Of a stretch of 64,000 nt of DNA, positions 1-64,000 are shown piece after piece. The stretch comes from Blakeslea trispora (Eukaryota > Mucoromycota > Mucoromycetes > Mucorales > Choanephoraceae). How positions within the stretch are numbered: position 1 is the first letter of the stretch; the number at the start of each line of letters is the position of its first letter. The stretch is from the NCBI GenBank assembly GCA_025331445.1, contig JAIWNE010000070.1, positions 62,001 to 126,000 of the forward strand, given 5' to 3'. The notes under the pieces were generated by a model. The model did no database searches. It had not been told where the DNA came from and was given only the letters and a program-made list of their open reading frames with translations. A program made the position numbers and the translations under genes.

Positions 1-274
1 TCACAGACACTGTCCAAGCTAACCAGACAGGACAGTGTGCTGTGATGAGTGCATGGGCTTGTAAGGGTAAAAGGTAAACAAATGACAACACAAGCGAGAT
101 GATGCCAACAATAAGTGTTAAGAAGAATGGGCAGACAGCTTTTCCCCATAACTTGAATACATGTGTTATTGCAAACGATTCAGGCTATATACATTCGATA
201 TATATTATATTTACTTGAGGATGTGTCATGAAATAAACTACACCAGCAACAGGATAGGCAGAAGGTGGTGCCAT
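1..274 (-). CDS. EI24/LDS-type multi-pass membrane protein, N-terminal part (truncated by window edge)
   Basis: Two exons are visible on the minus strand: 274-215 (20 codons from ATG) and 151-1, separated by a 63-nt intron (152-214; GTAAAT donor, TTCAAG acceptor). The joined protein begins MAPPSAYPVAGVVYFMTHPQ and continues LWGKAVCPFFLTL, followed by a long hydrophobic stretch. A short 'GIxYFxTHPxLW' lead-in before a membrane helix is the pattern I associate with the fungal EI24 family (yeast RRT8/LDS proteins, endomembrane or lipid-droplet proteins). A closer in-frame acceptor would give a 30-nt intron, which is improbably short, so I prefer the 63-nt one. The gene is divergent from the dolichyl-diphosphatase gene with about 330 bp between starts. 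Family assignment is by pattern only. The rest of the gene lies outside the window. Confidence 0.55.
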
Positions 275-606
275 TGTAATCGATAACGAAAAGAAAATAG
301 TAACAAACACAAAATAAGCATAAGAAAAGTAAAGCTGAGTCTGAATTAGTCTCTCTTTTTGTCTTTATGATAGCAGTAGTTGAGTTCCTGTTGATAAGAT
401 AATACACAATCTTTATTGTGATTTGAACCTCAAACTTCAGATACTCAGAAAACTAGAACAATAGGCCCTTTTCTTTAATACAATGAAAACGTGGATAGTC
501 AACAAGTGCTACTTTAAGAATGTAATGTTTGAAAGCCATGTTTAAACTCAGTCGATCTATGCACTTCAATTTTTTTAAAAAAAAAACTTGATTTTATTAC
601 ATCAAG

Positions 607-1375
607 ATGGAGAGTCATGCACTTGCATCTATTTCATTGACTCATGTCTATTTCAACCCAACAGACAAGCTATCTTACTTGCTTGCGTACATTACACTTG
701 CACCTATTGCCATTCTAGTGTTTTATGCATCTGTCATCGTGTCCAGAAGAGAGGTGGCTGGCATCCTCATGCTGATGGGTCAACTATTAAACGAAGGTCT
801 CAATTATCTATTGAAAGAACATATAGCTCAAGACAGACCTCATGGTAAATTTCTCTCTATAAAATCAAAACACGATGATTTATCACTTGCAGCAAAGATC
901 ATTTAGGTGATGGTTATGGTATGCCCTCAAGTCATGCTCAGTTTATTTGGTATTTTGCTGTTTACGGGTCATTGTATATGATGAGATATATTCACTTGGA
1001 TCATTCCGTTTGGAAGCAACTGGTTAGTTTGGCAATGTTTGCATTGGCCACCTTGGTCTCATTATCTCGGTAAATGAATGTGCCTGAGAGAGAGAGAGAG
1101 ATATACATTTAACGTTTTCTCGAAATAGTGTTTATTTAGGATATCATACTAAGCATCAAGTTATAGCAGGTTCATTTGTAGGCATTTTATTTGGCGTGAT
1201 TTGGTACAGGATATGCCAATGGTTACATAGCTCTGGTTTAGTCAAGACCATGCTTAGTACTTGCTTAGCTAGAAAGCTGTATTTAAGAGACATGAGTTTT
1301 GTTCAGAATGTGGCTCGATGGGAATATGAGCAGTGGTGTCAATTGCAAGAGGAGACACGGCCCAAACAGATATAA
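607..1375 (+). CDS. Dolichyl-diphosphatase (DOLPP1/Cax4 family)
   Basis: Three exons (607-844, 907-1069, 1129-1375) give 215 residues. The family cleaves dolichyl diphosphate to dolichyl phosphate on the lumenal side of the ER, recycling the lipid carrier for N-glycosylation. The PAP2 phosphatase motifs are present in order: KEHIAQDRPHG (motif 1, K-x6-RP; split after HG by intron 1), GMPSSHAQF (motif 2, PSSH) and SRVYLGYHTKHQV (motif 3, SR-x5-H, rebuilt across intron 2). Several hydrophobic segments surround them, and the length is typical of the family. Intron 2 contains a short GA run. The start chosen is the first ATG in frame, which precedes a sequence typical of family N-termini (MESHALASISLTHVYFNP). 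It is divergent from the EI24-like gene and followed by RFWD3 on the same strand. Confidence 0.93.
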
Positions 1376-1529
1376 CCTATTTGTTAAATTAAGAAGCAAC
1401 CTCTGATTAAAGACATCTTGGTTGCTATGGATACATGACTTCACACTCCGATGTCTATTTTTTTTTTTGAAAGAAACCCACTTTTGCGACTTTTTTTTTT
1501 CTTTGTGTGTGTTTGGATTTCAGCTGTGC

Positions 1530-3331
1530 ATGTCTTTGACAAGAGTAATAGAACATGTAACAGATCCTACACAAAAAAGATGCAGATTGGATCTTGGTTC
1601 TCAGCAAGAAGAAGAAGACGATGAGAGTTATATGTGTACTATTTGTTCTGAGAATTGGTCTTCCAAAGGTGAACATTGCCTTGTCAGTCTAAAGTGTGGC
1701 CATTTGTTTGGCAAAAAGTAAAAAAAAAAGAAAACCTTAAAGAAAAGTTTTTTTATTTATTTTGCAATTAATCACATATATAGATGTATAGTGCGCTGGA
1801 TTATGGATAGAAGTAAAAAACTAGGTGGTTCTAAGGCACCTTGTCCGATGTGCATGTAAGTAGGAACAGGTAATGAAGAGCGCAATACCTAACTATAGTC
1901 CATAGGAAAGCAGCAAGACAAGGCGATATTCGTACAGTGATACCCACTCGTCTAGCAGTCAAAGATATCACTCAATCGGACCAATTGAAGCGTGAATTGG
2001 AAGCATTGAAAATACAGATCAAAGAAGCCGAAAAGGAATTGGAACTTGCTCGACTTGGTCTTGGTTTGCATAAACGAGAATTAGACAAGGCAAGACGACA
2101 AATGCCTGAGAAATCATTGTTGCCTGAAGAATTGGCACTTGCAGACCAAATTTTCTTGGATAGCATGATAGAACAACTAGACTCAGTGCAACCATCTGTA
2201 AGCCAAGCATCCGTAGAGCCACCACCAGTAGAGCCACCACCAGTAGAGCCACCACCAGTAGAGCCACCAACTGAGGGGCAATTAGATACTGAGATGTCGG
2301 TAGTAGCTTTAGCAGAGTCATCGCCAACACCACCACTGCCTCTCCAAGCGCCAGCATTATCATCTTTACCACCCACTCGATCTCAACTACCTTACTCGAT
2401 CATTACTTCCAAGAGGTTATCCGAAACACGACAGGTATCTCGTGTCATGGCCCTGAACGATCAGGATAAATTAGCTTATGTATCATTCAAATCAAGTCAT
2501 CAATCACACGGCATTGTTACGCTTGATTTGGCTACCATGACAACACACTTTACATCGCTGCATAAAAGTCTTGTACGTGACGTTCGACTCAGCTCAGACA
2601 AACTCATTCTATCTACCAGTCTAGACAAAACAGCCAAGCTTAGCTCACTACAGCCTGGATCTGAGCTCTCTGTTGCTTTACCGACTGCAGGATGGTCATG
2701 TTGTTTTGATGCACTTGATGCCAATCGGTTCTATGTAGGACTGGCTGACAGTACCATTATGGCGTATGACAGACGCTCTGCAGCTGAACCCTATCAATGT
2801 TACCAAGATCCAAACATTGCAAAGTCACCTCTCCATTCTCTCTTCAGCACTGTTCAGCAGCATCAATCGGTTCTCTATGGCGCTAATCTAGCTCAACCTT
2901 TTCTCTATACGACCTCTTCTCCTCAAGCTCAGTTGGTGGCACCATGGATTGTGTCAGGAGACAAGCCTTATTCTTTCACTCGACATGCACATCAGCAAGA
3001 CGCCTATCTGCTCTCTTGTCGAAACAAATCCATCACGCGCCATTATCTGATCCAATCAGACCAGCAACTTATGGTGGTCCATTCATCTTATGGTCAACGC
3101 GGTCTGACTCGGACACATGCTTACGGAACGACCGAGCATCTGGCTGACTCTATTGTCTGTTATGCACAAGAAGAAAAAGGATCCTTATGCTTATACCAAA
3201 GTGACCGAGAATTGCAGCAGTTTCAGATTCATAGTGCTCCACTCGATATCCAACAGTACCATCAAGGTCAATTCGCCTTTTTAACCGACAATCGATTTTT
3301 TCTACTTCAGCCAACTTTTTCTTTTATCTAA
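1530..3331 (+). CDS. RFWD3-type RING E3 ubiquitin ligase
   Basis: Exons 1530-1717, 1784-1855 and 1906-3331 give 561 residues. The N-terminal RING is rebuilt across both introns: CTIC near residue 37, then KCGHLFGKKCIVRWI and APCPMC. As in animal RFWD3, the position after CGHLF is Gly rather than Cys. A coiled coil follows (about residues 100-150, rich in Glu/Lys/Leu), then a Pro/Glu repeat, then a C-terminal region of beta-rich repeats consistent with a WD40-like propeller. In animals RFWD3 ubiquitinates RPA and RAD51 at stalled forks and in interstrand-crosslink repair. The function here is inferred from domain order. The stop lies only 17 nt before the VPS52 start codon. An upstream ATG at 1422 is in frame, but it lies before a pyrimidine tract and reads as low-complexity Phe, so I use 1530. 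Confidence 0.85.
2213..2271 (+). repeat. 15-bp tandem repeat inside RFWD3-like gene (PVEPP repeat)
   Basis: The unit GTAGAGCCACCACCA is repeated head to tail about 3.9 times. It keeps the reading frame and encodes VEPPP-type repeats between the coiled coil and the C-terminal domain. Copy number may vary between strains. Confidence 0.9.
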
Positions 3332-3348
3332 TAATAAAAAAAATAAGG

Positions 3349-5938
3349 ATGTCTGAAAAGACATTACCTGCTTTACCTACCAGTCCTAATGCACTTCAGG
3401 AACTTGACAACCTATTACAAGATACCAGCACAAGCATCACACTTGACAATGTATGTTGAGAGCCAGCAATAATAAGCTGTAAGACTAAACACCTTGTAGC
3501 TGTCAATAGATGATGACTTTGACCAGATTTCATTTGACCAAGTGGATGGTAACTTGACTATGGCTCAACATAAAACAATTGTTAAACTAAAAAGAAGGAG
3601 GTGATTAGACCACATTTTGGCTTTTCAGGAAGATGAGATTGTAAGTCAAGCACTCGAGAACGAGATGGATTTACGTGAATATGCACAACAAATAGCCAGA
3701 GAGAAAGCGATGGTACAGAGGGCTTTGGAAAACAGTTGTAATGTACACACTAGCTTATTGGTAGTATGAAGGGTTGTTGAATTTTTTCTTATTCTAGATT
3801 TAGAACATGTTCAGTCTTTTGTTGATCTTTATGATCAAGTACAGGTAAACAGAAAAAGAAAAGACAAAAAGAAAGGCGGGAGAATGCTGTGACTTAATCT
3901 CGTCTTTTAGTCATGCGATGAAGTATTGGGTCGAATGGAAGAATTGCTTGATGTGTTTCAAACTGATCTGGGGCATATCAGTGGTGAAATTCAAAGCTTA
4001 CAGGAACAATCGACTTGCATGAATATCAAACTCAAAAATCGAAAGGTAGAAAAAACAATTAAAAAAATCAGGATACAACAACTCATGCACCCATTTAGAC
4101 AGTAGAAGTACGTTTGGGCAAGGCGTTGCAAGGCATGGTTATTCCACCTGAGGCCATCAAAAAACTGACTGAAGAAGATGTGGATGATGTCTGGCTAGAG
4201 TATCTCTTGACAATCAACAAACAGATGCGATTTGTCAAAGCCAATCAGCACCGTCCTATTAAAGCACTAGAGAATGTCGGGCCTGAATTGGAGAAGCTAC
4301 GTCTAAAGGCAGTCTCTACCATTCGAGACTTTTTGGTGTCTCGCATTCAACTACTGTGTATACCCAATGCCAACATTCAGATCATGCAGCAATCGGTCTT
4401 TTTGAAATACAAGCAACTGCACTATTTTGTACTTGAACGCCATCATGAAGCTGCACGCGAGATCAAGCAGACTTATTTGCATGCCATGACATGGTACTTT
4501 CAAAATCATTTTGAACGATACAGTAAAGGACTGCAACGGCTACAAGCTGTGTCTACCGATAAATCGGATTTGATTGGCGTAGAAGAGAATGCACGTAAAG
4601 GGGGTGGCTTGTTTGGTATGAAGACATTGAAAGACAAGACGAATTTGTTTTCTTTGGGAGATCGAAGTGATACCTTGAGAATGCAAGATCCTGGTGTGAT
4701 TTTGGTTCATGTAGCTGAAGCCAAAGATCAAGTAAGCACTTTTTTCTTTTTTAGCTTTTTTTTTAACAATCCAATTGGATAGCGCTATCAATTTGAACAA
4801 TTGTTTCGGAGTTTTAACTTGACATTGATTGATAATGCCAGTTCCGAATATCTGTTTCTATATGAATTCTTCTCTAGAGATACCAAGACAGCAGCAGATA
4901 TAGCAAAGGGTATGTTTCAACAGATTTTTGTACCTACTGAGAAAGTAGGTCTACAGTTTACCAAGGCCTTTGTTGAGAACACATTTGATGCTGTTGGCAT
5001 TCTACTCTGTATTCGTATAAACACACAGCTGGCATTGGAACTTCAACGAAGAAGAGTACCTGCCCTGGAAGGCTATACAAATGCTACCAATATGTTACTA
5101 TGGCCTCGATTTCAATCTGTCATGTCATTACATTTCGAAAGCCTCAAAAAGATGTTTCATAACAAATCTGTTATCAGTGCAGTCAAAGATATCCATCCTC
5201 ATTATGTAATATCCCCTTCAATTACAAACAAGGATGATACTAATTCTCTGTTGTAGGTTACACGTCGTTATGCTGAATTTGCTGCTTCTTTGCTGGTGCT
5301 GAATGATGGTTATGATGATCCTATTCTATCTAAAAGGTAAAAAAAAAAACCATTTAAAAGAAAGTAGTATACAAGCTTGATACCAATACATTATTAGTGT
5401 CAAGAGATTAAGGGATGAATTTGAAGCTGTGTTATCGCGTATGTCCCATGAATTTCAAGAACCCACAAAACGTATTGCTTTCTTGATCAACAACTATGAC
5501 TTGGTCATGTCTGTCTTTCAAGAGACGCACAGTAGAGCAGTGGAGGCTGAAGTTGAATACATGAAGCAGTTGCTTGCTTTACAGACAAGTGCTTTTGTGG
5601 ATGAGCAGCTCAAACCTTATTTCGGTACTTTGGTAGACATGGTAAAACGCACACATCAATCCGTTGACTTTGTACCCGAAGTACCTGATCTTGAGCGTAT
5701 TGCAGCTCATTTCGGACAGACCTGGCGACAGTCACTCAAGGCCATCAATGGATCTGTCATTCAATACTTTTCCAACTTTAAGAATGGTACCACTGTACTC
5801 CATGCTGTATTGGGCCAATTGATTGTCTATTACACCAAATTCATTCGTATTCTAGAAAACAGAAATCTACTACGAATTCAGCCTATAGGTGTTCAAACAG
5901 TCATGGTTGAAATTAAAAAATACAGAAGTACATTTTAG
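3349..5938 (+). CDS. VPS52: Vacuolar protein sorting protein 52 (GARP/EARP tethering complex subunit)
   Basis: Nine exons: 3349-3450, 3500-3548, 3633-3737, 3798-3844, 3911-4045, 4099-4731, 4783-5205, 5257-5336 and 5398-5938. Together they give 704 residues, the usual family size. Vps52 is a core subunit of GARP (with Vps51, 53 and 54), tethering endosome-derived vesicles at the trans-Golgi. Family hallmarks include DLREYAQQI near the N-terminus, RLKAVSTIRDFL, GVEENARKGG, RYQFEQLFRS, SEYLFLYEFF, HYVTRRYAEF (rebuilt across intron 7), RIAFLINNYD and the C-terminal MVEIKKYRSTF. The acceptor of intron 2 is the least certain: CAG at 3628 breaks the frame, whereas AAG at 3632 keeps it. Codirectional with RFWD3 (17-nt gap) and convergent with mL38 (33 nt between stops). 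Confidence 0.95.
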
Positions 5939-5971
5939 TGTTTGTCTATCCAATCCTTTCTTTTTTCTTTA

Positions 5972-7308
5972 TTAATAATATACAGTTCTTTGAATATAAC
6001 GTTGAACCTTGGGAGGCTTGCCATAAATAGGTTCATGTTCTTTGAGAATGTCACTATAGATCTTGGACACACTTTCATTCCAGACTTGACGGAAGAAGGT
6101 AGCACCCGAGACCTGCAAGCCATGTGCTTGTGCTAAACCCTTGACATCAAACTGATCTCTGCTGTCCACCTTGATATCAACCTTTGTTTGACCTTCATTG
6201 GGTTGTTCATATGCAATCAAAGTGTAACGGTGGTATTTTGTACCCTTTTGAGGATGAGGAGGGATGTAGTCCAATACTGAATCACCCTCTTTAACAACAG
6301 GTGAAGTAGCTGATAAAGGAACATTGGTTCTATAGAGAAATGTTCAGCCCAACTTTTTTCTTTTGTTTTCATGTCTATCTCACTTACATCAGCCAATGAC
6401 AACGTTGTTGATAAGTTTGGTTCTCGACATCAGGTGAATCTACAGAAACGGTGTGTAAGCCTAAATCGAACAAACTAGGATCCATCTTTACCTGGGTCAA
6501 CCAACATCAAGGTATACAATCTTTGTTCTGTATGGAAATTGGTGATTTCAATTTCAGGGCGTTCGATACTCTAAAACGAAAGAAATAATATAAGGATTGC
6601 ATTCTCAGTTGATCCCAGATCTCAACTTACCTGTTCAGGTTGAATGAATACACCGGGTTCAACATGTCCTTCTGATGTCTTGACATTCACTTCAACAGAA
6701 GGGTTGGTGTTCAATGGTACAAGATCGGGAATGACATTCATTTGAGTCAAACGTTCCATCAATTTACTCTTGGGTGCTTTTTCAAATTGCTTTTGGCGCA
6801 TGTAACGATAGACTGGCTTTGACATGTCAACTAAATTGAAATCGAGTCAACAAAAAGGAGAGAGAATAAGTGTTTTGCTTCCTTACTGTCACCTGACTTG
6901 AAATTCTTTTGTACTTCAGGATCATTTAATTCGGCTTTGACTTGTAAATCAAACTTCAAAGCATCTAATGCTTTGATTTGAGCAGGTGTAGCAGCTGAAG
7001 AAATAAACTTATCATTAGACTCGACTGGTTGAAATCCTTATTTCTCGCTTACTTTTGGAAACTCGTGCAATTTCTTTCTCTAAACGTTCAAGCATATTGA
7101 GTCTCTCTTTCTTGTCCTGTTCAATCAACTTGAGAGCTTCGTTAAAAGCAGTAGAAGGCTTTGTTGAAGCTGAACGTGTAGCAACCACCTATTGAAACAA
7201 GGGTACATGAATACACTAAAAGAAACTTTCTCGAATTGATTTCCATACATTGGTTCTAGAAGCACAACGAACTGCTTGGAAAGAACGTCTTGTCAAGTTG
7301 GACAACAT
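5972..7308 (-). CDS. Mitochondrial large ribosomal subunit protein mL38 (PEBP fold; yeast MRPL35)
   Basis: Seven exons on the minus strand: 7308-7249, 7188-7053, 6994-6887, 6830-6631, 6570-6492, 6439-6388 and 6329-5972, giving 330 residues. The N-terminus (MLSNLTRRSFQAVRCASRTN) is basic and hydroxylated, as expected for a mitochondrial presequence. The C-terminal half is a phosphatidylethanolamine-binding-protein fold: VDPDSPDVEN (DPD motif), CHWLITNVP and KYHRYTLIAYEQP. mL38 is the mitoribosomal protein built on this fold. The last two introns fall inside the DPD-CHWL region and rebuild it exactly. Convergent with VPS52, so the 3' UTRs must overlap or be very short. Confidence 0.9.
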
Positions 7309-8572
7309 TTTCAATACAAATAAGAAAAACAAAAAAAAAAAAGAGAAAAGTTTCTTGACTGAGGGTGGCCTGGCTTTGTTCGAAAAAAAAAAGGGCATCC
7401 TTTTTTTTTTTTCAAGATGGCACACCTTTTGTGACTTGACATTATTCTGAGTCGCAAAAATAAAAAAGAGAGACTATGCGTGATTCTTTCTTTGCTGTTT
7501 AGTTGAAGGAGCTTGTTTTGTAAAGGTCTTGTAGCTCTCGAGACTTTCTTTTGTTTTTTATAGATGGCCTGGTTTTTTTTTTGGTCTCTGATTACCTATT
7601 AGTGAAAATGAAGGAAGAAAAAGATAGAATGAGCAGGAAGCTGTCAAAATCATAAGTTTAGCATGACTGATTGACAAGCAATTTTTCTCGGTTGTCATCT
7701 ATATGAAGAAGACAGGATTGCTTTTAGTAGCAACAAAAAGATTGGATGGATGCTTTAAGTCTCTCTTTTTTTCGAAATAAGATAAAAAAAAAGACTTGTA
7801 AAAACGAAAAACTACAAGCTTAATTTAGAATGTATTGCTATAAGCTATTCTTTTTTTTTTTTAGTAAACATAAACTTATGAAAGCAAACCAAAAGACTAT
7901 AGAACATGTCATCAAACCTTCTTTTGACTCTATTTTTATCAGTGCTTGTTCTAGTTAAAGAATAACTGGAAAAAGTGGCAAAAAAAATTAACTCAAGACA
8001 GGTTAGTTAGAACCACATTTGAGGCAAACAATTAAAGGTGTTGGACAAACAAATTAGAACAGGAGTTAGGAAACATAGATTTACATACCTGGTATATTGT
8101 TTATTTGTTTGTTTATTTTCCTTACATACACTATTAGAACAGTTAGCCTCGTAAAGCTTTATGCAGCTTAAAAGAAAGAACTGTAACTAGATTAAATGAA
8201 CTATTAGCGAATTACATGGTGATCCAAACAGACAATAAAATCCCAAAATAACCCATCAATTAATATATGTGCATCATTTATCATTACGAGTCATTTTATT
8301 TTAAGGTTCGAACGATCATAGCATCGAATTGTAGAGTGCTAGTCGATCTTATCCCAAACATTTTGTTACCAAAAATAAAGCCTTGTTCGAAAAAACCGGG
8401 TTTTTCTTAGTCTGTTCCTCCTCCTCTTTTTTTTTTTTTTACTATTTTTAATATTTTTTTTTGTGCTGCCAAAATGACATGTAGTTTATTATAGAAAAAA
8501 AAAAAGAAGAGAGAAAAAAGCGTACATAAATCAAAACAAGAAATGAATAATAATAATAATAAAAAAGAAAGA
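7309..8572. other. Intergenic, AT-rich, no gene seen
   Basis: This stretch is dominated by A/T runs and has stop codons in all frames. A GGTTCGAA-like octamer near 8306 recalls a tRNA T-loop, but no matching acceptor or T stem can be folded around it. It should contain the promoter of mL38 and the 3' end of the next minus-strand gene. Confidence 0.6.
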
Positions 8573-10240
8573 TTACAAAAAGAAGTGAGTATATTGTCTA
8601 CTTTCAACATGCACATCCATTTCAGTTAGTTTGAATTCATTCAACTCTTGCTTGATCTTCATGGCTGACATGGGCGTTAATTTCTGGCAGGTAGCACTCG
8701 TGTCACAACGACGATCATAATCAGAAGGAGCAAACGTCTCATGAACTTGAATAGTAGTACAAAATTGCACACGTCTTTCGGAATTAAATGATGTGGTATT
8801 GTTGGGTAAAGAGCTGGTAGAAGAACTGGCAGGTTTCAATCTTGGGGAACTGTGTAGTCCAATACCATATTGAAGTCCTATAGCGGCAGGTTTCTTGGTC
8901 ATATAGTCCTCATCATGCTTGGATGAAGCAGTAGAAGGTGTAGGTGAGGGCAATCCAGGTTCATGAATACCATTTCTTTGCTGAGGAGGTAAACGTGTAA
9001 AGGAACGTGCTGAAATAGTAGAATTAGGTGAATCAGGAGCACCGTTGTTAACGTAAGGATGATTGTTGGTTGTGCAAGATGGACGAACTATGAATGAAAA
9101 GGAAGAAAGAAAATGAGTTCTTCTCATCTTATTCAATAGGATTAAATGTCTTTACCTTTCAAACCACCTTTTCTGGTATGTGAAACAGAAGATTCTGTTG
9201 TATCAACTCTCAAATCAGGTCGCTTTTTATCCTCTTTTGCCAATTGGCGTAAATCCCCTGATGAATGACGTCTACTGGTAGATGAGTTGGATGATGCGAT
9301 AGATTGTGGAGGAGAAGTGGTAGGAGGAGGAGGAGTGGGATCAGATGAAGTTGCTTTTTGAAAGAGACTTGAGAGAGATGCAATAGATCGACGTCGAAGA
9401 GAGGCCATAGGGCTCTTACCACCAGAGGATGCAGTGTTGGTATTTTGTGGCAAGGGAGCAGTTGCGGAAGAAGCGACAGAGGAGCTTGAGCCATTTCGGC
9501 CTGCGAGAGAAGCCAAGTCATTCTGGTTATGAAGCGAGGTAGAAGATGCCGACTTGAGATTGTTCATGCTAAACACCTTGCGCAATCGTTTTGACAAAGA
9601 TAGTTTTGTACCCATGGACATATCGGATCGTGTTGAGAAAGCAGATGTGGTGGATTCAATAGAGGATCTTCGTTCTACCGAGTGAGGAGCAGGCATTGTG
9701 TTGGGTGGTGGCATAGTACTTTGTCGACGTCTGCTGGTATTGCTATGATTGCTCTTGATCGATTCACTAGAAGACTGGATAGATGCATGCGATTGAGATG
9801 AAGGATGTCTGTGACTATGACTAGGGCGAGGTGATGGCTTTCTTTGAGGATGTGGACGCGTTGAAGAGCCATGAGAGGAGACAGATGATGGAGGTGATAG
9901 CTTTTGTTTGTTCATGCTATGATTGGAAGCGTTACTAGAGACGCGAATACGCTGCTGACTATGATGAACATGTGTACTTTTGGTTCTCTGTTGCGAGGTC
10001 TATTTATGATTAATTATTTTTTTCGAATTAGTATGTCTTTCTTAAACAATGAAATATAATTTCGATAAAAAAAATAAAATATCATTCTGTGTATGTGTGT
10101 ATGCATGGTAAATATTTATAAATAACCTGATAACCATAAATAGTGGTTGTACAACAACTGATTCGTTGTGAAATAACACATAAATTTTACTTTTTTGGGA
10201 GAAAAAAAAAAGAGAGAGAGAAGAGAGAAATAGGAGATAA

Positions 10241-10279
<39 letters not shown>

Positions 10280-10394
10280 AAGAATAGTTTACCTGAGAGT
10301 TAATTCTGAGCGAGGTTGTTAAATAGTTTGCTAAAGCGATATCTTCGTCTTCTTGTTGTAATAAGACAGGGTTATGTTGCATTGTGGTAGCCAT
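8573..10394 (-). CDS. Disordered protein with RVQF PP1-docking motif and conserved C-terminal domain (Bni4/Afr1-like)
   Basis: Three exons: 10394-10293 (34 codons), 9999-9156 and 9087-8573, 486 residues in all. Residues 35-400 are Ser/Pro/His-rich and look disordered, with a basic patch (LSKRLRKVFSMNNLKS). The last about 70 residues are well structured: RRVQFCTTIQVHETFAPSDY, DRRCDTSATCQKLTP, then a helix ending EMDVHVESRQYTHFF. RVQF fits the RVxF consensus for binding protein phosphatase 1. The 'YDRR...LTP...IKxELNxFK...MEVHxxSRxYTHFF' block is the type I associate with fungal Glc7 targeting subunits of the Bni4/Afr1 class, which act at the bud neck or septum. That assignment is from memory and moderate. 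Intron 1 (293 nt) is much longer than the others and contains a 36-nt homopolymer. Confidence 0.65.
10242..10277. repeat. 36-nt homopolymer A tract inside intron 1 of the PP1-docking gene
   Basis: An uninterrupted A run on the plus strand, which is poly-U in the minus-strand transcript, next to the 5' splice site of the long first intron. Its length is likely to vary and to be prone to sequencing error. Confidence 0.9.
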
Positions 10395-12632
10395 AGTGAT
10401 ATATTAGGAATTATTAATTATTGATATTTAAAAGAAAGAGAGAGAATGCTTAGGGTGAATGATTTACAAGGAAAGGAAGGAGAGAAAGAAAGAAAGAGAG
10501 AGAGAAAAAAGATGAAATAGAAAAAGCCGTACTCTTAAAAAAAAAACGCTTGTGCAAGTGTGTGTGCGTGTGCGTATAAATTTGTGTATAGATACAGAAA
10601 AGAAAACTTTCTTTTTTTTGAATAGTGAATTATTGATCTAAAGCACTAATTACAACAATAAAAAAGAGAGAGAGAGAGAAAGGAGGTGCTTTCTTTTCGT
10701 CAATTAAACTACAACAATAAAAAAGAGAAAAAGGTAGAAAGAATCTATTGAAAGAGAGGAGAGTGAAATGGATATAAAAGAGAAAAGAAGAAGGAAAATG
10801 TTGATTTGAAATAAATAATAGAAATTGAATGAAAAGGTAAGCAGGTAGGACAATACTTTGATTTACTCCGCTTCAATACCACTAAATTGCCTTTTTATTA
10901 CTTTAACCAGCATATTGCTTTACGCCAACATGTTGAGCCTATTCCCCTTAAAGCTTACTGTTGCATCTGGCCGCCACTAAAGAGCCTAACAAGAGATTTC
11001 AGATGCATTTGTTTAAGCTTGTATCTTTTTCATTTTTTTTTTACCTTTTTCTTTCGCCTTCCTTTATTAAACCTTAAAAGGTCATACAGCGTAGAACAAG
11101 AAGATGGAAAAAGGCAAAAAAAGCAAAAAAACCGAAAAGCAAAAAAAAAGAGAGAAAATGATGTGTGTAACTAGTACTAAAAAAGCCTTTACTGCAACTT
11201 ACACTTTGGCTTGAATAGATAATTAGCTCATTGGTACACATGTATTCTCATGTTCATTTTACCCATGATCAAAGCATTATTTTATGCAAAAAGAGAATTT
11301 CTGTTTCTTTCTTTCTTGAGAAAGTAGAAACAGGGCACGTGAAACAATTTCATGCTTCCTCCCCCCCCCTCTTTCTTCAGTGCTTATTCTGTTTACAGAC
11401 TGATATTCTTTAATTTGATATTAATCAAAACTTAAACTTTATTAGCTTACAAGAATATTTCTTCCATTGATATCTACAGGCTGTATATCCTTTTTATTCT
11501 CGGGGAGGAAAACAAGACATCTTTGATTTGTTTTCTTTATTGTTTAAAAAAAAAAAAGAGTTTTGTCTGCAGTTTAAAAAGAGTAATGTTGTCTTGATAC
11601 AAGATTTTTTATTAACAATTCATTGTGATCAATATTAATATTTCGAAAAACAAATACATGTAATTAAAGCAGGATTCATTCAATTGAAAGAATCAAGATG
11701 CATTGATAAGACAGTCTTCATATAGCGTCTCTTTCTTTCTTATAGAGAAAATCGCATGATAAAATAAAGAATAGTGAAATATTCTCTTAGCGCTATTGCC
11801 TCAATTAAACACTAGTCCCACTTTGTATATCAGCCAGCTGTAAGTTTATTGCGTGAAAGTGTATTTTCTCTTTCTTTTTCCTTTTTTTCTTTATTATGGG
11901 GTAAGGTTTGGTTACGTCAATAGTTTTTTTTTTTAAGAAAGGCTTTCTCTCTCGATAATTAAACTCCCCTCACTTATAAAATGCGAATTAATTTGTACTA
12001 AATATTGTAGCATAAATGCACCTTCTCTTTTCTTGCTTTTTTTCTTGGATACTTTTGAAAACCAGACTTAGCAATTGCTGATCTTAAATTCACATCATCA
12101 GAGCTTTAAAGAAAAAGAGCTGCTTGTTAGAAAAAAAAAGGAGGGGTTAGTCATTCATATCCAATCCAATCAAGCCGAATATATATTCATTATCTATATA
12201 TTATTTATGTGTGGATTGGCTTAAGAAATAAAAAGGAAAGGGGGGGGTAATCAATAGATGATTGTCTTGCCATAAGTGCCCTTAACCAGAACTCCGTCTC
12301 CACAATAAGATGATGCCATCAATGTATTTAAAGAATAACATCCGGTTCGGATCCGCTAAAAGAAAGGAACTGCTAGGGGGAGACTAAACTGCTTTTGTTA
12401 GGCTATTTATAGTCTTTTATTTTGTAGTTTGCTCAGACTATCGACAATGAATCATGTTCTGCTTAAAGACAAAAAGGAAATAAAGAGTAAGATAAAAGGA
12501 TTTGCTAAGGCTGGCAAGTCTTGTCAGAATGCTTTTCGTTTCTTCTTCTCGTTAGGAAAAGAAGAACAGTTTCCGATAGAGTACATTCAATGTACAAGCT
12601 GTCAAATCTGACATTAAAACAAGAAGCTGGAT
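10395..12632. other. Long intergenic region with purine-rich leader tracts, no gene seen
   Basis: About 2.2 kb. From 10430 to 10850 the plus strand is a nearly continuous GA-rich stretch (several GAGAGA and GAAAG runs). On the minus strand this is a CT-rich tract directly upstream of the PP1-docking gene, as in many fungal promoters and 5' UTRs. The remainder is AT-rich with frequent stops. Short open frames near 10887-11174 and 12429-12611 are low-complexity and unsupported. Confidence 0.6.
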
Positions 12633-13130
12633 ACTTGTCTTAACATTGTCACACCTTTATACTCAACTCATTGAGCCATCAAATTTCGAATGTCCGCACA
12701 CTTCTTTTTCAGACTTTTACAATCATAAGCATATACACAAGGCTTGAAACGCAACAACCAACTATAAGGAGAAAGGGAGAGAAATATCCTACAAGTTTAT
12801 ACATTCGATGAGCCATAAAGACAGTTAGTTTGTGTTGCGAATAGTGGATCAACCAATTCTTTGAGTGAAGAAAAAGCGCTTTGAAATTGACAGTTTCATT
12901 TCATATCCTCTCATTATACATCACTCACAAAAAATGTCTGTTCGTTTAAATTGAAACAAAAGCTTCTATACATGTCTTTCTTTATGGTTGATTATCGCAT
13001 TCCAAGCCTTGTGTGTGTGTGTGTTAGCATTTCAATATAAGCATGTAAAAGATTGAGAAAGAAGTGTGCGGACATTCGAAATTTAATGGCTCAGGGAGTT
13101 TAAAGGTGTGACAATGTTGGATTATCAAGT
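12633..13130. mobile_element. MITE-like element with long terminal inverted repeats
   Basis: Two arms of about 100-150 bp face each other around a non-coding centre of about 200 bp. A 27-bp block is perfectly inverted (12681-12707 against 13058-13084, core TTTCGAATGTCCGCACACTT). Outside it the arms share ACATTGTCACACCTTTA and TGAGCCAT, and inside they share CTTTTACA..CATAAGCAT and CACAAGGCTTG, with small indels. There is no open frame, so any transposition would depend on a transposase encoded elsewhere. I could not define a target-site duplication; the outer boundary is set where the arms stop matching. Confidence 0.7.
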
Positions 13131-13264
13131 TTTGAAAACAAGTTTATATCTACCAAAGCAATTTATTTTACAAAATGATGTATTCTTTTTTAAAAAGAGA
13201 AGAAAAAGATGAGAAGAGGGAACTGCAGTAAAAAAAAACACTAATGGTCCTTTTTTCTTTATTT

Positions 13265-14762
13265 TTAAGCTTGTTTTCTCTTTTGCTTGTTTTTCTGTCT
13301 ACGTTTGCGCTTCTTTTGAGGATTTCCTTGTGGTTTTGTTGTTGACTCTATTGGATTGGTTGATCGGCTATGAGAAGGGATAGGTTGAGAAGGAGTAGGC
13401 TGAGAAGCGATAGGCTGCGAAGAAATAAGCTGTGTAGGGATAGGCTGTGAAGAGAGAGGAGCTGTCATGTTTTCATAATCAGGAGCATCACTCTCATCAC
13501 TACTGGTATCTGTGCTACTGTCTATATGGACAGGATCTTGTGCTGGTTGACTAGAGTTCATTTTTCTGATAGCTTGAGTAATTGCGTCTAAAACTGTTTC
13601 CTTCGGCTTTGGCTCTTCTTCTTCGTCTTCTTCGTCTTCTTCAGCATAATCATCGATGAATCTCGATCGCTTTTGTTGATATCTATCCTCTACTTCTTCA
13701 TCTTCCTCATATGGCTCGTAAGCTCCTTCTTCATTTTCTATATCGTCTTCGTCCATATCATGTCCATGATATTGGAAATGATCATCATGTATTTCTTCAT
13801 CTTCTTGCTCACTACTGCTGGGTATATCATACATAGACTCACTCTGCACCGTCTCGCCACCATCATCATCGCTTACGGCAATGACACGGTTTTGTCTAGG
13901 TCGCCATGCATGTATGTGTTCTTCATCACTGTCATTGATTTCAATAGCACTACTGTCTGAATAAACAATTGACTCATCATCATTGACAACAAATCCAGAA
14001 AGATCTTCTTCTTCTTCCTGTCCAACATGAGAAGCATGATCTGAATCGTCTCGAATGGTTTGATTGATTTCTCCATCAAAACTGATCTGACAATGTTCAC
14101 AGAAATTGTCCTCATCCAACTCCCATCCACATTGTGAACAACGGTGACTTATTGGGCATTTGAGTCATCCAAACTAACAAAAGATAATAAAGAAACTTAC
14201 ATGATACCATCTTGGTCTATATCACGAATGAAAGTTGCTTGTGTTTCTGTAGGAAACAAATCCTTCCAGTGTGTGCGAGTCAATCTTTCAACAGATTTTG
14301 TATTGTCTAACGCTCTAAAGAAATCCGCTAAAAAAAATAAGAAATAATTAGTCTATTGAACAGATAGAAATACAAGAGCGTATTTACATAGTTTCTGTAT
14401 CATGTTGACATGAACTGGTTGACGCATCACTGCCACTCTACAAACTGGACAGATCTTCTTTGTAGGTAACCATTGTAAAATACAGACACCACAGAAAGTA
14501 TGACCTTGATAGTACAAAATAAAAAAAAAGTGGTCAATTCAATTTGCTGCGGAATAGATTTCATGACTCAAGTATGAAGATGAAGCTTTCTTACCGCATA
14601 CGAGTACATGAGGGTCATCAATGACACCTGTACAAATGGTGCATGCAAGTTCTGATAGAAATGAATAAGTGTCACAAATATAGGCTATAATAACAACAAA
14701 AAGAACAATCTACCTTCTCTAAGCTTGGCTATCTGATTCAGTAAATCCTGTTGAGAGGCCAT
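13265..14762 (-). CDS. RING-finger E3 ligase with zinc ribbon and long acidic tail (Psh1-like architecture)
   Basis: Five exons: 14762-14714, 14651-14595, 14514-14398, 14327-14201 and 14147-13265, 410 residues. An N-terminal RING is rebuilt over three introns: ELACTICTGVIDDPHVLVCG, then HTFCGVCILQWL and KKICPVCR. A second cysteine cluster follows near residue 120: HRCSQCGWELDEDNFCEHC. The remaining residues are acidic (several runs of Asp/Glu), followed by SQPIPSQP-type repeats and a very basic C-terminus (KKRKRRQKNKQKRKQA) that could be a nuclear localisation signal. RING, then a W-x-L zinc ribbon, then an acidic region is the layout of yeast Psh1, which ubiquitinates the centromeric histone Cse4. 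Orthology is only an inference from layout. Confidence 0.7.
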
Positions 14763-15020
14763 AAGGACTGTTACAAATCAAAGAGAATAAGGGAAAAGAA
14801 AGAGAGAGAGAGAGAAAAAAAAAGGCAAAGTTTTAAAAAGTGATTTCATGTAAGAATTGCTAGTGACTGTTTTTCAAAAGCAAACACTTTATAGAGTGAT
14901 AGGCTTGCTTAGATTAACTTGCTTTTCTTTAAGCAGTGAAAGCGAAATGGTTCATAATAATTTCTTAGAGTAAAGATGCATCATACACAATACTATGTCT
15001 CGACTTGAGCAAGACATCGA

Positions 15021-15600
15021 TCACCTTGGGACTATCCTGATACTGCAATCGAATGGATTTGGCTCGCCTCCATCCTCCACTCTTTTTTTTTTTTCTTTTA
15101 GGGTGACAGAAATCATAAACATATTGATTTTCTCAAATTACCTTTTTCGTTCCCTTTTTAGTTTCTGAAGAAAACTCGATAGCACAATACATGCCTACCA
15201 AGAGATCTTCTAACCTGCGCGCTAATAAGGCATCACGCTTCATATGCTAAATAAGAAATAGAATTAGCTAATCGAGAAAAATAAAAGAAGCGAAGGGCAT
15301 CGATTTGCTTACAGCTAGAAATTGGTCTGAGGAACAGCCTATTAAGTCTTCAACCACTTGGTCATAAAGTGTGACAGACTCCAGTTTATTATAGAAATAG
15401 TCGTAGACAGTGATGCCCAATTTATAGCTTGTCTTGTAGTCTGTCACTATTTTCTTGCAGTGTGCACAATAAACTACTTCTTCGAGACGAACACGTTCTT
15501 GCTGCGTGATGAAGACGATCGAATTTGAACATTCACTACATTTCCGGAAAATAAGATTCTTTGCAGCAATCTGACATATTTTGTATTCAAACGTTGGCAT
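15021..15600 (-). CDS. Small RPA1 DBD-C-like zinc-ribbon/OB protein
   Basis: Exons 15600-15313, 15246-15142 and 15074-15021 give 148 residues. A zinc ribbon is plain: FRKCSECSNSI ... VVYCAHCKKI, followed by KTSYKLGITVYDYF and a stretch like the end of RPA1's third OB fold (DQVVEDLIGCSSDQFLA, compare the V.D..AE.LLG pattern). Single-stranded DNA binding is therefore likely, but the protein is only about a quarter of RPA1, so it is not RPA1 itself. A single-domain relative of RPA1, MEIOB or shieldin OB folds is possible. The last exon is uncertain. The acceptor that keeps the frame gives an end at 15021, while another frame there stays open to 14975 and reads plausibly too. The ATG at 15600 follows a long T run; no upstream exon joins cleanly. 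Confidence 0.5.
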
Positions 15601-15692
15601 ATGAGAACAAAAAAAAAAAAAAAATTAAAAAAAAAGTGTTGGAAGAAGAAAAGAAAAAAGGGAGAACTGACATGAGATAGATCCTTCAACAT

Positions 15693-16480
15693 GCATCATC
15701 TAGATTGAGCTCATGTTGTGCTCACTTGTTGACCCAAGTTTACTAAAAAAAAATTCTTATACGAGTTTTCTATTTTTATGCAACAACATGCAATATAATC
15801 AGATACTTATCTATTGGCTTTTATTGTCAAGTCTTGATTGAATATTCTCCCTCTCTTTCTTCAGATATCGATTTGACAGCAATGACAAACACTCTTGTGC
15901 TTTGCGACAACAAACTATAAAGTACGCAAGAGCATTTCAAATTACTCATGGAGCATTGACTCAGATCACAGTAAGAATAAAGATTTCTTTCAGATACTTT
16001 GAGGCAAAAAGAAAATAAGCTATGTTTATTGTTACTCAAAATCTAGCTAAAAAAGAATATAGGCTTCTTCTTTAGCCATAAAAGGTATCTCCTTACTCCA
16101 GACATGAAGATCAAAAAGTTGGAATTGAACTTATGTACTGAGAGTCTAAAGGCATGTTCAGCTCGATGATTGAAGAGTGTACTATACAAGTCAAAGATAG
16201 GTGTACTATCATAGTTATGCTTCATCATTTCGTGACTGAGCAATTGAATCAGCTGTTTAAAATCAGGGCTTTATAAATTCACATAGCGTTTGTCTCTTTC
16301 TCAGGCTAACTGTGGGACAACCATACTTGAGCTAATGAGAATTTCAAGGCGCAAGAGTCGCACAAACAAGCAGAGTTGTATCTATTCTGTTTCTTTCTAT
16401 ATGATAACTCACTTCTAATCCCTTTCTTTTCTTCCTCTTCTTCTTCTTTTTTGTCTACTTTGTTGTCACTCTTTTATACA
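15693..16480. other. Unresolved region with exon-like open frames on both strands
   Basis: Several short open stretches flanked by good splice-like signals occur here. On the minus strand there are frames around 16250-16046 and 15976-15817. On the plus strand a frame at about 15865-15975 could join one at 16050-16168. No combination gives a recognisable protein with a proper start, so I do not call a gene. It may hold a small unknown gene, a decayed one, or only the promoters of the flanking genes. Confidence 0.3.
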
Positions 16481-18835
16481 ATGCCACCTGTACACCTGAG
16501 TGAAGCACAAAAAAGAACATTAATCGCTATCATGGATACGTTTATTGCTCCTCTTTCTGCTGAGGAGCAAAAGAAACTCGAAGCTAACATAAAGCAATCC
16601 AGCCTTCGTCTCTCTGCAACACAAGTATCAACCATGGCATCTATCTCAGCTAGTTCTCTAGACATGTTGCCTGCTGTCATCAAAAAGATTGAAAATATTC
16701 CTCAAGACAAGCAAGATGGGCTTTTACGGATTCTTGGATTACTGAGTACTCGTCCAGGTTCTTTTCTGATGACAGGATCATGGACACCTTTGATGGATCT
16801 CGATAGCAAAAGACGACAAGAAATCATGTATAGCTGGAAGATATCTTCATTGCAGATATTTCGCTCGCTTTTCAAGGCATTTTCATCTCTTTCCTTGTTC
16901 GTGGCTTACAATCAAACAAGATCAGCATTAAATGAATGCATTGGGTACGATGCTACTCAAGGCGATACGTTCTTTGAAAACCATCCAGATTACTCACCTA
17001 TAGAGCATGCACGATTACCTATGATGACAACGCAAGAAGCCTTGCGGGGTCCAATGAGGTTTGATGCGATTGTGGTAGGTAGTGGTGCAGGTGGTGGTGT
17101 TGCGGCAGCTATGTTGTCCAAGCAAGGGCTTTCTGTATTAGTGGTTGAAAAAGGAAAATATTACCATCAAAGTGAGATGGTTCCTTTTGAAGAAGATGCC
17201 TATAGCAACATGTATGATACAGGCAGCTCAGTGAGTTCTGAAAATGGTACTATTGAATGCCTTTCTGGTGCTACTTTAGGTAATGGGAAAGAAAGAGTGG
17301 TGAGAGATATATATCTAATATTGCTTGGTTTTTTTTAGGAGGGGGAACAGCTTTGAATTACTTGGTCTCATTAAAGGTACATGTTGAGCACATTCAATAT
17401 GCTCCTTTTTCTTTTACTTACTTGTCTCTATTACAGCCTCAACACTTTGTTAGAGAAGAATGGGCTCGCACAGGCCTTGATTACTTTATATCACCTGAGG
17501 TAATGGATGATCAAAGGGAGTATCATAATGAACTTACATTCTTCTTAGTTCAATCAAGACCTTGACGTAGTATTCAAACGCATCGGTGCAAGTCAAGAAA
17601 ACATACTCATCACAAAAACCAATCAGAAATTCGAGAAAGGCTGCAGGTAAAAAAAAAAAAGCCTCTTTCTTGTTGTTCCCTAAAAGAGAAAGGGTGTTGA
17701 CCAATATATCCCCTCAACGATTTAGAGAGCTCGGCTATCCAATTGAAAAAGTCAATGTGAATACGAAAGGCCTGCCTCATCATTGCAGCCGTTGCATGTT
17801 TGGCTGTAGATCAGGTATTAAGCAAAGCACAGCTAACACTTGGCTCCAGGATGCCCATCATCATGGCGCTACTTTTCTGGATCGAACAGAGGTTACACGG
17901 GTTCTCACCGATCGCCAGAGAGCCATTGGTGTAGAATGTGTCGTACATGGTTCACAGAAAAAGATAGTGATCCACGCATCCCGTGTGATTGTTGCTTGTG
18001 GAGCCCTGCGCACACCATCTCTGTTACGTGCAAGTGGCCTTTCAAACCCAAACATCGGTAAACATTTGCGCCTTCAGCCTATTTTGTTTGGTTTTGCATT
18101 GTTTGATGAAGAGATTCGACAGACAGATGGCCCTCCCATCACAAGAGTATCGGATGTGGATGGCGACGCAAAGATAGAAGAGGGTCTAGTGCTACCAGGT
18201 GCACTTGCCTCAAGGTTACCATGGCGAAGCTCTGCTCAACATAAAGAACTCATGTTGAGACATCAGCATATCTTATCTCTCATCAATGTGGTTCGAGATC
18301 AAGATTCGGTAGGGAAAGTCCTGCCAGGATCCTATCCAACCTTTGAATACAAATTGGGTAAAGGAGACGAGCAGAGGATGATCACATGTCTTGAGCGTAA
18401 CATGAAAGTCATGGTGGCTGCTGGAGCGCGCGAACTCTATACGATGCAACCTCATGTGGAGCCCTTTCGATTTGAAAAAGAGGAAGAAAGTCGGATTGAC
18501 AACCCCCGATTTAAGATATGGATGCAAGAAGTGATCAAAGCAGGTATTACTCCTGTCTCTACAGGTCTTGTCTCAGTCCATCAACTGGGTTCATGGTAAG
18601 AGTCATGTTATGCTAGCTTTTACTCGTTTTTTAATGATCTATTTATAGTCGAATGGGCATCAACCCTCAAGTGTCTGTTGTACGTCCTACAGGTGAGACT
18701 TGGGAAGTGAAGAACTTGTTTGTGGCAGATGGATCCTTGTTCCCAACAGCAGTAGGTGTCAATCCTATGGTCACAATCGAGGCTTTGGCACTTAAAGTAG
18801 CTCGCCATGCTGCACAATTGGATGCTCGGCTTTGA
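16481..18835 (+). CDS. Long-chain alcohol oxidase (GMC oxidoreductase, FAD-dependent)
   Basis: Six exons: 16481-17279, 17339-17376, 17437-17499, 17549-17646, 17726-18595 and 18649-18835, 684 residues. Family members oxidise long-chain fatty alcohols to aldehydes with O2, typically in peroxisomes or microsomes during alkane and lipid use. The FAD-binding motif is FDAIVVGSGAGGGVAAAMLS at about residue 190. Next come the GATLGGGTALNYLVSLK segment, a Cys-rich stretch (HHCSRCMFGCRSG), IVACGALRTPSLL, and the active-site region VHQLGSCRMG with NPMVTIEALA at the C-terminus. The about 180-residue N-terminal extension before the FAD site (starting MPPVHLSEAQKRTLIAIMDT) is normal for this subfamily and separates it from small GMC enzymes. 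An ATG further upstream at 16376 lies in a pyrimidine-rich leader and is not used here. Confidence 0.93.
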
Positions 18836-20655
18836 TTTACTCTGTAAAATAAAAATCTTATCATCTCATTTGATTTTCTTGGATGAGTTTACTATTTTCA
18901 CATGCTATTTTTTTTTGGGGGATTAACTCTTCCATCCTCACAATCACTGTTTCTTAAAGAAATAATCTAAAGCTTTCATGGCCTTGTTAGCAAATCATAT
19001 TTTGAGTAAATATAGATGTATCCGAGTCCTTTAAGAATTCATGCTTGGAGCAAATAAACCAAAAAGAAAAACAGATGTAACAAGTGCATTAGCTTTTTTT
19101 TTTGACTTTAATGAAACATAATTGACACCAGTCGTTAGCATATCAAAATTACTTTATTACGCTTATTTCGGAAGAATGAGGCTTGATAACCTTTCAGAAA
19201 AAGGTTTGTTTTCATGGATTAGAACATTCTGTCTCATTCCATTCATCATGAATTTAATAGACTTTTTTTTTTAGGGTAAAATGTTTGAATCAGATATTTT
19301 TTTTTGTAGGAAGAGCTTGTTTGTTTATTTGAGAAAAAAAAGGGGGGGCTTTCATATGAATTCAATTGGATGAAATGTAACACTCGACGCTACTATAAGT
19401 TAGTTCATCATTAGACTTCTACCAAGCAATAAAGATTAAAATGCTTGCTTGTCATAAGCATTCTTTCATTGCATTATATTGGCTTGCCCATTTTTGTACT
19501 GTTGATCAAACGAATCACAAGCCTCAGTGGCTTCTTTAGAACTCTGCTTTTATTGTTCAATCGAATTGGCTTCATTCAACGACTATATCTATCAGGCTTA
19601 CTAGGTATTGTTTTGCTTAAATAATAAGCTTCATAACAAAGCAATTCAACTTAACACAAGACTACATCTAGAGTTGTTTATTCTATGGCCAATTCTTTAA
19701 TCTTGCAATCCTTTGTTAAATAAAGGAAGAGAAAAGTCATGAGATACTCTGGCAACAAAAGTCCAAGAGGCTAAAACAAAATATATATCAAGAAGCTATC
19801 ATGTTATAGCCTCTTGGTATTCCCCTTGAAGCACATTATTCCTATTGACTCATGCGATACAGTGTATTGATGTTTGCCTATAGTGATATTGTATCACTAA
19901 ATACAGTTGATGCAATTTGTCACCATTCATTTTATTCTTTCCAGAAAGGTAATATATTACATTCACTTGTGCGACTTTTCATACAACTTGGTTGAGGACA
20001 ATCAGTAATCGTTTTAATTAAATTGTAATCCTTGTGCTTATCTGTATGAAGCGCTACACAAGTGGATAGAACTTTATGTACGAGTTTCGATCGATATTGA
20101 TGAAGCTATATGAAAGACACTACCAATTCCAAAAGAGGATGCCATGATAAATGAATAAAGGGAGACTACATAAAGAACTTTACAAGTTTCATAAGATGTT
20201 ATCCAAGAAAAAAGTGCTACTAGACACTAAATCTAAAGACATGTATGATTCAAACACCAAAACTACCAAAGCCAACAATTGCACAAGCAAAAGGAAAGAA
20301 GAAAGAAAAAAAAGCGCGTTTCAACGGAATCGAATGCTCTACTTAAAGGACTACTTTAACAAAAGCAGACCTACCAAATAAAGAGCAATGGCTAAACAAA
20401 GATTAGATTTACACGAACCAATAGATGTGAAATCATAGATAAAGAAGACTATTGAAACACATAAAATGGAAAAATGATATCCTTTTTTATCCAAATGTGT
20501 GTGTGTGTATTTTTACATGTGATAACTATTTTTTTTTTCGTGTCACCTTTTTGGAATAGTGGAGAAACGTGGTTTCAAAGCTTGTGAAAAATGCCATTTG
20601 ACTTTTTCTATTTTTTTCTTTCTTTCTTTCTTACTTTACTTTACTTTACATCATT
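18836..20655. other. Intergenic, no supported gene
   Basis: About 1.8 kb of AT-rich sequence. A 76-codon Lys-rich open frame at 20151-20381 has biased composition and no recognisable motif, so it is not annotated. An 8-bp perfect hairpin (TAGTGATA-TTG-TATCACTA) lies at about 19881-19899. The last 100 bp before the next gene contain TTTC/TTAC repeats typical of leaders here. Confidence 0.55.
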
Positions 20656-21658
20656 ATGGCTATAAAAAACAATCAAATTCAAGAACCAGTGCCATTTGAA
20701 GGTATATATAAGAAAAAAAAGGACAGACTGCACCAAGATACCTAAGGAATGTGAATTAATTTGTCTCTCTTAAAAAAAAAAAAGACTTCAAGTTCAGCTT
20801 GGATTTCCCACAAGATCCATTCTTGCAGCAATCGCCTACCTTGAACTTTCCAGCACCCAGTACGCATGCCATTCTAGATGAACACGACCAAAAGGCTTTT
20901 AGTAGCTTCTTGGATACATTTTTCATGGACTCGGATATGATGTCTTCTCAACCATCGTTTGAGCATGGTCATATGTTCTATCATCAGCATGAAGAACAGG
21001 ATAACCCAGCCGCATTAGTGACACACGCACTACCATCGTCATCACCGTCAATGTATGAAGAACAAGAACAACAAAGAAGAAATTCAATCCTACAATCTCT
21101 AGACGAACAAAAGAAGCGCTACTTGAACCATGAACCACAAACGATCTATCTGAGAGCAAGTGATACCCTCAAGTCACCCTACACATTCTCCCCTCCATCA
21201 TCTGATCTAAAGAGACACTCTGTCGATAAAGTGGAGAAATCACGGCGACCACCCAAGAAGCAAAAAACAGCAAAGGAATTGCTGACAGAAGAAGAAAAGA
21301 AAGCAAACCATATTGCTTCAGAACAAAAAAGAAGAAGCACAATTCGTCATGGGTTCAAGGAACTCATGGAGCTTATCCCCGCATTAAAGAATGTCAATCA
21401 TTCTAAAAGTGTTGTCTTGTTCAAAGCAGCTGAGTTTATTCAAAACTTGGAAAAGCGCAACAGACATTTGAGGCATAAATTAGAATCACTTAAACTTCGC
21501 ACACAAACTGAAGGCCGGTCTTATTCTGCTTCTATGGCAAGCCGTTTAGTTGCTGAATCTCAACTTCCACCTATGATCGATCAGCGAAGAGCAAGCAGTA
21601 GTAGTAGTAGTAATAGTACTAGTGGCAATAGTAATGATAGCCGGCTTAGTATAAGCAC

Positions 21659-21693
<35 letters not shown>

Positions 21694-21956
21694 ATAGTAA
21701 TAGTAGCAGTAATGCTAGCATGGATCATCATAACATCCATGACCCCTTAGGAGGGTTACCTGTTGAAACAAAAAGGGCACTGATGGCACATAAATCTCAA
21801 CAAGAAGAGCTGATGCTGTACCAAGAACAATTACAACAGTCAAGCCTTTTCCGTGCAAATAAACTACCACCTATTCTGGGACAATATGGACATCCATCCA
21901 TGAATGACCATACACTACAAAGAAAATTTCAAGAAAAAGCTATCCCAGCGCCATAA
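20656..21956 (+). CDS. bHLH transcription factor
   Basis: Exon 1 (20656-20701) encodes MAIKNNQIQEPVPFE and exon 2 is 20785-21956, 405 residues. The basic helix-loop-helix lies at about residues 190-245: KKANHIASEQKRRSTIRHGF (basic region and helix 1, with the His-Glu-Arg pattern of E-box CACGTG readers: H, E and R in HIASEQKRR), ELMELIPALKN (loop side) and KSVVLFKAAEFIQNLEKRNR (helix 2). A leucine-zipper-like extension follows (LRHKLESLKLR). The region before is acidic and Gln-rich, suiting an activation domain. The region after is a poly-Ser tract from AGT repeats. Similar bHLH proteins in fungi (Ino4/Mlx-like) control lipid or carbon genes, but the target is unknown here. Confidence 0.85.
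21597..21713 (+). repeat. Imperfect AGT trinucleotide array (poly-Ser coding)
   Basis: An AGT-rich stretch with a pure core at about 21660-21692, in frame as serine. Interruptions are mostly AAT (Asn). It sits between the bHLH-zipper and the C-terminus, so length changes would leave the DNA-binding domain untouched. Confidence 0.85.
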
Positions 21957-22250
21957 ATCTTGGAGTAAATAATAATAATAATAATAATAATAAAAAAGAC
22001 AATGGCAATACCAAGCTATCTGCATAAACCCTATTCTTCTTTAACACTTTCTGTCCTAAATATACATATAAAGAAATACAAAAGAAAAAATAGGTAGATG
22101 AATAGCTCTACAGATGGATACATTGGTTGAATAGATGTTGCATTTATATAGGTTTCTTTGTATGTGTATAGATGTGTACAGTCCTGCGATTTGAAATAAG
22201 AGAAAAAAAAAGTGTGTATGTGTGTGCGTGTGTGAATGAATGTGAATCTA

Positions 22251-23220
22251 TTACTTCTTTTCTTCACTTTCAATTTGCTTGGGAGTGTCATCACGGCCAG
22301 GACCTGATAGAAAAAAAGAATTAGAAAAAGTTAGAGTGAAACGAGTATAGACATCTTCAAGCTTTAACTTTACCATTTTGTTCCCAAGGTGAAAGAGCAC
22401 CTTCAAAGTTTCTGAAAGCTTGAGCCAATTCAACAGGCTCTGAAACAACACGCTTCTTTTCTTCATCGTAACGAACTTCAACATAACCTGTCAAGGGGAA
22501 ATCCTTTCTCAAAGGATGGCCTTCAAAACCATAATCAGTCAAAATACGTCTCAAGTCAGGGTGACCAGTGAAGAAAACACCAAACATGTCATAGGTTTCA
22601 CGCTCTTGCCAGTTGGCACCGTTGAACAAAGGAACAACAGAGGGAACAGGTGAAATCTCGCTAGCGTAAGTCTTTACACGAATACGACCATTGTACTTCA
22701 TACTCAACATGTTGTAAACAACTTCGAAACGGTTGCTACGGGTAGGATAATCAGCAGCTGTAATATCCATGACTGACTTGAATTGAGCGTTGGTGTGATC
22801 ACGCAAGAAAGTCATGACAGGAGTGATAGCAGTAGGGGCAACAAAGATTGTAAGTTCGTCTTTGTAGACACTGAATTGTTGAATAAATTTAGGCATAACG
22901 GACATCAAATATTTGCCGTATTCATGAAGGTCATCGTTGCCAGACTTGAAGTTGGGGTCGGCAGAGACTTTGTTGTACTTCTTCTCAGCAGCTAGTTTCG
23001 TTGTTTCAATCAAAAATTATTTAGTCTTGTTCAGCAGTTCTATTGTGCTAAAAAATACCTTGCAAGCTAACAGAAGTTGTGGCAAAAGAACGGACTGCAG
23101 TAGTGCGAACTATGGTAACGAATTAATGTTGACTGAATGACTTTTTCTCTCTTTTTCTTTACCTGCAGGCATAGTACGAGGAAGGCGCATTAAGCTTGCG
23201 CTGATCAATCTTGATGCCAT
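22251..23220 (-). CDS. NADH:ubiquinone oxidoreductase 30-kDa subunit (NDUFS3/NUO-30), mitochondrial
   Basis: Four exons: 23220-23163, 23109-23059, 22991-22374 and 22303-22251, 259 residues. This is a core subunit of the peripheral arm of complex I. The N-terminus [20 protein letters not shown] then [17 protein letters not shown] is a clear mitochondrial presequence. The conserved core includes [33 protein letters not shown] and the signature [20 protein letters not shown] followed by [16 protein letters not shown]. Exon 4 encodes only the polar tail [17 protein letters not shown]. Presence of complex I excludes Saccharomyces-type yeasts that lost it. Confidence 0.97.
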
Positions 23221-23883
23221 TTTGAAAGAGTGGGGAGTTTTTGCTTGCGACAAAGCAAAGAAAAAAAAAAAGAAATACTTTAAAAAGTGTGTATGCCACA
23301 CTCGTCCGGGACTCCCTCTCAGATTAAAGGGTCGCTCGTGACGTAGATATTGGATTTTGGTTGCGGATATTGATTTTTATGTTGCGGATGGTGAATAATT
23401 TTTTATTTTTTTTTATGTTGCAGATAAGTCATTTTGCGTATTTTTCTTTTGTCTATCAAATACTCTCTTTTTATCAACATGGTGTCACAAGAAATTGCTT
23501 GTATAATTCAGCAAATCAACACTAGGAATCCTTACCAGTAAAAAGCCACTTAAACATAAAGCATACCAACACTTTCAAAACTTGATTTTCAAGGAGCTGC
23601 ATACTACATAGAATGATACCTAAACCCCTTCTTTCCCTACCAATACTTGAAAAAAAAGAACAATGAGAAAGAAAGTTTTGCTCCTGAGGAGACTGCTTGG
23701 CCTAGCAATCTTTAACAAAGGGCTTTTATTATATAATCAAACGTAATGACTATGTAAAGATACACAAAGGATGACAATAAAAGAAAGAGATGCTTTCATC
23801 ACTCATTATGATTTTGGTTGCAAACTTGTTTATTTTGTTTTTGACTTTAACAGCATAAATTGAAAAAAAAACTAAAGTACAAA

Positions 23884-24276
23884 TTAACTGTATTCATCAT
23901 CTCTAGCTCTGAAGCCTCGAGTTCTGTCATGTTCATTTTCGTCCCGTTCTTCCTCATCTTGTTCGTCGTCGTACTCCTCTTCATCGTCTTCCTGTTCTTC
24001 TTCTTTGGGCTGGCTACTGGTTCGTCTTAGTTGATCTTCAATCAGACTAGGGAATGCTCTCTTTCTAAATAGAGCAGAGCCATGATAGCCATCTTTGCGG
24101 ACCACCCCACCTATTGAACTTCTACGCTCAATGTATCTTTTTGAACTTTCCAGATTAGATAAAGTCGATAATTGATTTCCAGCAACCTGGATAGCTCCAA
24201 AACTAGTAGCTGAGCATTCCAACAGAAGGGCAGTAATTATGCTTAGAGATAAAGTGCCAAAACGCATGATTTCCAA
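23884..24276 (-). CDS. Small secreted acidic protein of unknown function
   Basis: A single-exon frame of 130 residues. The N-terminus (MEIMRFGTLSLSIITALLLE followed by CSATSFG) looks like a cleavable signal peptide; the second Met, three codons in, could also start it. The middle has dibasic sites (SSKR, ERR, RKR) that a Kex2-type protease could cut. The last 40 residues are almost all Asp/Glu with Arg (EEEQEDDEEEYDDEQDEEER). I do not recognise a family. The upstream minus-strand region has a TATA-like element. The frame might be fortuitous, but the signal peptide argues against that. Confidence 0.5.
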   Translation of the reverse strand: MEIMRFGTLSLSIITALLLECSATSFGAIQVAGNQLSTLSNLESSKRYIERRSSIGGVVRKDGYHGSALFRKRAFPSLIEDQLRRTSSQPKEEEQEDDEEEYDDEQDEEERDENEHDRTRGFRARDDEYS

Positions 24277-26354
24277 TTCGATGTAATAAAGTAAACAAAT
24301 AGGAAAGAGTGAAAGATTAGGGAAATTATGCTCTCTTTATAAGCATTTTTCTTTGGCGCCTTTTTTCTTCTTCTGTGATTTGAATGTATATAAAGTAAGT
24401 AGGCTTTACATTTAGAGTTCGCATTAACGGGAGTTACTGATGTATCTGTCAGATCCAAAAAAGATGTATTTGCATACCCTTTTTTCTGGAATTCAAATGT
24501 TGTACAGAATGATGGTCAAACCAATAAAGGTGTACATAGCATTTTTGACCTACAAAGATATTTGACTTCATCAAGTATAGGTTATTATACAAAGTAGCTC
24601 TATCCATTAAGGTCATTGTGACGATCAAAAGGTTAATAATAATACTGAATAAATCAATCGCTGTCTTTCCTCCATTTTTATCTGAATTTGAGGTCTTGAA
24701 CTGTCTTGGTGCTTAAATTGGTACAAAGAAAATCAAAAGTTGATCTTAACAATGCTCCTATCGATTATCTACCTTAGACAATCAAAACATGCTTCTTTTT
24801 TTTTTGGCTTCAAGAAATAAAATATTATCACTTTCCCTTTACCTCACCAAACAAGGATTATGCATCATTCCTTTTGTTTCATTTCCAGGATCGTTTGTCA
24901 ACCCTCCCCCCTCGAGGATGAATTCATCTCAAACTATATACTTTATCTCTTTTGATGAAACGCACAGTTACCACCTACATAAGCCTACTTCTTCAAACAA
25001 TCGATTTTTGTTTCTTTTAGCAGATCCCAGACTCGTCATTCCTTGCGGTCCATAAAGATAGAAAAGCGTAAGAGAATGTCTTTTTCTCTCCTCAAATGCG
25101 ATCAAAGCTCTCCATTTTTCACTCCTTTTCTTGTTGCACTTGGGACCAACATATTCTTGTAATTAACAATAAGTATACGAAATCATTCTTTTTTTTTAGA
25201 TAGCTTGAAAGTGACAAGCAATGGTTGAAATTTGACAAAATCAAGCTCATAGGGTTGGCTTGGGTTTTGTGCTAGTTGTGGACATCATTCGATTGACTGC
25301 TATTGCTCATACAAGAAATAATAAATCATAAAGCTGTATTACTCGAAAGACTATCATACAACCATGTCTGAATTATATGCAAAAAAAAATGCAAGCTCTG
25401 TAGTAAAGCAGATAATGCTAAAATTGTCAATATGCAATGTTCCTGTCCTTTTTTTCTAGGATATAGCACGCACATTGGATGATATTGAGAATGCCTGGTT
25501 TGTTAAAGCGCCATTAAGGAATTGAAGGGGAGTTCGACTGTCATCCAAAAGTTGATGTCGGCATAAAAATATGTTGAGCATTGACCCAAGGGGAGGGGGA
25601 GGAACAAGTAAAACATTGTAAATAAAAGTAGTGATGGTTTTTTTCAAACGGTAAACTTAAAAAAGTAATCACAATAGTAAAAGGATAGAGAGACGTAGAT
25701 TGTGACTTGATTTTGCTGAGCCCTTTGCTTCGTATTTGTAAGGTAAAGTAAAAAAGAAAAGCAATTGCAAGTAGGTTGTAGTATTTAAGGGGATTTTTGA
25801 AGTAACACAGGGTATAGATTGGTGAAAATTTTATAGTTTATTAACTTAGAATTCAGACGATGGAGGAAAAAAAGAGAAAGGCAGAGATTCAAGCAAAAGT
25901 AAAGATAGTTATAGAGACTAGTGATGTCTGTAAGTATTATTGTGAAACAAGATAGAAAATAGACTTTTTATTTAGGTGAAGAGAAAAAGTGTTAAACACG
26001 ATAAAAAACTCTTCTTTAGGCAATCTGAGAAGGTATATGGTGGTTCAGATGAGGTAAATACTGTTAAGATACAGTTGGATAGGCACAGTTGGAGACAGAG
26101 ATGGAAGCAGAAATAAAGACAGAAGCAGGGACCCAGCAAGGCATCAGTAAAGGCATCATTAAAGGCAAGTCTTGAGTTGTTTAGTAATAGAGTCACCTCC
26201 GACAACAAAGCAAGACAAGAAAAGTAAGAACGCAGAGGGTAAGCCTTCCTTGACTTACTTTTTAGAATAAGCCAAAGAAGACTCAGTTCTGTTCGCACTA
26301 TCCCAAATCCTTAGCAAACCCCATACCAGTCAACTAACGAGGAATAGTACAAGT

Positions 26355-26573
26355 ATGTCTGTACCCGCTTCCTCTGCCCAGATCCCTACAGGACACGCTC
26401 ATAGTGTTAACAGATCAGGCGGCGTAATTGCCCTCAGTCATTCCGACTTCAGTCCCAATACTAGAAAACGAGAGGTCGTTCGCGAAAATGGACTAGATTC
26501 CGGTCGTAAGCCACTTTATATAGGATCAGGAAAGGCAGCATCAGTCTTTGTCCTTACCCCCCATCAAGCTTGA
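26355..26573 (+). other. Open-frame fragment of unusual composition, possible mobile-element relic
   Basis: A 72-codon frame starting MSVPASSAQIPTGHAHSVNR that is richer in C and G than its surroundings and uses codons (GCC, ATC, CTC, CCC) rare in neighbouring genes. It is preceded by about 300 bp with a similar GA-rich but less AT-rich make-up. It ends abruptly and has no homologue I can name. It could be the 5' end of a truncated retroelement or a transferred fragment. Confidence 0.3.
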
Positions 26574-27339
26574 AGTAGAGGCAGAAGCACCAAGAGAAGA
26601 AGAGAGAGGCAGAGAGAACGAGTAAAAAGGATTTGTAGAGCTTGAAAGCATTTGTAGTTTTGTAGTTTTGTAGATGGAAAGGCACGCGTATTTTCTTCTT
26701 TTTTGTAGATAACGTTTTTTGCTCTTGGTGCAATAATAGACTTGCGTAGATTGCAGATTTTTAGGCTATACACGACAAAGCAAGTTAGATAAGAGCATTA
26801 TTAAAGAAGAGTATTTTGTTACTTGCCTTTGAGGTTGTCTGGGTGACAAAGTTTCAAGATGTAGTTGATTTGACTTTGATAAAGCGAGAGAAAAAGAGGG
26901 AGAAAATGATCATTACGTTCTATTTACTTCAAATACACACTGAAAAAAAACCAGTCATCCAATCAGAGCCTGGCATCTCTCTATTCACTTATCTATCAGT
27001 AAACAAAAAAAAACATGTGATAACCAATAGGATCAGTAAATTAGAGGGCGTTGAGAAGTAAACAAACTAAGAGATGCCATGCTATTTCATGCTGACATTC
27101 ACTCTCCTGTATTTTTAATTGTGACAGCCAAACTCCTCTTTAATTTACAGTGATACTTGTCCAACAAGTCAGATAAGCCTAAAAGATGGCATTCGAGAAA
27201 AGAAGAAGAAGAGTGAAGAATGAGCAAGTATTGCTGTCATCTAAACAAAATAATAACAAGCAGTTTCATTTATACTCATCTGTGCTGAAAAGGCTATATA
27301 TATACATACATACATATATATATAATTTCACAGAAGCTA

Positions 27340-27705
27340 TCAAGCATAGCTTCCTAGTACTGGAAACTGAGATGAAGCCACCCGTTCCTTTAATGGTAGA
27401 CAGTAGAGACCGTTAAATGTAAAGTACCAGTGATTGTTACTATGTAAGTTATATTCTGTAACTTCATTAGCTTGGGTTTGCATGTATGTTTTCTTTTGCT
27501 CTTTTTCTGAGCAATATGTGAAATCAAAATAAGAAAAAAGGAAATCAATGATTGAGACAATCAAATTCTGTTCTTTGTGTGAGGATTGAGTCTTAAGAAA
27601 GTCTTTGGCTTCAATGCCATGTATAACTTGCTTAGAGCATGCTTGACAGCCAAATGAATACAATGAGACAGAATTCTGATATTTTTGGGGCCAAACAAAA
27701 TACAC
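27340..27705 (-). CDS. Hypothetical protein, 121 codons, weak
   Basis: An uninterrupted frame beginning MYFVWPQKYQNSVSLYSFG with two Cys-x2-Cys-like residues (GCQACSK). It is longer than most chance frames in this AT-rich stretch and of normal complexity, but there is no recognised domain, no neighbouring exon and no clear promoter. It may be spurious. Confidence 0.2.
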   Translation of the reverse strand: MYFVWPQKYQNSVSLYSFGCQACSKQVIHGIEAKDFLKTQSSHKEQNLIVSIIDFLFSYFDFTYCSEKEQKKTYMQTQANEVTEYNLHSNNHWYFTFNGLYCLPLKERVASSQFPVLGSYA

Positions 27706-28869
27706 TTTAAAATCAGAAATACAAGCATATTGGAAAGTTCATGTTAATAACAATAATAACCAAAAATAAATACTACATAACAACCTCTCTAATAGGGATA
27801 TACAGCATTTTTATAAACCGTTGCTTATAGTGCAGAATGTCAATATAAAGAGAACACTAGTATACAACAATGGTATCTCAACCCTGTAAATCAAACACAG
27901 CTAATCCTCACAATCCGACAAATAAATCCTTGGTGCTTCCAATTCCAAAAGTACAGCATATGTATTTCTCTCAAGAGAAACCCCATCTTGACAGCTACCT
28001 CAGAGCCCAAACATAAAAAAAAGAACAAGAAAACAAAGTTACACAGTGTTTGGACCCAGGTCTTTGTTGTATACATTGTCCTTTTTAGGAACAATAACAA
28101 ATTATAAAGTCAGATTAGCCATCACGTCGTTAACATATATGGACATATTGATTAACGGTGAGATACGTTCTTATACAAATAAACAGAAAGTACGTTGTGA
28201 TCCAACGTAAGGTAAACACTCAGCTAAGATGCGGGATCCATCATTAGTATAAATAGAGCTAGAAAATGTATATTGAATAAAGACAACTTTCTTTTGGGGT
28301 CTGATTGATTTATTATTGTTATCAATTGTACCGTGAATATCACAGTCTTCATTGGAGACAACAATTCATCTCTCTTTCTTTTTTCTCAGAGTAAATCAAA
28401 CGAGATGTAACCCTTTCGTTCAGATGTTATTATCCAGCACTGGTACTTCTTTCTTTCTTTCTTACAATTGGCTCAAAGGGGTATCAGCATTTATTTAATA
28501 CTTTAGATTTGGCGGATAAGCCACCAATTAATACTTTGAAATTGAGTGTGTGTCTTCTCAAAAATACTCAGTTACTGTAGTGACAAGCATGGCTGGCTAA
28601 CTTGGCTTGTCTTGTGTTGTTCGTTCCAACTATGCTTTGATTCTTTTTTGAACATAACGAGGTCTCAGCTAGAAGTACCTTTTTTCTTTTCTTGCTCCGC
28701 ATAATTTCATGATTTCGGTGTTGGCTATGTGTCACTGCAATTGTAGAGGAGTTCTATATCTAAAGTCATTAGCTGCATGATAAAGCAAGCTCCTTCATAT
28801 TGTCGATTCCCCTTTACTCTCTATTGTATCAGCTATATAAGGAAAGGGAGAGAGAAAGAAAGAAACCAA

Positions 28870-29770
28870 CAATACATATTGAGTGATGTGCTACGTCATC
28901 ATCATGACTGCTTTTGAGAAAGCATGGAGGGAAGGCAATTTTCATATAGAGGAAAAAAAAAATTCGCCCTATTTTTTTTTTCTTTTTCTCTTCAAGGGCA
29001 AGGTGATTCTTGCTATCGCACAGACTGAGGCAGCTCGTTACTGTTTCTTCAGTAATGCACAGTTGCAAGAGAGACCGGCGTGAATGACATCTTTTCGATA
29101 GACGCGTTGGCTGCTGTTATGTTTGAAAGGGTGCCCTCCTGATTTCGTAGCAGTGTTGGACTTTCTCTTTTGCTGATCTCTTTCTCCCTTCTCGCATGAC
29201 TATTCTTTTGCTTTTTAGTCCCCTTCAGTGAGGGAGCAGTAGAGAATAAGAGAGCTAGGAGTTGGAGTTAAAGGGGAGGATACTCTCACTCGGGATGTGA
29301 CAGCTTCACTTTTTTTCTTTCTTTCTTTCTTTTTCGTTAGAGAGAGTTAGAGGGAGAGAGAGAGGGTGATGCCTGGACGTATGCTGGCTACCCTAGTCAA
29401 GTGAGAGCTGTGGTTCTTTGAGCTATGGTTCTTTACTAGGCAGGTTCAGACGTGGATATTAGAAGCAATTCGGGGAGTGCTTATGGAAGATGAAGAGCGG
29501 GGAGGGTACCCCTAGCATACAAGTTATGTTTTCTTCATACGAAATATGACACTCTTTTTCCTTTCGAGTCTTTGCCATATGCGACACTTTGAGGGTATTG
29601 GTTACCTTTGCTCTCATTGCTTGTCGTCAACCCCTAGGGATCCTCAGTAGGACGTTGGTATGGTCTTCCCCTGTTTTACCTTACGAGGTCACTCAGGCGG
29701 TATCTCGCACCGTGAGCTAGAGAAGAGGGTAGATTGAAGTCAACCTCCACGATTGGTTACCCTTGGAAAC
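28870..29770. other. GC-enriched non-coding stretch, possible LTR or other element remnant
   Basis: Compared with the flanks this stretch has fewer A/T runs and more mixed sequence, yet no long open frame on either strand. It contains TGTGACAG near 29296, and just past its end, near 29820, an AATAAATAAA poly-A-like signal, which would suit a solo LTR. I found no matching second LTR, terminal CA or target duplication. Confidence 0.25.
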
Positions 29771-30889
29771 AGTTGCAATAAACTGGCTAATAGACTTCTA
29801 ACATTATGTTGTTATAAATCCAATAAATAAACACTTGTTATAAAATCTTACTTTTCTTTTTTTACTTTTTGCTCGCTAAAGATGCATTTCTTGATCACTT
29901 AATTTTGTTGAATGAATAAGAGTTCAATCAATTCAGTAAATTGTGCCTACATTCAATAAGCATTCTACTGACTGACACTAGGTTGCTCGATTACTGTTAC
30001 TCTTATGTGATCAACCTATCTAAATCTACTGCTTGATCAAACCTAATCTCTGCCTGACTTGGATGGAATGATGAACATCATACCATACATCATGCCTTGG
30101 TATTAACGAATAGATAGCAAAGAACAATCCAACATAGTTTAGCTCAAAATGGTACATTTCAAGTGTACAATGATGACTTTGAAAGAGAGTAGTGTGTTAG
30201 TCTAAAATAACCGCGACGCATTTGAATAAAGTACAAAGAGCTATCAGTAAAAAATATACCATCGTATGTCATAGTAAGTAAGCATAAACCTCATCAAGAA
30301 AAAAAGAACTAAAAGTCATCAAATGCTTGGATGGAATAATGAACATCCTCTACAAATTGACATTTTCATGTATTTCTCAGCCTGTATTATTTAACTCTGC
30401 AAATACATTTGTTTCTATATCAAATGGCATAAATGCATGGCTTAAAGAAGAAAAAAAGAGAGAGAAGAAAAAAGCACTTCTTGCCTTTTCAAAGTGTATT
30501 TTACAATCAAAATAAGCATAAGGCTAGCATCAATCATAAGCCAAAAAAGACTCGAGTGTCAGTCGAGCTGAAAACCAAACTTTGAAAATACTCATGGATA
30601 GCACTTCTTTGATAGTTCCACTACTTTTCTTTGTTCGGAAACCATGGTAAAGGTAATGCTTATAGGAACGGCTTTCATCGACCCCTCTCTGTTTGTAAAT
30701 AACATCGACTTTCATTGGCTGCTTATATTAATTTTGATATCACTTTTGATAGGCTAAAGATGTACATTTTGATTGGCTGTTGAAGGCATTGTACAGCCAA
30801 ATAACAAAGTCAGATCACTTTAAATGGAAAAGAGTAAAGATTTCCATCTTTTTTCTTTTTTTAAAAAAAATATCAACACTAGTTCACCT

Positions 30890-32675
30890 ATGCTTCCACC
30901 TATTACAGACAGTATTGCCGATGGAGTAGGCTCAACACCTATGATTCGCTTAACAAACCAAAACAAAGGCAAGGTATTATAGATCATCATGTTGACAACG
31001 GAACAAGAAAATAACACGCTTCTAGTTAGCTTGCTTGCCAAACTCGAGTTCGCTAACCCTACAGGCAGTAGTAAAGACAGAATTGCTAAATACTTGCTAG
31101 ATGGTATAACAGAGAAATAGCGGATGAAATGCCTGAAGAGAATATTAATCACTTAATCTAGAAAATGAAAAAAAGAATCCTTTTAAGCCCTCAACCGACC
31201 AAAAGAAACGCACCTTGATTATTCCTACTTCTGGTAATTTGGGTATCTCTTTAGCTACCTTGGCTGCCAAAAGAAACTATCGCATTATTGCCATCTTACC
31301 CGAACGTACCTCCAATGATCGCGTTTCTCTTCTGAAAGCATTGGGTGTTGAAATCTTGCGATCACCTAATGAAGTTCAACCTGAGGCACCCGAGAGTGCA
31401 CCCTCTGTAGCTGCTCGACTTGCTGAGCAATTGCCTCATGCTACTGTGTTAGATGAGGTAAAGTCAAATATACGATTCCATCCAAATGTCTTACACCCAA
31501 TTTACACTATAGACACAATTGCGTGATTTGACAGCTTATCATGCATTGGCAGAAGAAATTCTTCAACAGACTAAAATGGCAATTGATTATGTGTTTGTTG
31601 GTGTAGAGTCTGGTGCCTCTATTACGGGTATTGCTCAATACTTAAAATCAAAAATACCTGAAGTGAAGGTAAATCATAAAAGAATAGCATGGAAACAGAA
31701 AGATAACAACCAAGATTATAGGTGATTGGTGTTGTTCCTATGAATTCTACTGTGGGTAGTAACCATACAAATAACAAGGCTGCTCGTCCAGTAAGTTACT
31801 ATTCTTTAGCTTATTGTTTTCTAAGCCATTGATTGACTGTTGTTCAGGATTGGAAAATTGAAGACATAGGCAACAGTTTTATTCCTCAATGTCTAGAAAA
31901 CTCGCTGGTAGATGAATGGGTTCAGATATCTGATAAAGAAGCCTATTCTGTTGCTCGTCGCTTAATCCGAGACCAAGGTATCTTGGGTGGTCCTTCCTCA
32001 GGTGCAGTGATGGCTGCAGCTAGTCGTCATGCTCAAACTGTCATCAGTCATACCACGCATACACCTCAATCTGTCATCATCCTCAATGATGATGCAAAGA
32101 ATTACACCAGTACACTCTTATCGGATGATTGGCTGTTTGGCAACAATTTGGCCGATGACTTGATTGCCGATGAACTCGACTATATCTCTCAAAGTAGATA
32201 CAGAGCAGCCAGTGTAGAAGACCTTCAGTTGCCCTCTGCCATTACTGTGAAGCCGAATGTGTCTATTGCTTATGCACAGGATCTTATGTTTGAACATGAA
32301 TACTCTCAATTGCCTGTCATTCGTGATCGTAAATTGTTAGGCTATGTCTCTATGTCTGGCTTACAAGAACATCTTAAGAATGGCACTGCTAGTTTGGATG
32401 AGCCTGTCGAGAAAGTGATGTTTTCCTTCAAAAAGGCAGGTGGTGCTTCTAAATACCAGGTCATTACGCCTGATACAAGTTTAGCTGATTTAGGTAGGAT
32501 TCAATATAGTCAAAGAGAGAGGGGGAAAAATGAACTGACAGATTGTTCTATTCTAGCTAAATTCTTTGAAAAGAACTCATTTGCAGTAGTCACTGACGCT
32601 GAGAGAAAATGGTGCTTGGGCATTGCCACTAAATATGACTTGATCAGTTTCTTACATCGACGTCAATTCTTTTAA
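30890..32675 (+). CDS. Cystathionine beta-synthase-like protein with C-terminal CBS domains (divergent)
   Basis: Best model: exons 30890-30968, 31026-31103, 31162-31457, 31513-31668, 31722-31790, 31848-32493 and 32557-32675, 480 residues. Fold-type II PLP core: GVGSTPMIRL, LEFANPTGSSKDRIA (Lys for the PLP Schiff base), IPTSGNLGISLA (substrate loop), and GGPSSGAVMAA. Two CBS domains follow (AITVKPNVSIAYAQDLMFEH to the C-terminus), usually the S-adenosylmethionine sensor. It differs from canonical CBS: the phosphate-binding GTGGT loop reads VESGASITG, SGNTG reads SGNLG, and the segment after VIGVVP is short. Activity is therefore uncertain; it may be a paralogue with altered substrate. Intron 1 must be GC-AG (AG|GCAAGG at 30969) to keep the frame, because the nearby GT donor at 30974 does not. 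Confidence 0.8.
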
Positions 32676-32714
32676 ATAAAATCCTCTTTTCTTCTTTTTT
32701 TTTAAATAAAGAAA

Positions 32715-33399
32715 ATGGATAAAATACTTTCTCTGTTAAAAGTAAAGAAACAGAAAGATACTCAAAGCTTTCAGCTAATAACTTATGGGCTAGGACCAAA
32801 ATATCAAAACACCACCACTACAAGACAACAACCAAAACCCTTTTGCACTACTCGATCTAAGTAAGATCAGTCAGAACGCTATTGATCAAGTAAGAGATGA
32901 GTACCTGGCTACCCAAAGAACAGAATCAGTACGCAATGCGACTTCGATTACACCTGAAGTGCTGGCCACCATCAGTCAGATGATCAAAGAAACCAACTTG
33001 CTGACAGTACTGAAGCAGTGTAAAGCAAGACAAGATAAAAAGGAAAAAGAGCTATTTTCTCATAGACTGGCTATTCAACAACAATACAAGAAACAGAAAG
33101 ATAGTGTCATGGCCAAGTAAATATACCCGCTTAGTTTATAACAAACAAAAGGACTTATTCGCTCTAGACAGTTGATAGGCATAGAAGGTAGTGAACGAGA
33201 ATTAAAGGCAATTGACCATGAAATGAACAAAGAGTTACACCGAATGGACCTGCAGATCATCAAGGATATGGATGCTGAAGCCACGTATTTACAGAGAGAA
33301 TTTGTCAAGCTAAATGTGCCATTATTCAAAGTATCTCAAGACCCAAAAGACATTAAGCTACAGCAAAAAGTGCTTTTTATTCTTCAAGACATGATTTAA
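32715..33399 (+). CDS. DGCR6-family coiled-coil protein
   Basis: Three exons: 32715-32741 (MDKILSLLK), 32794-33116 and 33168-33399, 193 residues. It is almost all helix, with heptad-like stretches (VLKQCKARQDKKEKELFSHR; MNKELHRMDLQIIKDMDAEA). The C-terminus, LNVPLFKVSQDPKDIKLQQK followed by VLFILQDM, matches the 'GVPxFxVTxxPxxIxLQxxLLxxI' ending of metazoan DGCR6/gonadal proteins. Their biochemical role is not well established. It begins 39 nt after the CBS-like stop and ends 119 nt before CK2 beta, all on the same strand. Confidence 0.7.
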
Positions 33400-33518
33400 C
33401 AATAAAAGACTGTTCTAGTCATGCATGCTAATTTAAACTCCAGAGAATAAGAGCAAAAATCGTCCCAGATTTAAATTCTCTTTTTTTCTCCTTTTCTTTA
33501 TATATAATTTAAGCTTTG

Positions 33519-34456
33519 ATGGACAACACGACAGAAGAAGAGCATTTTTATGGTAAAGAAAGACAATAAGAAAAAAAAGAGAGAGAAAAGACATGCTTTT
33601 TAATCATGATGTCATACAAGATTCTAGTCAGTACGAATCGAGCTCATCGTCAGGCAGTTCATTACAAACTTGGATCAGTTGGTTTTGCTCATTAACAGGA
33701 CATGAATTTTACTTGGAAATACCCGAAGATTTTATTGAGGACGAGTTCAATTTGACCGGCTTGTCTTCTACCGTTCCGTTCTATACGCAAGCACTCGAAA
33801 TGATTTTGGATATGGAAAGTGGAGAGCTTTTTGACGAGGAAGAAGAAGGTGAAGAAGAAGAAGAGGAAGATACAGAATTGAAAGATGAAGACGATGCGTT
33901 TTGGAGCGAGAAGGACAAAACGCCTAGAAGACTAAAGACACAAGACCAGACTATGATAGAGCATCACGCGTTTATGCTGTATGGTCTGATTCATCAAAGG
34001 TATCTACTCACTCGAGAAGGACTCAAGATGATGGCTGAAAGGTATGCCAATGCACATTTCGGTGTATGTCCTCGATTTTACTGTGAACTATCACCTGTAT
34101 TGCCTGTGGGGTCTTTGGATGAGCCTAATTTGGGGAATGTGCAGCTGTATTGTCCTCGGTGTCTTGACATCTATAAGCCTCCAACTTTAGCTCATCAATC
34201 CATTGATGGTAACTAAGAAATGAAAAGAAGATTAAAAAAAAAAGAGTGAGTCTTTGCTAAAACCTTCTTGTTTTCAGGTTCTCATTTTGGTACTACTTAT
34301 GCTCATCTACTACTTCTTAGTTATCCAGAGCTAAGACCAAGCCCAGCATCCGCATTGTATGAAGCACGAATATTCGGATTCAAAGTGAGCCCTTTATCTA
34401 AATCCGGTCCTTGTAACCAATGGTTACGAATTCGACCCCCTAATGATACTATGTAA
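33519..34456 (+). CDS. Casein kinase II regulatory (beta) subunit
   Basis: Three exons: 33519-33552 (MDNTTEEEHFY), 33591-34208 and 34278-34456, 276 residues. It dimerises through a zinc finger and holds two catalytic alpha subunits in the CK2 tetramer. Hallmarks are SWFCSLTGHEFYLEIPEDFI, EFNLTGL, LYGLIHQRYLLTREGLKMM, the zinc ligands GVCPRFYC and LYCPRCLDIY, then DGSHFGTTYAHLLLL. An acidic run (about residues 96-115, DEEEEGEEEEEEDTELKDED) enlarges the normal acidic loop between helices. Such inserts occur in fungal beta subunits. Confidence 0.96.
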
Positions 34457-34767
34457 ATATAAAATCAACATCTACAGTACTATTCCTTTTCCTTTAATGA
34501 TCCATGACACTCCTTTACTGCAAGTAAAAAAAGAAACACACACACACATACATATACAGTGAGAGAAAGATTTTATTCTTCCCCTTTATGCTTTCACTTT
34601 TTTTTTCTAATGGTTTAATTACATGACATGTATGAGTGAATTTATTGGTATACAAATTGATTTGAGTTGACTATTGTTGTATATGCATGTGTTTGTACAG
34701 ATATGAAATTGACTTGAAGTATATACACATTAGATTTGGTTGATAGATCTTTTTTTAAGAAAACAAA

Positions 34768-41600
<6,833 letters not shown>

Positions 41601-43494
41601 AGCTTTACTACTTTAAGTAAAAACAAGAGAGAAAAAAAAGAGAGAAAAAGAAAAAAAATTAAAATAAAAAACACGTTGAGTAAGCCTATCCCTTTTTTTT
41701 TTGTACGTAGAGAATTACAGTTGTTTCCAACACCAAAGAGCGGCCAATAAAAAAGAGTGGTTTCTTTTAATTACTTCAAAGGGTAAATTGCTTTTCCTTG
41801 AGATTTGAGATTTTCGACTATTCTACTTTATTGAATATGTGTTTTGCTCATTTGAGCACTTTTCAGAAACCTTTATAGGATATTGTACATAGATTGAAGG
41901 TGATTGGGATAAACAGGATTACGGTTTTTGTAATTCATGTGTTTGGCTTCCTGTCTTCAAATTTATTATGCTTGGATTCGATTCTTTCTTATTGATAACT
42001 ATATAATGGTTCTTCATCTCAGCAATACAGCGCTATTTTGGGGACAATTTTCTCTCCAAAAAATACAAGATAACAGATAGTAACAGCACCTCTAGGTATA
42101 GATTTCTTGTGTTATTTATGACTCTCACTACGAACCCATTCATTTTCCACCGCTAAACAGGGATTACATGTTTTAGTAGCAGGCTGATTGGAGGCGACAA
42201 GGGATGACAATGATCTAGAATACTCTTGCGAGATACATTTCAATATATCTGTTCATTCTGCTTCTGTCTAAAAAGCAAACCCACAAAAGCTCACAATCGC
42301 TGAATTGTTTATTTGAGGACACTATGCTTAAATAAGACAGCTCATTTTTCTCTTTCCATTTAGAAACAAAGGCATCGAGAAAAACATTATGATACTGTAT
42401 AGAATGTCTTTTTGGTATCCTCCAAATAGTCTGAATGCCACGGTTAAGTCCTCTTATGTATATGAGCTTTATCATGTGTATTTTTTGAGTTGAAATCAAT
42501 GAAATGGCTTCTTTTTCACTTTTTCAAGCATTGTTTTTTCTTCTTTTAACTCATTTACTTGCAAACAACTCTCTTTCTCATATAAGCAAACCATTAGCAA
42601 ACACAGTTTTGAGAATACTGACAGGATTTATTTGAGGTTTTGAGGTTTCTCTTTGATTCCCAATCTATCCTTTTATTTTTATAACGAGGACTTGCTATGG
42701 TTCGTCAAGAATTTCTTCTTTATTTGCTCACTAAAAAAAACAGTAGAGTTCGAGGAATAAAATTTACCAAACAAATCAACACTTTTTTTCTCGACTGATT
42801 TGTACCATGTATATATGAAAGGCTTGTTTTACCATATTAGGCTTTGACAAAACAATCTCTTTCAAGAACATTAGCCTAATCAGTTTATGGGAATCCAAAA
42901 ATACAATAAGATGAAAGAGGCACATTTTCTTGGTACAAGAAGCTTCAAAACGAGAATCTACTATATTATGAAAGCTTTTGGTGTACTCTTACGAACAGTT
43001 TGTTTGATTTAGAAATGAACACCCCGCTCAGTTACACACTTACATATCATTGTGAAAAAAAAAAAGGATTTTACAGGCCTCACCTACTTCAATACTTGTT
43101 GCATATGTTTGAATGTCGGATATGGTAAAACTCAACTTAAAATCTCTCCCTTAGTACAAAAAATTTATATACATGTATGAAAGTAATAATAGAGTCTATT
43201 TAACATTGCTTTTACTTTCCATCTCAAAGAAGAAACTCAACTCAGAATAAGTCCTTCCCTTGTTGTCTGTCATTTATGTGTCTTGTCCGTAACTTGATCT
43301 ATATGTTTTTCCCAATTTGGCCTATAAAGAAGTGCAATTTGAATAATTATATTTCCGCAATTTGATGCTGTTTTCGCTGTATTTGGAAACATTTGATTGT
43401 GAACACTGGCGATGGCTGTATTTCTAAACTCCTATTTTTATTTCTTTCTTTTCTATTTCTTTCTCTTTTACACCTCACTTCTTCTTTATACAAT
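41601..43494. other. Intergenic between divergent NOT1 and SNX8/Mvp1, no gene seen
   Basis: About 1.9 kb of AT-rich DNA serving two divergent promoters. It has GA runs directly upstream of NOT1 (41615-41660) and a CT-rich leader before 43495. The only longer frame (42215-42499, minus) has no recognisable features. Confidence 0.6.
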
Positions 43495-45877
43495 ATGCTG
43501 CACGAGGACGAAGATCCTCTTGGAAGCTCGATATTCGACGATGTCAACAGCTCCTTGTTAGGCAATACTATGACAACCTCTATCTTTTCTTCACAGTATG
43601 ACGAAGACCCTTGGGGTAGTCATAGTACACCTATTATTCATCAAACAGCTCGGTCTTTTACAGCACCAAACTTGTATATAAACAGTACATCAGATAACGA
43701 TCATCGCTCTGTTATGGGTGGTGGTCGTTACAACGCAAACACCGTACTTTGTAGGTTGTTTTGAAAGAATCATCAAATACATTACTAATTTGATTTTTTT
43801 TATTATGTTTTTAAAAGCCGGTGTTCGATTGCCTGAATTGTACGAACAGCTGTTTGCTCAATACCAACGTTCTGGAAGAGTATCTTTATCCAGCCTCAAT
43901 GCTATCTTATTGAAGGGCAAAGTATCAGCTAATCAGATCGAAATGGTAAGCAGCAAAGCACCGCATTCCATTCTTCCCATTCTCTCTTTTTCTCTTCAGC
44001 GCATCTTACATCCACATAGATTATGCAAATTGTCGTACCAAACGGCGATTCCTATGTAACTCAGACTGAATTTGACACTGCTCTTGCTTTACTTGCATGT
44101 GCACAAAACAAACTGGATATTTCATTGGAAAGCTTACATGACAATAGAAACTGTAAGTTCTTTCTTTAGTATTGTTTACGTCTATCGATGTCGATTGGTT
44201 TTTTCTTTTTTGCTAAAGACATAAATTCTCTTTTATTTTCTAAGTTTTGCCAGAACCAGTGATTTACCAAGATACCAAGGAAATCAAATCCCCCCTTAAG
44301 CCAGCAGATGAAAACCCAATTGCTCCAGAGCCTAATACAAAACACAATCATCAACATCATTCGCCTACCATGACAAAAGCAGCATACCCAGGCATGAAGT
44401 CTCCCAAAGAATCGTTGCAGGACAAACACGACCAGCAATCAACAACAGAAAGAAGCAGACGCCTTTCATCAATAGATACTCGTCATTGGTTTGAAAACAT
44501 AGAGGAGGTTACAGTTACAGTAGCACCCGAACGAGAAGGATTTATTTTTAAACATGTTAACTATATTGTCACGAATGAAAAAAGATCGTCTATTGTTTTA
44601 AGAAGATACAGCGACTTTTGGTGGTTGTTGGAAGTCTTATTGAGACGTTATCCTTTTCGTGCTCTGCCTAACTTACCACCCAAGAAGCTGGGCGGAAGTA
44701 AGTATTGGCGATATTCTCAATCAATCAAAAACAGAATGCTAATACTATTCTTGTAGGGGATACAGCATTCCTTGAGAAGCGACGCAAAGGATTATCAAGA
44801 TTTATCAATGCGATCATTCGGCACCCTGTACTACGCCATGACGAGATTGTTGCATGTTTCTTAACCGAGCCATCTGAGTTATCTGCCTGGAGAAAGCAAA
44901 ATCCTCCCAATTTGGATGAAGAGTTTCGACGAAAACATCATCCAATTCGCGAACTTGACTCAATGACGCCAACCAACTTGGAAGAACAGATGCAGAAAGC
45001 ACGAAAGCGAGTCACTGCAGGCATCAACCATTATGTCAACCTTTGCTTTATCATGGAACGCATGATTCGTCGTATGCATGGCCAAGCAACTGATTTTTCT
45101 CGTTACTCAATTGCTCTCAAGTAAGTCAAAGTTTATCATTTTAGGAAATTACTTGGACAATAAACTTTTTTTTTCTTTTAGTTCTTTAGCCGAAGCTGAA
45201 TTACGATACCACGCTGGAGAATGTAGAAATTGTCAGTATGTGGTGAGAGGTTATGAGACTGTGGCTAAGCATATGCAAGCGGAAAGCAGTTTGCTAGAAG
45301 ATCAAGTGGGAAATGCAACAGACGGAACACTCGAAAATCTGAAGCAATTCAGAGATTTACTTGTCTCTTTTAGAGTAAGCTTATATTCTGCTCAGATAGA
45401 AAAGAGCAATGAGATTGATGGATTTTTTCTTATCAAAAAACAATAGGATTTGGATGAGCGTAGAGCAAGATTGTCCAACAACCAAACAGATGCTATTTCA
45501 AAGCGAATTCAAGCTAATAGAAGTAAATTGCATCAAAATAAAGGAGTGCCTGGTATGGAAGTAGAAACACAAAAGCTAGAAGAATCAGTTCGATCAGTAA
45601 GTGTGAATCAATACAATTTTTTCTTTTGTTTACTCATCTTTTCTTTATTCTGTAGGATGAGAAAGAATTGGCTTTTCAACAAGACAGAGAAGTGTTTATT
45701 CGCTATAGTTTATGGTCTGAATTAATCTATTTGCACAAACAGCAAGCTTTTGTATCCACTCTGTACCAAAATTTTACTAAAAGTGCTATCCATTTCTCAA
45801 AGTTAAGAGCTAATAACTGGCAGGATCTTGAAGAGCCTGCTTTCAACATGCCCTCTGATATCGCATCTTTTGAATAA
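43495..45877 (+). CDS. Sorting nexin SNX8/Mvp1 family (PX-BAR)
   Basis: Eight exons: 43495-43750, 43818-43945, 44020-44152, 44245-44697, 44757-45120, 45182-45374, 45447-45596 and 45656-45877, 632 residues. The N-terminus has an EH-like segment ([18 protein letters not shown] ... IEMIMQIVVP). The PX domain starts near residue 240 ([20 protein letters not shown], with [18 protein letters not shown] and the PxxPPKK loop [12 protein letters not shown]). The C-terminal helical region carries Mvp1-type motifs ([26 protein letters not shown]). Mvp1 binds PI3P on endosomes and drives retromer-independent tubule recycling. The PX basic residues needed for PI3P (RRYSDF; PPKK) are intact. Confidence 0.92.
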
Positions 45878-46182
45878 TGGTGCAAGCCTTATCCCCTCCA
45901 TCTCTTTTTTTTTTCTTTATTATTTTATTTTATTTTGTAAATACATTACATTTTCTGTACCAATAAAACAAAAGAAAAAAAAAAGAGAAAAAAGGGTCTT
46001 GAATGAAAGACCTTAAATATGCCTTATGAAGAAGAATTTTCCGAGAGGAGGTAAAATGTAAAGTTGGTTATTTGATGATGTGGCAATAGAATACACTTTA
46101 TTTCTATTCATTACTTTTGCTGATCGCTTTTTTTCTATCTTTGTTATTATCGTTTGCCTTTAGTACTCAAAGTATATATTTG

Positions 46183-47010
46183 ATGTCGAAAAAGCCTTTG
46201 CCAGCAGAAGCTGTACAAGTATCAAAACCGCAACCTGCTCTCCTTGCCCCTTCTATAACTATAACAGATTCCTCATACACACTTTATCCCTCTTCTTCTT
46301 CTTTGGTTACATGTTTCGATCTTCAACATAACGACACAAGCAAACCCCAAATCACGGCTTCACCAGAGTCTATGTTATTGTCCAAAGCGAGTGATTCATT
46401 GATCCAAACACAATCTCAGGAAATTGAAGGGATGCGTAAAGACTTGATGAAACTCAATCAAAAATACGTCCTGCAGATTGAACGCACACAAACAGCTGAA
46501 CAAGCTCATCATCAAATGGAAGCTGAGCTAGAAGATCTGTCACTTAGGTTGTTTGAGCAAGCTAATGGGATGGTATCAGAAGAGAGAAAGAAACGATTTG
46601 ATGCAGAGAGAAGAGTAACTCAACTGGAAAGCAAATTGGTAACTACCATTAGAGAACTTGCACAAGTGAAAGCACAGTTAAAAGAATTGAGAGCACGGCT
46701 CGAACCACAGGGAATTGAAGATGAAGTAATGCTAAGAAATACGAAGCCTTCTTTTATTATGCCCTGTACTTCTATCACTAAAGATATACTTCCTCATCAT
46801 TTGGATAATCTTTGTACCATCGATCAAAAGCCTATTGCCTCCAAAAACTTTTTGGCACTAGCATCCACTGCTCCTAGCAATTCATTGCAAAAGCTGGTTT
46901 TCGGAAAATATCTGTCGATAAAAAGAAAAAACATGTATTCAAAAGAAAAAAATAAATTCAGTTCTCATATAAAATACACTAATGAAATTGATGAACAAGA
47001 AATCCTATAA
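46183..47010 (+). CDS. Sec2-type Rab guanine nucleotide exchange factor (coiled coil)
   Basis: A single-exon frame of 275 residues starting MSKKPLPAEAVQVSKP. Residues about 75-185 form an uninterrupted coiled coil whose core ELEDLSLRLFEQANGMVSEE followed by RKKRFDAERRVTQLE matches the Sec2p/Rabin8 GEF domain pattern 'LTxxLFEEANxMV'. Sec2 activates Sec4/Rab8 on post-Golgi vesicles for exocytosis. The tail is short (about 90 residues after the coil) compared with yeast Sec2, so exocyst- or Ypt32-binding parts may be lacking. The open frame extends upstream to 46117 without another ATG. It begins 305 nt after the SNX8 stop. Confidence 0.75.
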   Translation: MSKKPLPAEAVQVSKPQPALLAPSITITDSSYTLYPSSSSLVTCFDLQHNDTSKPQITASPESMLLSKASDSLIQTQSQEIEGMRKDLMKLNQKYVLQIERTQTAEQAHHQMEAELEDLSLRLFEQANGMVSEERKKRFDAERRVTQLESKLVTTIRELAQVKAQLKELRARLEPQGIEDEVMLRNTKPSFIMPCTSITKDILPHHLDNLCTIDQKPIASKNFLALASTAPSNSLQKLVFGKYLSIKRKNMYSKEKNKFSSHIKYTNEIDEQEIL

Positions 47011-48393
47011 TTTGGTACAGGAGTTATTAAAATTCGCCTCATTGCATATTGACATAAACGCTGAAAACTCACATGTATCAAATCGGTGACATTTTTAAGC
47101 TCAGTCTCTCTCTTGTTGTAACTTTGTGATATCATTTTCCTTTGTTTTGGGGATTAGAGGCGCCTCTCTTGTTTTTTTTCGGATTTGACAAACCGCTTAT
47201 TGTGTCTATAATAATCCATTCTATCTTCTTAAACCGAAATCGCAATTGTCGGTTTTTTCTTTTCAAAAGAATGAACAACCAAATCCATTTTGTATTAAAT
47301 TATCTAGTGAAACTTTAAATATTGACTTTAAACGTGCCTTCTAATTCAACAATACAATCATTGTACTAGCTACTATATTCGTACTCAACTAAAGCATTGT
47401 GTAGCAATATTTAATGTCTGAGCATCAAGTTTAGCTGTCAAAATAAAGACCTACTATAAAAAAAAATTGCGCTCTTGAATGATTATGTAACTGAGTCAAT
47501 GATTCCAAAACAACGATCATATAGCAATCAACTAACAAAGACAAGCATTTACTTGTTTCTTTCCAGCAGAAGCAAAGAAAATAAAAAGAAATAAGAATTG
47601 CTCTTCTAGAGCTATTTTTCTTCTCATGCAGGCCTCCGAAGATCTCCCAAATTTAGTTAACCATCAGACAAAAAAAGAAGAATTGGAAAACAAACATGTT
47701 TAGGATGTTTTAAAGTTTGCAGGTATTTTAGCTTAGACGAAGAGAAAAGGATAAAGACACGTTTATTGTGAAAGAAATAAACGTATATTTTTGTTCTGCA
47801 GCACTTTGATTCAGCGAACATGATAAAAAGAAATCTGACTAAAATGACGAGTACTTGTAATGCACTTTTTCTCAATAAGAATAAGGCAAGTAGCCATTAC
47901 AGAAGCTGCAATAACGCATTCAAGAGAAGCCATGAGTGACCCGAAAGACATTCTGTAAACGAGAACAGAGCAGAGTTCAATGTATTGATTTAACTCTCTT
48001 AGAGAGCTTTCCTAAAAAAAAAGAAGAGGTGTAGATAAACTTTTAGCTTACTGAGCACTAGTTCTTTTTACTTTTATTTTTAGTAAAGTTTGGCATTATA
48101 ATCTATAGAGTGGTACTTTTGAGTGATATGCTCTCAAGGAACAAGTCAAATTGCAATGATAGAGCATTTTTATCCCCTTCGTTCTTAACAATCTACTATA
48201 AATATGTTGCTTTAGTAGCTACTAAAGTTAGATAAATAGCAAAAAGAAAAACAAGATATCTCAAATATTCTGTACATAGCAAATGCATGAATGTTTCTTC
48301 TTCATGCGAATGGTTTATTTGAGCTAAAAAAAATAAAAAAATAGAAAAAAATTCATGTGCTGTTGTGTATCCATAATAATCTTTTCTGAAAAT
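47011..48393. other. Intergenic between convergent genes, no gene seen
   Basis: About 1.4 kb of AT-rich sequence with stops in all frames and no repeat or RNA gene I can identify. Confidence 0.6.
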
Positions 48394-50115
48394 TCACGCG
48401 ATTCGAATTGATCTTGTAGTTATACTAGAACGACTACTTGATTCACAGGAACCAGACCTGGGTCGAGAATGATCATGGCGAAGGATATTAGAGGTAATTG
48501 ATTCTTTGAGCAACAAGAATTGTTTTGATATTTGTTTGATGGGAGCATCTAATGAATGTGGTATACTTTCTTCTGTGTAATAGGATGAGGGTATCGATTT
48601 GGAATAACAGCTAGAGACGTCTTGATGATCAATGGCTAGCTCTTGCTGTGAGCCAGATTTCTTGACCAAGTTGACAAACTTCTTGAGAGGATTACGCCTT
48701 TTTTTCTTCTTTTTCTGAAGAGTGTCTTCAGGTGCAACAATATTTGATTTACTGATATAATCAAAATCAGTGGATGCTTTTATGGAGAGACGGCAGGCAT
48801 TTATAATAGGGATTGGCTGAACCAAGCTTTCCTGAGATAGACTGCTACTACGGTATCGTGGCATAAATCGCTCTTGCCCTGGTATAGGTAGTGCCTTTAC
48901 TTCTGCTAAAGAAGAGCTACGTTGAGGTGGGATCAAGACAACAGATTCCAATGTGCTTGATTTAGGAAGAGGTGTAGGTCTAAAGGGCAGCTCCTTTTGA
49001 TTCTCTTGTATTTCTGGATCCATTGAATATAGTTTGGGTTGAGGAGTTTTTGGACTCTTTGTTGGGCGACTTAATGTTGAAAATGATTGAGACGCTTGGT
49101 TCTTGGCATCAATCATGTTTTGTCGAGCAGAAAGCGCCAACTTTTGAAGGACACTTGATTTTGGTTCTTGACTTGTGGTTGAGTCAGCCTTTTGTTTTGA
49201 AGTAGGCTTCTCTTTGGCCTTGTTCTTGTTATTCTTGCTTTTGATCTTGGCCTTCACTTTTTTGCTTTTATTTTTATTCTTACTGCCCTTGTTGGTTTCA
49301 AAGCCTTGATCTTCTTTTATTTCATAAGCATTGAAGACGTTATGCAATGAAGTAGAGCTATTGTTGGTCTCAATTTTACCATTCTCGCTAAAGAATTCAT
49401 AACGCTTAGGGCTCGGGAGGGAGAGATCGACATCAAAATCCATGTCAAACAGGTTCATCAGTTCACTAGCCAAAGTGATGGTTGACACATCGTTTGTAAC
49501 ATCTTGTTTGGAATCTTGTCTTCGTGAGATACTAGTAGCTTTCACACTTGGTCGGCGAGATGACTGACTGGCTGGCCAAACCCGATTAACTCGAATATGG
49601 CCAGGTTCAAGAGACCATAGCTCTTCATCAAATTCACTTTCATGACTACAAACTGACTCCAGCGATCTAATGTTTGGATCTGAAGTACAGAAAAGAGAGC
49701 CATAAAAGTCATTGTCATCTTCATTGTCTGAAAAGGAGACGACAGAATTAGGCGAGGTACATTCGCTCAGTTGCTGTTGGCGTTGTTGTTGACGTTGCTG
49801 TTGGCTGTGTTCATCTACATTTGGCTTTGACATCTGAATGATTTGAAGATAATGTTGCACAATGGCCTCGATTTTACTCTGTGTCATGGATTCAAACGAC
49901 TCTGGCCTGAAGAACTCCCAGCGCACCATACCCTCCAAAGCTTCAGCAGGTGTCCTTAGATAGATCTGATGAGATAAATTCTTGATGAGAGCTGTTCTCC
50001 TTAATGTTGTGTTATTAGGTGAAGTGAAGGTGATCAATGCTAATTTGTAGTTTGAAATGGCTGCCAATCTTGTTTCATAGTAATTAGCTGCTACTGTATT
50101 GATGTGACATGTCAT
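48394..50115 (-). CDS. Large disordered protein of unknown function (573 residues, no introns)
   Basis: One long frame. The first about 95 residues look folded: MTCHINTVAANYYETRLAAI, RRTALIKNLSHQIYLR, PAEALEGMVRWEFFRPESFE. They might be a helical regulatory domain. The rest is low-complexity: a QQQRQQQRQQQ run, acidic patches, a long Lys/Asn block (KNKNKSKKVKAKIKSKNNKN) and Ser-rich regions with basic RxxS-type sites that could be phosphorylated. A second basic block (KKKKKRRNPLKKFVNLVKKS) resembles a membrane- or nucleus-targeting patch. I do not recognise the family. Lack of introns in so long a gene is unusual for this window. Confidence 0.75.
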   Translation of the reverse strand: MTCHINTVAANYYETRLAAISNYKLALITFTSPNNTTLRRTALIKNLSHQIYLRTPAEALEGMVRWEFFRPESFESMTQSKIEAIVQHYLQIIQMSKPNVDEHSQQQRQQQRQQQLSECTSPNSVVSFSDNEDDNDFYGSLFCTSDPNIRSLESVCSHESEFDEELWSLEPGHIRVNRVWPASQSSRRPSVKATSISRRQDSKQDVTNDVSTITLASELMNLFDMDFDVDLSLPSPKRYEFFSENGKIETNNSSTSLHNVFNAYEIKEDQGFETNKGSKNKNKSKKVKAKIKSKNNKNKAKEKPTSKQKADSTTSQEPKSSVLQKLALSARQNMIDAKNQASQSFSTLSRPTKSPKTPQPKLYSMDPEIQENQKELPFRPTPLPKSSTLESVVLIPPQRSSSLAEVKALPIPGQERFMPRYRSSSLSQESLVQPIPIINACRLSIKASTDFDYISKSNIVAPEDTLQKKKKKRRNPLKKFVNLVKKSGSQQELAIDHQDVSSCYSKSIPSSYYTEESIPHSLDAPIKQISKQFLLLKESITSNILRHDHSRPRSGSCESSSRSSITTRSIRIA

Positions 50116-50325
50116 GATTGAATAAATAAATAAAAGAAAAGAGAAAGAAAAAAAAACGAATCGGGTTTTCAGTTATGAAATGACAATGGTTTTTTGTATT
50201 TAAATGTAACCCAGCTAAAAGACTCGAACGGAAGTCGTGATTGCTGTCTATTTGTGGAGAAAAGGAAAATGGCATTGTCAACCTTATCTTGATCCTTTTT
50301 TTTTCATTACCTGCTTATCGAAGGA

Positions 50326-50347
50326 TACACACACACACACACACACA
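50326..50347. repeat. CA dinucleotide microsatellite
   Basis: About eleven CA units, followed by more CA-rich sequence to 50374, in the spacer between the 573-residue protein gene and NELF-C/D. Confidence 0.85.
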
Positions 50348-50883
50348 TGTCTATCTAAATACACACACGCACATACGGTTGATTTTTTTTAAGGTTTAAT
50401 TATTGAGTACATTACAAAAAGTAACACAAATTGTACATCTGTGCTTGGAATCTCTTTTTTTCTTGTGCTACCGATAGATTTAATTTAGCAGTTCACATAG
50501 CAAAAAAAAATATAGAATCAATCTATGCATCTAGCCTAAATAGCTCCTTTTATCTAATAAGGCGAAAAAACTCGAGAAAGAAAGAATGAGAGCGAGAGCG
50601 AGAAAAAGAGAGAGAGAAAAAGTCAAACAAATGTCACGATCAATTACTTTACTTTTTGTTACATCTTGAATTGATGAAATTGAGACTTTTCTAACACAAA
50701 GATTATTTCGTCAATATAGTCTGATAAATTACAATTTTTAAACTAAATTTAAATACGCTGTCAACTCGTTTCACATAATTGGCACGGGCCTTGATGATTT
50801 CAGAAGCTTTCATATATGCCCTTTTGATCCTGAAATATTCAGACAGAATGAAGATAGGTTACAGCAATATGAAATAGACTTTA

Positions 50884-53000
50884 TTATTTACATTTAATTA
50901 TCATTTGTTCAATCTTCAGTCTGAGTGCCTCGCTCAGTTGCTCTTGACCCTGTAGAGCTTGTTCTAGAAAGTAAATGACAGAGTGTTGAACATGCTTAAT
51001 CAAGGACAAATTTTCCACAATGGGTTCTACAATAGCCACCATATGTTCGATAAACAATAAGCTAAAGGGAGGTTGAGCCAACTTTAGGATTTTGGTAACA
51101 AAATGAACCACCAGACTGTCATCTAGGTCTTTTCCAGAACTACTAAAATATTCTAGAACAGGTACTGTGTAATTCAGCTGAATTAGATAAAGCATTCGGT
51201 CTACCCAGGTTCTCTGTAAGGTAAGCTGTACAAGAAAAAAGCGAGGAAAAACAATGAATATCTCAGCAACACACCCAGTGCCTCATTAATGACTTACTTG
51301 AATTTCAGGTGCAAATGTATCTGTTTTGTGTTTAATACAACGTTTCACGACATTGAACACGATAGGTTGTTGAAGTTGATGACGGCTGGCAATTTCATCA
51401 AGAATTAAAAGTAGCACAGGCGTCTCGGTGGAACGGAAGTAGGTTTCGAAATAAGTGGTATGGATCGCCATATATTCGATCCACATAAGCACACCCATGG
51501 AGCCTACAGGAAACCGGATGGCACTGATGATATATTTCATGGTACCTGTGATACTACCTACTTCTGTCTTGCTGGCTAAAGTTGTATAGAGATCTTTTAA
51601 AACCATCTGTACTTTAAGGATATCATCTTGTTGTTCCTAAAGAGAACTGAGTTAATATCTCTCTCTATAGTTGACTCCTTCTTTTATATTACCAAGTGTG
51701 GTTTGGTATTGTTCATAGTAGTGGCATAAGCAATCAAGAAGGTAACATCATCTACAAGATCCAGTCTGAGTAATGCACCACGCTGAGGTACATAGAGTGC
51801 TTTCAGCATCTTCAATATCAAGTCATAGTCACATAAGTAATGAACAGCGGGCGGATTTTCCGAAGAATAAAAGCGTTTCAACTAAAGAAAAAAAAAACAC
51901 TCAAGTTAAATTGTGTCTTGCTATCTAACCAATTCACTTACTGTAGCCAAATCGCCAGGTGTCATGTTGGGTGAAGACATGATAGCCTTGATCGTTTTGG
52001 AGAGCTCAAGAGGTGCGTTGGATGTATAGGTATGGAGGATATCTACTAGTGCTAGATTGCCTTTCTTTTTAGCAGCCATCTCAAGTTCTCGACGAAGACG
52101 AAGGAAAGGTGTGGCTCCATAGGTATCACATAAGCGTCTGATCAGAATTTGAGCGTACATATAAGTATCTTCTCGCTCACAACAGACTCTCTAATGGTCT
52201 GTTAGTTATCATTCTTTAGCCTGTCTCAGAGGCTTACCACAAGCGCAGGTAATTCTTGATCGAATTCCAAGTCATCCTTCATCACCAATCCCGAAAATGC
52301 ATTGTTGAGAATTAGATTGTAGACCTGAATATAAACTGAGGCTGTTCTCAATTTGGCCACTTCATCTGCATGACCTGATTCTGCAATACGCTATAACAAA
52401 CACTAGCTTCAATACTCTCTTTTTCCTTTTCTTTCTTCTTGTCTATTGGACTTACAAGGACAGCAAAACTCAAGAAGACACAATTAGGATATTTCTCTAG
52501 CAGCTGATAGATGGTCTGTCTCCAGCCTGAATCCTGCAATAAAACATCAAGCCATGGAGGGCTTGTTTGCTGTTGCTGCATAAAGTAGTTGTCGCATTGT
52601 TGAGGATCAAACCGATCAGTCAGCTGTTGTCGAATAGCTTCTCTCATGATCGCATGACTGTCTAAACCGATAGAATCAACAGAGACAGCAGTGGCATTAC
52701 ACATGGAAGGGATGCCCATGTAAGACTCAGATAACAAGTTGACTGCATCCATAGGAGCACCTCCCAAGTTTAAATATTCCAAGAGGACATCGTTGTAAAT
52801 GTTGGTTTCCAAAATAGCATCTATTATTCTTTCGTGTCAATCAAGATCTGCCAATACTCGAAGCTTTTTTTTTTTACCTGTCTGAGACAAGGCTTTTTTG
52901 TATTCGTCCACGGTAGCAATTCTCAAAGGTTGATTAGGCTACAAACACCAAGTTTATCAGTATGCATTCTGTATTAAGAGATCTCTTGTTGCTTTACCAT
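50884..53000 (-). CDS. NELF-C/D (TH1) homologue, negative elongation factor subunit
   Basis: Eight exons: 53000-52998 (ATG only), 52938-52878, 52820-52456, 52390-52238, 52190-51942, 51881-51693, 51636-51298 and 51225-50884, 566 residues. Matches to metazoan TH1/NELF-C/D in order: an N-terminal EYLNLGGAPMDAVNLLSESY segment, RFDPQQCDNYF ... PPWLDVLLQDSGWRQTIYQL, and the most conserved block IISAIRFPVGSMGVLMWIEY with TPVLLLILDEIASRHQLQQP. In animals NELF-C/D pairs with NELF-A and stabilises promoter-proximal paused RNA polymerase II. Yeasts lack NELF, so a fungal copy is notable. The stop at 50884 gives a C-terminus of IEQMIIKCK. An exon-like frame lies just beyond (see findings). Confidence 0.85.
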
Positions 53001-53789
53001 TTAAACTAGACTATATGGACAGTACAACAAAAAAGAGTTTTTTTTTTTTTCTTTATTTCTGAAAACACGCGGCGTTTGAAGCGATCAATGTGTCTCATGC
53101 AGACAACAAAGATTACTTGTCTTGATTAAATATGGCCTCAATTCTTAATTTAATATGATTCTCTATCCATTGTGAGTCCTCAAAAGTTATTTTAAACGAG
53201 AGAGACATAAAGAAAAACTAAGCACAAGAAAGCCAAGAAGTGAGGCTTAAAGAAAAAGTGATTTTATAACACTCTAAACAACAGTAGGAAATGCTACTAC
53301 TCTAAAAAACCCAATAAACTAGCCATTCTCGGTGCATTCTTAGTGTGTCAGTTTCCGAGCAAAACTTGGGAAATCCAACACAACACATACCTACACTAAT
53401 AAGAGTTGAAAGGAAAACAATGGTCAGAGGTAAGAAGGCAGTAATGGCCAATTCGGACGCGTCGTTTTATAAATTATGGAAAAATTATTTCTCACATGAT
53501 ATTAAATGGAAATGGTGCATTTAGTCTGTTTAGACCCAATGAGCCTTTCATATTTTGAATATTATCACGCATCTATTGTCAGTATTTAGAGAGAATGCGA
53601 CTTAATAGTAGTCCACACTTCTCTCTTTTATTAGAAAGAAAATCTCCTGCCTAAGAAAAAAAAACTATCAGCCAATAAGAACGCAACAGTCAGTTTTATG
53701 CCAGGCATCATTCCTTTCTCTCTCTCTTTTTTTTTTACTCCCAATTATTTTATTTGTTTATTTAAATAAAAAAAAATCTACCCAACAAA
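53001..53789. other. Divergent promoter region between NELF-C/D and the RnpA-like gene
   Basis: About 0.8 kb, AT-rich, no gene. CT-rich and T-rich tracts lie at 53715-53760 immediately before the RnpA-like start codon. Confidence 0.6.
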
Positions 53790-54234
53790 ATGAAAATACC
53801 TGGCATACACAGTGAAAGACTGTTTACTATTTTCTCCAAGCCGAGTAATCTACGCCAAACGACCGATCTATTCAACATCAAGATCCTGCCCAACCAAACA
53901 CTTGATAACCGCTTTGCACTCATTACCAGCAAAAAGAAGATTAGCAAGTCGGCTGTCATCAGAAATAGAGCTGACCGTAGATTAAAAGCAGCATTACAAG
54001 CTGAGCATGATACTATTAAAATTAAAGGTAAAGCCAATGATAAACAACAGCATAAATATTCATCATGGTTTAGGCTACGACTTTTTGTTCTACTTGAAAC
54101 CTGATCTAGTGACAGCACCTTGGAAGACTATCATTCATGAGCTATCCAGTTCACTCGAGAAAATCCAGTCTATGTCTGTCAATCAATCAAAGAAAAAGAC
54201 GTTTAAAAAGCCCAAGTCACATGACAAAGCATAA
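53790..54234 (+). CDS. Bacterial-type RNase P protein component-like (RnpA fold) protein, probably mitochondrial
   Basis: Two exons (53790-54027 and 54074-54234) give 132 residues, close to bacterial RnpA (about 110-130). The RnpA pattern is complete: NRFALITSKKKISKSAVIRN (compare R-x-G-x-x-x-S-K-K-x-G-x-A-V-x-R-N), continuing RADRRLKAAL (the RNR box and following helix that bind RNase P RNA), then GYDFLFYLKPDLVTAPW (the GxDxVxxxRP strand) and a final helix HELSSSLEKI. The tail KKKTFKKPKSHDK is basic. The intron falls before GYDF and joins in phase. RnpA helps the RNA subunit cleave tRNA 5' leaders. Here it may serve mitochondrial RNase P or be a mitoribosomal or RNA-binding derivative. The N-terminus is weakly basic; no strong presequence is obvious. 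Confidence 0.75.
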
Positions 54235-54403
54235 GGAATGCTGGCTTGATACTCCGGTAGTTTTTGCTGACTGATACCATTTTCACATTGGCTTTTCACA
54301 TGCCACGATTCTTTTTCTCACTCGTTTTCTCTCTCTCTCTTTTTTCACTTTTTTTTTTACCTTTTTTCTTTATCCCCCCCCCCCTCCTCTGTTTTTTTTT
54401 TGA

Positions 54404-56118
54404 ATGCCTGAATTAAAGATTTTCTCCAGAGCTGAAGTAGCCAAGCACAACACAGAAGATGACTGCTGGATCATCATTGATGGTGCTGTTTATGATGTCT
54501 CCAAATTCGCCATGTTACACCCAGGTGGCAGTCAGATCTTGATTGAATTAGGTGGAAAGGATGTTACTGGTAAGAACAGAAGCTAAGCAGAGAGAAGATC
54601 GTTATTTATTTACTTTCGTTCTTCTTCTAGAGGATTTCTATGGTCTTCATCGTCAAGAAGTCTTGATCAAATACGCTCCTCGTCTCAAGATTGGTTCTAT
54701 TGAAAATGAAGTCTCTCAAGTCAGTATTCCTTCACCTGGAGATTTGTCTGCTGTTCCTTATGCTGAACCAAGTTATTGGATGGGCTTCAAGAGTCCCTAC
54801 TTCAAGTAACGTGTTTTATTACTTCAACAAATGTCATGGATGACTAACAAGAATTTTATAGTGAGAGTCATACTCGCTTCCGTAAAGCTGTTCGTACTAT
54901 CTATGACGAAATCAAGCCTGATGCTGTCATGGCTGAAGATCAAGGCACATATCCTACAAAAGAATTGTATGCCAAATTAGGTGAAGCAGGTCTTTTAGCT
55001 AGTCAAATTGGTCCTGGTCCTTGGTAAGGAGACTCAATGAAACAACGCCTAGCTTTGATACTAACAAGCAATTTAAAAAAAAAAGGTTAAAGGGTCTTCA
55101 GTTGCCAGCTGGTATTAAGCCTGAAGAATTTGATTATTTCCACGAATTGATTGCTCATCAAGAAACAGCTCGTTTGGGTGCTCCTGGTTTCACTGACAGT
55201 ATTTCATCTGGTTATAGTATCGGTCTTCCCCCCATCTTCAACTTTGGTAGCCCCGAATTAAAGGCTCGTGTTGTCCCTGAAGTCTTGTTGGGTAAGAAGC
55301 GTATCTGTTTGGCAATCACAGAACCCTATGCTGGTTCAGATGTAGCCAGAATCCGTACTACAGCCAAGAGAACACCCGATGGTAAGCACTTTATCATTAA
55401 CGGTGTCAAGAAGTGGATTACCAACGGTGTCTTTTCTGACTATTTCACTGTGGCTGCCACCACTGAAAAGGGCATTACCATGTTCTTTGTTGAAAGAGAC
55501 GATAACATCGAAACCAAGCAGATCAAGACCTCTTACTCTGCTTCAGCTGGTACTTCTTATATTACCTTTGAGAATGTCAAGGTTCCTGCTGAAAACATCT
55601 TGGGCAAAGAAGGCAAAGGCTTCCAGGTGATCATGTACAACTTCAACCATGAGCGTTGGTATATCTGTGGTGCTGTTCTTGGTGCCTCTCGTTCTGTAGT
55701 TGAAGATTGTTTCAAATGGGCTGTTCAACGTAAGGTCTTTGGTAAGCGTTTGATCGATCAACCTGTTATCCGCAACAAGTTGGCCACCATGATCTCTCAA
55801 TTGGAAGCCGTAGAGAACTGGCTTGAGAATATCACATTCCAGATGTGTAACATGAGTTATGAGGAGCAATCGGTCAAATTAGCTGGCCCTATTGCCTTGT
55901 TGAAATATCAAGTGACTCGTGTCTCTCACAACATTGCAGATGATGCTTGTCAGATCTTTGGTGGTCGTGCCATCACCAAGACAGGCATGGGTCGTCAAAT
56001 CGAAGCATTCCAAAGAACATACAAGTTTGGTGCTATTCTCGGTGGTTCTGAAGAAATCATGGCTGACCTTGGTATCAGACAAGCCATGAAATACTATCCT
56101 GGAAACGCCAGACTTTAA
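54404..56118 (+). CDS. Cytochrome b5 / acyl-CoA dehydrogenase fusion protein
   Basis: Four exons: 54404-54569, 54631-54805, 54862-55023 and 55086-56118, 511 residues. Residues 1-80 are a cytochrome b5 domain with heme-ligand motif MLHPGGSQIL and the second His in FYGLHRQEVL. An acyl-CoA dehydrogenase of about 400 residues follows: AITEPYAGSDVA (FAD/substrate loop), KKWITNGVFSDYF, QRKVFGKRLIDQPVIR and DDACQIFGGRAITKTGMGR. At the usual medium-chain catalytic position (Y-E-G-T) it reads AILGGSEEI, without that Glu. A Glu in NFNHERW aligns with the alternative catalytic Glu of isovaleryl/long-chain enzymes, which I infer is the base. The fused b5 could carry electrons from the flavin. No peroxisomal SKL or clear presequence. 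Confidence 0.93.
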
Positions 56119-56358
56119 AGTTGTGTGTGTGTTTGATTAAATAAACTTTTTTTTTTATTGTGATGAATCGATTGTATCTACAATTACCCATTCATGATCA
56201 TAGTATATTTTGCGTTTATGTACATCTTCTGCATGGTACAATAACTCAAATTGCCCTTTGGATAAGAAATATAAGGGAAATGAATATGTTGTTTGACCAT
56301 GAAAAGCAGCTATCTAAACAAAAACAAAAAGAGTAAGCCAAATAATCACTTGTTGATT

Positions 56359-59300
56359 TTAGGTAATCCATGCCTCTGGTAATACAATTTGCTTCACGCC
56401 TTCAATTAAGAGTTTCTCTGTCAAATCGTATTCTTTAACTCCATCATTATAACTTTGAACCGGTTGTAACCTTAGAATCATCTTCATTGGATGAGCTGTT
56501 GGATATAAACAAACAAAAAGATGAGATAAGACAACTACTAACATGACGATAAAATATGACATTACGAAATCGATTTTTAACCGTAATCCTCAGAGTAGTT
56601 AGGTCATTACATTCACACACAAATCGTCGATGGCCAAGTCTCTTAACACTTTGACCTTCCATTTGAATCAAGAATTCAATGTCCTCTTTCTTGAAAATAG
56701 CAAGCTGTGCTTGAGATAGTCGTAAAGAAGGCCTAAGATTAAGATGACCAGTATGATCTGATCCTCTCAGCCGCCAACTAGCTTTGATACGGTTTAATAG
56801 TTCCTCTCGATACCAAAACATCTGAAGTCGAGCCTGCTGTTGATCTTTGGATAGTTTAGGTCCCTGAGATACAACAAATTGCCGGTTGACGTCTAACGAA
56901 GGAATTGCCTGATGGCATACATCCAATGGTAGAAAGAGCCGTTTGATCGGCAAGATGACTCTGTAATTGATTTAGAGATGGGATACCAGTAGATGAAACA
57001 AACTTACCTCACTGTGGATCCGGGTTGGATGGGTAGTTGAAAGGTAACTTGCTCATCCTTTTCCAGTGTTTCATGTTCAATGATAAATTCAACATCAAAC
57101 ACAGCAGACCAAATGTTTTGAATATCTAAAGTAACAAGACAAAAATCTTGATTTTCTATTTTTATGTTTCTAGTCATCAACAAGAGATCTTCCATAGCGT
57201 GTTTATGTGACATTTGCCTATCATGCATGTTCTTTATGGCCAGATCAGTCGATGAGTTAGAAGCGGGAATGCTATGCCTGAGATAGGCAATATCCCAATT
57301 AGAGCATTCTAAATTTTGATACACAGTTACAAGTACATTGTAATAGAGTTGTCTTGTATAGAACAAAGATGCTTCAGCTTCAGAAGATCTCTCTAGTAAA
57401 CCATAATCAATTTGAACAGTACCATGATGACTATCATAATTAGTTATTAAAAGGCAAAAGGTAGCAGAGAGAGAGAGAGAAGATTGTTAGGGGGATAGAC
57501 CATTTGATAAGCTTACCAATTTCTTTTACCATAAATGTTGACTTTAATTGTAATAGATGAACCAGGCGAAAGCCATACTTTTCGACCGGTAAGTTGTCCA
57601 TGTTGCGTATTGATTGTATCAGCCCAGGAGAAGACACGAGTGCCTTTCGTATAGAGCTCTAATTCATACTGCTCTTCAGGCAATAGCTCTGAGTTACCAA
57701 ACATTGGAATAGATGTCGTTGAATCCACAAAAGATAAAGCAATGAAATCTATATAAGTATTTCCAATGTTTTCTAAATCCATCGTCATATGTGCTCTAGA
57801 GAGAAACAAGTCAAATATTATATTGTCAATGCGTTTTCTTGATCACTAACACTTCTCCTTCAAACAGCATGATGGCACCATGTAATAAAGAAGAGCGTTT
57901 AATCTTGAATAAAGATTGTTGCTCAATCACATTCATGGTGATAAATTGCTCCTCTTCAGAAGATTTCGCTTGTCCTATTGATTATGATGAGCACTTTATT
58001 CTCAAGAAGCTACTGAGCTATGACTCACCTCTGTCTGTCTTTAAATCAAGCGTTTTCAAACCGCTAAAGAACTCTTGTTAATAAAGAGAAAAGAACACAG
58101 TTGCACTATCTTCTCTTATTTACACAGTGCCTTTGACTCCCCCCCTTTTGGTTTTGTTGTTTACCTGCTTTTGATCTTTGCATGTCTTGAATGATCAGAA
58201 GATTTTGTAGATTTAGAATTGACTGTAAACTCTTGTTCTGTAAACCCAACTATCCGTATCAAACATCCGCGTATCACCAAGACACCTGCTTCTTTGGGTG
58301 TACCTGTCAATTGGATCTGAGTTGTTGTATTGGCAGGAATAGTACTGCCTGTCGGAACAGCTTCAAACTCGACACCTGAAGTACTAATCAAGCAAGATTA
58401 ATTTCTTTCTATAATAGCAATCTAAAAACAACAACTGTACCTCAAAACAATACTCTGTAGCTCTAAATCAAATCCAAAAGGGTTTAAAAGAGAAACATGA
58501 AATTCAGACAACTCATTTTTCACAAGCACTACTTTCTGACTTGTGTCTTGCTTCTTGACGTAGGGATTATAGATAAATGGATCATCCGATAAGGCCTTCT
58601 TTTCTTCTACAACTTCTTTTTTGATTGAATGGGCATAGACAGCTTTACGAGAGATAGGCTTTTTCAGCTCGATACTCGATACTAGATTGATGCCCCAATA
58701 GTTCATGGAGGTGGGCACTGCTTTTTTGTCTCGATTGAACTGAACAATGATGACTTCAATAGTAGTAGCCAAATTCATTTGCTCAACCTTAGGTAGGAAC
58801 TGATAGAGTCTTCTTAAAAGAACATTGGTATAATAAAGTCGTAGACCATTATCGATCAATGCTTCAGAGACAGAAATACATTGCTTTAGGATCTCTATCT
58901 GTAGTGCTGGCCATCCAAACTGAGGACAGCTGGATACAGCATCATTATCATCCAAACCAGGATTCCCTAATTGAACTACGCTTTCCCCTATACCGTACGT
59001 TCCACATATTTTTCTGAGCATATCAAGCACACCTTGGTCAGAGGTCTTGTTTCTTGCTAGATTAGATCTTCGGTATTGAATGGTTAACGGTAACATACAT
59101 TTGACACTCTGGTGCATTGTCCAAGCTGCCTTTCGATGGTAGCCAATACAGCTATAGATCAAGGACATTCCATTAAAGAGCGATATCTAGAGAAAGATAG
59201 AGGGTTTAAGTTGATCAGCAAACTAATATCCTCCTTCTTGTTCATCCTCTCTCACTTGATTTAATAAACCCATTTGATCTATTCTTGTCTTCCATATCTT

Positions 59301-60812
59301 GGTAACCCAATCGCCAATATGATATCTTGCAATACCACTTAATGAATGCTTATTTTTCTCTATATCGCCTTGACTCAACTTTCCTTGCATGATCAATTGA
59401 GCAGTTGTCTCATTCCATCCATCATTTAGATAAGCAGTCGTCAACACTCTTGCTATTCTCATACAAGACTCTGCAAAAACGATATCAGGAGTAGGTAAGC
59501 TTGCAGTCAATGTCACACGGTTGTAATATGTATAGATAAGAGAATACTGTTCCATAAATAAATCAAGTGTGGATCGAGATGCTTTTGGCGTGGTAGGCGT
59601 AGGTGGCAGTTCTACCTGGCCTGTGGGTGAATCAGTTGAATGCATATAGGGTGTTGTCCTAGAGACAATATGACCTATATCAATCTGAAGATGCTCTAAT
59701 AAAAATGTAGCACATAACCATCCTTCCATAGCACTTGCTAGCCACAGAAAATCAGACATAGTCTTAGTGGACTCGATAGCTTGATCATAACTGAGATATA
59801 CATAAATGATATAAGTATCTCGACCTCTTTTTCCAATTCTCTCTCTCTCTCTCTCTCTTATGAGGATCTACATTTACTAATGAATAGCATCAGGTAATCT
59901 GCCTGCCAAAAGATAGAAATCAGCCAACAATTTTTGAATTCGTCCAGCTGTTCGTTTCTTGGTTCGATTTTCTTCTTCTGATGCCCGTGTTGGTGTCATA
60001 GGGAGGGATGCTCGTTTGGATAATGAATATTCTCGATTGTAGGCAGCCAAGGGTGGTTGAGAGAGCCTTTGTTGATCTCGATGTTTGATAGGTATGTCTA
60101 AAGCTAAAGGCGATTCAATCACACTGGATGATTGAATAGAATTGGCCAAAGTGCTAAAGAGTTCTAGTACTTCACTAGCAAAATCATAGATCATGGTGCT
60201 CATATAAAAAGACATGTTGCCAATATTAGGAATCATAATCAAGCCTTTTGTATCATCTTCTTGAGTCTCTGAAGGTTCAAAAGCAAAACATCGAGTGACC
60301 ACACTTGAAGGATACTGAGCATTGTCTTTTGTAAGCTTCCCTCTCTCTTTTTTTTTATCAAATGTTATCAATATATCAAAATAGACTTACATGGTCAAGA
60401 CTATGAACAAATTGATGATAGCCTTCTTTAAGCCCTTTTTTCTCCCATTCTTGACAATCCATAATACCAATAACTCCAAAAATACGTCGATAAGGTTGAA
60501 ATGCTTCTAGTTCTTTATGTTGATTTAAGCGATGATTCAGAAATTCAAAATGCATTTGACCTTCTTGAAAGGCTTGACTATTGAACATTGCTTTTCTTTT
60601 TTTCTTAATAGGAAAGTATTGTCATTATTTATTCAGTTTAATTTACCGCTTGCACCCTTTTTTAAATCAGGCGTAACATCACCTAAACGAACAATCTCAA
60701 ACGCCTTGACAAGTTCAACATATTTCTCAAAAGTCGATCTTTTTATGGGCGATACAGGCACTAGTAGAACGCGTACTTTACAGCTTGCAGTTAAACTAAA
60801 ATCTACGTTCAT
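56359..60812 (-). CDS. TRS120: TRAPP II subunit TRS120/TRAPPC9
   Basis: Twelve exons: 60812-60647, 60590-60391, 60335-59878, 59790-59256, 59186-58441, 58383-58165, 58063-58029, 57974-57851, 57795-57517, 57430-57008, 56960-56566 and 56495-56359, 1238 residues. TRS120 is the TRAPP II-specific subunit that directs Rab11/Ypt31 activation at the trans-Golgi. N-terminal CKVRVLLVPVSPIKRSTFEK and IVRLGDVTP, then SAMFNSQAFQEGQMHFEF, LLADFYLLAGRLPDAIHYYD (rebuilt across intron 3), AMEGWLCA and C-terminal Ig-like beta regions (GTPKEAGVLVIRGCLIRI) fit the family. Exon 7 is only 35 nt, and intron 8 uses a GTTAGT donor. An ATG 18 nt upstream (60830) is in frame, but 60812 matches family starts better. Confidence 0.92.
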
Positions 60813-61311
60813 TAGGGAAAAAAAAGGCAAAACAAAACTAGAAAAAAGGGAGACTTTTTTTTTCTTATGGATTGATTTCTCTTTTTTCTTGCAGCTCTAT
60901 ATTTTCAATAAACGCACCAATAAGGAAATTGATTTATGCAAATACACTGTATAGTGGTGTGGGTTGATGGGGGGAGCATTGGCCTGCCTTTATTTCTCTC
61001 TCTCTCTCTTTTTTTCTTTATTCAAAAAGAAAAGCTTTAGTAAATAAGTAGAACAAACAAAGAACGCAAGGTGCTTTGACTGTTTCAATCGTTTGCTTAT
61101 ACTGTCTTAGTTAGCCTTGGTATTTTGAAATTATGAGTGATTCAAATAAGCTATACAAGCTTATGTTTAGAAATGAACAAGACTCTCTTTGAACTTCCTG
61201 AGTTTTCCTTACATCTTGTACAAAACGGCTTACTTGCTATGTGGGGAAATAGGGAGAGCTTGGATTCAATTAACCCTTTTCTGGGTTTGTTGTTGGCTAC
61301 ACAATCTTAAG

Positions 61312-61342
<31 letters not shown>

Positions 61343-63246
61343 CAGAGATAAGACCCAGCAACGATTCAGCGTTATCTCTATGCCAAGCCATTTTCTCTCT
61401 CTCTCTCTTTTTTTAAGGTAAGGCAAAAGATACCAATAAATCCAAACAGAAAAGCATAACAACAAAATGCTGAGAGAAATGGATGTCTTTGAGGCATATG
61501 GATCGATTGTTATTTTGTTGATCACAAAACGGTCTGGGATTTTTCAGTAAATAAGCGTGGCTCTAATGGGCTAATTACAAGACAGAAAATTGATTGTTTG
61601 TTGTTCTCAGATGAACAAAGTTATCATTGCGGATAAACAGAGAGAAATTCCATTTAAGATCTTAAAGTAGTAAGGTCAATAGCACCTATAAAAGATACGC
61701 GATTTACTTTATGAAAATGATTGGCCCCTTTTTCTTTCTATTTAGGCATATTATTGTATTTACAAACAAAGTATAGAGAGAAAGGGAAAACAAACATGAA
61801 ATAGAGTCAAAATTTAACTTATAATAGTGTAGGCAAGGGAGGGGAGGCTAAGTGATGAGGTACTCGCGCACAAAAATATAAAGCGATGATTTTGTGCCAA
61901 TAATGCGATTGCTATCTTCGTTGTTCAATACACAGCCTTATGAAGTATTCTTTCTTTGTTGAATGGAGCAAGACATCATATTAGAACTAAAAAAAAAGGG
62001 GGGAAACTATGAATATTAAACGCATAGCAACAATTACGCTCTTTTGTTTAGCTATCATCAATATTTTTCAGATAAAAGACATGAATACATACCATTATTT
62101 GCTGCATTTTCCCTTCTGAAATCAACAGCTCCTAACGGAGTTTAAATAAATACAAGAAGCATCAGATTCTTGATGAGAAAACTTTATTAAAATACATTGC
62201 ATAGTTGTTTTAAACCAATATTGGCAAATGTGTTTTGCCTCTTTAAGCATGAAAGATAGTTTAGCTAAAGAGAAATTTTAGGAGATTTATAAAGTCGTTT
62301 TTTTCGATAAACTGATACTATATATACATGATGCAAACTGTAGAACTATACGAATTCTGAAATGAATTCCTATTGTCTTGCTTAATGTTACACATTCCAA
62401 TTCTTGTAATTCGTGATTTGCGCGTTAAAAAAAAAATTCAAGATCTATCTATTTGACTAGAATAAATAGCTTATGAACAAAGAAATAAAGATTGTTATTT
62501 TGATCAGATGACTAGTAATACCCTTTATCCAATCATTTCAAAGAACAAATGCTACTACTGTTTCTTTTTTTATAAGCACATCTAAAATGCTTCAAATTGC
62601 TAGTTTGGTTAAAGAGTATTCCTTTATGTTTCTTGTCCACATGAGTACAAGTAAAAAAAAAAATCCAAAAATAAAAATAAAAACCCTAAAGCTGAAACCT
62701 TGCCTTTTCTGAATAAAGCAAATCATCGAATTGTAGCACTTTTTTTCAAAAATCAAGTTACACAGAACAAAGGCTATTTTTCTTTTCAAAAAAAGATGCT
62801 GTCAACTGGATTTGTTCTTGCGTCTACTGGTCAACAGTTTCTTTAACAAGTACTGAAAAGAGAGAAAGAAAGATACCCCAAAAGACGATAAAAAAAGAGA
62901 GACAGCCGCAAGTGTAGTTTTTCTATATAAAAGAATTTATTATTCTATATTGAAAGAAACTAAAACATTCATCTTTACATCTCATTGGCTTGTAGCATAA
63001 CATGTTGAAATAATTGCATCTGTGTGGGAGAAGGCAAAGTCTGCATGAGAGCAAATCGGTTTCAATGACTGGTTCTTTCTATTTTTCTAAAAAAGGAAAT
63101 CAAATGCCGCTTTGTATCCAATCCTTTATGCTACTCTTTTGAATACAGAGCAATGATTGGCGAGATATGTTCTATATAAGACCTGTTTGATTTGTTTTTT
63201 TTCTCAACCTAATTAATTTTGCTTTTTTCTCTCTCTCTCGTTCTAA
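60813..63246. other. Divergent intergenic region, no gene seen
   Basis: About 2.4 kb between TRS120 and the last gene. It includes a large GA/CT inverted repeat at 61310-61417 (listed separately) and CT-rich leaders (60994-61018 and 63226-63240). Open frames are low-complexity. Confidence 0.6.
61310..61417. repeat. Inverted repeat: GA run facing CT run with inner AGAGATAA/TTATCTCT stem
   Basis: A(9)(GA)n at the left pairs with (CT)nT(7) at the right. Between them AGAGATAA (about 61342-61349) and TTATCTCT (about 61372-61379) form an 8-bp perfect stem with a 22-nt loop. The whole could fold as a long hairpin in RNA or cruciform in DNA. Confidence 0.75.
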
Positions 63247-64000
63247 ATGACTGCACGCTTAGGCTCTCCTCCATTGCTACCCAATGACGGTATAGAAAAA
63301 CTATCCATTTCCACTGCTGAAACAGCTCCTGCTGATAAGAAGATCCAAACTACTCCTCCAAAAACACCACCAAGTGAAATTGCTAATCCATTGGGGAATG
63401 AACATCATAGAGGTCAAACAAGATTGGTAAACCAAGGCGAATTCGAACCAGAGCAACACTTTTACCCACGCGTATTGAATGCCCAGATTCACCCTCTTAT
63501 ACAATCCTTTTTCACATTGGGAAATGAACGTATCATTGCTCGTTACACTCACTTAAATCCTCAAGTCAAGGCAGAAGATTTAAAGGAAATCTTGTCGTAT
63601 TCTCCCAAACATTTCCAATGGGCAGGTAAAGTTTATCCATCTCTTTTATTTTTATTTTTTTGCTGTTGTATTTATATAATGACCTTCCCATATAGGCTCG
63701 GATCTGTTCAACGTCACCACTGCTTCCGGTCATCGTCAAATGATCGTGATTGAAACAAACTCTTGTCCTTCCGGCCAAAAGTCTATGCCCCTTTTGTCTG
63801 AAACAGATGAACACAACGAACAAGGCGGTTATCGTAACGTAATCCAATCGGCCTTTCAAGATCAATTATCAAAGGCAGATCCTTCTTTAGGTGGATTGGC
63901 TGTTATTTGTGATAAGAACATGATGGAATCTAGTGGTTATGCTGCTGTGCTGGCTGATGTTGCCAAAGAACATGTTTGGTTAGCTGAATGGCATGTAGAT
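63247..64000 (+). CDS. Conserved uncharacterised protein, 5' part (runs off right edge)
   Basis: Exon 1 is 63247-63625 and exon 2 starts at 63696 and continues past the window. The N-terminal 60 residues are disordered (MTARLGSPPLLPNDGIEKLS). A structured region then begins with EPEQHFYPRVLNAQIHPLIQ, FTLGNERIIARYTHLNPQV, SPKHFQWAGSDLFNVTTASG and RQMIVIETNSCPSGQKSMPL. The ETNSCPSGQKSMP block looks catalytic or ligand-binding and recalls the Glu-x-Asn element of ATP-grasp enzymes, but I cannot assign a family from this half. A CT-rich leader lies directly upstream of the ATG. Confidence 0.8.

What the first reader, a model, noticed from the sequence alone, without database searches (positions are those of the whole stretch)
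53790..54234. A fungal nuclear gene encoding a bacterial-type RnpA-like protein
Seen: the SKKKISKSAVIRNRADRR block followed by GYDFLFYLKP, in RnpA order and length, split by one phase-1 intron, so it is not bacterial contamination. Known: RnpA is the protein of bacterial RNase P, while yeast mitochondria use an RNA with an unrelated protein (Rpm2). Inference: this lineage may keep the ancestral mitochondrial RNase P protein, or has reused the fold for mitoribosomes.
Basis: partly seen in the sequence, partly recalled or inferred. Interest (0 to 1): 0.75.

Follow-up and report, generated by a model that had tools for sequence, protein, structure and literature searches.

The report
Fungal nuclear gene for bacterial-type RnpA
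This Blakeslea mould gene in the nucleus encodes what is very probably the protein half of a bacterial-style tRNA-cutting enzyme, RNase P, most likely inherited from the bacterium that became mitochondria and still used there, whereas baker's yeast uses an unrelated protein for the job.

Summary
Window 53790-54234 (+) is a two-exon nuclear gene of Blakeslea trispora for a basic 132-aa protein. It passes the Pfam Ribonuclease_P cut-off (45.5 vs 22.3 bits) and, narrowly, NCBI's rnpA cut-off (39.5 vs 38.35). The 16 Foldseek matches at E<=1e-3 are all RNase P proteins. Relatives bear names in 19 fungal species (Mucorales, Umbelopsis, Smittium) and form one clade. A fungal-only profile matches RnpA in 126 of 142 alphaproteobacterial genomes but only 46 of 150 sampled across the phylum (E<=1e-3), which fits mitochondrial descent. 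The genome also has a nuclear RNase P RNA and Rpp30. Most likely it is the imported protein subunit of a mitochondrial RNase P. Not shown: import, RNA partner in this species (no mtDNA matches in the assembly), activity. Three mitogenome papers on Mucor, Rhizopus and Umbelopsis list no rnpB. Eukaryotic RnpA was known in prasinophytes and Andalucia; ten paper searches gave no report in fungi, but key papers were not held.

The parts
53790..54027 (+). exon 1 of the RnpA-like gene (residues 1-79 and first base of codon 80)
   Evidence: identical public protein P0001
54028..54073 (+). 46-nt phase-1 spliceosomal intron, GT...AG
   Evidence: same position apparently read through in P0004, P0005, P0009, P0014
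54074..54234 (+). exon 2 with stop codon (rest of codon 80 to residue 132)
53928..53981 (+). SKKKISKSAVIRNRADRR, the RNR signature of RnpA (residues 47-64); RNR..R followed by a second Arg, as in Alphaproteobacteria
54076..54102 (+). YDFLFYLKP, last strand of the RnpA core (residues 81-89; strand 81-87 in the model)

Best explanation
The gene encodes the protein subunit of mitochondrial RNase P, a true RnpA descended from the mitochondrial endosymbiont and moved to the nucleus. Made in the cytosol and imported, the small basic protein would bind a mitochondrial RNase P RNA encoded in mtDNA. As in bacteria (recalled), it would contact the 5' leader of precursor tRNAs through its cleft and the RNA through the RNR helix, so that the RNA cuts off the leader. 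Shown here: homology, predicted fold, nuclear location, conservation in early-diverging fungi, alphaproteobacterial affinity against other Pseudomonadota and three Firmicutes, and a separate nuclear RNase P RNA and Rpp30 in the same genome. Inferred: import, the RNA partner in this species, and the activity.
Against: No targeting predictor was available, and the MKIPGI-type proteins start right at RnpA helix 1, with no separate presequence. The assembly has no match for cox1, cob or RF00010, so the RNA partner is untested. Three mitogenome papers on close relatives (Mucor indicus, Rhizopus microsporus, Umbelopsis nana) list two rRNAs and tRNAs and never mention rnpB in the text held (passages and abstracts); an annotation paper says such genes are often missed (PMC10352661, passages). 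Linnemannia is not Mucorales, and no RnpA hit was named from its family, Rhizopus or Mortierella. The N of RNR is replaced in 4 of 20 relatives (P0122, P0124, P0125, P0126). A larger tree leaves the nearest bacterial group unresolved. Expression was not tested.
Confidence: 0.77

Rival explanations
1. The RnpA fold has been kept but re-used for another mitochondrial RNA task, such as a mitoribosome or RNA-degradation component, with tRNA 5' processing done by another protein (Rpm2-like).
For: Fungal mitochondrial RNase P is described with an unrelated protein, RPM2 (PMC4919922, passages). Three mitogenome papers on relatives list no rnpB. The N of RNR is replaced in 4 of 20 relatives.
Against: K48, K49, V56, R58, R60, R63 and R64 are the only invariant positions in 20 fungal sequences and lie in the block before and at the RNR helix. 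20 of 20 still match PF00825. PF00825 is the best of all Pfam families. No RPM2-domain or PRORP match in the genome, though these searches had no positive control.
Confidence: 0.12
2. The gene was acquired by horizontal transfer from a bacterium, for instance an endobacterium of the fungi, rather than inherited from the mitochondrial ancestor; it could still serve mitochondrial RNase P.
For: RnpA is reported in few eukaryotes, and these fungi are known hosts of endobacteria (recalled). In the 145-row tree the nearest bacterial group is unresolved.
Against: The doubled Arg after RNR is in 74 of 75 loci titled as Alphaproteobacteria, 0 of 30 Pseudomonadota loci picked by best Pfam score (4 of them without a readable motif), and 20 of 20 fungi; with the tree this speaks against a gamma- or betaproteobacterial-type donor. 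Presence in Mucorales, Umbelopsis and Smittium as one clade asks for an old event. Mollicutes and most other phyla were not sampled by name.
Confidence: 0.12
3. Bacterial contamination of the assembly.
For: None beyond the bacterial family name.
Against: Intron, eukaryotic-type neighbours, window-like GC (0.39 vs 0.373), and relatives in 18 further named fungal species.
Confidence: 0.005
4. The protein works in the nuclear or cytosolic RNase P instead of mitochondria.
For: The Blakeslea-type protein has no obvious cleavable presequence, and its tail is lysine-rich.
Against: The genome encodes a nuclear RNase P RNA (113.3 bits) and Rpp30. P0033 and Smittium P0132 have presequence-like N-terminal extensions.
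Confidence: 0.03

Closest known systems
Bacterial RNase P protein, RnpA (Pfam PF00825, TIGR00188; B. subtilis 1A6F, T. maritima 3Q1Q holoenzyme)
   Different: Nuclear gene with an intron; two extra residues before the RNR helix compared with B. subtilis; doubled Arg as in Alphaproteobacteria; lysine-rich tail; no bL34 match among the ten window frames scanned by Pfam
Andalucia godoyi (jakobid) mitochondrion-targeted RnpA (PMC7050145, passages)
   Same: Nuclear, diverged RnpA; [quoted passage not shown]
Prasinophyte RnpA (Lai et al. 2011; not looked up, known from passages citing it)
   Same: [quoted passage not shown] the review reports complementation of an E. coli rnpA temperature-sensitive mutant and cleavage in vitro with the organelle RNA
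   Different: Green algae; organelle not established; another review says no in vitro activity was proven with these RNAs
Yeast mitochondrial RNase P (RPM1 RNA plus RPM2)
   Same: Same compartment and task proposed, RNA in mtDNA
   Different: [quoted passage not shown] no RPM2-domain match in this genome (no positive control)

Membership tests
RnpA (bacterial RNase P protein component) | Passes the curated Pfam PF00825 cut-off | tested here: met
   45.5 bits vs 22.3; 20 of 20 fungal relatives match at E<=0.01, cut-off not checked for them
RnpA (bacterial RNase P protein component) | Passes the NCBI equivalog model TIGR00188 | tested here: met
   39.5 bits vs 38.35, narrowly; 19 of 20 relatives match at E<=0.01, cut-off not checked for them
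RnpA (bacterial RNase P protein component) | RnpA fold, alpha-beta-beta-beta-alpha-beta-alpha | tested here: met
   Model pLDDT 89.6, Foldseek and VIA-align. 84 of the 106 rows used were bacterial-type hits; a run on 8 fungal rows alone gave pLDDT 50.9 but the same order of elements
RnpA (bacterial RNase P protein component) | Conserved RNR signature | tested here: met
   Residues 58-60, then R63 and R64; both Arg of RNR invariant in 20 fungal sequences, the Asn replaced in 4 of 20
RnpA (bacterial RNase P protein component) | Binds an RNase P RNA and promotes pre-tRNA cleavage | not testable with these tools
   Needs biochemistry; no mtDNA match in the assembly
Mitochondrial RNase P of the RPM1/RPM2 kind | RPM2-domain protein present in the genome | tested here: inconclusive
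   No PF08579 match, no positive control
Protein-only RNase P (PRORP) | PRORP metallonuclease domain in the genome | tested here: inconclusive
   No PF16953 match, no positive control; a review says fungi apparently lack PRORP (PMC10941002, passages)
Ribosomal protein uS9 | Better Pfam match than RnpA | tested here: not met
   PF00825 is the best of the four families listed at E<=1, and none of the four is a ribosomal protein

The most novel reading that the evidence does not exclude
Early-diverging fungi keep the complete ancestral mitochondrial RNase P, an mtDNA-encoded bacteria-like RNA plus a nuclear alphaproteobacterial RnpA, so the yeast RPM2 enzyme is a later replacement of the protein within fungi. 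The missing protein partner of fungal mitochondrial RNase P RNAs has then been sitting in genomes as a hypothetical protein.
Probability: 0.65. Interest if true: 0.8.

Novelty: new member of a known kind. Interest (0 to 1): 0.72.

Why it matters
A 2022 review says no activity has been proven in vitro for such mitochondrial RNAs with or without their own protein, and that partners may be missing (PMC9181182, passages); a 2016 review does report cleavage in vitro for the Ostreococcus organelle RNA with its P protein (PMC4919922, passages). For fungi no bacterial-type protein turned up in the papers I could search. A conserved fungal RnpA in culturable moulds, some genetically tractable (recalled), gives a concrete protein to mix with zygomycete mitochondrial RNAs. 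It would extend ancestral mitochondrial RnpA from jakobids (and prasinophytes, organelle not established) to fungi, and would place the switch to RPM2 inside fungi.

Tried and rejected
RNA partner: no RF00010, cox1 or cob match in the assembly, so mtDNA is most likely not in it and the RF00010 result says nothing. The single protein found no real PDB relative by sequence (best E 1.9, an ABC transporter); the family profile was needed. The first structure prediction, from 8 fungal rows, was poor (pLDDT 50.9). uS9 by fold: a small-subunit chain of the M. smegmatis ribosome, chain I (uS9 by recall), appears only at Foldseek E 0.11. RPM2 and PRORP searches were negative without positive controls.

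Trees: 134 columns, flagged as few, with Smittium on a long branch. Fungi sit inside the alphaproteobacterial set, but the AU test does not reject that set as one clade (p 0.56), nor the fungi without Smittium as one clade (p 0.569), so sister versus nested is open. The 145-row tree with 84 unlabelled hits leaves the fungi unresolved beside Alphaproteobacteria and, among others, a 23-row group with a Peregrinibacteria sequence. P0002 (short N-terminus) was left out. Of the 35 alphaproteobacterial-set rows one, L067, is titled only 'uncultured proteobacterium', and 15 are unnamed members of the class sample.

Score comparison: the 80 loci (75 titled as Alphaproteobacteria; 5 titled only bacterium or proteobacterium) were picked by a pattern holding AVIRN, which the fungi share, so their median of 53.6 bits (75 titled ones 53.5) is biased upward; the samples were not picked that way. 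The 30 'other' loci were those with the best Pfam score and bear no class name. Targeting figures are simple counts and helical moments, not a predictor.

Novelty rests on ten paper searches. Seif 2005 and 2006, Lechner 2015 and Daoud 2012 were not held and Lai 2011 was not looked up, so a report there cannot be excluded.

Full report
What is there. The coordinates are exact. Window 53790-54234 on the + strand reads as ATG, exon 1 to 54027, a 46-nt GT...AG intron (54028-54073) in phase 1, and exon 2 to a stop ending at 54234. The 132-residue product is basic (pI 10.3, 27 K+R against 11 D+E). It is identical to BD560DRAFT_407368 of Blakeslea trispora, a 'hypothetical protein', so the window is from that fungus. 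The assembly has 37.2 Mb in 285 contigs. Of ten window frames scanned, eight match Pfam families of eukaryotic type, among them a cytochrome b5 domain and an acyl-CoA dehydrogenase just downstream, TH1, CNOT1 and TRAPPC9. This is an ordinary nuclear gene, not contamination.

Who has it. Three searches of about 5.8 billion proteins (12 hits, 120 of 135 listed, 120 of 237 listed) give named relatives in 19 fungal species of 16 genera: 16 species of Mucorales, two of Umbelopsis, and Smittium culicis (orders by recall). Of the 20 named fungal records, 18 are 'hypothetical' or 'uncharacterized', one is an 'unnamed protein product' and one (Smittium) is 'Ribonuclease P protein component'; several metagenome copies also carry that automatic label. 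No Dikarya, Rhizopus or Mortierella name appears among the listed hits. In four relatives (P0004, P0005, P0009, P0014) the models carry extra residues at precisely the Blakeslea intron site, as if an intron had been read through; this suggests a shared intron position but was not checked on DNA.

Where it came from. The fungal-only profile was run on 142 genomes of the class of Maricaulis maris (Alphaproteobacteria) and on 150 genomes spread over its phylum. At E<=1e-3 it matches 126 of 142 and 46 of 150; at E<=1e-6, 116 of 142 and 33 of 150 (recounted). PF00825 finds RnpA in 147 of the same 150, so the difference is not absence of the gene. The 11 genomes known to be in both samples all match, at 5.3e-6 or better. 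On extracted proteins the 80 loci found with an alphaproteobacterial query have a median of 53.6 bits (32.4-69.8; the 75 titled as Alphaproteobacteria 53.5), against 14.0 (2.7-23.7) for 30 Pseudomonadota loci with the best Pfam scores, 10.9 for E. coli, 29.8 Geobacillus, 29.6 B. subtilis, 15.5 S. aureus. Those 80 were picked by a pattern holding AVIRN, which the fungi share, so this particular comparison is biased; only 2 of the 30 best loci of the class sample hold AVIRN and they still score 47.5-70.4, though these were chosen as the best. The Arg doubled after RNR..R is in 74 of the 75 titled loci, 0 of the 30 others (4 without a readable motif), and in 20 of 20 fungi. The profile-profile comparison with seven alphaproteobacteria-type sequences, two of them so named, gives 99.4%.

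In the 73-row tree the fungi are one clade (100/99), and fungi plus the 35 rows of the alphaproteobacterial set stand apart from 19 others at 100/99 (134 columns, Smittium long). Whether fungi are inside or beside Alphaproteobacteria is open (AU p 0.56), and adding 84 unlabelled bacterial hits leaves their nearest relatives unresolved. I read this as descent from the mitochondrial ancestor, clearly preferred over gamma- or betaproteobacterial-type donors, but not proven; Mollicutes, named Rickettsiales, and other eukaryotic RnpA were not in the trees.

Where it works. The same genome holds a nuclear RNase P RNA (RF00009, 113.3 bits) and Rpp30, so the nuclear enzyme looks like the usual one. 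The MKIPGI-type proteins start at RnpA helix 1 with no separate presequence; in the three looked at, the first 20 residues hold 3-4 basic and one acidic residue. Two distant relatives do have presequence-like starts: metagenome P0033 begins MLRTLLKRAFSTTTT and Smittium P0132 begins MILYRLNAIKAFARSYTS. No targeting predictor was run. The assembly lacks cox1 and cob matches, so its mtDNA is probably absent and the lack of an RF00010 match is uninformative.

What is known. Linnemannia amoeboidea (Mortierellaceae) mtDNA carries rnpB (PMC8856043, passages), and the title of Seif et al. 2005, seen only in reference lists, speaks of bacteria-like RNase P RNAs in zygomycetes. From recall, that work covered Rhizopus, Mortierella and Smittium; Smittium is the genus where RnpA also turned up here. 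Against this, the mitogenome papers on Mucor indicus, Rhizopus microsporus and Umbelopsis nana list protein genes, tRNAs and two rRNAs and do not mention rnpB (PMC11210418, PMC11107855, PMC13159603, passages and abstracts). An annotation paper calls RNase P RNA the major remaining challenge and says many remain unidentified (PMC10352661, passages), so these silences are weak but real. A review describes fungal mitochondrial RNase P as RPM1 RNA with RPM2 (PMC4919922, passages); another says protein partners may be undiscovered (PMC9181182, passages). RnpA in eukaryotic nuclei is known from prasinophytes (Lai et al. 2011, cited) and from the mitochondrion-targeted protein of Andalucia godoyi (PMC7050145, passages). 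Ten paper searches gave no report of a fungal RnpA in their listings or the passages opened, but several key papers were not held.

Verdict. The finding is real. The protein is a member of the RnpA family by the features that could be tested. Its working as the mitochondrial RNase P protein is the best explanation (0.77) and rests on inference for import, RNA partner and activity. It is a new member of a known kind, in a kingdom where the accepted protein is a different one, and it makes reconstitution of a fungal mitochondrial RNase P directly testable.

Noticed in passing
54404-56118 (+): Downstream neighbour: a cytochrome b5 domain frame and, in tandem on the same strand, an acyl-CoA dehydrogenase frame, probably one multi-exon fusion gene starting about 170 bp after the RnpA stop; splicing was not checked.
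   Followed up: partly
   Followed up: partly
L115, L126, P0035, P0044, P0048: A small group of alphaproteobacterial-type RnpAs; L115 was the top-scoring class genome for the fungal profile (69.4 bits), and P0035 reads RISKSAVIRNR, close to the fungal ISKSAVIRNRADRR. The organisms are unnamed.
   Followed up: no
P0002 (Choanephora cucurbitarum model): The public model lacks most of the N-terminal helix present in the MKIPGI-type relatives, probably a gene-model error.
   Followed up: no
own genome, contig C13 near 282428-282842, minus strand: A second, split RNase_P_p30 match with in-frame stops besides the main one on C273: an intron-broken second copy or a decayed one.
   Followed up: no
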